Source: an uncultured Thermoguttaceae bacterium
Lineage (GTDB): Bacteria > Planctomycetota > Planctomycetia > Pirellulales > Thermoguttaceae
Assembly: GCA_937951625.1 (NCBI GenBank)
Contig: CALFBP010000040.1
Location: 1-50,696 of the forward strand
Reading direction: 5' to 3'
DNA length: 50,696 nt
Part shown: one piece after another, positions 1 through 50,696 of the stretch
Position numbering within the stretch: the stretch's first letter is position 1
Layout of the letters: each line of letters begins with the position of its first letter
Position numbers and translations under genes: made by a program
Notes under the pieces: model-generated
The model's input: only the letters and a program-made list of their open reading frames with translations
Database searches by the model: none
Told to the model about the DNA's origin: nothing

Positions 1-1
1 G

Positions 2-262
2 GTCGGCGTCACGCTTTTCCGCCAGCCCAAGCGGATCATCGTCCATCTCGTCAACCACCAACGCGACAGTCGGTTCAACTCCGACGCCTTCCAGCCGGTT
101 GAAAAGATCGCACTGCGCGTCCACGTGCCGGCGGATTGTCGTGTGCAGCGGGTGCGCCGGCTGTGGGAAGACCGCGACATGCCGTTCGAAGTGAAAGACG
201 ACACCGTCCACCTGGAGGTGGGCCGATTGCACGAATACGAAGCCGTTGCGGTCGAATGGTGA
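2..262 (+). CDS. C-terminal end of a probable glycoside hydrolase (partial)
   Basis: Open frame entering from the left edge and ending in TGA at 260-262; 86 residues are visible. The sequence has short beta strands of the type found in the C-terminal beta-sandwich of exported beta-galactosidase or alpha-fucosidase-like glycoside hydrolases: a strand reading RIIVHLVNHQ, then a strand pair (EKIALRVHVP, VHLEVGRLHEYEAVAVEW) that closes the protein. This is a family-level impression only: no catalytic residues lie in the visible part. The next two genes, on the other strand, also look like exported carbohydrate-active proteins, which fits. Confidence 0.5.
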   Translation, partial: VGVTLFRQPKRIIVHLVNHQRDSRFNSDAFQPVEKIALRVHVPADCRVQRVRRLWEDRDMPFEVKDDTVHLEVGRLHEYEAVAVEW

Positions 263-336
263 GACGGCAGCTCGTTCGCTCCGCCAGGCGAGCCGATCTG
301 TGCTGCACGCGGCGCTAAGAGCTTATCCCACAACCT

Positions 337-362
337 CCCCTCTCCCGCTCGCGGGAGAGGGG
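337..362. repeat. Perfect 12-bp inverted repeat, dispersed CCCTCTCCCGC element
   Basis: The arms at 337-348 and 351-362 are perfectly complementary with a 2-nt loop (CCCCTCTCCCGC / GCGGGAGAGGGG). A second, imperfect inverted unit follows at 437-457 (CCTCTC / GAGAGG around CCATGG), so the whole 330-460 stretch is a composite palindromic element between two convergent genes. The same core returns at 49249-49276. There is no clean T-run, so it resembles a REP-like element more than a classical terminator, though it may stop transcription from both sides. Confidence 0.7.
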
Positions 363-473
363 TTGGGGATGAGGGTAGCTGCAAGGCAGGGGGTTTTTTC
401 CCGTCGTCTGCGAATATCTCGGGCCCTCACCCTGACCCTCTCCCATGGGAAGAGAGGACTTTTGGGATAGACT

Positions 474-1871
474 CTAAATCGCCGCCAGCCCCCGGACCAT
501 GTACGCCTGTAGGATTCCCGACTCGTCGGAATTGAAGAATCCCAGGGCGCCGTCGGGCGAAAGGAAGGGATGGATGTGGGCCTCTTTCCGCCACGAGGAG
601 CGGGGATTCAAAAGGTAGGTGAACTTTCGGGCGGGACCACGGCCAGGTGCATCCAAATCGGCCAGGTAGAGGCTTCCGCCCTTGTCCATCGGGCCGGAAT
701 CGGAGATCACACGGCGGCCGGCGATATCGGTGGCGAAGTGGTAGAAGCGGGGTTTGGGGAAGCTGCGGCTGAGGTCGTTGCGCACGGCGCCGGGCGTTTT
801 GATGCCGACATGGTCGGCAAACGGCGCGGGAAGTGCTTCGATGAGTTGGGCCTCGGGGGGCTGGCGCGTGCTGGTGCTGGTGATGGCCCAGGCGCTCCGC
901 CCCCGCCAGCATTGGTGGCCCTGACAGGCCTCGTTGCCATCGCGGCCCCAGGGCATGTTGCGGAAATTCGAGCCATCGTCGCGGACCACGTGGATGTCCG
1001 CTCCCGCCCCGCCCACCAGCCGCGTGATCGAACCCCTGGCGTCGGTTTCGTTGCCGTGGTTCTCTTGGACGAGGATGTCGCGGGAAGCCTCGGGATCGGT
1101 GGAGCGGGAATACTGGGGGTGCATATTGCACCAGGTGGGGCCGTGAAGGATCAAGCGCACTTCGGCCTTGGGTACATCGAAGACCATCAGTCCCCACGGG
1201 GCATTGTTGGTCTGTCCGTCGCCGAGGAACGCGGAAATCGCCAGTCGCTGGCCGTCCGACGAGATGGTCGACAAGGGATAGAGGTGGCTGGGGCGGAACT
1301 TCGTGCCCGGTAACGGCTGATCGACGACCAAAATCGTCTCCCGGCCGCGGCCGTCCAAGCCGACGCGCTTCAGCGCAAACCGCCCACCGTTGACTCGCGT
1401 TTCGTCAACGAAATAGTAGAGGTGTTTGCCGTCGGGCGAGACCGAGGCCGCCGTCGCGCCCCGCTCCTCGGTCAACGGCCAAAGCGAACCGCCGTCTTCC
1501 AGATCGCAAAGCAGATACTGGTGCTTCGGGTCGTTTCGCTCGCCGCCATGCGCGGTCGCCGAGCGGTGCAGCACGAAACGCTTCGAGTCCATGGTGAAGA
1601 TTTGCGCCTCCATGTAGAGATGGGAACTCGGCACGTCAGGCTCGGTGGTGAGTTGGATCACCTCGAGGCCCGGTGGGGAATCCTTATCGATCAAATCCGG
1701 ACGTGGCTTGGGTTTGCCGAAGCGATTGTGCGCAATGGCCGGCGCCGCCACGGCTGGGCCGTCCGCGACGCCCGCCAACCCCAAGGCGAGAAAACTGGTT
1801 CCTGAATTCACCAAGAACTTACGGCGAGTCATTACACGCCTGCCGACGCCATTGCCTTGCTGGTTCATCAT
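474..1871 (-). CDS. Tat-exported beta-propeller protein, oligogalacturonate lyase-like
   Basis: 465 residues. A twin-arginine signal (RRKFLVNSGTSFLALGLAG, about 16-34) points to Tat export, usual for cofactor- or metal-bearing periplasmic enzymes. The rest is a WD40/PD40-like propeller with SPDG turns (about 144-147 and 438-441). Histidine-rich spots at about 251 (MHPQYS), 317-325 (CQGHQCWRGR) and 432-436 (HIHPF) sit where oligogalacturonate lyases of family PL22 carry metal-binding His/Gln residues, so a role in breaking down pectin oligomers is plausible. I cannot align the metal site, so a non-enzymatic propeller is the alternative. Two adjacent ATG codons begin the frame; an AGAGAG stretch lies just upstream. 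Confidence 0.6.
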   Translation of the reverse strand: MMNQQGNGVGRRVMTRRKFLVNSGTSFLALGLAGVADGPAVAAPAIAHNRFGKPKPRPDLIDKDSPPGLEVIQLTTEPDVPSSHLYMEAQIFTMDSKRFVLHRSATAHGGERNDPKHQYLLCDLEDGGSLWPLTEERGATAASVSPDGKHLYYFVDETRVNGGRFALKRVGLDGRGRETILVVDQPLPGTKFRPSHLYPLSTISSDGQRLAISAFLGDGQTNNAPWGLMVFDVPKAEVRLILHGPTWCNMHPQYSRSTDPEASRDILVQENHGNETDARGSITRLVGGAGADIHVVRDDGSNFRNMPWGRDGNEACQGHQCWRGRSAWAITSTSTRQPPEAQLIEALPAPFADHVGIKTPGAVRNDLSRSFPKPRFYHFATDIAGRRVISDSGPMDKGGSLYLADLDAPGRGPARKFTYLLNPRSSWRKEAHIHPFLSPDGALGFFNSDESGILQAYMVRGLAAI

Positions 1872-2085
1872 TTTCTCTCTGCGAATAGCATTGGTTCATC
1901 CGGGTGTCCACCACACCCATGGTAGTTCCTCGTGTGCCCCGCCGTCAAACAAAGGCGCCGTGCCACGGTGCCCCGAGAAGCATCCCCGGCAATTTCAACC
2001 AGCGCGAGTCTTGGCGTCGTTCGAATCGGAAGCGGTTTGGTCGTTGTTTTCGCGATGGATTCCGCACTCCGGGCGGGCTCCGAAA

Positions 2086-4476
2086 TCAATCGGTGGGCGC
2101 TTTCCACGGGTGAGGATACGGCCCCATTTCCCGCACCGGAAGCGGCTCCCACAGAAGCCGCCTGAGTTTAGGATCGCGGCGGAGCAAATCTGGGTCGGAC
2201 AAGGCCCTCGGGTCGTCTGGCCCATCGCTCACCGCGTTCAGCGCGGACTTGGCCACGCCACCGTCACGCAAAAAGACGTTCTGGCAGCGAACGAACAAGT
2301 TCCGGGCGAGGAAGTTCACATCGGCGTGGTTTTTGAGTTCCGCGAGGTCGGGATAGCGGCTCAGGTAGAGCGGCGCCGCGGCGTCGGGCAGGAACTGTTG
2401 GATGGCTTCGAGCCAGCGTTTTTCGCCCCAACGGGAAAAACTGATGCCTGCGAAGCAATCGAGGAACACGTTCCCATCGACGAGATTTTCCTTGCCGCCG
2501 TGAATTTGGACGCCGCCAAACAGTTTGTCGCCGCAGCGTTGGAAGATGTTGCCGTAGACGGTGACGCCGGAGATCATGTCGTCCAGACGGACCCCGGCCG
2601 CCCCGCAATGGGTGCCGCCGCGGATGTCGAGCCAGTGGTTCCAGCGGATCACCACGCCGCGATACAGGGGATTGCCCCACATGTCGAGGCCACCCTGATC
2701 ATCCGATTCTTCCACCACGTGTCGAATGACATTCAGCTCGACGAGGTGGTCGTTGCCTTCGACGCGGAGGGCTGACGAGGGGATGCGCTGGAAAAGGTTG
2801 TGAGCCACGCGGTTGCCACAGCCGTCCAGGAACACGGCCGGGGTATAGGTGCGTTTGAGTCGGGAGATGTTGGAGACGGTGCAGTTCTCGACGAAGTGGC
2901 GGCCGGGCGCGAGGGTTTTCCGGTCCCCGCCGATGACTCTCGTCCCGCCGCAACCCAGCGTGTGCATGGTGCAGCCGAAGATGCCGTGGTGCTGTCCGCC
3001 CTGGATTACGATGGCATCGCCGCCCAACTGCCGCAGCGTACAGCCGGCGATCAGACATTCTGAACCGCCGTTGAGGTGAATCCCGTCGCCACGCCCCTCC
3101 TGAAAGGTTAGGCCCAACAGAAACACGTGCTCCACGTTTTCCATGACGATCCAAGGTTCGGCGAGAACGCTCAAGGTGGTGGCAGTCTTCGCCGGATCGA
3201 AATCCTTCGGCGGGAGCCAATAGACGATTCCGTCGCGGCGGTCCAAATACCACTCCCCAGGCCGATCCAGCTCGCAAAACAGGTTCACGCCGAAGTATCG
3301 CTGGTCCTTGCGGTAACCATATTGCGAAAACGGTGGGGCCAGCGTGAAGGTGCGTTCGGCCGGATCAATCGACGCAACCTTCTGAAACTCCTCGAACCAG
3401 TCCCAGAACCAATAGCCATAAAGTCGCGGGTCGGGTTCGTTTACCCAACGGTTGGGACGATCCTCCAAATAGCGGAACTTGCCATCCTTGCAGCCGGGGA
3501 TGGTATTCCACACCTTGAAGGTCTCCTTGCCCAGGACCTCGCCGGTCTTGATAAAGCCCTCGTTGGGCCAACGGGCCAGGGTCTGCGGGACGCCGCCGCA
3601 GAACAACTCGGGACTTCGACGCAGGGCGGTTGCATCGCCGAAATCCGTGACCCCCAAAGCCTTCAAGTCCGCTTCGACAACTTGATCGCGAACGGAAGGA
3701 TCCAGTTTTTCCCGCAGCTTGGTGTTGGAGACGGGACGCCACTGGGGGATGTTCACGCCGCCGCGGAATACGGGTCGCGCGTTCGGCGCGGCTTGGTAGA
3801 CCACGGGGGCGTCGGCCGATCCAGAGTCCTCGTGGGCCAGTTTGAGGGAGTTTCGCACGGGAAACTCGCCCCCGTGGATCATGACGCGAACGCCACCCTG
3901 GGGAAGTTTCCCGGCGTGCGATCGCTTCACCGCCCGGACTGCGTCGCGGGCCTGTTCCAGTGTCGCAAACGGCTTTTCGGCCGAGCCATCGCCCGGCCCC
4001 CCACCCGGGGCCACGTGGAAGACCACCGCTGCCTCAGGCAGCTCGGGGAGCTTCTCGCGGTACCTGGCGGGGTCCCGTGGGGGAAGTCCTTGCTGCATCC
4101 TTTCGTTTTCTACGATGCGGCGTTGGGCTGCGTCACGATGGGTTGGTGGCAGCGAGCCATTGGCAGCCATGTCCTGCCAAACCTTGACCGCGCCTGGCAC
4201 ATCCTTCCGCGCCAACGCGGTCTCCGCGAGCCCAAACCAAGCCAAGCCGCGGACAAACGCCGGGAGCCCCGCGTCGTTGGCCACCTTCATAAAGCCCTCT
4301 TGGGCAGCGTCCAGCCGACCTTCGGACAGGGCAGTTGCTGCCGCCTCCAAATCTGGTGAAGAGGAAACGAAAGCCTCGCGCGACGGGGAAGGAGCGTCAG
4401 CGCCCGTGGCCGTCGCGGCCATCGCTACCGCCATCAGGGCCCCTAACCAGAGCCTTCCATTCGGTTGAGATCGCAT
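2086..4476 (-). CDS. Secreted right-handed parallel beta-helix protein with N-terminal helical repeat region
   Basis: 796 residues from the ATG at 4476, chosen because AGGAGAA lies about 7 nt upstream and a signal peptide follows at once (hydrophobic LWLGALMAVAMAATATG, about 8-25). Residues about 45-130 form TPR-like helices. After them comes a typical entry sequence of parallel beta-helix proteins (FHVAPGGG then KPFATLEQARDAVR) and many short rungs with Asn/Gly turns, such as ENVEHVFLLGLTF and NGGSECLIAGCTLRQL. Such proteins act on, or bind, polysaccharides outside the cytoplasm; pectate lyase, alginate lyase and glycosidase activities all occur in this fold, and I see no motif that decides. 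It stands next to another exported carbohydrate-related gene on the same strand, which suggests joint use in polysaccharide breakdown. Confidence 0.75.
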   Translation of the reverse strand: MRSQPNGRLWLGALMAVAMAATATGADAPSPSREAFVSSSPDLEAAATALSEGRLDAAQEGFMKVANDAGLPAFVRGLAWFGLAETALARKDVPGAVKVWQDMAANGSLPPTHRDAAQRRIVENERMQQGLPPRDPARYREKLPELPEAAVVFHVAPGGGPGDGSAEKPFATLEQARDAVRAVKRSHAGKLPQGGVRVMIHGGEFPVRNSLKLAHEDSGSADAPVVYQAAPNARPVFRGGVNIPQWRPVSNTKLREKLDPSVRDQVVEADLKALGVTDFGDATALRRSPELFCGGVPQTLARWPNEGFIKTGEVLGKETFKVWNTIPGCKDGKFRYLEDRPNRWVNEPDPRLYGYWFWDWFEEFQKVASIDPAERTFTLAPPFSQYGYRKDQRYFGVNLFCELDRPGEWYLDRRDGIVYWLPPKDFDPAKTATTLSVLAEPWIVMENVEHVFLLGLTFQEGRGDGIHLNGGSECLIAGCTLRQLGGDAIVIQGGQHHGIFGCTMHTLGCGGTRVIGGDRKTLAPGRHFVENCTVSNISRLKRTYTPAVFLDGCGNRVAHNLFQRIPSSALRVEGNDHLVELNVIRHVVEESDDQGGLDMWGNPLYRGVVIRWNHWLDIRGGTHCGAAGVRLDDMISGVTVYGNIFQRCGDKLFGGVQIHGGKENLVDGNVFLDCFAGISFSRWGEKRWLEAIQQFLPDAAAPLYLSRYPDLAELKNHADVNFLARNLFVRCQNVFLRDGGVAKSALNAVSDGPDDPRALSDPDLLRRDPKLRRLLWEPLPVREMGPYPHPWKAPTD

Positions 4477-4996
4477 GGGGGGTTCTCCTGTGCCTGAGTG
4501 TTTCAACCTCGGAACTCGCAATGGGGGATTTGTCATCGGGAACTTGTGGCAAAGCGACTGCCGCGGTTTCGTGTCGCGTCGCCACCCCGGTGGCCAGTGA
4601 TCGCTGCAACAAAACCTGCATCACATCCATTGCTGGCTTTCGACTTGATTCCAACCCGCGGCCAAGCGGTGGGTCGGCTCGCTGGAATGAAGTCGGTTCA
4701 TCTCGATGTTGCGTTTGGCCAGCCATGCTTGCGGTCACTGCTTGCGGTCACTGCTTGCGAACACGCTTGCCAATGCGGCGGAGGCCATTTTCGGTCAGAG
4801 CTCGGACAACGGCAAGCCCGCGTCCGCGAGCCCATCGGTGACGGACGCTCGGTGTGCAAGGCCGAACGAATTAACGAAGGCGTTTCGTTCCAAAATGTCC
4901 GACGCTTGCGGGCGCCTTGGCGCCCTCTTTAAAATAGCCGCGGTTGTGCGGCTCTGGCTCCGCCCGACATTTGGTAGCAACGAAGGAGGTCCTGGC
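4477..4996. other. Intergenic region between divergent genes
   Basis: About 520 bases with no convincing gene. It lies between the start of the beta-helix protein on the minus strand and the cytochrome c peroxidase on the plus strand, so promoters for both should be here, but I see no clear consensus pair. A short tandem repeat sits at 4728-4759. The open frame that continues upstream of the peroxidase start has no domain-like sequence. Confidence 0.5.
4728..4759. repeat. 13-bp tandem repeat, 2.5 copies
   Basis: The unit CTTGCGGTCACTG occurs at 4728-4740 and 4741-4753, followed by a partial CTTGCG at 4754-4759. The copies are identical, which suggests recent slippage duplication. No function is evident. 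Confidence 0.75.
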
Positions 4997-6025
4997 ATGA
5001 GTGCGAAGAAATGGCTTGTTTGTCTCAGTCTCTTTGGGGTTTTAGGGCTGGTCGGGATTTGGGCGACGATGGTCGTGGCCGCCGATGATTTGCCCGTCGT
5101 CCCCCTCGGCCTGAAGAAACCCCCCATTCCCGACGACAACCCGATGACGCCGGAAAAGGTGGAACTGGGAAAACTGCTGTATTTCGATCCTCGGGTGAGC
5201 AAGGACGGGACGATCTCGTGTGCGACCTGTCATGATCCAAAGCACGGTTGGGCAGAAAATAAACCGACCAGCATCGGCATCAAGGGGCAAAAGGGTGGGC
5301 GCAACGCGCCCACGGTAATCAATGCGGCTTACGCGACGTCGCAGTTCTGGGATGGCCGGGCGGCCACGCTGGAGGAGCAGGCGGTTGGCCCGGTGGGCAA
5401 CCCCATCGAGATGGGCAGTTCCATGGCCGAAGCGATCGCGCGACTATCGAAGATTCCCGAATATCGCCGCCGATTCAAGCAAGTGTTTGGAACCGGCGTG
5501 ACGGAGGAGGGTTTCGCGAAAGCCATCGCGGCGTTCGAGCGGACGGTGCTGAGCGGCAATTCGCCCTACGATCGCTTTCAAGCGGGGGAAAAGGATGCCT
5601 TGACCGAAGCCCAAAAACGCGGTCTGAAGACGTTCGAGAAGGCCGGTTGCGCGAATTGCCACACGCCGCCGTTGTTCAGCAGTTACGAGTTCCACAACGC
5701 CGGCGTCGACGCCCACAAGCCCAACCCCGACGAGGGTCGCAAGGCGGTCACCAAGAAGGATGAGGATATGGGGGCCTTCCGCGTGCCTTCGCTTCGCGAT
5801 GTGGCCAGCACCGCGCCCTACTTTCACGACGGCAGTGCCGCCACGCTTGAAGACGCCGTGGCCTTGATGGCCGCCGGCGGCAAGGACAATCCCCATCGCT
5901 CCAGCGATTTCGACGTCGTGCGCGAGGCCAAACTGACGGAGCAAGACCGCAAGGACCTGGTCGAGTTCCTTAAGGCCCTCTCAGGCGACTACCCGATCAT
6001 CGAGCCGCCGACGCTGCCGGAATAG
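4997..6025 (+). CDS. Di-heme cytochrome c peroxidase (MauG/CcpA family)
   Basis: 342 residues. The ATG at 4997 is preceded by AAGGAGGT, a near-perfect ribosome binding site, which overrules longer upstream frames. A hydrophobic export signal covers about 6-29. Two c-type heme sites are present: CATCH at about 75-79 and CANCH at about 218-222. Other family hallmarks are YFDPRVSKDGTISCATCH and the late segment FRVPSLRDVASTAPYFHDGS. The enzyme reduces hydrogen peroxide in the periplasm with electrons from small c-type cytochromes; related members oxidise other substrates, so the exact reaction is not certain. Transcribed alone, between a divergent gene and mnmG downstream. Confidence 0.93.
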   Translation: MSAKKWLVCLSLFGVLGLVGIWATMVVAADDLPVVPLGLKKPPIPDDNPMTPEKVELGKLLYFDPRVSKDGTISCATCHDPKHGWAENKPTSIGIKGQKGGRNAPTVINAAYATSQFWDGRAATLEEQAVGPVGNPIEMGSSMAEAIARLSKIPEYRRRFKQVFGTGVTEEGFAKAIAAFERTVLSGNSPYDRFQAGEKDALTEAQKRGLKTFEKAGCANCHTPPLFSSYEFHNAGVDAHKPNPDEGRKAVTKKDEDMGAFRVPSLRDVASTAPYFHDGSAATLEDAVALMAAGGKDNPHRSSDFDVVREAKLTEQDRKDLVEFLKALSGDYPIIEPPTLPE

Positions 6026-6137
6026 CTGCTTAGTTTGTTTTTCCGGTCTTTTGGTTGATTAGACGCCTCGCGAGGGCGGGAGCGAGAGTCGCTTTCCGAA
6101 GTGAATCGCTCTTGTCCTCGCGAGGCGCATGTTCTTC

Positions 6138-8111
6138 ATGGCGTCTGCTTGCTACGAATTCGATGTCGTCGTGGTGGGCGGGGGGCACGCGGGTGTGGAG
6201 GCCGCCTTGGCGTCCGCACGCCTAGGCGCGAAAACGGCCCTCCTGACCAGCAACCTGGATACGATCGCCTTGATGAGCTGCAATCCCGCCATCGGAGGAG
6301 TGGCCAAGGGGCAGATCGTGCGCGAGATCGATGCCTTGGGCGGGGCCATGGGTCGGGCCATCGACGCCACGGGAATCCAATTCCGTGTTTTGAACCGCCG
6401 CAAAGGTCCAGCCATGCACGGGCCCCGCGCCCAGGCCGACAAGCGGGCCTATCAGACCTTCATCAAGCGACTCTGCGAAGAACAACCCGGCCTCTCGCTC
6501 CGCCAGGAGATCGTCGAGGACCTCGTTGTCGAAAGACTGGGCGCTTGGAGCGACGTTCCTGACGCCGGGCTCGAAGGCCGAAGTCTCGCCGATTCGCCGC
6601 AAACGCCCAGGTCCGCCGACTCGCCTTCGGTTTGGAACCGCCGAGCTGACCTCGCCTTGACGTGCGACCGCTGGGCAATCGCCGGCGTCCGTGTGTTGGG
6701 AGACGCGATTTACCGAGCGCGGGCCGTGGTGCTTTGTACGGGTACATTCCTTCGGGGGGTGCTCCATTATGGGGATCAGACAATGCCTGGCGGCAGGGCC
6801 GGGGAAGCGGCCACCGTCGGGTTGAGCGATGCCTTGCGCCGACTCGGCTTTCCCCTCCGCCGTTTCAAAACCGGCACGCCCCCGCGGATTCATGGACGGA
6901 CGATCGACTACGCCAGGCTCGAAATCCAGCATGGCGATGAGGCCCCCCAGCCTTTCTCGTTTCTCACCGACAAGCTCGAAGTCGAGCAAATCCCCTGCTG
7001 GATCGCCTACACGAATCCCGCCGTCCACGAGTTGATCCGCGGAAATTTGCACCGGGCGCCGATGTTCACGGGCCAGATTCAGGCCCTGGGCCCGCGGTAT
7101 TGTCCCTCGATCGAGACCAAGATCGTGCGATTTGCCGACAAACCGAGGCATCAGTTGTTTTTGGAGCCGGAAGGGCGGGCGACGCACGAAATCTACGTCA
7201 ACGGCCTTTCGACCAGCCTGCCCCGCGATGTCCAGGACGCTATGGTGCGGAATATCCCCGGTCTGGAACGTGCCGAGATCGTCCGCTACGGTTATGCCAT
7301 CGAGTACGACTATGTGCCCTCGGAGGAGTTGAAGTCGTCGCTCGAAACCAAGCGTGTGGCAGGCTTGTACCTCGCCGGCCAGATCAATGGCACCACGGGC
7401 TATGAGGAGGCGGCCGGGCAAGGGCTCATGGCGGGTGCCAACGCCGCCTTAGCCATTCAAAACCGCCAACCGCTCGTCCTCCGCCGCGATCAGGCGTATC
7501 TGGGCGTGATGATCGATGATCTTGTCACGCGGGGAGTCGACGAGCCGTATCGGATGTTCACCAGCCGGGCAGAGCATCGGTTGCGACTCCGACACGACAA
7601 CGCCGACCGACGTTTGACGCCCTTGGGATATGAATACGGTTTGGTCGATGAGGCACGATGGAGGAGATTGGAAGAGAAGGAAAAGGAGATTGCGCGACTC
7701 CAGGGGCTTTTAGCGATGGCGCGGTTTGGGCAGACTTCACTGGTCGCGCTGCTCGCCCGGCCGCATGTGTCCTGGAGCGATCTGGTTGAACGTCTTCCAG
7801 AGTTGGGGCAGGTTCCTCCGCAGATTGCCGAGCAGCTTGTTCACGATGCGAAATACGCGGGTTACTTACAGCGCGAAGAGGTGCTCATCGAACGACAGCA
7901 GAAATTGCTGGAACGGATGATCCCCGATTCACTCGATTATTACCAAGTGCAACACCTTCGGGCCGAGGCTCGGGAGAAGCTTTCCCGTTTTCGGCCGGCG
8001 AATCTCGGCCAGGCAAGCCGCATCAGTGGGATCACCCCGGCAGACCTTGCGGTACTTCTGCTTCACATCGAGGGTAAGAAACCGGACCGAAGGGTTGCTG
8101 ATCCATTGTAA
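6138..8111 (+). CDS. mnmG: tRNA uridine 5-carboxymethylaminomethyl modification enzyme MnmG (GidA)
   Basis: 657 residues from ATG 6138; an in-frame ATG at 6129 is possible, but its GAGG is only 3 nt away. The FAD-binding motif [14 protein letters not shown] opens the protein, followed by [13 protein letters not shown] and the [10 protein letters not shown] segment, all signatures of MnmG. With MnmE it modifies U34 of several tRNAs and so affects decoding. The C-terminal helical domain that binds MnmE/tRNA is complete (ends near 8111). Oddity: roughly 45 residues at about 134-180, rich in Pro/Ser/Asp, are inserted between VEDLVVE and the beta strand [15 protein letters not shown], making the protein longer than the usual 620-630 residues. 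No mnmE or rsmG is next to it. Confidence 0.95.
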
Positions 8112-8150
8112 CCCCTTTTCTAGCAATCGGTTAAAAACATTCCTTCAGAC

Positions 8151-8178
8151 TTGACACTGTCGGAAAGCTGGTTATAAT
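8151..8178 (+). promoter_or_regulatory. Consensus sigma-70 type promoter
   Basis: TTGACA at 8151-8156 and TATAAT at 8173-8178 are separated by 16 bases. Both hexamers match the housekeeping consensus at every position, the best promoter in the window. It lies 40 bases after the mnmG stop and would start transcription near 8185, about 225 bases before the HTH-receiver gene. Confidence 0.85.
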
Positions 8179-8184
8179 CTAGGG

Positions 8185-8410
8185 GCACTGGCAAATTCGG
8201 TAATGTCGGCAGGTCCGGAGGAGCCTGCTATCTGTATGTAGTGTCGCGGGTTGCGGCGTCTTTGGGCATCTGCGAATACAGGGCTACCTACCGGGGACTT
8301 TTACATGGAGGACCAGAAATCCTCGGGTGCAAAGGGCCGACGTTTGCCATCGAGGATTTCGCTGACACTAGCTGTCAACGATGGCTAGCAAGAGGGATGC
8401 GAGATTACCC
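8185..8410 (+). other. Long structured 5' leader, possible cis-regulatory or small RNA
   Basis: The region between the consensus promoter and the HTH-receiver gene holds no gene. It carries a perfect 10-bp inverted repeat (8316-8325 with 8351-8360, GAAATCCTCG / CGAGGATTTC) whose loop contains a nested 5-bp stem (8329-8333 with 8343-8347). Smaller stems are GCAGG/CCTGC around 8210-8232 and TGACA/TGTCA at 8363-8377. There is no T-run after the big hairpin, so it is not an intrinsic terminator. The length fits a 5' UTR with folded structure or a separate RNA of about 180 nt. I do not recognise a known riboswitch class. Confidence 0.5.
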
Positions 8411-8995
8411 ATGGCGACGAAAACTGTATTCACGACCGGAGAGGCAGCCAAGATTTGTAAGGTCAGCCAGCAAACCATCATTCGCTGCTTCGACTCCGGG
8501 CAGTTGAAGGGATTCAGGGTGCCGGGGAGCCGCTTTCGGCGAATCCCGCGAGATCAACTCTTCATCTTCATGCGGGACAACGGCATTCCGACCGATGCCC
8601 TGGAGAGCGGCAAACGCAAAGTGCTCATCGTGGACGACGACGCGGAGCTTGTGGAACTCATTGCCGATGTGTTGGAGCGCGATGGGCGGTTCGAAGTGCG
8701 AACCGTCAACAACGGTTTTGACGCCGGCATGATGGTTAAGGAGTATCGGCCCGACCTCATCGTCCTCGATGTCATGTTGCCGGACATCAACGGCAAGGAA
8801 GTCTGCCAGCGGGTGCGGAGCGATCGAACGACCAGTGATGTGAAAATCATCTGCATTTCCGGGATGGTGGAGGAAGATCGGGTAAGCGAGCTTCGAGCGG
8901 CTGGCGCCGACGACTTTTTGCACAAACCGTTCGAAATCGAGCGGCTCGTGGCCCGCATGTGCCAACTGCTCGACATGGAGCCGGTGAGCGCGTAG
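8411..8995 (+). CDS. Two-component response regulator with N-terminal excisionase-type HTH and C-terminal receiver domain
   Basis: 194 residues from ATG 8411. Residues about 1-55 are a MerR/excisionase-like winged helix (FTTGEAAKICKVSQQTI, then LKGFRVPGSRFRRIPR). Residues about 70-190 are a receiver domain: acidic pocket VDDDAE, phosphoacceptor Asp in LIVLDVMLPD, a Ser in CISG and the invariant Lys in HKPF. The DNA-binding part comes first, the reverse of OmpR or NarL proteins. It should bind DNA in a phosphorylation-dependent way; the target is unknown. A histidine kinase follows after 60 bases and is the obvious partner. An in-frame ATG at 8381 exists, but has no ribosome binding site and would add a non-conserved stretch. 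Confidence 0.9.
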   Translation: MATKTVFTTGEAAKICKVSQQTIIRCFDSGQLKGFRVPGSRFRRIPRDQLFIFMRDNGIPTDALESGKRKVLIVDDDAELVELIADVLERDGRFEVRTVNNGFDAGMMVKEYRPDLIVLDVMLPDINGKEVCQRVRSDRTTSDVKIICISGMVEEDRVSELRAAGADDFLHKPFEIERLVARMCQLLDMEPVSA

Positions 8996-9055
8996 TGCAG
9001 GCCAGCGCCGCCTCGCGCGACAGCCTGAGCGCGGCGACCGAGGACGTTGGCGCCG

Positions 9056-10516
9056 ATGCAAGGTCGGGTTGGGCATCGGCTGCTGCAAGCGGGTGTTGCC
9101 ATGCGCCATCTTCCCGCCATCGACGCCGGGCCAGGCCGGTGGTTCCTGCCTTTGGCCGACCGCACTGCTTCGCTTCTTGTCGATCTCTTGTTGGAAAAAG
9201 ACCGGAGTCGATCTGTTGGCAGTGTGGCGGCTCTTTTGGCCCATGACCCGGCGCTGGCCGTCTGGACCGCGATCCACGCGCGGCGAAATGGCCCCTTTCC
9301 GCCGACGCCGCGCCGCCTCGCCGAATGGTTGGTTCACAACGCGGCGAGCGTCCTTCAGTGGCCAAGCGAGGCGGAAAATTGCCCGCCGTCCGTCCCCGAA
9401 GTTACACCGCGCTGGACGGAACTGGTCGCCCGATGCGTGGGCGTGTCCTTGCTTGCCGCCGAGCTGACCCACGCAAACGGCGATGAGGTTTCCGAAACGG
9501 CCCGACTGGCAGGGCTTTTGCAGGATGCGAGGGAGTGGTTCGCTCAGTCCGACTCGAGCTCTCCGGGCGCTGTGCCCGAGGACCTTGCCCATTGGCTGAA
9601 TGAACTACCGGCCGAGGCCCGGGAAGCGGCGAGCCAGGCGGCGAGGATACTGGCGGGCGAGCGGAACGTCACGGGAATCGACTTGGCCGAAGTGCGCCAG
9701 CGTGCGGCGGAAGCGGCTCAGGCCTGGGCCAGCCCGCAACCCGGTCTCAGCGAGCGACTGCCGCGGCTTGCCGCTCGTTTGGCCCGTCTCGACCAACTGG
9801 AACGACGGTTCCAGCAGGCGCTCGAGCGGGAGAAGCTCGAGGCCTTGGCGGAGTTTGCCGCCGGGGCGGGTCACGAAATCAACAACCCGCTGGCCACGAT
9901 CGTGGGCCGCGCGCAGTTGCTCCTCCGGGACGAGACGCACCCAGAGCGGCGTCGCGAGGCGGCGGTCATCGTGGCCCAGGCCAAACGGGCCCATGAGATG
10001 ATTGCCGACCTCCGCCTCTTCGCCCGACCGCCGCGGCCCGAGCCGCAACGCTTTGACCTTGGCGGTCTTGTCGAAACGCTTCTGACCGATTGCGCCGCGG
10101 AAGCCGAGGAGCGATCCATCTTAATCTCGCTCTTGCGAACACCCGGCCCGTTGAGCGTCGTCCTCGACCCGGTGCAAATCCGCGTCGCCCTGCATGCCCT
10201 GCTGCGGAACGCCTTCGAGGCGATTGGTCGCCAAGGCCGGGTCGAGTTGGCCCTGGAAGCCTCCGAGGCGTCGGTGACCATTCGCGTGACGGACACCGGC
10301 CCGGGAATCGCGCCCGAGCATCGGCAGCACATTTTCGATCCGTTTTTCTCGGCGCGGCAAGCCGGACGCGGACTCGGCATGGGATTGTCGAAGTGCTGGC
10401 GCATCATCACCAATCACCAGGGGGAGATCGAGGTGGACACGCTTCCTGGCCAGACGACGAGCTTTATCGTGCGTTTGCCCCGTCGCTTGGAACCGCCAGG
10501 AGTCTCCTGCCCGTGA
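9056..10516 (+). CDS. Soluble sensor histidine kinase with HDOD-like N-terminal region
   Basis: About 486 residues; start uncertain (TTG 9047, ATG 9056 or ATG 9101). No membrane segment is visible, so it is likely cytoplasmic. The first 160 or so residues are helical with phrases like LLAHDPALAVWTAI and ARLAGLLQDAREW that recall a degenerate HDOD domain. A coiled region (ERRFQQALEREKLEAL) leads into the H-box GHEINNPLA (His near 273), then N-box LLRNAFEAI, G1 DTGPG, F-box FDPFF and G2 GLGMGL: a complete HisKA/HATPase_c core of the type of NtrB-like kinases. It probably phosphorylates the HTH-receiver protein encoded just upstream. The stop overlaps the GTG of the next gene by 4 nt. Confidence 0.88.
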   Translation: MQGRVGHRLLQAGVAMRHLPAIDAGPGRWFLPLADRTASLLVDLLLEKDRSRSVGSVAALLAHDPALAVWTAIHARRNGPFPPTPRRLAEWLVHNAASVLQWPSEAENCPPSVPEVTPRWTELVARCVGVSLLAAELTHANGDEVSETARLAGLLQDAREWFAQSDSSSPGAVPEDLAHWLNELPAEAREAASQAARILAGERNVTGIDLAEVRQRAAEAAQAWASPQPGLSERLPRLAARLARLDQLERRFQQALEREKLEALAEFAAGAGHEINNPLATIVGRAQLLLRDETHPERRREAAVIVAQAKRAHEMIADLRLFARPPRPEPQRFDLGGLVETLLTDCAAEAEERSILISLLRTPGPLSVVLDPVQIRVALHALLRNAFEAIGRQGRVELALEASEASVTIRVTDTGPGIAPEHRQHIFDPFFSARQAGRGLGMGLSKCWRIITNHQGEIEVDTLPGQTTSFIVRLPRRLEPPGVSCP

Positions 10517-11409
10517 GCAACACCCGCTTCCAGCTTCAAGCAACCATTGCAGGGACCTCTTTGGCGAGGCGTGCGCTTTGCATGGCAGGCCGATCGGCTG
10601 GCTATGCGATTCTCTGCTTGTTGTTGGCGTGGTCGCTCGTCCTCGGGTTTCGTCGCCATGCATTGGCCCTAGGACGCCCCTTGGAGGGGCAAGTTTTGTT
10701 GATGGCGGGCGTGCTTGCCGCGGGCGCTGCCGCCGCCGCTCGGGTGCTCGTCCGCCGGAGCACTTGGCCGACTGGTCTCACGACGCTTCCGCAAGTCTTC
10801 GAACCGTTGCTCTCCTTCTCTCTGATCGCCTGGGGCGTTGCCCTCAGTCTGGTTCCCCCAGGACCAGGCGGACTGTTTCTGCTCTGGTCTTGCCTTGTGA
10901 TCGAGGAGGTTTGGGCGTGGTCGACGCGCGGAAGTCTCGCTCGGGATGGTGCGTCGTGGCAGCCGCGTCTTGGGACCGAGACCGCTTCCCCGGTCGGCAT
11001 TCCCCATAGCGCGCCTCCACCGACAGCAAATGAAAACCCCGATGCTGCGGACTCGCCGCGGATTCTAAGCTCGCCGACCATCTTTCAGGAATTCGTTCGC
11101 AGTCAGCAACCGTCGGGCGGCGAGCTGCTGCGAGGCTGGGTCCGCATACCGTTCGTTCCGGGGCAGCGGAACGCAACCGTTCATCTCGCCTTTTGCCCCC
11201 CGTTCGAGGGTGTTCCACGACTGGAGATTCTTCAACGAGTCGGTCCCGAAGTCCGAATCAAGGTCGTTCAAGTGCTTCCCTTGGGGGCGCGGTTGGACAT
11301 TAAACTGGATCAACCATCGTCGTGCGATTCGTCGGTTATTTTGGAAGTCCTGGCAAGAAACGTTGGGGAGCCGGTCGTGTCGCGATCCGATTTGATGAAT
11401 CCCCCTTAG
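10513..11409 (+). CDS. Uncharacterised membrane protein, translationally coupled to the histidine kinase
   Basis: 298 residues starting at GTG 10513, which overlaps the kinase stop in a GTGA arrangement; in this case the coupled start is more convincing than the longer open frame that runs back inside the kinase. Four hydrophobic segments are visible: about 30-48, 60-80, 97-115 and 120-138. The C-terminal half is soluble: a Pro/Ser-rich linker, then about 110 residues with beta-strand character (GELLRGWVRIPF, ATVHLAFCPPF, EVRIKVVQVLPLGARLDIKL) resembling a small beta-sandwich. I do not recognise the family. The coupling suggests that it reports to, or is controlled by, the kinase. Confidence 0.72.
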   Translation: MSNTRFQLQATIAGTSLARRALCMAGRSAGYAILCLLLAWSLVLGFRRHALALGRPLEGQVLLMAGVLAAGAAAAARVLVRRSTWPTGLTTLPQVFEPLLSFSLIAWGVALSLVPPGPGGLFLLWSCLVIEEVWAWSTRGSLARDGASWQPRLGTETASPVGIPHSAPPPTANENPDAADSPRILSSPTIFQEFVRSQQPSGGELLRGWVRIPFVPGQRNATVHLAFCPPFEGVPRLEILQRVGPEVRIKVVQVLPLGARLDIKLDQPSSCDSSVILEVLARNVGEPVVSRSDLMNPP

Positions 11410-11721
11410 CACAGTCCCCAACCCCAACCCAATCGGCCGACTTAAGATTTTTGCGAGAAAAGCAGGGGTTGGGGTTGGTAATCCAAAGCACCCTGAAAAA
11501 CGGCTGATACCTGCTCCCCGGCGTAGGCTCGGGTTTTTTTTGCAACCGCCGGGAGGTCGCCTACCGTTTCTTCCCGGACACACCCAAGCCGCGGTCATCA
11601 GGACTTTGGTTCCACGTCAGGCCAGATGAACCGCCGTCTGCAACGCTGGCTATATCTTCCGTTTTCCGCTTGGTAGACTGGAGGGACTCAGGCCGCTGGA
11701 CCGAAGTGCTTCGAGGCATCC
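11410..11721. other. Intergenic region with inverted repeat and weak terminator
   Basis: About 310 bases without a gene. A 13-bp inverted repeat (11418-11430 with 11466-11478) follows the membrane protein stop. Further on, a short CCCG/CGGG stem at 11517-11533 is followed by eight T's, a weak intrinsic terminator on the plus strand. The rest, up to the MoxR start, shows nothing clear. Confidence 0.5.
11418..11478. repeat. 13-bp perfect inverted repeat with 35-nt loop
   Basis: CCAACCCCAACCC at 11418-11430 is fully complementary to 11466-11478. It starts 9 bases after a stop codon. The sequence is related in composition to the GGTTGGGG part of the element near 360, so it may be a diverged member of the same dispersed repeat. 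Confidence 0.65.
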
Positions 11722-12681
11722 ATGGGCGACGTGGCGACAACGGCCAAGAAGATCCTGGCCAACGTGGAAAAGGTGATCGTGGGCAAGCGGCGGCAGATCA
11801 TTTTGTCGCTGGTGTCCTGGTTGTGCGAGGGGCATATCCTTTTGGAAGACGTGCCGGGAGTGGCGAAGACCATCCTCGCCCGGGCCCTGGCCAAGAGCGT
11901 GGGCGCGACCTTCAAGCGGATTCAATGCACGCCGGACCTGCTGCCCACGGACGTGACCGGGACTTCGGTGTTCAACCCCAAGACCACGGACTTCGAGTTC
12001 CGCCCCGGCCCGATCTTTGCCCAAATCGTGCTTGCCGACGAGATCAACCGGACGACGCCCCGCACGCAGTCGGCCCTTCTGGAGGCGATGGCGGAGCGTC
12101 GGGTGACCGTGGACGGGGTGACGCACGAATTGCCGCCGCCGTTTCTGGTGATCGCCACGCAAAACCCGATCGACCATGAGGGGACCTTTCCCTTGCCCGA
12201 GGCCCAACTCGACCGCTTTCTCATGCGGTTCAGTCTTGGCTACCCAAGCTTGGACGAAGAACTCAAGATGTTGGACCTGCTCCAGCGACGCCACCCGATC
12301 GAGGACGTGCAACCAGTCGTCAGCGCGGAGGAATTGCTGGCCGCCCAGCGCGCGGTCCGCGAGGTGCATGTCGACGAGAAGGTGCGTCGCTACTTGGCGC
12401 AGATCGTCCATCAAACGCGCCGCTCGGAGGACTTGAGCCTTGGCGGCAGCCCGAGGGCGACGATCGCGTTGTTTCGCTGCGCCCAGGCCCTGGCGGCCGT
12501 CTCTGGCCGCAACTACGTGCTGCCCGACGATGTGAAAAAGATCGCCCCCCCGGTGCTTACTCACCGCGTGATCGTGCGTCCTGAAAGCCGTCTTCGCAAA
12601 ATGACGGCGGCGGCGATTGTCGAGGACTTGATCGAGGACGTTCCCGTGCCAGTGCTCACCAACGCCCTGAACATGCCTTAG
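11722..12681 (+). CDS. MoxR-family AAA+ ATPase
   Basis: 319 residues, the normal length of the family. The Walker A motif reads DVPGVAKT (Ala in place of the common Gly is usual in MoxR proteins), Walker B reads VLADEINR, sensor 1 is ATQNP, and the segment [15 protein letters not shown] is a MoxR signature; the C-terminal lid domain is complete. MoxR ATPases act as chaperones that help mature or activate partner proteins, most often with VWA- or DUF58-domain proteins encoded next door. Here no such partner follows: the next gene is on the other strand. Start ATG 11722 fits the family N-terminus. Confidence 0.92.
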
Positions 12682-12754
12682 CAGCTGCGGCGTTGAGCTC
12701 AACCCTCGAGGTTTGTGTTCCCGCTTGCCAGGACGAGGCTTGGTTAGCGGCGCG

Positions 12755-12973
12755 TCAAGTGCATGCCGACGAGTCTGGTTCGGGGGTGCGCCGCCGGGGC
12801 GGCCAAGGGTCTTCCGAAGAGGGCGGCGGTCCGCCCTGGCGTTCCTTTTGATGGATCAGGCAAAATTCGCGATAAGGGCAGAAACTCGTGGGATGGAGGC
12901 AAGTGGCGGATTGAGCCCTCATGGGGATGTTGTCGCGAAAACAATACAGCACAGGCGTCGCATCGTTGCTCAT
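12755..12973 (-). CDS. Small cysteine-rich protein, uncharacterised
   Basis: 72 residues. The first 45 look like a real domain: Cys at about 11, 25, 33 and 39 with aromatic neighbours (VLYCF, CLHPTSFCPYREFC), a spacing that could bind one zinc. The tail is Pro/Arg-rich and low in complexity. I have an impression that similar short Cys proteins occur in other planctomycetes, but cannot confirm it. There is no clear ribosome binding site, which lowers confidence. It is isolated between the MoxR gene and the end of the DUF1573 gene. Confidence 0.42.
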   Translation of the reverse strand: MSNDATPVLYCFRDNIPMRAQSATCLHPTSFCPYREFCLIHQKERQGGPPPSSEDPWPPRRRTPEPDSSACT

Positions 12974-13136
12974 CGGAGGCAGGAATATTGCTCATCGTCG
13001 GTATTAAGCGCGGCCCCGACTGCACATGGGGGTCTTGTGTCAATTATATAAAAACGGAAAAACACTCATGAGGTTTTATTTGAATTTCATGAAAAAACAA
13101 GGCAGGCCGCTCGCCCGATGCCTATTTGCTTGCGGT

Positions 13137-14240
13137 TCAACGTTTTCGGGGAGCCGAATCGGGATTCGTGCTAGACCGGCCCGTGGTTTGCAAGGACTTG
13201 GCGGCCACTTGAGCGGAAACCGACACCTCCAGCGGGGTAGCGCCGGCCACATCGGTCTTGATGCGGATTTTACCGGACACTTTGTCCGGCCTGTCGCCCG
13301 CGTGAAACTCCACAGCCACCATGGCCCCGTAGTAAATGGAATCTCCGGAGCGATATTGGCTGGCGGCTTTGGGGATCGTGAATCGGAATCGCGGGTCGGG
13401 CCCCTCGACATCGAGGATGCGAAATGGTCTCTGGCCCCGAACCACGAGGTTCTTGCTGACCGTCTCGCCCGGCGGGACCACGTCGAATATCAACACGGCG
13501 GGATGAACGCTTAGCGAGGGCACGACCAAGCCTTCGACGGTCAGCGGGATTCGGGCGGTCTGCTGATTCGGATCGTTGGTCCGCAGGACCACCAGCTCCT
13601 TGAGGTAGCCTGGTGGCGAGTCGTCCTTGAGCGTGACAACCAGATCGTAAGTGACCTTGCCCACTTGAGTTCGCGGATCGCTGGACCGCTCGACCTCGGC
13701 CAGCGCGACCTCCAAATGGGAGGAGGAAGGCTCGGCGTCGAGTACTTTCCAGGTCGTGCGGCCGGCATACGACACCGTGACCCGCTTTTGTACGCTCTGC
13801 CCTTGGGGAACCGATCCAAACTGGACGGTTCCCGGCTGAAACACCACGTCGGGCCGGATGTAATAGCTTACGTGCAGTCGGAATTCCGCCCGGAAGGGCT
13901 GGTCAAAGACGACTCGGAGCGTCGATTCCTTTTGGCCGTAGAATCGCTGGGTATCGAGAGTGACGACGATGGCGCCGGTGTCGTAAGTCTTCAAGAGCCG
14001 CTTGGTCACGTGGACTTGGGCGCAGCCGCAGGAACTCTCGACCCGCTCGATATGCACGTCCTCGACATACGGGTTTTCCATCTCGAAGCGGTACTCGGCC
14101 ACGGCGCCTCGGGCCACGGTGCCGAAGTCGTAGGTCGTGGTTTTGAAGAGTCGCCTGGGCCAATCCGCGTCGGCCAGACCACCCGCGGAAGACGCGAAAC
14201 ACAGCGCGAATGCCAGGATAAGGTACCGTCCTCGTACCAC
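13137..14240 (-). CDS. Exported DUF1573-type protein with ASH-like beta-sandwich domains
   Basis: 367 residues from GTG 14240, selected because GGAGGAGG stands 7 nt upstream and a signal peptide starts at once (YLILAFALCFASSAGGLA). The first domain has the DUF1573 hallmark: TTTYDFGTVARGAVAEYRFEMEN followed by the SSCGCAQVHV cysteine pair. Two or three further beta-sandwich modules follow (VQFGSVPQGQSVQKRVTV; HPAVLIFDVVPPGETVSKNLVV), ending at a basic tail. Such proteins are periplasmic or surface proteins of unknown role. The gene starts 34 bases after the corrinoid protein stop, so it is probably in the same transcript, although a functional tie is not obvious. Confidence 0.82.
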   Translation of the reverse strand: MVRGRYLILAFALCFASSAGGLADADWPRRLFKTTTYDFGTVARGAVAEYRFEMENPYVEDVHIERVESSCGCAQVHVTKRLLKTYDTGAIVVTLDTQRFYGQKESTLRVVFDQPFRAEFRLHVSYYIRPDVVFQPGTVQFGSVPQGQSVQKRVTVSYAGRTTWKVLDAEPSSSHLEVALAEVERSSDPRTQVGKVTYDLVVTLKDDSPPGYLKELVVLRTNDPNQQTARIPLTVEGLVVPSLSVHPAVLIFDVVPPGETVSKNLVVRGQRPFRILDVEGPDPRFRFTIPKAASQYRSGDSIYYGAMVAVEFHAGDRPDKVSGKIRIKTDVAGATPLEVSVSAQVAAKSLQTTGRSSTNPDSAPRKR

Positions 14241-14274
14241 GGCAATTCCTCCTCCCTGAAACGCCGTCCGCATC

Positions 14275-14913
14275 TCAGTGGATGCCGGCTGCGCGGCAGG
14301 CGAACTGAAGTCCATCGACCGCCGTTTTGCCGTAAAAGTCGCAGCCGGTGCTTTCGGCCAATAAATCGCTGGCCGCGGCGCCGCCGACCATGATCGCGAT
14401 GGAATCGCGGAGGCCCGCGTCGCGGATCGCTTGCACCGTGTTGGAGACCGACTTGTAGCAGGTCGTCAACAGCAGGCTCATGCCCACCACCGCGGGTTTG
14501 TGCTGGCGGATCGCCTCGACGAATTTTTCCGGTGGCACGTCCACGCCGAGGTCGACGACGTCGAAGCCAGCGCCGCGGAGCATCATCACCACGATGTCCT
14601 TGCCGATGTCATGGACATCGTGGAGCACGGTGCCCATGACCGCCCTGGCCCGAGCCGCTCCCGCCGTCTGAGACGTCAAATGCGGCGCCAACAGGGCCAT
14701 CACGTTTTTCATGATCATTCCGCCGAACATGAGGTCGGGCAGGAAGCATTCCTCGCGGCTGAAGCGGTTGCCCAACTCGATCATTCCCCGATTGCACTCC
14801 GCGAGGATCTCGTTGGCCGACACACCGGCCGCCAGTTGCTCGCGGATGAGTGTCAGAGCTTGTTCCTCCTGGCAGTCGGCAATGGCCGAGGCCAAGGTGC
14901 TTTCTTGTGTCAT
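14275..14913 (-). CDS. Corrinoid (cobalamin-binding) methyltransferase protein, MtaC/MtbC type
   Basis: 212 residues, the usual length for a stand-alone methyl-carrying corrinoid protein. Residues 1-85 form the helical cap (EILAECNRGMIELGNRFSREECFLPDL is typical but split here by function: helix packing over the cofactor). The Rossmann-like B12 domain has DVHDIG at 99-104, whose His is the lower cobalt ligand, then SLLLT at about 146 and a GG pair at about 177. It should carry a methyl group between a UroD-type methyltransferase and an acceptor such as tetrahydrofolate or coenzyme M. The methyltransferase gene lies upstream on the same strand, separated by a 57-residue gene. Confidence 0.93.
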   Translation of the reverse strand: MTQESTLASAIADCQEEQALTLIREQLAAGVSANEILAECNRGMIELGNRFSREECFLPDLMFGGMIMKNVMALLAPHLTSQTAGAARARAVMGTVLHDVHDIGKDIVVMMLRGAGFDVVDLGVDVPPEKFVEAIRQHKPAVVGMSLLLTTCYKSVSNTVQAIRDAGLRDSIAIMVGGAAASDLLAESTGCDFYGKTAVDGLQFACRAAGIH

Positions 14914-15040
14914 GGGTGCGTCTTCCTGTAGGCCTAGGGGCCGAAGCGGGTCGAACCAGTTTCGCCCGAGAGGACAAAACGCGGAAAGACCATTGCTCGC
15001 CGGTTGGCACGTCTATCGACCTTACTCCGTCCCTCGTGAG

Positions 15041-15214
15041 TCAAAACGACAGAAGGATTTGCCAAATGTAGGTGTATCCCAACGCGTCGATTTCTTCCCA
15101 TTGACGCTTCACCAGTTCCTCATCGCCTTGGATCGGCGGAAATTCCTGCTTCTTCTCTTCCCAAGGGATGCAAGTTCCCGGCGGACGTTTCACTTCGCTT
15201 TTTTCCTCAGCCAT
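15041..15214 (-). CDS. Small 57-residue protein inside the methyltransferase-corrinoid gene run
   Basis: ATG at 15214 with AAGGAGA about 10 nt upstream; stop TGA at 15041-15043. The sequence is charged and not low in complexity: an acidic-basic start (MAEEKSEVKRPPG), one Cys in GTCIPWEEKKQEFPP, then GDEELVKRQWEEIDALGYTYIW and a hydrophobic end. Codon use is like its neighbours. It sits between the UroD-type methyltransferase (stop 187 bases upstream) and the corrinoid protein (start 128 bases downstream), all on one strand. I do not recognise a family. The position suggests a small partner or subunit of the methyl transfer system; a spurious frame is less likely given the ribosome binding site and balanced composition. 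Confidence 0.62.
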   Translation of the reverse strand: MAEEKSEVKRPPGTCIPWEEKKQEFPPIQGDEELVKRQWEEIDALGYTYIWQILLSF

Positions 15215-15401
15215 CGCGGTCGGTCTCCTTGGCTACGAAGGGGAATGTTGGATAAGGGAAGGGAGGCAAGAGGCAACTCTCGACTGTTCGAATTCCTTGG
15301 CAGCGCTGCGCTAAGCGTTGAACGTTTCGCCGCTACGCAACGCCCACTTTCTAAGCTTACCCAACTCCGTCTTCCATCATTATCTTCTCTCTCTCCCTCC
15401 C

Positions 15402-16613
15402 TCAATACACCCCGTATTCTCGCGTTGCCTCTGTCATGGCGCGAAGGTTCTCCACTTTGGTATCGTCTTGCATGATGGCGCTAGCGTCCATGATATAGCC
15501 GCCATCGCGGGCGACACCGTCGATCACTTTTTTGCAATAGGCGCGGACGTCTTCGGGCGTGCCGAAGGCCAGCAAATCGTTGGGGATCCCGCCGCTGATG
15601 CAGAACTTGTGCCCTACGGTCTTGTGGACCTCGAAAATGTCGCCCCGATCCACGTGGTAAATAATGCTCAGGTCCGGCAATTGGGCAATGTACTTGAGGT
15701 TGGGGTTCCATTCGCCCTCGGCGTAAAACAGGATCTGGTGCCCCTTGGACCAGATCGTCTCGATGATTTGCTTCAAGGTCGGCCAATAGAACCTTTCGAA
15801 CTGCGGCGGCGAGAGGAAGGGCACGCAGCCGCGGTGCATCCACAGGCCGATGGGGACATTTTTCGTGGGATCCGCGCCCGAGAGGGCCACGTGCGTCAGG
15901 TGCGGCATCAGCGCTTCGCAGGCCGCCAACACCTTTTTCGGCTGGCGATACATGTCCATGCAAAGGCCCTTATAGCCGCGGAGCTTATCAGCAATGATGT
16001 CGAAGGGCGCCTTGAGGATTCCGGATATCGCCGAGACGGTCCCCGACTCCTTCCGCAACAATTCCGCCTGGCGGCCGAAACCCATGAAATAGCCGAGCAT
16101 GGCCATTCCGCCCTTGAGAAACGACATGTTGTTGCGAAAGGTATTTGGTTGGCCCGGGGCCACCACGTCGGCCGAGACCCGTGGCAACCACACGTTGAAC
16201 AAATAGCCGGTCGGATCTTCGATCAACAAGTCATACTCGTCCTCCCGCATCCACGCCTGATCTTCCGGCGGTTCGAGGTATTGGAAGGCGGCATCGGGCG
16301 GAATTTCGATCCCGGGCACCGCGTAGTACTTCAGTCCAATCGCCTTCACCAGGGCCATCCAACCGTAGACCATGTTGCCGACGACGGCGTCCCAATCGAA
16401 ATCCGCCGCACACTTCCGCGCGGCCGCAAAGGCCTTCTCGTAGTCGTAGCTGACCTCCTGGCTGGTGTAACCGGCGTACTTGGCGGTGAACTCGGCCACG
16501 AACGGCCGAATCGGCACCATGTCCGGCTTTTCGTTCCGCATCGCCGTCACATAGCGTTTCAGACGCTCGGCGTACCGTTTCTCCATCGCACTGGTGGTCG
16601 TCTCTTGAGGCAT
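15402..16613 (-). CDS. UroD-family corrinoid-dependent methyltransferase
   Basis: 403 residues from ATG 16613. The protein belongs to the uroporphyrinogen decarboxylase superfamily but is not HemE: it lacks the HemE start motif RQAGRYLPEY, and a true hemE is present at 34674. Supporting stretches are IGLWMHRGCVPFLSPPQFERFYWPTL, ILFYAEGEWNPNLKYIAQLP and CISGGIPNDLLAFGTPEDV, typical of methylcobamide methyltransferase relatives with a zinc or substrate pocket on a TIM barrel. It would move a methyl group from an unknown methylated donor to the corrinoid protein encoded downstream, or from that protein to an acceptor. The donor (methoxylated aromatic, methylamine, methanol or other) cannot be read from sequence. 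Confidence 0.85.
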   Translation of the reverse strand: MPQETTTSAMEKRYAERLKRYVTAMRNEKPDMVPIRPFVAEFTAKYAGYTSQEVSYDYEKAFAAARKCAADFDWDAVVGNMVYGWMALVKAIGLKYYAVPGIEIPPDAAFQYLEPPEDQAWMREDEYDLLIEDPTGYLFNVWLPRVSADVVAPGQPNTFRNNMSFLKGGMAMLGYFMGFGRQAELLRKESGTVSAISGILKAPFDIIADKLRGYKGLCMDMYRQPKKVLAACEALMPHLTHVALSGADPTKNVPIGLWMHRGCVPFLSPPQFERFYWPTLKQIIETIWSKGHQILFYAEGEWNPNLKYIAQLPDLSIIYHVDRGDIFEVHKTVGHKFCISGGIPNDLLAFGTPEDVRAYCKKVIDGVARDGGYIMDASAIMQDDTKVENLRAMTEATREYGVY

Positions 16614-17169
16614 GGCGAGATTCCGATCCGCATGGTCCCGTTCGTCGTGCCGCGGGAAATGCACAAACCGTCCGTTGGGCCCGGCTGGCGTCGGCACGTC
16701 GAACCTGCACTACTTCACACCGGACCACGCCCGCGGCGGGGATTATCCAACCCCCCCCTGCCGGGCGCGGAAACTGTCGCAGTATTCCAAACTTTCCGCT
16801 TTCTGTCAATGAGTTCGTGGTTCATAAGCGCATTCTGCGTGGCCAAGTATTGCAAGATGGCGCTAGTGGCCGAGAATACTTGGACGTTTCCATCACATCG
16901 CATCTTTTTGAATTCGTCGCGGGAGAGCCGCCTTTTAGCACTGATGCCTTCAACGCGTGCGATCCTCTAGTGGACACGATTGTGTCCTGCTGGCGAGGAT
17001 GGCGAACAGGACAACGCGAATGCCGCTTGGCAAAGCCGCAGCGAGCGGCATCTTTGCGCGGCAGCCCGGGGCTGCACGGAATCCACGCGACCTGATTTTC
17101 GGATGGCCGAAAAAGCGGTTCAGTTCGGAACGCGGATGCACGCACACGGAAGCTGGGGGGAAAAGTCAC
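16614..17169. other. Intergenic region between divergent genes
   Basis: About 555 bases with no convincing gene. It holds the minus-strand promoter at 16781-16809, a GC-rich foldable leader ahead of the methyltransferase, a perfect 6-bp palindromic stem at 16972-16987 (GGACAC/GTGTCC, 4-nt loop) and an 8-bp inverted repeat (17020-17027 with 17044-17051, ATGCCGCT/AGCGGCAT). I looked for a cobalamin riboswitch in the methyltransferase leader and did not see its conserved box. Confidence 0.5.
16781..16809 (-). promoter_or_regulatory. Promoter for the methyltransferase-corrinoid gene run
   Basis: On the minus strand TTGACA (16809-16804) is followed after 17 bases by AATACT (16786-16781). The -35 is perfect and the -10 matches four of six positions. 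Transcription would begin near 16774, leaving a leader of about 160 bases before ATG 16613. Confidence 0.6.
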
Positions 17170-17718
17170 GTGATCGAAAAGGCTTGGACGTTGTTGAACA
17201 GCCGTGAGGTCTCTGACCACCGCATTTTTCGGATTCGCGACGACGTCTATCGTTTTGAACCGAGCGGCCGGGAGCGGGACTTCGTGGTTATTCAGTCGCC
17301 GGATTGGGTGAACGTCATTCCGCTCACTGACGACGGCCAGGTGGTGCTGATCCGACAGTACCGCCATGGCATCCGATCGGTGAGTTTGGAGATCCCCGGT
17401 GGGATCATCGACCATGGGGAACCGCCCGACAGCGCCGCCATCCGCGAACTTCGCGAGGAAACCGGCTACACGGCGGAACGGGTGCGATTGTTGGGGAGGG
17501 TCCGCCCCAACCCCGCCATCCAAGATAATTACCAGTACTGCTACCTCGCCGAAGGGTGCCGTAAGGCGGGCGACCCGCATTGGGACCCTTTCGAACACAT
17601 CGAGATTGTCCCTCGCCCGTTGGCGGACATCCCTGAACTGATCCGAAGCGAAGAAATCTGCAACGCCTTGGTGATCAACGCCTTCTACTTTCTCGCGACG
17701 CTGCCTCGCCAGGCATAG
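17170..17718 (+). CDS. Nudix hydrolase, ADP-ribose pyrophosphatase-like
   Basis: 182 residues from GTG 17170; a run of G's (GGGGGG) 8-9 nt upstream serves as ribosome binding site. The longer frame upstream has no domain character. The Nudix box is complete at about 77-99 (GGIIDHGE, then RELREETGY), preceded by the strand VVLIRQYRHGIRSVSLEIPGG, where the arrangement RQYR and EIPGG is usual in ADP-ribose pyrophosphatases. These enzymes hydrolyse ADP-ribose or related nucleoside diphosphate sugars with magnesium. It is a single gene; substrate is inferred from family resemblance only. Confidence 0.92.
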   Translation: MIEKAWTLLNSREVSDHRIFRIRDDVYRFEPSGRERDFVVIQSPDWVNVIPLTDDGQVVLIRQYRHGIRSVSLEIPGGIIDHGEPPDSAAIRELREETGYTAERVRLLGRVRPNPAIQDNYQYCYLAEGCRKAGDPHWDPFEHIEIVPRPLADIPELIRSEEICNALVINAFYFLATLPRQA

Positions 17719-17987
17719 GGAACGGAGGAAATACCACGAGTCGCGCCGGCGCCGCCCCGATCATTGTCCCACGGCGCCTCGGGCGAGAGGGCATGCCGGT
17801 CCCCCAGGACTTCAAGCCCTCTCTTGTCGTTGGCTTCAGCGAAGCGAAGACCGGCGAGGCATCACGCAACACCCCGGCGTGTTTTTCGGGGGTCCGCCAG
17901 TCCGTCGGGGCCGTTGCCCTTTTTCCCCAAGGCACGGCAGAGGCGAATTTCCCGAGGCGCGGGAGAGACGCACTTCGACCGCAAGTG

Positions 17988-19763
17988 CTACGACACGGCC
18001 CAGACGGAATCGGTAGCCTCCTGCTCGTCCTTTTTCGAGTCTTGGAGTTCGAGCGGAGAAACCAGCTCCGCACGACCAGCGAATTGGGCGATGGCCGCGT
18101 TCCGGGCCAACGCCGATTGAAGGGCCGCTCCATCATCGTTGAGGATCGTGCCGACTCCTTGCCCCTTGGCGATCGTCGCATTCGAGGGGGCCGAGAGGTT
18201 GACGAAGAACGTCTCGTCCCCTTCGACGGTCGTATCGCCTTTGACCAGTACCACGATCGTTTGCACGGTCTGGCCCGGCGCAAAGGAGAGCGTGGCGAGG
18301 GACTTGGACACGTAGTCGACGCCGGCCGAGGCCGTGCCAGGATCGGTTTTGTACTTCACCTGCACCTGCTGATAGCTGGCATTGGACAGCGTTACCTGGA
18401 ACACGAACTGCTTGTTGCCGCTGTTGCCTTCGGCGGCGCTTACGTCGGTGATCGAGATCGTGGGCCGGGGGTCATCGTTGAGGATCGTGGCCGCAGCCTG
18501 TCCCAGCTTCGCGTTGACCACGGCATTCTGAGCCTGCGTCAGCTTGAGCGAGAAGCTCTTATTGGGCTCGAACTTCGTGTTGCCGATGATGGGAACCGAG
18601 ATCGTGCCCTGAGTCTGGCCCGCGGGGATGACGAGGGAGCCGCTGGTCGCTACGAAATCGACTCCCGGTTTGGCCGCATTGGCTCCTGTGCCCGCCACGG
18701 TGGTGTATTGCACGGTCACATTCTTGGCCATGGGACGCGTAAGCGCGACGACAAATTCGGCATGATTCATGTCCTGCGCTTGGCCGCCGTCGCCCTCGAC
18801 CACACTGGTTGCGGCCACTGACACGCTCGGCAAGGACAGGGGCACGACTCTGGTATTTTTGTCGAACTGGGTCACAAACAATAAATGGGTCGCGCCCGTC
18901 GGAGCCGAGGGGAGGTCGGAGATCACGTACTGCCCGGAAGCCTGATTCCAGTAGATGGGGATTCGATCGGGCAGGGCCGACCCAAGCTTGTTTTTCAATT
19001 CAGTTCCCTTGGCCCAGAACAACTGCACGTTGGTCACGGGAATCGACCGGTCGGCGGTGGCCGTGTTTTTCGGCTTGCCCGGCACTTGCACCCCCACGTC
19101 GATGTTCCCGTCAGTCCTCCACTGCGGTGAGACGACCACGTTGAAGGCGCTGCCTGTGGGATTGAGTTTTCCGTTGAACTTCAGCGTGGAACCGTCCGCT
19201 TTGGTGAGATCCATCCGGAGTCCAAACGTTCGGGTGTCGAACGTGGCGTTGACCAGGTCGTAGGTTCCGTTGAAATTCAGCCCGACGTTCGGGACCGTGG
19301 TCGTGTTAGTCACCTGGACGCTTCCGGTCAGCGTGCCGTTGTTGTCGACGATTTCGTGGGCGAATCCCTGGATCGAATAATTGCCGGTGCCTTTTCCCTT
19401 GGCGGTGAGTTTTCCGCTGCCGGACATCGTAGCGCCGTTCTCGGCGATGACGCCATGGGTGGGGCTGTCGTACACGATCAGGCCGTTGGTGAACGTGGTG
19501 GTGCCATCCAGCGTGATCAAGTATCCGCCGGAGGTAAACGTGGACTGCGTCTTTCCCGAGGCGGTGAAGGGAATCGCCTTGAACACCTCATTACCGATCC
19601 CCGACACCGAGAGGAGGGTCCGATGCTCCAGACCCTCGACGCGAAGCGGGCGCGAGGCCGTTCGGCATCGGCGACCCTCGGAGTACCTCGAGCGCGAGTG
19701 CGGACCGCGCAACGCCGCAATCCAATGAGCCAATCTTTGGGTCATCTTGCTGGCGAGCATCAT
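17988..19763 (-). CDS. Extracellular Calx-beta protein with planctomycete LEPR-XLL-type N-terminus
   Basis: 591 residues. The N-terminus has a basic stretch and the motif LEHRTLLS at about 45-52, the planctomycete LEPR-XLL-type signature believed to mark a large class of exported proteins. Residues about 60-290 are beta-rich with Gly/Thr/Asn repeats. Two Calx-beta domains follow: about 312-432 (VVEGDGG, GVDFVATSGSLVIPAGQTQGTI, ATILNDD) and about 435-548 (AAEGNSG, GVDYVSKSLATLSFAPGQT, GTILNDD). The repeated acidic NDD ends suggest calcium binding. It is likely a surface or matrix protein concerned with adhesion; enzymatic motifs are absent. Confidence 0.87.
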   Translation of the reverse strand: MMLASKMTQRLAHWIAALRGPHSRSRYSEGRRCRTASRPLRVEGLEHRTLLSVSGIGNEVFKAIPFTASGKTQSTFTSGGYLITLDGTTTFTNGLIVYDSPTHGVIAENGATMSGSGKLTAKGKGTGNYSIQGFAHEIVDNNGTLTGSVQVTNTTTVPNVGLNFNGTYDLVNATFDTRTFGLRMDLTKADGSTLKFNGKLNPTGSAFNVVVSPQWRTDGNIDVGVQVPGKPKNTATADRSIPVTNVQLFWAKGTELKNKLGSALPDRIPIYWNQASGQYVISDLPSAPTGATHLLFVTQFDKNTRVVPLSLPSVSVAATSVVEGDGGQAQDMNHAEFVVALTRPMAKNVTVQYTTVAGTGANAAKPGVDFVATSGSLVIPAGQTQGTISVPIIGNTKFEPNKSFSLKLTQAQNAVVNAKLGQAAATILNDDPRPTISITDVSAAEGNSGNKQFVFQVTLSNASYQQVQVKYKTDPGTASAGVDYVSKSLATLSFAPGQTVQTIVVLVKGDTTVEGDETFFVNLSAPSNATIAKGQGVGTILNDDGAALQSALARNAAIAQFAGRAELVSPLELQDSKKDEQEATDSVWAVS

Positions 19764-20195
19764 TCCCTCCCAACTCGTGCCAATTGCGAAAAACTAGCCG
19801 TTGTAGAAAAGCCCCCGGCGAACAAGCCATCGACTAACGCCTTAAGGCTTCGCTCAAGGCCGCGATGCTGGTAAGCGGTCGTGGCCCGGAGAACTTGCTC
19901 GGTCGAGCGAGATCGCCCTCCCAGCCCAAATCGACTGGAAAAACTGGGGGCTCTGTTCCTATGATCGACTACGCTTACAACGGAGGCAATTAGATTTTGA
20001 TCAGGGTTAAATAAAATGCTTAATTTGCCTATTATTCCAAGATTGATCCAGTTGCGCGGCGTCCTGAGTTTTTAGGAATTTGGTTGCTCGGAGGCCCGCT
20101 TCGGACCACTTAATTCATTGAAAAACAATTACTTGCGATATTCAATTGTGAGTTCGGATGGCCGCTCGCCCACGAATAGGTCAATTCAAAATCCC
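19764..20195. other. AT-rich intergenic region
   Basis: About 430 bases without a gene. From about 19970 to 20195 the AT content is clearly above the surroundings (for example TAAATAAAATGCTTAATTTG). It should hold the promoter of the Calx-beta gene on the minus strand and the 3' end of trpA, but I could not fix a consensus promoter or terminator. Confidence 0.45.
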
Positions 20196-21008
20196 TCAAT
20201 GAATGGGATTTCCTAAAGCGGTGATAAGAGTTTCGGCAAATCGCCCAATTTCGGAAAGTACCTGCTCGCGCGGCCGAGTTCCCGCCTCGGCAATGCGGCG
20301 GACTATGGCCGAGCCGACAATCAAGCCGTCGGCCACAGGAGCGAGAAGCCGCACGTGTTCCGGCTTACTGATGCCAAAACCGATGCAGATTGGCAACGAG
20401 GTTTGGCCTTTCAACCAAGCGACGTTTTCGACCACGTCGGCGGGCAACTCCGTACGCTCGCCGGTGATGCCCGTGACCGAGACGTAATAGATGAAGCCCG
20501 TGGTCCTCGCGGCGATGCGGAGGGCACGATCGCGGGGCGTTGTGGGCGTGATGAGCTGAATCAGGCTCAGGTCCTCCCGGCTGCATGCCGAAGCCAACTC
20601 GGCTGCCTCCTCGGCTGGCAAGTCGGGCACGATCAAACCGGCCACACCGGCCTTCTTGGCTTCCACAACGTAACGTTCCACGCCCCGCCGGTAAACGATC
20701 GAGTAGCTGACCATGGTGACGATAGGAGCGGGCAAATCCGGCGTCACTCGACGCAGCATCTCAAAAATCCCGTTCAACGAAATGCGACGGGCCAAAGCGC
20801 GGGTGTAGGATGCCTGAATGACCGGGCCGTCCGCCACGGGGTCGCTGTAGGGGATCCCCAGCTCGCAGAGGTTGCTTCCCCGACAAACCAGCTCCCGAAG
20901 CACGGCCGCGGTGAAGTCCAGATCCGGATCGCCTGCCGTGACGAACGGCATAAACGCCTTGCGCCCGGCTCGGTGGAGCTGTGCAAATAGGGTGTCAATC
21001 GCCGACAT
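20196..21008 (-). CDS. trpA: Tryptophan synthase alpha chain
   Basis: 270 residues, normal length. Signature stretches are FMPFVTAGDPD (about 20-30), ELGIPYSDPVADGPVIQ, which includes the active-site Glu and Asp region, LIVPDLPAEEA, ITPTTPRDRA, YYVSVTGITGER, and the phosphate-binding CIGFGISKPEHV and GLIVGSAIV. TrpA cleaves indole-3-glycerol phosphate to indole and glyceraldehyde 3-phosphate and passes indole to TrpB. No trpB or other trp gene is in the window, so the tryptophan genes are not clustered here. Confidence 0.96.
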   Translation of the reverse strand: MSAIDTLFAQLHRAGRKAFMPFVTAGDPDLDFTAAVLRELVCRGSNLCELGIPYSDPVADGPVIQASYTRALARRISLNGIFEMLRRVTPDLPAPIVTMVSYSIVYRRGVERYVVEAKKAGVAGLIVPDLPAEEAAELASACSREDLSLIQLITPTTPRDRALRIAARTTGFIYYVSVTGITGERTELPADVVENVAWLKGQTSLPICIGFGISKPEHVRLLAPVADGLIVGSAIVRRIAEAGTRPREQVLSEIGRFAETLITALGNPIH

Positions 21009-21183
21009 GCTGGGTCCAATCGCCTGACGAGGGTATGAACGACTTACTTCGCGGTTCGGCCGTGGCGGAGAGTCGACTCGGCGGCCTAGGGCCGGTGTCC
21101 AAATGTGAAAGTACCATCCTGGTCCGGCATCGACAAGCGGCTGTGTGCTAGTGACAGGCTCTCAACGTCGCCGTTCGTTCGGG

Positions 21184-22065
21184 TCAGTGGCGCGGGTACA
21201 CGGCCACGTTCAGGCCAGTGCGGACGCGAACTAGCTCCGCCAATTTTTGCAATTCCTCGTCGCCCAGCGGTGAGACCCAATTCTCAGCCGGCGGCCGCGC
21301 GATCGTGTGGATTTGGACAAGTTTGATCCGCCCCCCCGCGTGCAAAATCTCTTCGAGACGAGCGCAATAGGCTTGCTGCTCCGAATTCGGAGGCGGCTCC
21401 CCATGGATCCGCATGAAAAGCGATTGGATCACCAGGGGGCGGACACGGGCGGCGTCGCGGAGATTCTCCAGGATTCGTTTGAAGGCGACGGCAGTTCGGG
21501 CCACCGTTCGGTAGTAGGCCGCGGTGCCGGCGTCCAGCTTGGCCCAAATCTCGCCGTTGTTCTGGTCGAGGATCGCCAGCCCTCGCTGAACCCGTTCACG
21601 GTGAAACATGCTTGCATTGGTAATCAGCACCAGTTTCACCTCATCCAAGCGATGGCGACGGCGGACGTTGGCGCATACTCCGACGACTTGGTCAAATTGG
21701 CGATAGGTCGTCGGCTCGCCATCGCCGCTGAGGGCAATGTCGTTCAGGCGGCGAAGATGCTTGGGCGTCCCGGAGAACGGGGGATGTTCAAACAGCCGAC
21801 CGGAGATTGCCAATGCGACCGCGGCGTCCAGCTCCGACTCGAGCCGCTGGAGGTCCACTGCCTGTTTCTGGCCGGGCAGGCTGCGATCCACCTGGCAATA
21901 GATGCAGTCGAAATTGCAGACTCGATCAAGATTCAAATTGACGCCGAGCGAGACCCCGCCCGCACGGCGGCTGATCACAGGATACACGTACCGGTTGCCT
22001 TCAAAGCTCCGCGGATGGGAGGTAAACAGGCGCTCGGCGGTTGGGGCGTTTTCCAACTCGGACAT
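21184..22065 (-). CDS. Radical SAM protein (COG0731-like)
   Basis: 293 residues. The radical SAM motif CNFDCIYC (Cys 50, 54 and 57) binds a 4Fe-4S cluster and S-adenosylmethionine. It follows GVSLGVNLNLDRV, and the later LSGDGEPT and LVLITNAS belong to the same barrel. The core and the context of the motif resemble a group of stand-alone radical SAM proteins of unknown substrate related to the wyosine-forming family. The gene stands 111 bases after a small conserved-looking gene (22176-22448) and before trpA on the same strand, with no informative link. Confidence 0.87.
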   Translation of the reverse strand: MSELENAPTAERLFTSHPRSFEGNRYVYPVISRRAGGVSLGVNLNLDRVCNFDCIYCQVDRSLPGQKQAVDLQRLESELDAAVALAISGRLFEHPPFSGTPKHLRRLNDIALSGDGEPTTYRQFDQVVGVCANVRRRHRLDEVKLVLITNASMFHRERVQRGLAILDQNNGEIWAKLDAGTAAYYRTVARTAVAFKRILENLRDAARVRPLVIQSLFMRIHGEPPPNSEQQAYCARLEEILHAGGRIKLVQIHTIARPPAENWVSPLGDEELQKLAELVRVRTGLNVAVYPRH

Positions 22066-22175
22066 CGAAAAGAGAAATCAAAATGGCCACCCTCACCCAG
22101 AAGCTGTGCTTCCGGGCCGCGGCCAACCTCGAAGCGGGAAAAATACGCCTCGAGCAGGCAACAATGGGGCTCCGC

Positions 22176-22448
22176 TCATTCCGGGCGCACGGTCGTGAAT
22201 TCGTCCATCGTCACGGTAGTCAGTTCCCCGTCCGGCAACTCCAGGATGATCACGTCGCTGAAAACCTTGTCATCTGAGTTGCGGCGAAAGTGAAGTCCGT
22301 GACGACGGCGCTCCGTCCGAATCACCTTGCCGCTGGTGCGCGTGGTCCATCTCCTGGGGCCGACCGTGACGACATGCTCGACGACGATTCGATCGCCAGG
22401 GCGGAGCTCCTCGAAGGCTAAAGCAACCGATTCAGGAGCAGCAGGCAT
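22176..22448 (-). CDS. Small conserved-looking protein, uncharacterised
   Basis: 90 residues from ATG 22448; ATG 22484 would add 12 residues with two Cys. The body is beta-strand rich and charged: FEELRPGDRIVVEHVVTVG, then WTTRTSGKVIRTERRRHGLHFRRN, and a C-terminus DGELTTVTMDEFTTVRPE. The pattern looks like a small barrel of SH3 or KOW type, possibly nucleic-acid or protein binding. I believe that related short proteins exist in other planctomycetes, but cannot name a family. No ribosome binding site is clear for either start. Confidence 0.6.
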   Translation of the reverse strand: MPAAPESVALAFEELRPGDRIVVEHVVTVGPRRWTTRTSGKVIRTERRRHGLHFRRNSDDKVFSDVIILELPDGELTTVTMDEFTTVRPE

Positions 22449-22995
22449 GGCAAAACGATCCGGGGCACAATGTCGACACCTCATGATTGTTAAATGGCGG
22501 GGCCTCGGGGACAACCCCCCAGAATGGTTGCCTCTGCTAACATTTTTGCGGCTTGTAGCGATCATAGTGACCGGGAGTCCAAAGCCCGGGTCGACCATGC
22601 GTGACGGCCCGCTGTTGCCCGAAACCAAGCCCCGCTTAAAATCTACACCAAAGGCGATCTCCGCCGATCGCAAATGTTTGTGGTGGGGGTTGTTTCCCCC
22701 AAAAGGTTTTGGGTCGCTATGCAATGCAGCTTAGTCGCCACTCCCGTCTGGCCCCCTCTGTAACTCTCGGGCACCTTGAGAAATAGGATAGTATCGTAGA
22801 TCACGGGGATCCCGACAGTTTCGCGTAGGATCGGGCGCGAGGCGAACAGAGATAACGGAAAAAGGGTTAACGCTTCGATCCTTCTCACGCCCGAGCCTTC
22901 TCCTTCGGCGCGGGAGCGGGGAGGAAGCGAATTGGGAGCCAAGGCGTGTCGCGCATTGTCAGCCCATCGAGGAAGCTCTCTGGAGAAGCACAACT
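22449..22995. other. Intergenic region between divergent genes
   Basis: About 545 bases with no convincing gene. The one clear structure is a GGGGG/CCCCC stem with a 6-nt loop at 22685-22700. Promoters for the divergent genes should lie here, but no good hexamer pair is visible. Confidence 0.4.
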
Positions 22996-23373
22996 ATGAG
23001 CGAACTGGATGCTGTATTGCCTGTCCTTCGAGAGGAAGCCGAGCGTCTTGGGATTCCTGGCCTTCGCCGGCACATCTTCCTATGTTGCGATCAAAGCGTG
23101 CCCAAGTGCTCGAATAAAGAACGTTCCCTAGAAGCGTGGAACTACTTGAAAAGCCGGCTGGACGAGCTTGGGCTTTCGGGTGCCGGGGGCGTGTACCGCA
23201 CCAAGGCGAATTGTCTGAGAATCTGTGCGGAGGGGCCGATCGCCGTGGTCTATCCCGAGGGCGCGTGGTATGCCCGCTGCGACCCGCCCGTGCTCGAACG
23301 CATCATCCAGGAACATCTCATCGGCGGGCGAATTGTCCGCGACCACTTGATTGCCGAACGTGCCTTGGGCTAG
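22996..23373 (+). CDS. Thioredoxin-like [2Fe-2S] ferredoxin
   Basis: 125 residues. After a short helix, [13 protein letters not shown] (Cys 30, 31 and 38) and [21 protein letters not shown] (Cys 73 and 77) reproduce the layout of thioredoxin-fold 2Fe-2S ferredoxins, in which the cluster is held by two Cys early and a CxxxC pair late. The end [13 protein letters not shown] is also typical. Its job is electron transfer; the partner is unknown. GGAGA lies about 8 nt upstream of the ATG. A sugar isomerase-like gene follows on the same strand after about 120 bases, with a GGCGGC/GCCGCC stem and an eight-T run between. Confidence 0.9.
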
Positions 23374-23494
23374 ATTTGCTGGCGGCTGACGCTATTGCTC
23401 GACTCGGTTATGTTTCGGCGGCAGAGCGTGCTGGGTAGCCGCCCTGCAATTTCGACTGCCGCGTTTTTTTTGCAATTCACAGGGGAGAAGGATC

Positions 23495-24406
23495 ATGGGC
23501 TGGAGTTTCGATGTTCCGCGCTTCGGTACGAATCGCCGACAATGGCTTGGCGTTGCGGCGGGCATGGCCGCGGCGGGGCTGTTTCGAGGTTCCCCCGGTG
23601 CAGTCCGAGCGGCGTCGCCAGACCGACCGGCCGCGACGAAGGGCCGTCTTAAACAGTCGGTCTGCTATTGGTGCTTCAATCGCTTCGATTTAGAGTCCTT
23701 TGCGCGTCACGTGGCCGCCATGGGCATTCGCTCCATCGAGTTGGTGCCACCTAACCAGTGGCCAATCCTGAAACAACACGGGCTGATCTGCGCGTTGACA
23801 TCCAGCCACGGCTTCGTCGAAGGTTGGAATCGCAAAGAGAACTACGCGATGTGCGAGGAAAAGGTCAAGCAAGCGATCGACGCCACGGCCGCGGCCGGCT
23901 TTCCCAACGTGATCACCTTCTCGGGATTCCGCAAAGGGATGCCGGACGACGTCGGGCTGGAGAACACGGTGGCCGGGTTGAAGCGGGTGATCGGGTACGC
24001 GGAGCAGCACAAGGTAAACCTCTGCCTCGAAGTCCTCAATAGCCGCGTGGATGTGGAAATGAAGGGCCACCCGGACTACATGGCCGACAGGGTGGAATGG
24101 GCAGTCGAAGTCTGCCGCCGGATCGGCTCGCCGCGGATGAAAATCCTGTTCGACATCTACCATGTGCAAATCATGCAGGGAGACATCATCACCCGCATCC
24201 GGCAGTTCCAAGAGTACATCGGGCACTATCACACGGCGGGGGTGCCGGGCAGGAACGAGATCGACGCCACCCAGGAAATCAACTACCCGCCGATTTTCAA
24301 GGCCATTGCCGAGACCCGCTTCGAGGGCTACGTGGCCCACGAATTCATTCCCACCCGCGATCCCCTGGAAAGTCTCCGCGAGGCCGTGGCCTTGTGCGAC
24401 GTGTGA
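23495..24406 (+). CDS. Tat-exported sugar isomerase/epimerase-like TIM barrel (hydroxypyruvate isomerase family)
   Basis: 303 residues with GGAGAAGG just upstream of the ATG. A twin-arginine signal (NRRQWLGVAAGMAAAG, about 12-27) is followed by an xylose isomerase-like TIM barrel: SVCYWCFNRFDLESFARHVAAMG, then LCLEVLNSR, where the Glu is a metal ligand, FDIYHVQIMQGD and GHYHTAGVPGRNEID, which is the usual hydroxypyruvate isomerase signature, and YVAHEFIPT. Many planctomycetes carry exported members of this family whose substrates are unknown. The protein likely acts on a sugar or sugar acid outside the cytoplasm. Confidence 0.9.
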   Translation: MGWSFDVPRFGTNRRQWLGVAAGMAAAGLFRGSPGAVRAASPDRPAATKGRLKQSVCYWCFNRFDLESFARHVAAMGIRSIELVPPNQWPILKQHGLICALTSSHGFVEGWNRKENYAMCEEKVKQAIDATAAAGFPNVITFSGFRKGMPDDVGLENTVAGLKRVIGYAEQHKVNLCLEVLNSRVDVEMKGHPDYMADRVEWAVEVCRRIGSPRMKILFDIYHVQIMQGDIITRIRQFQEYIGHYHTAGVPGRNEIDATQEINYPPIFKAIAETRFEGYVAHEFIPTRDPLESLREAVALCDV

Positions 24407-24409
24407 GCC

Positions 24410-25117
24410 TCAGTCGAGCGGCACTCCCGCGTTCCAGATCCAGTCTAAACCAGCCGCCCAACGCAAGATCGCGGTGGAAACGAAATAGAAGGTGTAAAGA
24501 AAGAACCCCGCCCCGAAATCCATGTCTAGACAGGCCAAGGCCCCTAGGGCGCCGACAATGAAAAACGGCGGGGCGACGAGGATCCACTGGAAAAGATACT
24601 CGGGATCGGCCGTCAACACGGTGTTCTCCACCCAGCCGAAGGCTGCCCAAAGCAGGGCGTAAACCGCGGCGAGAATACCTGCGCGGAGGTACAGCTCGCG
24701 CCCCCGATACGGCTCCAACTCGTCGTTCCGCAGGAAGGAATAGCCGCCAATCACCAGCGGCGGCGACACCAGCAACAGGCCCAACGCGCGAAGGAGCCAG
24801 GCAGTCCACGTGGGTTGGCTTAAAATCGGCCGCGCCAAAAAGGTCGCAATGGCCACTCCGAGAGCAGCCGCCGCGATTGCTGCGGCGATTCCGGGATGAA
24901 AAGCGGCGTCCTTTCGAGCCACGGGCTTGGGGTGAGGGCGGCCGGTTCGAGTCTTGCCCGGCGGGGCCTCCGACGGCCCGTGAATGACGACTTGTTCCTC
25001 CAGCTTCGGAATCTTGATCGTCGTCTTGCAGTTCGGGCACGGCCCCGTCTTGCCCGCAAACTGCTCACTGACTTCAAATCGCTTGCGGCAACCGGGGCAG
25101 ACCACGAAAATCGACAT
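24410..25117 (-). CDS. Zinc-ribbon membrane protein (MJ0042-like N-terminus)
   Basis: 235 residues from ATG 25117. The first 40 residues are a zinc ribbon: VVCPGC and GPCPNC flanking KRFEVSEQFAGKTG, followed by IKIPKLEE. After a basic Pro-rich linker come about five hydrophobic segments (about 75-95, 105-125, 150-170, 180-200 and 205-225). The layout, ribbon facing the cytoplasm plus a small membrane domain, is frequent in planctomycetes and has no assigned function. The gene converges with the isomerase gene (4-base gap) and is divergent from another zinc-ribbon gene. Confidence 0.78.
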   Translation of the reverse strand: MSIFVVCPGCRKRFEVSEQFAGKTGPCPNCKTTIKIPKLEEQVVIHGPSEAPPGKTRTGRPHPKPVARKDAAFHPGIAAAIAAAALGVAIATFLARPILSQPTWTAWLLRALGLLLVSPPLVIGGYSFLRNDELEPYRGRELYLRAGILAAVYALLWAAFGWVENTVLTADPEYLFQWILVAPPFFIVGALGALACLDMDFGAGFFLYTFYFVSTAILRWAAGLDWIWNAGVPLD

Positions 25118-25394
25118 AGCAACGGCGCCTCGCGGGGATGAGGGAACTGAAACTGCGACGGAGAACAAATCCTTCGGGCCGGTTCGGTGTGGCCGGCGGG
25201 GCCGGCTCGCGCCCAGGGTCCGAACGTTTCAGTCCGCATCGCGTTGCCAGCCGGTGTAAAGTGTGCCATAGTTCAAGGGCGTGTCAAGCTTCCACTTGAG
25301 CGTCGCGGCAATTGCAGCCCTCGGGCGCGTAGGTTACGATGAGCGGTGGTCTTTTTCTCACCCAGAGAGGGGTTTTCAGCGGCGAGACAATTCC

Positions 25395-26165
25395 ATGGTG
25401 CTCCAATTCCTTTGTCCGAATGGACATAAGGTTCACTGCTCGGAAAACCGGGCAGGACAGGCGGCGAAGTGCCCCCGCTGTGGCGTGAAATTCCGCATCC
25501 CCACTGTCGAGGAACTCGCCGCTTCCGCAACCCTATTGGCCGAGCGAACAGAAGAGGGGAGCGGCTCCTCGGCTGTGACAGACAGCAAGTCGTCGCGCCA
25601 AGCGGCAGCGTCGGGAGTCGCCTTAGGGCATGCGACCGGCCCTGGCGAAATCGAGTTTCTCTGTCCGAACGATCACCTCCTGCACGGCCCAGCCTCCTTG
25701 CAAGGACGGCCCGGCCAATGTCCCGCCTGCGGCTCCCGGTTTCGCATCCCCAGTTATGCCGACGCCGCTGAATCCGAGCCCACCGACGCCGCTTCGGTCC
25801 AAGATTCTGCGTCGATGGAGATTGCTTCGCCCGAAGCGCTTGTCTCCGCGAGCGGCTCGCACGTGGAAATGGTCTCTACTGCCCCGCCCGCATCGCACAT
25901 TGCGGAAACTCGGCAACGGACCCAACATCCCACTGCCCAACTGATCAACCGACTGTGGTATCTCAAGGCGCAAGGGGCCACGGTGGAAATCCGGTACGGC
26001 GAGGGCCATCGCCTCACGCCCGATGAATGGCTACATTCCCTGTGCTCGGCCAGCCACGCCGTATTTGCCGTGCGCGAACCCAACGGCACGCTGACTCTGA
26101 CTGCCCTGCCTTGGGAATCGATTCATCTGGTCATCGCCCGCGGAGTGCGACAACTGGAGCCCTGA
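25395..26165 (+). CDS. Protein with two zinc ribbons and a C-terminal conserved region
   Basis: 256 residues from ATG 25395. Two similar ribbons are present: residues about 5-35 (FLCPNGHKVHC, then KCPRCGVKFRIP) and about 92-125 (FLCPNDHLLHG, then QCPACGSRFRIP). In each the second ligand of the first knuckle is replaced by His (CPNGH, CPNDH), so a Cys-His-Cys-Cys site is likely. A Ser/Ala/Thr-rich linker leads to a C-terminal part of about 80 residues (LINRLWYLKAQGATVEIRYGEGHRL and the following strands). There is no signal peptide or membrane segment. Function unknown; the paired ribbons suggest nucleic acid or protein binding. Confidence 0.75.
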   Translation: MVLQFLCPNGHKVHCSENRAGQAAKCPRCGVKFRIPTVEELAASATLLAERTEEGSGSSAVTDSKSSRQAAASGVALGHATGPGEIEFLCPNDHLLHGPASLQGRPGQCPACGSRFRIPSYADAAESEPTDAASVQDSASMEIASPEALVSASGSHVEMVSTAPPASHIAETRQRTQHPTAQLINRLWYLKAQGATVEIRYGEGHRLTPDEWLHSLCSASHAVFAVREPNGTLTLTALPWESIHLVIARGVRQLEP

Positions 26166-26219
26166 GCCCAATTCCGCGGGAACGGGCAGGAAATGGAAAG
26201 CCCTGCCGGCATGACAAGG

Positions 26220-26711
26220 TCAATCGTCCGACCTGAGGTCTGCCTCGGTGATCATGGCAAACCCTTTTGCGGCCAGGGTCTCCAAGCCGATGTCGATGTT
26301 ATCCACCATGAGCGCTACGGCTGGCCGACCGCGCGGACGGACCAACAAAGGATACGCCTGAACGATATTGACTTCGGCTTGCAGCAAGGCGGTGCAAATC
26401 TGCAAGAGCGGCTGTGCGACTTCTGGCAGTTCGACGCCGATCAGGTCGCTCTCAATGATCGCCAAGCCAGCCCTTTCCAATACCTCGCGCCCTTCCTCAG
26501 GATGACTCAGGAGGAAACGGACGAAGGCGCACTCGGCGGCGTCGGTAATCGAGAGGGCGACGATCTTGACGGTGGTGCCTTCGAACCGCCGCACGACTTC
26601 CAGAAGTTGGCCCACCCGGTTCTCGAGAAACACCGTGAATTGTCGAATGGAGGGATAATTTCGGCCGCGCACCACCGCCAAACCGCTTCCGGTATCTTCG
26701 CCACTGCTCAT
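26220..26711 (-). CDS. ACT domain protein, probably tandem ACT
   Basis: 163 residues from ATG 26711. The core reads as two ACT modules: about 20-85 (RQFTVFLENRVGQLLEVVRRF, where ENRVGQL is a classic ACT start, then TVKIVALSITD) and about 90-160 (AQPLLQICTALLQAEVNIVQAYPLLV, then PAVALMVDNIDIGLETLAAKGF). ACT domains bind amino acids and regulate metabolic enzymes. A free-standing tandem ACT protein could be a regulatory subunit or sensor; the ligand is unknown. It is not in an obvious operon. Confidence 0.82.
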   Translation of the reverse strand: MSSGEDTGSGLAVVRGRNYPSIRQFTVFLENRVGQLLEVVRRFEGTTVKIVALSITDAAECAFVRFLLSHPEEGREVLERAGLAIIESDLIGVELPEVAQPLLQICTALLQAEVNIVQAYPLLVRPRGRPAVALMVDNIDIGLETLAAKGFAMITEADLRSDD

Positions 26712-27036
26712 GATGGAATCTCGTTCAAAATTAGGGGCGTCTGGCAGTTTCTCAGAAAACCTATCAGCAACGGACGAGGCCGGAACCGAAGCCGACCTCG
26801 CCCGGAGTAGGAGCCAAGATACCTCCCCGCACCCGCGTCCAATACTTTGGCGAGGCGGCTCAACTATAAGGCATGGCTTCCGCAACGTCAACTACGACCA
26901 GCCCAAGCACAACAGCGACGGCGCCGTTCTCCGGCGGAAGCATGGCCTGGGGGGCGATGTGCTGAGCGTTGATGCGACCGGGACTTGAGTTCCGCTGGAA
27001 AAATCGTTGGGCAGGGCGCGGTCCCCGCAATGTGCC
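26712..27036. other. Intergenic region
   Basis: About 325 bases with no gene. It lies between the ACT gene start and the ABC permease stop, both on the minus strand; no clear terminator or promoter is visible. Confidence 0.4.
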
Positions 27037-27987
27037 TTACGCCAGATCGCGTTCTTCAAACAAGAGGAGGGCCACCAACAGCGCGGCGAGACTGTAAAGC
27101 ACGCAATAAAGGCCGGCCGCAGCCAAATAGGCCAACGGCACCAACTGGCCCGTCGAAATTCCCGTCTCCATGTTGAAGTGTTCCAATCCCGGCAGCACCG
27201 CCGCCAGCAGCCGGCCGACGAAAACCACCAAGGGAAACTGGCCCGACAGCGAGGCCACCAACGTCGGAATCAGATGGCCCAGCACATAGACAGCCGAGCA
27301 GATGACCAGGTTGGGAAGCATGGGCAATCGTGTCGAAATGGCGACGCTTATCGACGCCAAGACCACGGCTTCCATGAACGCCAAACCCAGCCCCGGAGCC
27401 ACTTGCACCATTTCCTTGAAGCATTCCGCGGAGCTCGGCTCGGGATTGGCGGTCTCCCGAGCATCGTAAACCACTTTGTACGAGACGCTGGCAAGAAAGA
27501 TGACCCCCAGAACAAGGAAGACCACGGCGACGGGGATCAAGATCCCCAAAAACTTGCCTATGAGCAATTGCACTCGGCCCACTGGCTTGGAAAGCAAAGT
27601 CAACGCGGTGCGGCCTTCGATCTCGTCGGCGATCGAGACACTCGCGGTCCACAAAGCAAGCACAACCGCTAGGACCTTAATCAACGTCAACCCTTCAGCC
27701 TTCAACATCTTCACGTCTTCGCCGAAGGTGTTGTACGACACAAAGGGGAAAATGATCAGTGCAAAAATACCGACAGCCAGTAGCACAAAAAACAGCGGCT
27801 GGGACATTCCTTCCTTGGCTGTGACCCTTGCAATGGCGGCGATCTTTGGCGACAGCAAACGAACAATAAAACCTAGGGCGTACAGAACGACCACAGCCAC
27901 TAAAGCGCCCACCCCAACAATCCAAAGGGGGGTAACCCAAGTACGTAACGCCCCAAAAACAAACGGAAGGCCATCACCAGAAAGCAT
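27037..27987 (-). CDS. ABC-2 type transporter permease
   Basis: 316 residues with about seven hydrophobic segments (near 18-45, 64-85, 105-118, 145-170, 200-222, 230-255 and 285-310). The cytoplasmic stretch [31 protein letters not shown] (quoted in part: [15 protein letters not shown], then KFLG) is the classical signature of ABC-2 permeases of the NatB/NosY group. A soluble extracytoplasmic loop lies between the fourth and fifth segments. No ATPase gene is beside it, so the ATPase must be encoded elsewhere or just outside reach. The substrate is unknown. Confidence 0.88.
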   Translation of the reverse strand: [316 protein letters not shown]

Positions 27988-28246
27988 GGATGCGGGATCT
28001 CCGGTGTCCCTAAAACGCGCTACAAGCTACTCAACCCCTCGGCCACAACAGTCAAAACGCACGTCGTGGTCTTCAGACCCTACGTCGCGGGAGGTCCAAC
28101 GGTTCGCTGGAATATCCCGGGAAAACCAAACTCCAAGGTTCCCAGTGCAAAACCCCTGGTGAGTCACGATTCGACTTCACGCGACCCCGCTAATTCTGAA
28201 CTTTCAAACAAAAGTCAGAGCCCCTTAGTTAAAGATTGATACCCCA

Positions 28247-28537
28247 TCAGCATAGTATCCCGAAACCCCTAAATTCATTGGTGGGTGGCAACACTTTAGT
28301 TTCGTAATCCATGACGTAGTGCCCCAAACGTTGCAGGATCGCCAGGACGAATCGGTCAATCTCTCGCGAATCCCCCTCTGCAACTAAAAGTACCCTTCCG
28401 TCGGGTAAATTCTGGACGAAGCCAGTCACGTCGAAGTCCTTGGCTACGTGTTGCGTCGTGTACCGAAAGCCAACGCCTTGCACGCGGCCGCGAAAGCGGA
28501 TTTCACGACGTTCAAGGGTTTTATGCCTCGCGGTCAT
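28247..28537 (-). CDS. acyP: Acylphosphatase
   Basis: 96 residues. GRVQGVGFR (about 17-25) with the catalytic Arg, and VTGFVQNLPDGRV with the catalytic Asn, fit the acylphosphatase active site. It hydrolyses acyl phosphates such as acetyl phosphate and 1,3-bisphosphoglycerate in the cytoplasm. AAGGAG stands 8 nt upstream of the ATG at 28537. The C-terminus is shorter in its last strand than many, but the fold looks complete. Gene is single, divergent from the RNase H-like gene. Confidence 0.95.
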   Translation of the reverse strand: MTARHKTLERREIRFRGRVQGVGFRYTTQHVAKDFDVTGFVQNLPDGRVLLVAEGDSREIDRFVLAILQRLGHYVMDYETKVLPPTNEFRGFGILC

Positions 28538-28739
28538 CGAATGAACTCCTTGTCATCGATATTGTTGTCATTGCCCGACCTGTGGGGAAACAGATTTGGA
28601 AATGAGTGGTTGGGTGCTCTGGCTATTCTGCGCAAAGAGTACCGATAAATGAATACAGCCTCTTTCCAAACTGGGAATCCGATTGAATTCGGGCGGACCT
28701 CCAGCATTAAATGGCCTTCGTTCCAACCCCAACTTTGGG

Positions 28740-29342
28740 ATGAGGCGAATGAAAGACGCCGGGATGATGACGAGCATGAATCGAGCAGCCAATAAGGTCT
28801 TCCTGTATTCCGAATGCAAGACCGAGGCAAACCACGGTCGGTGGCGTTTCGTGCTACGTGACGCAGACGGCTCGACCCGGCTGGTTGCCGAGCACGTGGA
28901 GCCTGCGGTCGGCCCCGATCGGTTGGAGCTATTGAGCGTGGTTCGAGGGCTGGAGTCCCTCGACACGCCATCGCAAGTAACCCTCATGACATCATGCAGT
29001 TACGTGCGAGAAGGCATCCGCCACGGACTGGCGCAGTGGCGATCCAATGGTTGGCGGTGGGAGCGATTTGGAGAAATGGTTCCCGTCAAGGATCTTGATT
29101 TATGGCAAAGGGTGGATCGGGCCATGCAGTTTCATCAGGTGGAGTGTCGAACTTACCGTATTGACCCCCCACACCGAAACGGGGTTGGGCAACCCGTTCC
29201 GAGTGGTCGTATCCACCGCCATCCCTACTTGCGGCGTAGGGAGCCGAGGGTGAAGTGGTTTTCCGTTCGACGCGGATTACAATACTTCCTGAGCTGGATT
29301 GCGGGATGGCTACCACGCCGCGCGTTAGGTGGCGTGCCATGA
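28740..29342 (+). CDS. RNase H-fold protein lacking most catalytic acids
   Basis: About 200 residues; the start is uncertain, as ATGs at 28740, 28749, 28764 and 28776 are all possible. The body follows the RNase HI pattern in order: VFLYSECKT where the first Asp is expected, WRFVLRDADG, LELLSVVRGLESL with the conserved Glu, VTLMTSCSYVREGI in place of the TDSxYV strand, GWRWERFGEMVPVKDLDLWQRVDRAM and a final VECRTYRID. Of the four metal-binding acids only Glu is evident; the TDS Asp is replaced by Cys (TSCS). A hydrophobic C-terminal tail of about 20 residues (LSWIAGWL) is also unlike RNase H. The protein may bind nucleic acid without cleaving it. It precedes glgB by 58 bases. Confidence 0.72.
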   Translation: MRRMKDAGMMTSMNRAANKVFLYSECKTEANHGRWRFVLRDADGSTRLVAEHVEPAVGPDRLELLSVVRGLESLDTPSQVTLMTSCSYVREGIRHGLAQWRSNGWRWERFGEMVPVKDLDLWQRVDRAMQFHQVECRTYRIDPPHRNGVGQPVPSGRIHRHPYLRRREPRVKWFSVRRGLQYFLSWIAGWLPRRALGGVP

Positions 29343-29400
29343 GTCCTTTGCGTCGATTGGCAATTCGGCAGTTTGGGAATTGTAGATCAAGGAGGAAAGC

Positions 29401-31620
29401 GTGCGGACCACGGTCCCGTTGGAGAAAGTTGGACGGCTCATCGAAGGACATTATGAAAACCCGTTCGAGTTGCTAGGCCCCCACGAGGTCCACGATTCAG
29501 GACGGCGGGCGTTGGCCATTCGGGCGTTCCTACCGGATGCGAGTCAGGCTTGGGTGGTCGATCCCGCCCATGAAAGCGTGGCACGCCCCATGCGCCGCAT
29601 CCATCCGGCGGGGTTTTTCGAGGCCCTTTGCCCCGTCGAGGAAGGCAACGGCGCGAGGCGGTATTTGCTTCGCGTCACCGCAGAGGGTGGAAAGAAAATC
29701 ACCATGCACGATCCGTATTCCTTCCCCCACTTATTGACGGATTACGACCTCCACTTACTGAACGAAGGTCGTCATTGGCGCCTGTTCGACAAGCTCGGGG
29801 CGCATTTGCGGACGATCGATGGCGTGGACGGGGTGCATTTCGCAGTTTGGGCCCCCAACGCCCATGGCGTCAGCGTGATCGGCGATTTCAACAACTGGGA
29901 CCTCCGCCGCCATCCCATGCGCAAGCATATTCCCAGCGGCTTTTGGGAGTTGTTTGTCCCGGGGTTGGGCGAAGGAACTCTCTACAAGTATTGCGTGCGT
30001 CACGGCGACCATGTATTCGAAAAGTCCGATCCCGTCGGATTTGCCGCCGAATGCCCTCCACGCACGGCTTCGCAGGTAGTGGACCTGGACCGCTACCGTT
30101 GGCACGACGACGCCTGGATGATTCGCCGTCGGCACATCAACTGGCTGGAGCAGCCGCTTTCGTTCTACGAGGTCCATTTGGGAAGCTGGCGCCGGCGCGA
30201 GGGCGACCCCAGCCGTTGGCTCAGCTATCGGGAACTCGCCCACCAGTTGGTCGAGTACGTTAAGGAAATGGGCTACACGCACATCGAGCTGTTGCCCATC
30301 AGCGAACACCCGTTGTCGGCCAGTTGGGGCTACCAGACCGTGGGCTACTATGCCGTCACGGCTCGCTACGGCACTCCCCACGACTTCATGTATTTCGTCG
30401 ATCTCTGCCATCAAAACGACATCGGCGTGATCCTCGACTGGGTCCCGGCGCACTTCCCGCGTGACGGTCATGGACTGCGCCTGTTTGACGGCACAGCGCT
30501 CTACGAGCACGCGGACCCTCGTCAGGGCGAACACCGCGATTGGGGCACGATGGTGTTCAATTACGGCCGCCATGAGGTCCGCAATTTCCTCGTGGCCAAC
30601 GCCTTGTTCTGGCTCGACAAGTACCACATCGACGGGCTGCGCGTCGATGCCGTGGCCTCGATGCTTTATCTCGATTACAGCCGCCGGGATGGCGAGTGGA
30701 TCCCCAACGAGTTCGGCGGACGCGAGAACCTCAAGGCGATCGCCTTTCTTAAGGAACTCAACGAGCAGTGCCACCTGCAATTCCCCGGCGTGTTGACGAT
30801 CGCCGAAGAGTCCACGGCGTGGTCTGGCGTCTCGCGGCCCACGTACTTGGGCGGCTTGGGATTCAGCCTCAAGTGGAATATGGGCTGGATGAACGATACC
30901 CGCAGCTACATGCGCCACGACCCCATCCACCGCAAGTATCATCACGATGAGCTGACCTTCAGCCTGATCTATGCCTTCCACGAAAACTTTGTCCTACCGC
31001 TTTCGCACGACGAGGTGGTCCACGGCAAAGGTTCGCTATTGGACCAGATGCCCGGCGACCTCTGGCAGAAATTCGCCAACCTCCGCCTGCTGTATTCCTA
31101 CATGTGGACGCACCCGGGCAAGAAGCTGCTGTTCATGGGCAGCGAATTCGGGCAGTGGAACGAATGGGACTTCGACCGCAGCCTCCAATGGGATTTGCTC
31201 CAGTGGGATACGCACCGCGGCGTGCAGAAATGCGTGGCCGACCTGAACCGGCTGATGGTCCGGGAGAAAGCGTTGCACCAGCTCGATTTCGACGGTCAGG
31301 GGTTCTTCTGGATCGACTGCCACAACTGCGACGAGAGCACGCTGTCCTACGTGCGGCGGTCCCGCGATCCCAACGATTTCCTCGTGATTTGTTGCAACTT
31401 CACGCCCGTGCCGCGGATGAAACACCGTTTAGGCGTGCCGAAGCTCTGCTGGTACGACGAGGTGTTCAACAGCGACTCGACGTATTATGGGGGCAGCAAT
31501 CTGGGCAACTTCCCCGGCGTGCAGGCCTTTGAGGAGCCGCGCCACAACCAGCCCGCCTCGATCGAAGTCGTCCTCCCGCCGCTCGCCGCTGTGATCTTCA
31601 AACCGCGGCATGAGGCGTGA
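29401..31620 (+). CDS. glgB: 1,4-alpha-glucan branching enzyme
   Basis: 739 residues starting at GTG 29401 with AAGGAGG 6-7 nt upstream. The N-terminal carbohydrate-binding beta-sandwich ([14 protein letters not shown]) is followed by the GH13 catalytic barrel with its conserved regions: [19 protein letters not shown] (nucleophile Asp near 416), AEEST (acid-base Glu near 468) and LSHDEVVHG (Asp near 537). The C-terminal domain is complete. The enzyme introduces alpha-1,6 branches into glycogen. No glgA, glgC or glgP lies alongside, so glycogen genes are dispersed. Length equals that of well-studied GlgB proteins. Confidence 0.97.
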
Positions 31621-31771
31621 CGGGCCGAGTCCTTTTGCGACCATTTCAGAAGCCCACCGCCTGTCTACCGATGGGCAGGGGCGTGGAAGGCGGGTGGAGG
31701 GGCCTTGGCACACGGCGGGAGGGCGCGTTGATTCCCATGCTTTTGGGGCATCGCGCGCCCCCTCTTGCCCG

Positions 31772-34612
31772 CTAGACAATGCGCAACCCCTTGGGTAGCG
31801 ATTCGCCGAAGACCATGCCTTGTTCGTCGGCGTCGAGCTGGCCCACGTCGCGGACAAGCTGGAGGAAATGGGCAGGGGCCTCGTGCCGGGCGAGCCAATC
31901 GAGCACGTGGTTGCGGAGCTTGTCGGGCACGTCGCGGTAGCGATCCCCCGTGCGGCGCGCGATCTGCATCGCAGCCAACAGGGCCATGGGATCTTGTGCG
32001 TCGAGCTCGATTAATTTTTTCAGCCAGGCAGCGGCGGTTTCAGCGGGCACCACGGTGTTCAACGGCCCATAGACCGGCTGCCGGGCCCCGAGCCGCGCCA
32101 AGGCCCAGAAAATCGCTGGCCGGGTCGCCTCCACTTTGCGTTTGGGCAAGAGGTCGAACAACATGCCGCCCAATTCGATCTTTGTCGTGCTGGGGAGCAG
32201 CTCCAGCGCGCCGAGGAACCGCCAAATCTCGGCGGTTTCGTGCGAACCGGCGCTGAAATCGCCGCCCCGGCCCCGACCCGTTGTCAATTGATGGTGCAAG
32301 GCCCGAATCGGTCCCAGCAGCGGATCGGCGAGGGCTTGCTGTTGCCCGGCGGTCAATCCGCCCGCAATCCGCCGCCAAAGGACCCACCATTCCGCGCGGC
32401 ACATGGGCGAGGCGTGAATCAGCTTGCCCTGCAAACACCGCCAAGTCTCGGCCACGCGCCAATCGTCCAAGGCCAGGCCGTAGCCCGGCCGGAGCGCGAA
32501 ACCAAGCAGATTGAGCCAACGGGCCTCGTGGGTCGGGCTTCGACGACGGCCCGGCTCGCGCTCGATCAGGGCCTCCCAAATCCGTCGCAAAAGCGAGGTC
32601 GGCCATTCGCCCCGGCCCAGCCCCACGGCCTCTGCCAGACGCTTCACCAGCCCCTCGGGCTTGTCGCACGATGCCGACCCAAAGGTCGCCTCGATCAACG
32701 CCTCGCAACGCTGCCACACGGCTTCGTCCAACACTCCCTCGCGATCTCCCGGGGACTCCTGGGCGGCGATGTCGGTTTGCGTGGCTGAGCGAACGTCGAA
32801 CTGAAGCCGCCACGAGCGCCGTCCCGCGAGTTCGCTACACCACAACTCCAGCGTGCCGATCTCCGTGAGTCGCGCGTGCAACTGGACCGTCAGCGAGCCG
32901 GCCTCTCGCTTTTTGCCGGTCTTCAAAACGGTGCGAATGGGCGGCAGCGGCGTCATCTGCTCGCGGTCGATGGGAAGCAGATCGCCCGGCCGATCCACCA
33001 ACCGCGTGCTGGAGACGTAGAGCGGGAACTCCACCGGTTCGGACACGCGGAGATCAAAGCTTCGCGAGGCCAGGTCCACGTCCTGGCCCGGCTCCACGCC
33101 GGCAGGCACCAGGCACACGGCCGCCGGCGGCTCGTTCTCGACGCCGATGTAATAGGTGCGGGCTAGTCCCGCGGCAATGCGCACGCCTTGACCCCGTCGC
33201 ACCATGCCGTAATACGCGGCCCCGCGGGCCACGGCCAGGTCGAGCCGGTCGTTGGCCAGCACCACGGGCCGCCAAGGCGAGGCTGAACCACTTGGCTCTT
33301 GTTGGAACCAGCTCGTCAACACCTCCAATACCCGATCCCGGATCGCCTGAGACTCGAACAGCCCCCCATTGAACAGGACCAAATCGGGCCGCGCTGGGTC
33401 GTGTTCTCCGCGGTCGCTTTCTTCGAGAGCGACATGGCGGTGGGCGGTGAGGAAAGCGGCAAGATATTTCGTGACCGCCGGATCCGGCGCGTACGGCAAG
33501 CCGAACTCCTGAAACCCCGAGCGCCGCGGGGCGGGCTTTTCCTCCAATCCCACCCGGGGAAAAAAACCGTCGAGGAGCAGCTCGCGGACTTCCTCGCGCG
33601 TGAGTTCGACTTGCGTGCCCCCGCCGAGAAGACGCGAGCCTGTTCCCCCTACATGGACCGTCACCCGCTCGGGCGCCTCGTTGCCTAACAGGGTTTCTTT
33701 GACCTTCTGGCAGGTGCGGACAAGCACGGCCCATTGGCGCGGCTCGAGCGTTCCTTCGCCGCCTAAGCGGCGCTCGACGAAATGCGCCAAGGCCAAATCG
33801 AGGTTGTCGCCGCCGAGGATCAAATGCTCGCCGACGGCTACGCGATGGAAACGAACGCGGCCGTCAGGCTCGCCCCGCACGCGGATCAACGTGAAATCGG
33901 AGGTGCCGCCGCCGATGTCGCAAACGAGGATTTTTTGCCCCGGCGAGACGTGCCGTTCCCAGTCGCCCGCATGGGCGTTGATCCAGGCGTAGAAGGCCGC
34001 CTGCGGCTCCTCGATGAGCACGACGCGGGACAGCCCTGCCTGGGCTGCTGCCTTGACGGTCAACTCGCGCGCGACTTCGTCGAACGAGGCAGGCAGGGTA
34101 AGGACGATGTCTTGCGCGGCCAGCGGCTCACCGGGATGTTGAGCGTCCCACGCCTCGCGGAGGTGAGCCAGGCAGCGAGCGCTGGCCTCCACCGGCGACA
34201 GCTTTTCCACGTCCGGGGCCCCGTGCCAAGGTAGCAACGGGGCTGTGCGATCAACCCCCGAATGGCAAAGCCACGACTTGGCCGAGACCGTCAATCGTCC
34301 CGGCACCAACGCCCCACGATCCCGGGCAAATAGGCCGACAATCCAGGCGGGATCCGCCGGCCGCCAAGGCAAACGCAGTGCCTCGGGCGAGAACTCGTGG
34401 GGGGCGGGCTGGTAGAGACACGAAGGGAGTATTTCCCTACTCTCGACCTGGCCCGCCGCCACTAACTGCGGTACGGCAAACGTCCGCACCCGCCACGGCG
34501 TCTCGGCCGTGTCGACGTAAGTCATCGCCGAATTGGTCGTGCCCAGGTCGATCCCGACCACGTAGCGGCTCGGCGTCGCCTCGGTTTGCGGTGAATTGGC
34601 AAGCATGGACAT
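31772..34612 (-). CDS. Large Hsp70/DnaK-family ATPase
   Basis: About 946 residues from ATG 34612 (34606 also possible). The N-terminal half is an Hsp70-type actin-fold ATPase: GIDLGTTNSAM near the start, CDIGGGTSDFTLIRV for the phosphate 2 loop, an IEEPQAAFYAW segment and LFNGGLFES in the adenosine region. The C-terminal half is not a normal DnaK substrate domain: it is helical with many Trp and Leu residues and no EEVD-like tail. The protein is about 300 residues longer than DnaK. It may be a specialised chaperone or signalling ATPase; substrates unknown. It lies 62 bases downstream of hemE on the same strand. Confidence 0.88.
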   Translation of the reverse strand: MSMLANSPQTEATPSRYVVGIDLGTTNSAMTYVDTAETPWRVRTFAVPQLVAAGQVESREILPSCLYQPAPHEFSPEALRLPWRPADPAWIVGLFARDRGALVPGRLTVSAKSWLCHSGVDRTAPLLPWHGAPDVEKLSPVEASARCLAHLREAWDAQHPGEPLAAQDIVLTLPASFDEVARELTVKAAAQAGLSRVVLIEEPQAAFYAWINAHAGDWERHVSPGQKILVCDIGGGTSDFTLIRVRGEPDGRVRFHRVAVGEHLILGGDNLDLALAHFVERRLGGEGTLEPRQWAVLVRTCQKVKETLLGNEAPERVTVHVGGTGSRLLGGGTQVELTREEVRELLLDGFFPRVGLEEKPAPRRSGFQEFGLPYAPDPAVTKYLAAFLTAHRHVALEESDRGEHDPARPDLVLFNGGLFESQAIRDRVLEVLTSWFQQEPSGSASPWRPVVLANDRLDLAVARGAAYYGMVRRGQGVRIAAGLARTYYIGVENEPPAAVCLVPAGVEPGQDVDLASRSFDLRVSEPVEFPLYVSSTRLVDRPGDLLPIDREQMTPLPPIRTVLKTGKKREAGSLTVQLHARLTEIGTLELWCSELAGRRSWRLQFDVRSATQTDIAAQESPGDREGVLDEAVWQRCEALIEATFGSASCDKPEGLVKRLAEAVGLGRGEWPTSLLRRIWEALIEREPGRRRSPTHEARWLNLLGFALRPGYGLALDDWRVAETWRCLQGKLIHASPMCRAEWWVLWRRIAGGLTAGQQQALADPLLGPIRALHHQLTTGRGRGGDFSAGSHETAEIWRFLGALELLPSTTKIELGGMLFDLLPKRKVEATRPAIFWALARLGARQPVYGPLNTVVPAETAAAWLKKLIELDAQDPMALLAAMQIARRTGDRYRDVPDKLRNHVLDWLARHEAPAHFLQLVRDVGQLDADEQGMVFGESLPKGLRIV

Positions 34613-34673
34613 CGATTCTAGCTGCCCGGCGGGGCGACGTGAATGCGAGGCCGACCGTTGGCCCGCCAACAGC

Positions 34674-35720
34674 TCAGCCCACCCGAAATCCTTGAACGGT
34701 TTCGATCAGCGCGAGCACGTTTTCCACAGGCGTTTGCGGCAGCACGCCGTGCCCGAGGTTGAAGATATGACCGGGGCGGCCGGCGGATTGTTCCAGGATT
34801 TCTCGCGTTCGCCGTTGAATCTCGGCTAAAGGGGCCAAAAGCACCGTGGGATCCAGGTTGCCTTGAATGCCCTTGTCGTAGCCGATCGCGCGCCAAGCGT
34901 CGTCCAAGCGAATCCGCCAGTCAACGCCGATCACCGAGCCGCCCGCTTCGCTCATGAGCGGGATCAAGGCGGGGTTGCCCGTGGCGAAATGAATCACCGG
35001 CGCCCGCTTGTCGATCGCTGCGATTGTGGCCCGACTGTGCGGGAGCACAAAACGTCGGTAATCCTCCGGTCCCAGGCAGCCGACCCAACTGTCGAACAGT
35101 TGCACGACTTGGGCGCCGGCCGCGATCTGCGCATTCAAATAGAGGGCGACCGAGCGGGCCAATTTTCCCATCAGGGTTTCCCACGCGATCGGGTCTTGAT
35201 ACATCATCGCCTTGACCCGAGCGTACTCTCGGCTGGCCGACCCCTCCACGGCATAACAGGCCAGGGTGAACGGTGCGCCCGCAAAACCAATCACCGGCAA
35301 GTGGTCGGGGAGTCCTGCCCGCGTCTTCCGCACAGTCTCGATTACGAACTCCAGGCCTTCCATGCTTTGCAACTCGCGGAGGCGATCCACGTCCGCACGC
35401 GACCGGAGGGGATTGCGAATGATCGGTCCCTCGCCGCCGGGGAATTCAAGTTGAAGCCCCATCGGTTCCAGGATTGGCAACAGGTCCGAGAAGATGATCG
35501 CCGCGTCCACTCCCAATCGTTCCACGGTCCGGATCATCAACTCGGCGCAAAGGTCGGAGTTCTTGCAGAGTTCGAGAAAGGCGGTTTTTCGACGGATGGC
35601 GCGATACTCGGGCAAGTAGCGTCCTGCCTGCCGCATCAGCCAAATCGGCACACGCGGCGTGGGTTCGCGCCGCGCGGCCTTGACCAGAAGGCTGTTGTCC
35701 GAGGGATGGGAGGGTGGCAT
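34674..35720 (-). CDS. hemE: Uroporphyrinogen decarboxylase
   Basis: 348 residues from ATG 35720, which matches the family length. RQAGRYLPEYRAIR (about 27-40), IIFSDLLPILEPMG with the catalytic Asp, FAGAPFTLACYAVEG, and FNLGHGVLPQTPVENV at the C-terminus are hallmarks of HemE. The enzyme decarboxylates uroporphyrinogen III to coproporphyrinogen III for heme formation. The cytochrome c peroxidase in this window and the corrinoid protein show that tetrapyrroles are in use. Located between a secretin-like gene and an Hsp70-family gene, all on the minus strand. Confidence 0.97.
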   Translation of the reverse strand: MPPSHPSDNSLLVKAARREPTPRVPIWLMRQAGRYLPEYRAIRRKTAFLELCKNSDLCAELMIRTVERLGVDAAIIFSDLLPILEPMGLQLEFPGGEGPIIRNPLRSRADVDRLRELQSMEGLEFVIETVRKTRAGLPDHLPVIGFAGAPFTLACYAVEGSASREYARVKAMMYQDPIAWETLMGKLARSVALYLNAQIAAGAQVVQLFDSWVGCLGPEDYRRFVLPHSRATIAAIDKRAPVIHFATGNPALIPLMSEAGGSVIGVDWRIRLDDAWRAIGYDKGIQGNLDPTVLLAPLAEIQRRTREILEQSAGRPGHIFNLGHGVLPQTPVENVLALIETVQGFRVG

Positions 35721-35845
35721 GGAAGATTCCCGATTCCGCAGTTTATCGGCGCGGCTGAGAAAGCTCAACCGGACGCAACTTGGGAAGCTTCCGCCATCGC
35801 GACCTCCCAATTTGGATCAGACGCCGGCCTCCGTTGGGGCGACCA

Positions 35846-37099
35846 TCAGCGGACGCGAGGGCCTTCCACGCCGGGCGCGACGCCCCGCGTCACTTGCGTC
35901 GCTGGCGTTCCGACTTTCCCGCGACTTTCGACCACCAGCAACAAGTCGCAGCGCGGAGGGCCGCTGGAGATCGGCAAGGGCAATCCCGGCACGAGCGATC
36001 GACCGTCGCGGGAGACCGGCGCTGGAACTACGCCCAAATCCAGGATCAGAATCCGGTCGCTCGGCCAGCGAAACCGCTCTTGGAAGCGGTAATGGGCCAA
36101 TTGGGGCACGTCGATCCGCGTGGATTGCCGGGGTGCGGCTGGGGTGGGAACGCTCAACGTGACCGGGACCAGTCGCTCCACTTGGTCCACATCGCAACGG
36201 ATGGCCGCTTCGAGAGTCTTTCCGTCCAGCAACAGCAACGGCGTGAATTCGAGCGAAAAGCCCTCGTCCACCACCGCGCTTTCCAGCTCGAAGCCCGGCC
36301 AGACCTCGGGCCGGATCTTTACGTCGCGCACATAGTTGCGGCCGCGCATGGCGGACACGACCGCCGGTTGGCCATTCTGAACGAGCAACTGAGGAGAACT
36401 GTGCTCGCGGTAATCGCTCCGCCGTCGCAATTCATTGAGCACGGCGGCCGCCGCCTCCTTCTCCAGCACCCAAGCCTGGCAGCCTTGGGCACGAATCGGC
36501 GTCGGAGTCAACAGCCGCTGCACGCGGACACGCCAATCGGGACTGTCCAAGGTGATGACCCGAATCCCGAAGGCCTGGCCCTCCGCGTCGGTCGAATTGA
36601 AGCGATCGACAATCTCGGCGACCACCGCTTGGACCTGGGGCGTGTGATACACGCGAAGGGTTTTGGGCGTGGCGCTGAGGATGGCCAGCGGCTCGCCATG
36701 CCACGCCTCGTGGCCCGTCTCGCGCAAGATCCAGTCCACCACGGCCTGTTCTGGTCGCTTCGTGGTGGTAATCCGAGAAGTGTAAGGACTGATGTCATAT
36801 TCGCGGTAAAGCTGACCGGCTTCATTGGGGAGCGAACCCGTGCCTGTCGATACCCGCGTGATGGGACGCCGCAGCGACGCTTCCGTAGCAGCGCCCGCGG
36901 CGGTCGCCGCCGAGTCCGTCGCGGACATGGCATTTCTCACAGAACCCTGCGGCTGGCTGGAATCAGAGCCCGCCTGGCTGACAGGCGTGAACGTGCTCGG
37001 GGCGGGCCGCACCGCCTCTGCTGGACCGTCCTGCTGGGCCCAGGCCATGCGGGCAGCGAACAGCACGGCCAGCGCGAGTCGAGAGAAGCGTTTCAACAT
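35846..37099 (-). CDS. Exported secretin-like protein, uncharacterised
   Basis: 417 residues with AAGGAGG 7 nt before the ATG and a signal peptide (LALAVLFAARMAWA). A Ser/Ala/Thr-rich stretch to about residue 95 is followed by a domain (about 97-170) with REYDISPYT, VVDWILRETG, and RVYHTPQVQAVVAEIVDRF, resembling the N-terminal ring-forming domain of bacterial secretins. The rest (about 180-400) is beta-rich and ends without a recognisable secretin pore signature. It may be a planctomycete exported protein of a family related to type II secretion or pilus machinery; no other secretion gene is adjacent. Confidence 0.68.
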   Translation of the reverse strand: MLKRFSRLALAVLFAARMAWAQQDGPAEAVRPAPSTFTPVSQAGSDSSQPQGSVRNAMSATDSAATAAGAATEASLRRPITRVSTGTGSLPNEAGQLYREYDISPYTSRITTTKRPEQAVVDWILRETGHEAWHGEPLAILSATPKTLRVYHTPQVQAVVAEIVDRFNSTDAEGQAFGIRVITLDSPDWRVRVQRLLTPTPIRAQGCQAWVLEKEAAAAVLNELRRRSDYREHSSPQLLVQNGQPAVVSAMRGRNYVRDVKIRPEVWPGFELESAVVDEGFSLEFTPLLLLDGKTLEAAIRCDVDQVERLVPVTLSVPTPAAPRQSTRIDVPQLAHYRFQERFRWPSDRILILDLGVVPAPVSRDGRSLVPGLPLPISSGPPRCDLLLVVESRGKVGTPATQVTRGVAPGVEGPRVR

Positions 37100-37269
37100 C
37101 CTTCAGCCTCCTTGCCGAAGATGGAAGAAACCCCGTGATTCAAATACACTTTGCCGCAAGGGCCAACGTTCTCACGTCGGCCATCTCAACCAAGGACACG
37201 GCGTGGTGGGGAATCGACATCACCCTTCAATGGCTGTTCCAATCCCCTAATTCGGCCTCATCCTCCGAT

Positions 37270-38517
37270 TCACTTCCCATTCCGCAAATGCCCGACCACC
37301 AACGAGGCGTTGTGCCCACCAAACCCGAAACTATTGGACATCGCCACCGAGAGTTTGCGTTCGCGGGCCTGGTTGGGCGTGTAATCCAAGTCGCATTCCG
37401 GATCGGGCGTCTCGTAGTTGATCGTGGGAGGAATCAAACCGTCGCGGAGGGCGAGGATCGCCACGATCAGTTCCACCCCTCCGCTAGCGCCTAAAAGATG
37501 CCCTAGTTGGCTCTTGGTGCTGGAGATGCTCACTTTGCGAGCCGAGTCTCCGAAGACGCGTTTGATGGCAGCGGTCTCGGCCACGTCGCCCAACGGGGTG
37601 CTCGTACCGTGGGCGTTGATGTAGCCTATTTCGGAGGGATCGACCTGGCTGTCTTGTAACGCATTCCACATGGCCTTGGCCGCTCCGACGCCTTCCCTGT
37701 CGGGCTGGGTGATGTGGCCAGCGTCGGCGCTGGCGCCGTAGCCGAGCAACTCGGCGTGGATTTTGGCTCCGCGCCGTTTCGCGTGTTCCAGTTCCTCGAG
37801 CACCAGCACGCCCGCTCCTTCGCTCAGCACGAACCCATCGCGGCCGGCGTCGAAGGGACGACTCGCTTTGGTGGGATCGTCGTTGCGTTCCGAGAGGGCC
37901 CGCATCGCTCCGAACCCGCTCAATCCCAGCGGGGTCACCGCCGCTTCGCTCCCGCCCGTGATCACCACGTCCACCTCTCCGCGGCGGATCATGCGGAAAG
38001 CGTCGCCGATCGCATTGCTGGCGCTGGCGCAGGCGGTCACCACGGCCTCGTTTGGACCGCGCAAGCCAAACTCGATGGAAATCTGGCCGCTGGCGGCGTT
38101 GGCCATCAATTTGGGAATGGTGAAGGCCGAGACGCGCTCCGGTCCCTTTTCCAAAAGGCGGCGGTGCTGCTCCTCGAGTTCCTCCAAGCCGCCGATGCCG
38201 GAACCGAAGATCACGCCACAACGATAGGGATCTTCCTTGGAAAAATCCAGGCCCGAATCCCGCACCGCGTCGATCGCCCCGACCACCGCGAACTGCGTGA
38301 AACGGTCCAGGCGTTTGGCTTCCTTGGGCGGCAGGTAGCCCTCGGTCGACCAGTCGCTCACCTCCCCGCCAAAACGCGATCGGAAGCGGGAACAGTCGAA
38401 ACGCTGGATGAACCGGACTCCGCTCTCCCCCTTGCAAAGCCGGACCCAGAGGTCTTCCACCTTGCACGATAACGAAGTGACGACACCCAATCCGGTGACG
38501 ACAACGCGACGACTCAT
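37270..38517 (-). CDS. fabF: 3-oxoacyl-[acyl-carrier-protein] synthase II (FabF)
   Basis: 415 residues from ATG 38517, with AAGGG 6 nt upstream; an ATG two codons earlier (38523) is less well placed. The catalytic triad is present: Cys in VTACASASNAIGDA, His in YINAHGTSTPLGD and His in SQLGHLLGASGGVE. The end NSFGFGGHNASLVV is typical. It condenses malonyl-ACP with acyl-ACP in fatty-acid elongation. The gene begins 9 bases after the acpP stop and closes the fab cluster. Confidence 0.97.
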   Translation of the reverse strand: MSRRVVVTGLGVVTSLSCKVEDLWVRLCKGESGVRFIQRFDCSRFRSRFGGEVSDWSTEGYLPPKEAKRLDRFTQFAVVGAIDAVRDSGLDFSKEDPYRCGVIFGSGIGGLEELEEQHRRLLEKGPERVSAFTIPKLMANAASGQISIEFGLRGPNEAVVTACASASNAIGDAFRMIRRGEVDVVITGGSEAAVTPLGLSGFGAMRALSERNDDPTKASRPFDAGRDGFVLSEGAGVLVLEELEHAKRRGAKIHAELLGYGASADAGHITQPDREGVGAAKAMWNALQDSQVDPSEIGYINAHGTSTPLGDVAETAAIKRVFGDSARKVSISSTKSQLGHLLGASGGVELIVAILALRDGLIPPTINYETPDPECDLDYTPNQARERKLSVAMSNSFGFGGHNASLVVGHLRNGK

Positions 38518-38526
38518 GCACATCCC

Positions 38527-38778
38527 TTAAGTCGCTGATTTCTCGTTGACGGCCCGCTCAATATGATCGATCGCCTGCCCAACGGTTTGAATCTTCTCCG
38601 CGGCATCGTCCGGGATGTTGATGTCAAACTCTTCTTCGAGTTCCATGACCAGCTCGACGTTGTCGAGAGAATCGGCGCCCAGGTCGTTCACAAAGTGCGT
38701 GTCGCGGTTGATCTGATCCTTGGCAACGCCGAGCTGTTCGGCAACGATGTCAATGACTCGCTCTGCAACTGTGGCCAT
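38527..38778 (-). CDS. acpP: Acyl carrier protein
   Basis: 83 residues from ATG 38778, preceded by GAGGAGG at a distance of about 9 nt. The phosphopantetheine site DSLD is in the context [19 protein letters not shown], and the acidic helices are normal. It carries the growing acyl chain for FabD, FabG and FabF, which are coded around it. Intergenic distance to fabG is 146 bases, so an extra promoter for acpP is possible there. Confidence 0.97.
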
Positions 38779-38924
38779 TCCGACCATCCTCCTCAAAACC
38801 ACGCTATCTATGGACCCGCTATCAGGTCGCGTATTTTACCAAGCCCTGAAGATATAGCGGATTCCGCCAATTCTGTCTATACGTCCTCGCGCGAAGCTGC
38901 GCATGTTAGGATTCATGGGTAAAT

Positions 38925-39692
38925 CTACGCGGTCAATCCCCCATCGACCGTCAGTACATGTCCCGTGATAAACCCGGCCGCCGGACTGGCCAAAAACAAG
39001 ACAGCATCCGCTATATCCTGGGGGTCTCCCATCCTACCCAAGGGCACCTGCTTCTTGATCGCCTCCTTGACCTCATCCGAAAGGACGGCGGTCATATCGG
39101 TGGCGATGAAGCCTGGCGCCACCGCGTTGACCGTAATGTTCCGGCCCGCCAGTTCCTTGGCAACGGTTCTTGTCAATCCGATCACTCCCGCCTTGGAAGC
39201 CGAGTAGTTGGACTGCCCAGGGTTGCCCATGATCCCCGCCACGCTGGCGATGTTGATGATCCGACCGCGCGACGACTTCATCAGGGGCCTCGCCGCCGCC
39301 CGGGTGAACAGGAACGTTCCTCGGAGATTGATGTTGATCACGGCGTCCCACTGGTCGTCTTTCATGCGCAGGATCAACGTGTCCTTGGTGATGCCAGCGT
39401 TGTTGACGAGGATGTCGAGCCCGCCCCAGGTTTTAACCACTTCGTCCACCACGGCCGAGACGCGTGCGGAATCCGTCACGTCGCACGTCCAGGCCATGGC
39501 TGTGCCGCCCGCGGCGCCGATGGCTGCCACGGTTTGATCCAAGAGCTCGGCGTTGACGTCGACGCAGGCGACCTTTGCGCCGCACCGGGCAAGATTCTCG
39601 GCAATAGCCCGGCCCAATCCTCGAGCGGCGCCAGTCACCAACGCTACCTGACCGGAGAGATCGGTCGTAAGACGAATCTTGGCGTCAGACAT
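38925..39692 (-). CDS. fabG: 3-oxoacyl-[acyl-carrier-protein] reductase (FabG)
   Basis: 255 residues, ATG 39692 with GAGGTGAG upstream. A short-chain dehydrogenase: NADPH-binding TGAARGLGRAI, NNAG, catalytic Ser in INIASVAG, Tyr-Lys in YSASKAG, and PGFIATDM. The C-terminus (FITGHVLTVDGG) is standard FabG. It reduces 3-oxoacyl-ACP with NADPH. Flanked by fabD and acpP as in the usual bacterial cluster. Confidence 0.96.
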   Translation of the reverse strand: MSDAKIRLTTDLSGQVALVTGAARGLGRAIAENLARCGAKVACVDVNAELLDQTVAAIGAAGGTAMAWTCDVTDSARVSAVVDEVVKTWGGLDILVNNAGITKDTLILRMKDDQWDAVININLRGTFLFTRAAARPLMKSSRGRIINIASVAGIMGNPGQSNYSASKAGVIGLTRTVAKELAGRNITVNAVAPGFIATDMTAVLSDEVKEAIKKQVPLGRMGDPQDIADAVLFLASPAAGFITGHVLTVDGGLTA

Positions 39693-39823
39693 AAGTTTCT
39701 CACCTCGATGTTGATGCCTCTGCTTAGGATTTTGCCGAGGGCTGCGGAGGGTTTGTTTGTCAAGACGGCTTTCTTCTAGGAGTCAGCAACTTCAGCGGAA
39801 GGACGACGGTCGCCAGCCAAATT

Positions 39824-40732
39824 TCACACCTCCACGCTATGGCACACGACCCTGCGGTCGATTCGCTTCAGCAGGCCGCGGAGCACGCGTCCTGGCCCGA
39901 CTTCATAAAACAAATCGAACCCTTCGGCAATCAAGTATCGCATCGAGGCCTCCCAGAGCACCGGTTGGACCACCTGTTGGATCAAGAGCTGGCGGATTTC
40001 CTCGGGCGAGTCGTGGGGCCGGGCATCGACATTAGAGACGACGGGGATCCGCGGCGGGTGCATGGGCACGCCCGCCAGCACTTCGGCCAGGCGTTGATCG
40101 GCCGGCCGCATCAGGCCCGTGTGAAATCCCCCCGCCACGGCCAGCGGAACTGCTTTCATGGCCCCGAACGACTGCGCCGCCTCGGCCGCCCGCTCGCAAG
40201 CCGCCACCGTGCCGGAGATCACGATGTTGCCGGGACAAAGCAGGTTGGCCACTTGAAGCACTTCACCCTGTCGGACCTTTTCGCAAAGGGCCGCCACCTG
40301 AACTTGTTCCAAGCCGAGGATGCTCACCATGCCGCTGGGGGTGGCGTCGGAGGCCTCTTGCATCGCGGCCCCGCGCTGTTGTACCACCCGCAGTCCATCC
40401 TCGAAATCCATCACCCCGGCAAATACCATCGCCGTGTACTCGCCGAGGCTCAAACCAGCCGCGGCCTCGCAGGAGAGCACCACGTCGGGCGATTCCGCAC
40501 GCAGCGATTCCAAGGCGGCCAGGCTGGTGACAAACAAAGCCGGCTGGCTGATCACCGTGGAATCGAGTTCTTCGGCGGGCCCCTCGAAACAGAGCTTGGC
40601 AAGATCGTAGCCCAGCACCTCCGAGGCGCGGTCGTAGAGGCGGCGCGCGGCGGGCAGCGACTCGGCGAGCCGCTTGCCCATCCCGACCGTTTGAGCCCCT
40701 TGTCCGGGAAACAAAAAAGCGATCCTGCTCAA
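39824..40732 (-). CDS. fabD: Malonyl CoA-acyl carrier protein transacylase (FabD)
   Basis: 302 residues starting at TTG 40732 (the frame has no better upstream start; FLFPGQGAQ follows, as in all FabD). The nucleophile Ser is in GLSLGEY, where His of the common GHSLG motif is replaced by Leu; the partner His is in GGFHTGLM. The enzyme moves malonyl groups from CoA to ACP. It starts 13 bases after the rpmF stop, so the two are probably translated from one transcript. The early condensing enzyme FabH and plsX are not in the cluster. Confidence 0.95.
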   Translation of the reverse strand: MSRIAFLFPGQGAQTVGMGKRLAESLPAARRLYDRASEVLGYDLAKLCFEGPAEELDSTVISQPALFVTSLAALESLRAESPDVVLSCEAAAGLSLGEYTAMVFAGVMDFEDGLRVVQQRGAAMQEASDATPSGMVSILGLEQVQVAALCEKVRQGEVLQVANLLCPGNIVISGTVAACERAAEAAQSFGAMKAVPLAVAGGFHTGLMRPADQRLAEVLAGVPMHPPRIPVVSNVDARPHDSPEEIRQLLIQQVVQPVLWEASMRYLIAEGFDLFYEVGPGRVLRGLLKRIDRRVVCHSVEV

Positions 40733-40745
40733 GGCCTGCTAGCCC

Positions 40746-40925
40746 TTATTTCTCGGGTTCCACCACCTCGCGACCCATGTAATAGCCGCAACTGGGGCAT
40801 ACCACGTGCGATGGCACGGCCTTGCCACAGTGACGGCAAGCGCTAAGCTGTTTGGGCTTCTTCGCATCGTGCGCTCGCCGCGAGCCAGTCCTCGCATTGC
40901 TCTGCCTGCGTTTTGGGACAGCCAT
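40746..40925 (-). CDS. rpmF: 50S ribosomal protein L32
   Basis: 59 residues from ATG 40925 with GGAG about 9 nt upstream. MAVPKRRQSNARTGSRRAHD is the usual L32 start, and CRHCGK followed by CPSCGYY is the zinc-binding version of the protein. L32 binds 23S rRNA in the large subunit. rpmF heading the fatty-acid genes is a classic bacterial arrangement; the DUF177 (yceD) and plsX genes that often accompany it are absent here. Confidence 0.96.
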   Translation of the reverse strand: MAVPKRRQSNARTGSRRAHDAKKPKQLSACRHCGKAVPSHVVCPSCGYYMGREVVEPEK

Positions 40926-41530
40926 AACTGCCTGCTCCAATCCAAACGTTCTCGCCCGACACGCTTGCAGAAAGCCTCGCTCGGGCAACAAGGTAAACTG
41001 CCTATGCTAAAAAACCGCGATGGGCCTGTCAACCGAACTAGGTGCAAGCGCACCAACATAGGGGGGTGTGCCTTGAAAAAAGTTGGGCTCAACCCGCTGT
41101 CCAAACGCCGCCTACGACTCGATTCTCGGCTCTCGGCGTCTGAACACATCAAAAATACAGCACCGATTTAGTGATACATTTAATGCGCGAATCCGTTATT
41201 TCTTTCGCGTATTGACGTTCTATTGTCGATTGGAATAATAACGATTGGTTTGTGGCATTTGTGAAGGCCAGCAATAAAATGGCCTGGACCCAAGCAGCAC
41301 CACGGCCGGCGGGCTGAATGGTGGGCGCGACGATCTATCCTAGCGTTTGCCTGCTATTTTCGCCAAGCGCCACGGGATGGTAAGAAAACCCCTGCTTTTC
41401 CCTGGTCCGCGGTCGGGTCTGCCAAGGGGATGAAACCACTTGAGCGGTGCCGTTGCGTTCACCACTTTGTGCCGCACGTCAAACGCGTTGACTACAAAGA
41501 CTAGACTCCAGTTCAGAGAGACCCACTGGC
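40926..41530. other. Divergent regulatory region between rpmF and acs
   Basis: About 600 bases without a convincing gene. The part near 41160-41300 is AT-rich and carries the likely acs promoter (41212-41239). The promoter of the rpmF-fab cluster should be in the first part, but I could not fix it. Confidence 0.5.
41212..41239 (+). promoter_or_regulatory. Probable acs promoter
   Basis: TTGACG at 41212-41217 and AATAAT at 41234-41239 are 16 bases apart inside the AT-rich stretch. Each hexamer deviates from consensus at one position. It would leave a leader of about 285 bases before the acs ATG. Confidence 0.5.
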
Positions 41531-43489
<1,959 letters not shown>

Positions 43490-43642
43490 TCGCGAAGCAG
43501 GCCGGTCTTAGTGCGCGGCTCGCTGACACCCGATGGCAGCGAACAGGCGGACAGACTCTTCGGAGGGAGTCAAAGTGAAGGTGTTCCCAAGAGGGACAGT
43601 CCCTGTGAAAGGTTACTTCCGCAGGCACGCTCGGCGGAGACG

Positions 43643-45130
43643 TCAGTGTGGCTTGTCCACGGCCCGTCGCGGTGATTGGACCTTCGCGCCGGGAGCGAAG
43701 GAAATGCTCCCGTGCCGGGCGAGTTCAAAGCCCCATAGCTCCACGTAGTGCTTGGCGGGGCGGAAATCGTCGCCGATCCTTTTCAATTCCGCTTGCAATT
43801 GGGCGTCCAGCTCGTCGCGGAGCGTCGCGAACTCTGGTCGCGCGACCAGATTGTTCAACTGATGGGGGTCCTGCGAGTCGTCGAACAGCAGCCAAGGGCC
43901 TTCCAGGCCGCGGACGTACGTGTATCGCTTGGTGCGAAGAGCGCGATACTCCTTGTTGAACCCATGACCAGCAAAGGGGGCAATTGCCATATACAGGGCC
44001 GCCCGATCCGGCGGCTCCGGCTCGCCGCGAACCAAGCCGGACAGGTCCTCGCCTTCGATCGTTTTCGGCACCGATAGGCCAGCCAGCCCCAACAAGGTAG
44101 GCAGGATGTCTGGCGTGGTTACCGGCGTGAGCACGACGCGGGTCCGGGAACCGTGTGCAGCCGGGTAGCGCAACAGAAATGGTACCCGCGCCGATTCGTC
44201 CCACGGCAGGTGTTTCATCGTCGGCGGCGCGCCGTGCGAACCCAACATCTCGCCATGGTCGGACGTGAATACGAGGATCGTCTGTTCCGCCAGCTTCGTT
44301 TCCTCGAGCGTCGCCATCAGATCGCCCACACACCGATCCAAGGCCGTGCAATGGGCGTAGTAGCCCTGGGCCTCCTGCCGGGCCTTTTCTTGCAGCTCCG
44401 CGGGGACATTTGGAGGCAACTGAATCTTTTCCGGCGGATACAGCGCCTTGAATTCCGGCAAGGCGGTATGGTGCGGGAAATGGGGAATGCCGTAGGAGAC
44501 CATCAGCACGAAGGGCCGGTTGCTCCCGGCCCGTTGCCGAAGATACGCCTGCGCGGCCCGGGTTTGGGCAAAGGCGTCGTAGCCTTCCCAGTATCGCTTC
44601 TGATCCGAGTCGCCTTCATAAAAGTGCGAATGCAGGTAGTCGTGGTCGCATTCGGCCGCCTTCCAGAACTGCCAGCCTTGCCGGCGCTGCGGGGCGACGA
44701 ACGCGCTCCGCCCATGCCCGTCCAAGTGCCACTTGCCGATGTACGCCGTGTCGTAGCCCGCCTCACGGAAAATCTCGGCGAAGCAGAGTTCGCTTTCGGG
44801 CAGGTAGGCATCGTTGAGGAACATGCCGGTCGAAGTGGGAAAGCGGCCGGTCATCAGCGCGGCCCGATACGGAGTGCAAACGGGACAAACGGAAACCGCG
44901 TTGCGGAAGTTCACGCCTTGCTGAGCCAGCCGGTCCAAGTGGGGCGTCCGCACGTTCGGGTCGCCCTCGTAGCCGGTGGCCTTGGCCCGCCACTGATCGG
45001 CCAACAAAAAAACCACATTAGGCTTCCGTGGCGGCGAGTTCTCGGCCGCGGAAGCTGCCGGGCAGAAACCTAGTAGTCCGAGGGTGAAACTCGCGGCAAA
45101 CAGGGCTGGAAACCAAGGTTTGTTCATCAT
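43643..45130 (-). CDS. Exported formylglycine sulfatase
   Basis: 495 residues from ATG 45130, with GAGGAG 7 nt upstream and a signal peptide (ALFAASFTLGLLGFCPAASA). The start of the fold is PNVVFLLADQWR, with metal ligand Asp; the modified Cys is in CTPYR (85-89), the CxPxR motif that must be changed to formylglycine; later come GKWHLDGHGR and FTSDHGEMLGSHG. It should cleave sulfate esters, probably from sulfated polysaccharides, a hallmark of planctomycetes. The last 20 or so residues extend past the usual fold. Converges with acs. Confidence 0.95.
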   Translation of the reverse strand: MMNKPWFPALFAASFTLGLLGFCPAASAAENSPPRKPNVVFLLADQWRAKATGYEGDPNVRTPHLDRLAQQGVNFRNAVSVCPVCTPYRAALMTGRFPTSTGMFLNDAYLPESELCFAEIFREAGYDTAYIGKWHLDGHGRSAFVAPQRRQGWQFWKAAECDHDYLHSHFYEGDSDQKRYWEGYDAFAQTRAAQAYLRQRAGSNRPFVLMVSYGIPHFPHHTALPEFKALYPPEKIQLPPNVPAELQEKARQEAQGYYAHCTALDRCVGDLMATLEETKLAEQTILVFTSDHGEMLGSHGAPPTMKHLPWDESARVPFLLRYPAAHGSRTRVVLTPVTTPDILPTLLGLAGLSVPKTIEGEDLSGLVRGEPEPPDRAALYMAIAPFAGHGFNKEYRALRTKRYTYVRGLEGPWLLFDDSQDPHQLNNLVARPEFATLRDELDAQLQAELKRIGDDFRPAKHYVELWGFELARHGSISFAPGAKVQSPRRAVDKPH

Positions 45131-45298
45131 CACTGTTCTCCTCGGAGACACATCTCGCCGCAACTGGAATCGATCTTACAGGATCGTGATCTTCCGGACG
45201 AGCCCCAGCCTTGCTCGAATATCCAGGAATGCGTTCGCTCCACCCGATTCCAGGATGGGACCGCAAGGTTCGGAGGTTCGCTGCTCGACGACTCCGGC

Positions 45299-46147
45299 TT
45301 AAACGCGGGAGGGGCGTGCGTCGTCGCGTTCCCTGGCCAGCACACCCAAGACGATTTTGCGCAAGTTCGGCTCGGCCGCGTTGGCCGTGGCGATGATCTT
45401 TTCAATGTTGACTGGCTCCAAGGCGTCGGGAAAGCACAAATCGGTGACGATCGACAGTCCCAAGACACGCATCCCCGCGTGGACAGCCACGATCACCTCG
45501 GGCACCGTAGACATGCCCACCACGTCGGCGCCGATGCTTCGCAAGAAGCGGTACTCGGCCCGAGTCTCCAAATTCGGGCCCGTGACGGCCACATACACGC
45601 CGCGATGCGCGACGAAGTTCTCTCGCCGCGCGATCTCCAAGGCGCGTTGGATCAACACGCGATCATAAGGGGCGGACATGTCGGGGAATCGTGGACCCAA
45701 GCTGTCGTCGTTGATGCCGATCAGCGGATTGCCCCCCATCAAGTTGATGTGATCGTCGATCACTACGATGTCGCCCAACCCGTAGTGCGGATTCATCCCT
45801 CCGCAAGCATTCGAGACGATCAACAGTTCGGCCCCCAAGGCCTTCATGACGCGAACCGGAAAGGTGATCTGCCGATACGAGTAGCCTTCGTAGGCGTGAA
45901 AACGTCCCTCCATGGCCACCACGGTCGTGCCCTCGAGCACGCCGCAGACGAGTTGGCCAGTGTGCCCCACGGACGTAGAACGCGGGAAATGCGGGATCGA
46001 TTCGTAATCGAAGGTGGCCTCCGTTTGGATCTGGGCCGCCAGCCCGCCTAGGCCAGTCCCCAAGATGATCCCCACGGTTGGATGATTCTGCCAGACACGG
46101 CGAATCGCATCGGTCGCTTCTCGTATCTGAAAGGCAAGTTCTCGCAT
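45299..46147 (-). CDS. Purine nucleoside phosphorylase (trimeric PNP, class I)
   Basis: 282 residues from ATG 46147; a GTG 15 bases earlier is possible. Landmarks: GIILGTGLGG (phosphate loop), SVGHTGQLVCG, MEGRFHAYEGY, SNACGGMNP, VTGPNLETRAEYRF with the substrate Glu, GMSTVPEVIVAVHAG and SIVTDLCF. It phosphorolyses guanosine and inosine (and deoxy forms) to base plus ribose 1-phosphate. The gene follows the acidic protein gene by 21 bases, so the two are probably cotranscribed. Ends with a short basic tail. Confidence 0.95.
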   Translation of the reverse strand: MRELAFQIREATDAIRRVWQNHPTVGIILGTGLGGLAAQIQTEATFDYESIPHFPRSTSVGHTGQLVCGVLEGTTVVAMEGRFHAYEGYSYRQITFPVRVMKALGAELLIVSNACGGMNPHYGLGDIVVIDDHINLMGGNPLIGINDDSLGPRFPDMSAPYDRVLIQRALEIARRENFVAHRGVYVAVTGPNLETRAEYRFLRSIGADVVGMSTVPEVIVAVHAGMRVLGLSIVTDLCFPDALEPVNIEKIIATANAAEPNLRKIVLGVLARERDDARPSRV

Positions 46148-46168
46148 GGGTGGCGCTTTCACTCCGCG

Positions 46169-46570
46169 TCAATCGGCGTCGTCTTCCTCGAAGTCCTCTT
46201 CCTCGTCGTCGTCGAGGTTTTCGTCGTCTTCGTCGTCTTCGTCGAGGTCGTCCTCATCGACATCTTCTTCAATGATTTCTTCTTCGTCGAGATTCTCCTC
46301 TTCCTCTTCCTCGCCTTCCTCTGTTTCTTCTACTTCGTCGCCGAATTCCTCTTCGAGGTCCTCGTCGAATTCCTCCTCGAAATCGTCGTCGAAATCGTCG
46401 TCGAAATCGTCTTCATCGAAGTCGTCGAAGTCGTCATCCTGCTGGGCAGCAAAAATCTCGCTGTGCGCGGCGGCAAGATGGAAAAACGTGCTCCCGACCA
46501 CCGCCTGGTCTCCCGACGATCCCCACATTCGGTTTTGGCTCCCTGATACAGCCCCCGAGCGGATTGCCAT
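46169..46570 (-). CDS. Extremely acidic low-complexity protein
   Basis: 133 residues from ATG 46570 with GAGGT about 6 nt upstream. Residues about 45-133 are almost only Asp, Glu and a few Phe (repeats like DDDFDDDFEEEFDEDLEEEF split by short variants), followed to the end by acidic runs. The first 44 residues are ordinary. Similar very acidic short proteins are common in planctomycetes and may act as ion or nucleic-acid mimic buffers, though nothing is proven. The reverse strand shows a Ser/Arg-rich frame only because of the repetitive codons. Confidence 0.6.
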   Translation of the reverse strand: MAIRSGAVSGSQNRMWGSSGDQAVVGSTFFHLAAAHSEIFAAQQDDDFDDFDEDDFDDDFDDDFEEEFDEDLEEEFGDEVEETEEGEEEEEENLDEEEIIEEDVDEDDLDEDDEDDENLDDDEEEDFEEDDAD

Positions 46571-46683
46571 AAATTACCTCAAGCACAAAAAGTTTGGGTA
46601 TTTTGCTTCTCTTGGCCGTCGCGATCGACAAGCGATTGTCTTTTTATGAGAATCCCACGCTGCGGGAAAGGGGGGAAGCCTGG

Positions 46684-46731
46684 AACAAAAATAAAACGGG
46701 CAGGACCATCCAGAACGGACGCCCCTGCCCG
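46684..46731 (-). terminator. Intrinsic terminator (minus strand)
   Basis: A perfect 8-bp stem (46731-46724 with 46704-46697, CGGGCAGG/CCTGCCCG) with a partly paired loop is followed on the minus strand by TTTTATTTTTGTT (46696-46684). This is the strongest rho-independent terminator in the window. Confidence 0.82.
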
Positions 46732-46797
46732 CACACGGGGGTGAGAAAGCTTCATACGAGGTCGGCCTATGGGAGAACCGCTTACAATACCGACCTC
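46684..46797 (-). ncRNA. Candidate small RNA or transcription attenuator
   Basis: On the minus strand, a promoter (46831-46804) is followed exactly at the predicted start by an 8-bp perfect stem (46797-46790 with 46765-46758, GAGGTCGG/CCGACCTC, 24-nt loop) and about 27 bases later by an intrinsic terminator. The predicted RNA is about 114 nt. There is no open frame of note within it. It could be an independent small RNA, or an attenuator controlling the acidic protein and nucleoside phosphorylase genes about 110 bases downstream. It does not match a purine riboswitch that I can recognise. Confidence 0.55.
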
Positions 46798-46803
46798 TAT
46801 CAA

Positions 46804-46831
46804 ACTCTAGAATATATCCGCGGGTTGTCAA
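46804..46831 (-). promoter_or_regulatory. Promoter of the candidate small RNA
   Basis: On the minus strand TTGACA (46831-46826) is followed after 16 bases by TAGAGT (46809-46804). The -35 is perfect; the -10 matches four of six. Its start point coincides with the first base of the 8-bp stem. Confidence 0.6.
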
Positions 46832-47035
46832 AATGGGATGCCTGGAAAAACATTTCTGTTAAACCCCCATTCCGGACCATGCCCTCTCCACGCCTTCGTG
46901 GTTAGGGCGGCAGTCTGTCCCGTCCCTTAGATGTACACCGCCCCCCTTATTGAAGGCGAAAATCCTTACCGCGTGCCCAGGCTGCAACTTCTGCTCCCAA
47001 CTGCGTTCGAACTTATTTGATCTGTTTCACGGCGC

Positions 47036-47869
47036 TTATTGCCTTAGGACGTCTCCTGCTGCCCGGGTGAAAAGAGTGACGAAGGTGTCGAGATCGATTG
47101 ACTCGGAGTGGAATCGCACCGACCCGTCGCCATACAGGAAATTAGCGCCTGCGGGATGGAAACTGTAGATTTCGTTGTTGTTGCTACAATTGATGACCTG
47201 GAGGCCATGGCAGACGTTGTGGACCCAAAAGGGCGACTCGTCGTCGGCCCAGCGCGAACCGGAAATCGTCCGGCCTGGCTCAAGTTTCCCGCCGCGGTAA
47301 GAATCGGGCCGGCCCGCCACCTCGAAAAGCATCAAGCTGTTCGACAGTCCGTCGCTTACCGCGGCGATGGACCTGCACTGCCACGAAATGGCTGGAAAGA
47401 GATTGGTCCAGTCCGACCGCGCTGAAAGCACGCCTGCGGAAACCAGGGGCTTCCAGAGCGTGGCGTCGATCAGCGTGCCTGCCGCGTAATCGGAGATGAA
47501 TTTCCTTCCTCCCGGCGCGCTCGGACAGCGGTAGACGCCGATCTCCGTGTCGCGCGCCGGCTTGTTTTCGGCTGCGCTCCAGTTCCTGGCAAAAGTGTAG
47601 CTGGCGTAGACCGCTTGGCGTTCCACGTAGGGGAGCAAAAAAGTGAGCAAATGATGATTGGGCGTGCGCGTGAACGTAGGCGGGAAGACGCGATGAACGC
47701 TCTCGTAATTCAAAATCGCCAAACCAATCTGCTTCAAATGGCTCCCACACTGGCCGCGTCGGGCGGCTTCCCTCGCCGCTTGAACGGCGGGCAGCAACAT
47801 GGCCACAAGCGTCCCAATCACGGCGATCACGACCAAGAGTTCGACCAGCGTGAAGCCCCGGCCTGTCAT
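47036..47869 (-). CDS. DUF1559 prepilin-like exported protein
   Basis: 277 residues from ATG 47869. The N-terminus has the prepilin-type processing site and helix [34 protein letters not shown], seen here in two parts: [15 protein letters not shown] and [14 protein letters not shown]. The DUF1559 domain follows, with VFPPTF, CPSAPG, and the terminal pattern [20 protein letters not shown]1559 proteins occur in large numbers in planctomycetes and are thought to be pseudopilin-like surface proteins. Start could also be a GTG a few codons upstream. No pilus genes are nearby. Confidence 0.92.
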
Positions 47870-48063
47870 GATCTTGGGCACGATCCACCGCCCATAGCGC
47901 CTGCAAGTGCTCGACTCCACGCCCCGCCTCGCTTTTACTGCCAAGGTCGCGATTGCACAGTGTTGAGCGCCATTGTAGAGGAGCACGGCACCTCCGCAAG
48001 CAACCCTGCCGCGAGCACTCTCCATACCCCCGCAGCCTCCCTTCCCCCACTCTGGGCAGTCAG

Positions 48064-48069
48064 TATAAT
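48064..48069 (+). promoter_or_regulatory. -10 element ahead of prfB
   Basis: A perfect TATAAT stands 42 bases before the prfB GTG. The -35 region (about 48041-48046) is poor, so confidence is moderate. Confidence 0.45.
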
Positions 48070-48111
48070 AGGCCCATGAATCGCTGAAAAATCTTCCGAC
48101 GGAGCAAGCCA

Positions 48112-49210
48112 GTGGATAGAGAATGGATCGATCGTGCCGAGGCAATCCAGAAACGACTCCTCCAGTTAAGGGACTCCCTTTGACGAGGAAGGCAAGCGTG
48201 CCAGGGTGGGCGAGATCGAGCGCATCATGGCAGCTCCTGATTTTTGGGCCAATCAGGAGAAAGCCCGGGAGATCGTCGCGGAACTCAAAGGGCTGAAGGC
48301 GGTGCTCAAGCCCTTGGAAGAACTTGGCCGAGGCGCCGACGACCTGGCCGTGATGATTGAAATGGCCGAGGAAGATGAAAGCTTCGCTGCCGAAGTGCCT
48401 CGCCAAGTCACCGCGTTGGAGAAGGCCCTCGCGGACTTGGAACTCAAATCCCTCCTCAACGGTCCCATGGACGCCCATGGGGCGATCCTCTCGATCAACG
48501 CCCGGGACGGCGGAGTCGATGCCAACGATTGGGCCGAAATGCTCCTGCGCATGTACATCAACTGGGCCAAAGAGCAGGATTACGAGGTCGAGATTCTCGA
48601 CCGACAGGACAACGAACAAGCCGGCATCCAAAGCGCGACGATCGCCATCCGCGGCTACATGGCCTACGGCTACCTGAAGGGCGAAAGCGGCATCCATCGC
48701 TTGGTCCGCATCAGTCCCTTCAACGCCGAGGGAAAAAGGCAGACCAGTTTTGCCGCCGTCGACGTCTCGCCCGAGGTCAACGACACCACCGAAATCGAAA
48801 TCCGCGAAAACGAGATCGAGGAACAGGTCTACCGGGCGAGCGGTCCTGGTGGGCAGCACGTCAACAAGACGTCCAGCGCGGTGCGACTGAGGCACATTCC
48901 TACCGGAATCGTCGTCGCGTGCCAGTCCGAGCGGAGCCAGCACCAGAATCGGTTTTTGGCGATGAAAATGCTCCGCGCCCGGCTCGCCCGAATCGAAGAA
49001 GAAAAACGCGAGGCCGAGCAGGCGGCAAAGTACAATCAGATGCCCAAGACCGGCTTCGGCTCACAAATCCGCAGCTACTTCCTCCACCCCGAGCAGCGGA
49101 TCAAAGACTCCCGCACCGGCCACATGGAGACAAACTTCCATCACGTGCTCGATGGGCATATCCAAGAGTTCCTGGATGCCTACCTCCGGTGGCGCGTCAG
49201 CCAGAACTAG
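48112..49210 (+). CDS. prfB: Peptide chain release factor 2, with programmed +1 frameshift
   Basis: Translation starts at GTG 48112 (GGAG 7 nt upstream), reads 23 codons to CTT 48178-48180, meets the in-frame stop TGA at 48181-48183 and shifts +1 to continue at GAC 48182. The full product has 365 residues, the standard length. The junction reads LRDSL then [14 protein letters not shown], as in other RF2 proteins. The SPF stop-codon recognition motif (RISPFNAEG) and the GGQ hydrolysis motif ([10 protein letters not shown]) are intact. RF2 ends translation at UGA and UAA; its own UGA makes the shift a sensor of RF2 level. Any annotation that starts at 48206 misses the true N-terminus. Confidence 0.95.
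48168..48184 (+). promoter_or_regulatory. Programmed +1 frameshift site of prfB
   Basis: The slippery CTTTGAC (48178-48184) is the conserved RF2 shift heptamer. An AAGGG Shine-Dalgarno-like element at 48168-48172 sits 5 bases upstream of CTT, slightly further than in Escherichia coli. Confidence 0.92.
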
Positions 49211-49248
49211 GACCGCAACCACAGTCTAGATTCGAGCGAGAACACCCG

Positions 49249-49276
49249 CCCTCTCCCGCAATTGAGCGGGAGAGGG
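49249..49276. repeat. 11-bp inverted repeat, second copy of the CCCTCTCCCGC element
   Basis: CCCTCTCCCGC at 49249-49259 pairs with GCGGGAGAGGG at 49266-49276 across a 6-nt loop, 38 bases after the prfB stop. The core equals that at 337-362, so this is a dispersed genomic repeat. Without a T-run it is at best a rho-independent-like structure. Confidence 0.7.
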
Positions 49277-49409
49277 AGAATCGCGGTTTGATTCGCTGTG
49301 GGTATTCTCGAATTCTCGACCCATCCAGCAATCCAGAGTGTCACCCTCTTTCAGAGGGGAACACTGATCCCGGAACTGACCCCGAGGCGTTAATGATCAC
49401 CCCTTGCTG

Positions 49410-49730
49410 TCAGTAGACTATCGCATACGAGACGTAGGGCTGGGGAACGACTACCGGCGGAAACAGGAAAGGGCGATAGTAGTACCGCGGCCCATAGTAC
49501 ACCGCCCGCGGGACCACCACCGGCGCTGGGGCCACCACCGGAGCGGGCACAACCACGCTCGAATAACATATTGGTGGGTAGTATCGTGCTACCACCACAG
49601 GGCGATGTGCAACACTTGTCGCGGCGACCTGGATTGCGATCGATGCTGGGCTGCCAGCGCTGGCCCATGCTGTTTTCGCCAAACTGCCCAAGGCCGCAAA
49701 CATCGCGACTGTCAAAAGAACCTTTCGCAT
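49410..49730 (-). CDS. Small secreted Val/Pro/Tyr-rich protein
   Basis: 106 residues with AAGGAG about 8 nt before ATG 49730. A signal peptide covers about 1-24 (LLTVAMFAALGSLAKTAWA). The mature part is a low-complexity alternation of Val, Pro, Ala and Tyr (VVVPAPVVAPAPVVVP, YYGPRYYYRPF). Comparable short proteins appear in planctomycete genomes; a cell-envelope or matrix role is a guess. It is a single gene, convergent with prfB. Confidence 0.78.
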   Translation of the reverse strand: MRKVLLTVAMFAALGSLAKTAWASAGSPASIAIQVAATSVAHRPVVVARYYPPICYSSVVVPAPVVAPAPVVVPRAVYYGPRYYYRPFLFPPVVVPQPYVSYAIVY

Positions 49731-50076
49731 GACCTGACTCCTTTTCGGGAACGGGGAGGATCCTGGGTCGAACGAGCGGTTCCCTGCGCTCGCCGGGAAA
49801 TGCCTCCTAACATTTTCCGTGCCTATTTTAGCGAAAAGTCAACAAGAGGCTACCGGTAAAAGGTTTATGACTTGGACTGAATAATTGTTAGAACTTAGCC
49901 AGGGGCTGAAGCGCAGTCATTTCGATGCACCCGCAATTCTATTTGACTACAAATTGGGATGCACGGTTTGATTACCGTGTGCGTATCGATTCCCACGCCG
50001 TGACATCCCCGCACGAGTCGCGAACGTTACACCCCAACAGTCTCAAGAATTTGAGGAATGCCGAGGGCCATTGCTT

Positions 50077-50487
50077 ATGTCCAAGATCACGCGATTTTCC
50101 GTCTCGGTTGAAGACGATCTACTTGAAAAATTCGATCGTTTTTGCAAAGAGGAGCGTTTTGCCACCCGAAGCGAGGCCGTCAGGCAGATCATTCGGGACA
50201 CACTCACGCGCCGGGCTTGGGAAGGGAAGACGCACGAAGCGGCAGGCACCTTGACGTTGGTCTACGATCATCACCGCGCGCTACTGCGCGATAAACTCCT
50301 CGCGGTCCAGCACGACCATGCGGACCACGTCGTGGCTACGCTGCACGTGCATCTGGAGCACGACCTTTGCCTGGAGGTCATCGCCTTGCGCGGTCCGGCG
50401 GACAAACTGCAACAGCTCGCCGCGCAATTGCGTGGTCTCAAGGGAATCTTCAAGGGCGAACTCGTCATGGCCAGCGCTCAGACTTAG
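50077..50487 (+). CDS. nikR: Nickel-responsive transcriptional regulator NikR
   Basis: 136 residues from ATG 50077; a TTG 6 bases earlier is less likely. The N-terminal ribbon-helix-helix (ITRFSVSVEDDLLEKFDRFC, then RSEAVRQIIRDTL) binds DNA. The C-terminal ACT-like domain has the high-affinity nickel ligands in order: His of HDHADHV, then His-x-His in LHVHLEHD and Cys in DLCLEV. NikR represses or activates nickel genes when loaded. No nickel transporter, urease or hydrogenase gene lies in the window, and I saw no NikR-type palindrome upstream. Confidence 0.95.
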   Translation: MSKITRFSVSVEDDLLEKFDRFCKEERFATRSEAVRQIIRDTLTRRAWEGKTHEAAGTLTLVYDHHRALLRDKLLAVQHDHADHVVATLHVHLEHDLCLEVIALRGPADKLQQLAAQLRGLKGIFKGELVMASAQT

Positions 50488-50524
50488 GCTTGAGGCAACG
50501 GAACCGCGTATTGGGGCAAGACGC

Positions 50525-50696
50525 TCACACCACGACGCGGCCGGGATCGACCAGGCCCGGCGGGGGCAAGCCGCGCTCGAAGGCGGTGATGTTGGCCAGT
50601 GTTTCCCGGGCGATGGCCTCCAAGGCTTGGCGCGTGAAGAACGCCTGATGGGCCGTGATCAGGACGTTGGGGAACGTCAACATCCGCGCAAACACG
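50525..50696 (-). CDS. C-terminal end of a 2-hydroxyacid dehydrogenase (partial)
   Basis: The frame runs out of the right edge; 56 residues are visible, with stop TGA at 50525-50527. [22 protein letters not shown] carries the His (HQAFFT) that is characteristic of D-lactate dehydrogenase and related D-2-hydroxyacid dehydrogenases, where it is the catalytic acid-base. The end [13 protein letters not shown] is variable. The nucleotide-binding domain is outside the window. Confidence 0.88.

Follow-up and report, generated by a model that had tools for sequence, protein, structure and literature searches.

The minus-strand frame S57, which encodes 57 residues between a UroD-type methyltransferase gene (hereafter, MT) and a corrinoid protein gene on a contig from an uncultured Thermoguttaceae bacterium, probably specifies a small obligate subunit, or a detached C-terminal domain, of a CdmB-like corrinoid methyltransferase (probability about 0.85, from sequence comparison). 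The window, that is, the whole stretch of DNA analysed, spans 50,696 nucleotides, and the features considered here are listed in Table 1. UroD-type corrinoid methyltransferases take the methyl group of a substrate and attach it to the cobalt of their corrinoid protein. One line of evidence for the subunit reading is that 78 of the 80 loci recovered by a search with S57 alone have an MT directly upstream of S57 or fused to it.

Table 1 Features of the window around S57.
Feature	Position	Strand	Remarks
DUF1573-type open frame, 3' of the corrinoid gene	13137..14315	-	54% identical to L091:2754-3800
Corrinoid (B12-binding) protein, 212 aa	14275..14913	-	PF02310 and PF02607; TIGR02370-like, below cut-off
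S57, 57 aa, ATG start	15041..15214	-	Putative small subunit or detached C-terminal domain of MT
AAGGAG, ribosome-binding site of S57	15225..15230	-	10 nt upstream of the S57 ATG, read from the sequence
UroD-type corrinoid methyltransferase (MT), MTI-like, 403 aa, partner of S57	15402..16613	-	PF01208, E 6e-28

Conservation and protein-level constraint of S57

In the window, 187 bases separate the MT gene from S57, and the corrinoid gene lies on the other side of S57. The predicted protein has a single Cys, in a GTCIPW context, and Trp at residues 18, 39, and 51. The first-pass annotation had proposed that this frame is an unnoticed small gene serving the MT system and preceded by a good ribosome binding site, and the proposal is supported: the AAGGAG motif is in place before the ATG, 18 copies of S57 (E ≤ 5e-13) were detected across 17 of 40 related genomes, with homologues at the same position, and the balance of synonymous and non-synonymous change indicates constraint on the protein.

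A codon-wise comparison of the window S57 with 55 free-standing relatives gave a median pS of 0.79 and a median pN of 0.21, and pN was below pS in all 55 cases. Across all 1540 pairs the values were 0.77 and 0.20 in the S57 frame, and in the shifted frames the order was reversed (pS 0.27 and 0.22; pN 0.34 and 0.36). An SD-like 4-mer preceded the ATG in 48 of the 55 free-standing copies, compared with 17% of random places. These comparisons confirm S57 as a real gene evolving under protein-level selection. Its shortness is what might favour a spurious frame open by chance, a reading that the conservation and the substitution pattern rule out; the relatives, the co-occurrence with MT described below, the pN/pS pattern, and the SD-like 4-mers are all contrary to it, and its probability is negligible.

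Linkage and co-occurrence of S57 and MT

When the genome contig collection was scanned with S57 as the only query, 93 related stretches were recovered, of which 80 were kept as loci. MT was located just upstream of S57 on the same strand in 56 of these loci (gap of -1 to 230 bases, with the nearest ATG taken as the start), and S57 was fused in frame to the C-terminus of MT in another 22. No MT was seen beside S57 in the other two, L069 and L090. In L069, a run of N (an assembly gap) lies just upstream of S57 and is followed by a typical MT tail, and in L090 the flank has no MT and an RNase-Y-like gene lies upstream.

In L090, whose S57 match lies at 5001, short repeats (ELRVES units in translation) were observed on the upstream side of this match, at the place where MT would be expected. 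These repeats, which follow the RNase-Y-like gene, are perhaps a recombination or assembly joint.

Of the 40 relatives, 17 have S57, and a close MT of full or nearly full length was found in exactly these genomes. An eighteenth relative (G012) shows only residues 2-147 of an MT, a fragment that reaches the locus end and so allows no judgement on S57. Of 397 genomes in the class, S57 and MT were found in the same 16 (hypergeometric P 7e-29, a descriptive value and not a test, as the samples partly overlap and related genomes do not count as independent), and in 392 genomes of the phylum S57 and a close MT were found in 13; in both searches, at most 16 S57 and 4 MT candidates were scored per genome. 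Two genomes of the phylum sample (G439 and G602) have an MT that is 41% identical over residues 164-403, with no S57 found; this is the nearest MT seen without S57 and can serve as an outgroup. One further S57 match in this sample (G743) was weak (E 5e-4), contained an internal stop, and was taken as chance.

A P0003-like corrinoid gene was detected in the fetched flanks (up to 5 kb, some shorter) of 15 of the 80 loci, and in none of the other 65. The corrinoid protein was rejected on this count as the tight partner of S57, and the linkage data point to the UroD-type MT instead. The proposed tie of S57 to the MT/corrinoid pair was thus upheld for the MT (78 of 80 loci) and not for the corrinoid protein.

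In one genome (G008), the S57 after MT is broken (L176, G008:C53), with an end that could still be matched (E 3e-6, small search set), and a second, intact S57 occupies a different contig (L140, G008:C190) among unrelated genes. This genome is a bin of 310 contigs that is 87% complete, and the second contig may be misbinned. If the bin is right, the arrangement suggests that S57 acts in trans and was kept after the neighbouring copy broke; the persistence of S57 when unlinked concerns this one genome.

Fusion, fission, and phylogenetic spread

A quick tree was built from 75 MTs (20 fused and 55 split), in which 27 of 72 forks were open (weak); L069, L089, L090, L122, L127, and L133 from the 80 loci were left out. 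The fused or split label requires 6 changes on this tree, with 3 of them forced by well-supported branches, compared with 17.7 changes on average for shuffled labels. On this tree, the changes show that fusion or fission of MT and S57 occurred more than once.

The 80 loci belonged to Planctomycetota (43), Hydrogenedentota (8), Armatimonadota (4), Omnitrophota (3), Acidobacteriota (3), Atribacterota (2), Verrucomicrobiota (2), and Poribacteria, Bathyarchaeota, and Brockarchaeota (1 each), that is, to Planctomycetota and nine other named phyla, two of them archaeal, and 12 loci had no phylum assigned; most loci are from metagenome bins, so that individual phylum placements may be in error. Both archaeal copies grouped together in the quick MT tree (SH-aLRT 99). 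They are on contigs of 99 and 138 kb, and each of the two genomes encodes a reactivase as well as a small corrinoid protein.

Conserved residues and family status of S57

Residues were counted over 107 distinct S57 ends from 120 loci. The terminal residue was Phe in 104 of these sequences and another residue in three, and the Cys was kept in 100. Val replaces the Cys in the other seven (L039, L040, and L042-L046), where the Gly and the Pro-Trp are kept. Gly13, Cys15, Trp39, and Asp43 were invariant in the 18-row and 56-row alignments, which exclude the seven Val sequences. The Cys that the first-pass annotation had pointed out is thus present and conserved, though not invariant.

No Pfam family matched S57 above its cut-off, the only match being Apc15p (E 0.067; 14.4 of 25 bits), and no NCBIfam family matched at E ≤ 1. 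A sequence search of the PDB returned no convincing relative; two P2X7 sequences, with E values of 1 or more, were taken as chance. Foldseek with the model of S57 alone gave no match at E ≤ 10, which is a weak test for a helical model of 57 residues, and a search of the viral collection, for close relatives of S57 only, found none. In the open literature, covered partly as titles and the starts of abstracts, we found no report of such a small subunit of MT. By these searches, S57 is a new small-protein family and a variant within a known kind of enzyme.

Predicted structure of a natural MT-S57 fusion

A natural fusion of 482 aa (L076) was modelled with AlphaFold2 using an alignment of 95 rows, and the model had a mean pLDDT of 91.2 and a pTM of 0.89. 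It comprises a UroD-type barrel to residue 400 and a linker (residues 401-426) with pLDDT under 50, followed by the S57 part with pLDDT of 83 over residues 431-440 and 95-97 over 441-480, in which a short helix (443-447) and a long helix (457-480) were predicted. A pTM of 0.89 would be hard to reach with 55 of the 482 residues floating, and we therefore infer, by this indirect argument, that S57 is docked in the predicted fusion. The model of S57 alone reached a pLDDT of 82.7 with a pTM of 0.57, a weak comparison because small chains alone tend toward low pTM. The top covarying MT-S57 pairs (107 rows, Neff 62) were on variable columns and thus uninformative.

The MT and its nearest known systems

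The best solved relative of the window MT by sequence was CdmB (9rui), with E values of 4e-39 for the single sequence and 1e-52 for the profile. CdmB, the chloromethane methyltransferase (MTI) of Acetobacterium dehalogenans, belongs to the UroD superfamily, as does MT. It aligned with the MT family profile in two stretches (positions 2-72 and 90-398 of 398), and in this alignment CdmB and MT end at the same place, CdmB having no S57 tail. PMC13222342, from which we take the terms MTI and MTII, lists MtvB, OdmB, VdmB, and MtoB as kin of CdmB and names CdmB, CdmC, CdmA, and a separate activating enzyme as parts of the chloromethane system. According to the same paper, CdmB is active in vitro with its own corrinoid protein and the activating enzyme, its activity is unchanged by zinc or EDTA, and its structure has no visible metal.

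The fused model shares its barrel fold with human UroD (1r3w, Z 27.0 over model residues 5-400) and with a methyltransferase of M. mazei (4ay7, Z 26.1 over model residues 9-397). All structural matches listed for this model end at or before residue 401, and none reach S57, an absence that proves nothing. Membership of MT in the MtaA/CmuA or HemE families was rejected, the scores being far below the NCBIfam cut-offs for MtaA/CmuA (TIGR01463, 23.3 of 235.4 bits; NF040654, 26.5 of 400) and HemE (TIGR01464, 15.6 of 302.95 bits). By fold and homology, MT falls within the UroD-superfamily corrinoid methyltransferases of the CdmB type, with methyl transfer as its predicted reaction.

The corrinoid protein and the rest of the methyl-transfer system

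The adjacent corrinoid protein is likely the partner of the window MT, judging from its position. The DUF1573-type frame overlaps the corrinoid gene, so its true start is probably later than the start of the frame. Such DUF1573-type genes are present in 9 of the 80 loci, and PF07610 was detected in the copy at L058.

The first-pass annotation had noted the lack of a second methyltransferase and of a corrinoid-reactivating protein, which is correct locally, though reactivases and candidate second methyltransferases are present in the rest of the genome. The genome of the window encodes three RACo-type reactivases (PF14574), all outside the window, and has five pterin-binding matches, candidates for the methyltransferase to tetrahydrofolate (MTII), none in the window, among them one on contig C4 (beside CODH/ACS) and one on contig C10 (beside an MttB-like gene). 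The CODH/ACS cluster (L159, G000:C4:38000-56000) includes acetyl-CoA synthase and the gamma and delta subunits over their cut-offs, together with an activator resembling AcsV and a methyltransferase resembling AcsE, both scoring below their cut-offs. Given this cluster, the carbonyl branch of the Wood-Ljungdahl pathway may operate in the organism. A second corrinoid protein is encoded elsewhere in the genome (L162). The methyl-transfer system may be scattered rather than incomplete.

In the same genome, the MttB-like gene and a pterin-binding methyltransferase gene were observed close together on opposite strands (L163:4907-7511). The two genes might belong to another methyl-transfer system, which might also supply MTII.

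Among 24 other genomes with S57, a small corrinoid protein was found in 23 (in G790, the match lies in a 1231-aa frame only) and a reactivase in 23 (all but G792), and in several of these genomes the small corrinoid protein is on the contig of the reactivase, within a few kb. The reactivase was present in 16 of the 17 relatives with S57 vs 7 of the 23 without. We rejected RACo as a marker specific to S57 and regard it as a lineage trait, because 7 of the 8 genomes of the window's family without S57 also have a reactivase.

Genomic neighbourhood and substrate leads

Neighbouring genes, called as longest open frames only, were compared between S57 loci and matched controls. GFO/IDH/MocA-type genes occur in 27 of the 80 loci, 16 of them from Phycisphaerae, and among 75 first downstream genes scanned 16 were of this type; related genomes therefore contribute much to these counts. 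Heparinase-like genes made up 8 of 65 first upstream genes; these 65 remained from 73 after removal of seven short frames (~90-120 aa) and of the one adjoining the L069 assembly gap. In the matched comparison, based on 20 genomes, GFO_IDH_MocA and AP_endonuc_2 each accounted for 5 of 100 neighbours. Neither was among the 25 families listed for the 109 control genes, which gives at most one each, and the control also contained fucosidases, sulfatases, and glycosidases. The control consisted of 40 stretches, with 2 dropped as too short, and 109 of 144 extracted genes were used (≤3 per stretch). The excess of carbohydrate genes near MT was modest relative to the matched control and serves as a substrate lead only.

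In the Brockarchaeota bin (L126:1512-7957), the fused MT-S57 gene is flanked by genes for a GH2-type glycosidase, a GFO/IDH/MocA oxidoreductase, and an isomerase-like protein.

GFO/IDH/MocA, sugar-isomerase-like, heparinase-like, or GH2 genes occur near MT in loci from Phycisphaerae, Hydrogenedentota, and the Brockarchaeota bin. A far-reaching and rather doubtful extension of the subunit reading is that MT and S57 constitute a distinct class of corrinoid methyltransferases, made of two parts, in bacteria and archaea, in which S57 would shape the gate for substrate or corrinoid and the substrates would be methyl groups of carbohydrates. If this is true, these organisms would perform B12-dependent anaerobic demethylation of methylated sugars.

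Possible roles of S57

As a subunit, S57 would be produced from its own gene in most loci and would elsewhere form a C-terminal domain after a predicted disordered linker. Its long C-terminal helix, together with the conserved G-x-C-x-P-W residues, would bind MT lastingly and complete its fold, and our guess is that S57 shapes the face where the substrate and the corrinoid protein meet. Judging from gene content, the methyl group would pass to the corrinoid protein, then to a pterin-binding methyltransferase encoded elsewhere, and as methyl-THF to CODH/ACS. Dependence on a corrinoid in the 65 loci without a P0003-like gene would likewise follow from genome content. The activity of the relative CdmB in vitro without an S57 tail counts against the subunit reading, as does L090, where S57 has no MT in its flank.

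The first-pass annotation had named both a subunit and a chaperone, between which sequence does not settle, though the fusions favour a subunit. A chaperone or assembly factor for the folding or loading of MT, standing outside the working enzyme, would suit a protein that is small, encoded beside MT, and kept even where unlinked; we consider it improbable given the fusion of S57 to the enzyme in 22 of the 80 loci and a conservation up to the terminal Phe that fits a built-in surface better. Even less probable is a redox or metal-binding switch, for example one in which the Cys supplies the active site in trans with a thiol or a ligand for zinc. The presence of this residue in nearly all distinct sequences, and its invariance in the 18-row and 56-row alignments, would agree with such a switch, but because Val stands there in seven relatives that keep the Gly and the Pro-Trp, the Cys is not indispensable, and its candidacy as an indispensable metal ligand or thiol is weakened. 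The indifference of the relative CdmB to zinc and EDTA and its metal-free structure, as described in PMC13222342, also speak against a metal switch.

An adaptor that lets MT use a shared corrinoid protein encoded elsewhere is compatible with a subunit, and we see it as a minority possibility, likelier than a chaperone. It would account for the many flanks without a P0003-like gene in genomes that nearly all encode a small corrinoid protein, in several cases close to the reactivase, but S57 is also kept where the corrinoid gene adjoins, as in the window.

Implications

If S57 is a subunit or detached domain of MT, an enzyme of this branch expressed from the annotated gene alone may be incomplete. 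The fused homologues, the possible unlinked case, and the outgroup without S57 offer handles on its role. S57 would mark a branch of B12-linked methyl metabolism that comes mostly from metagenome bins and whose hosts include Planctomycetota, Hydrogenedentota, Omnitrophota, Armatimonadota, Acidobacteriota, and archaea.
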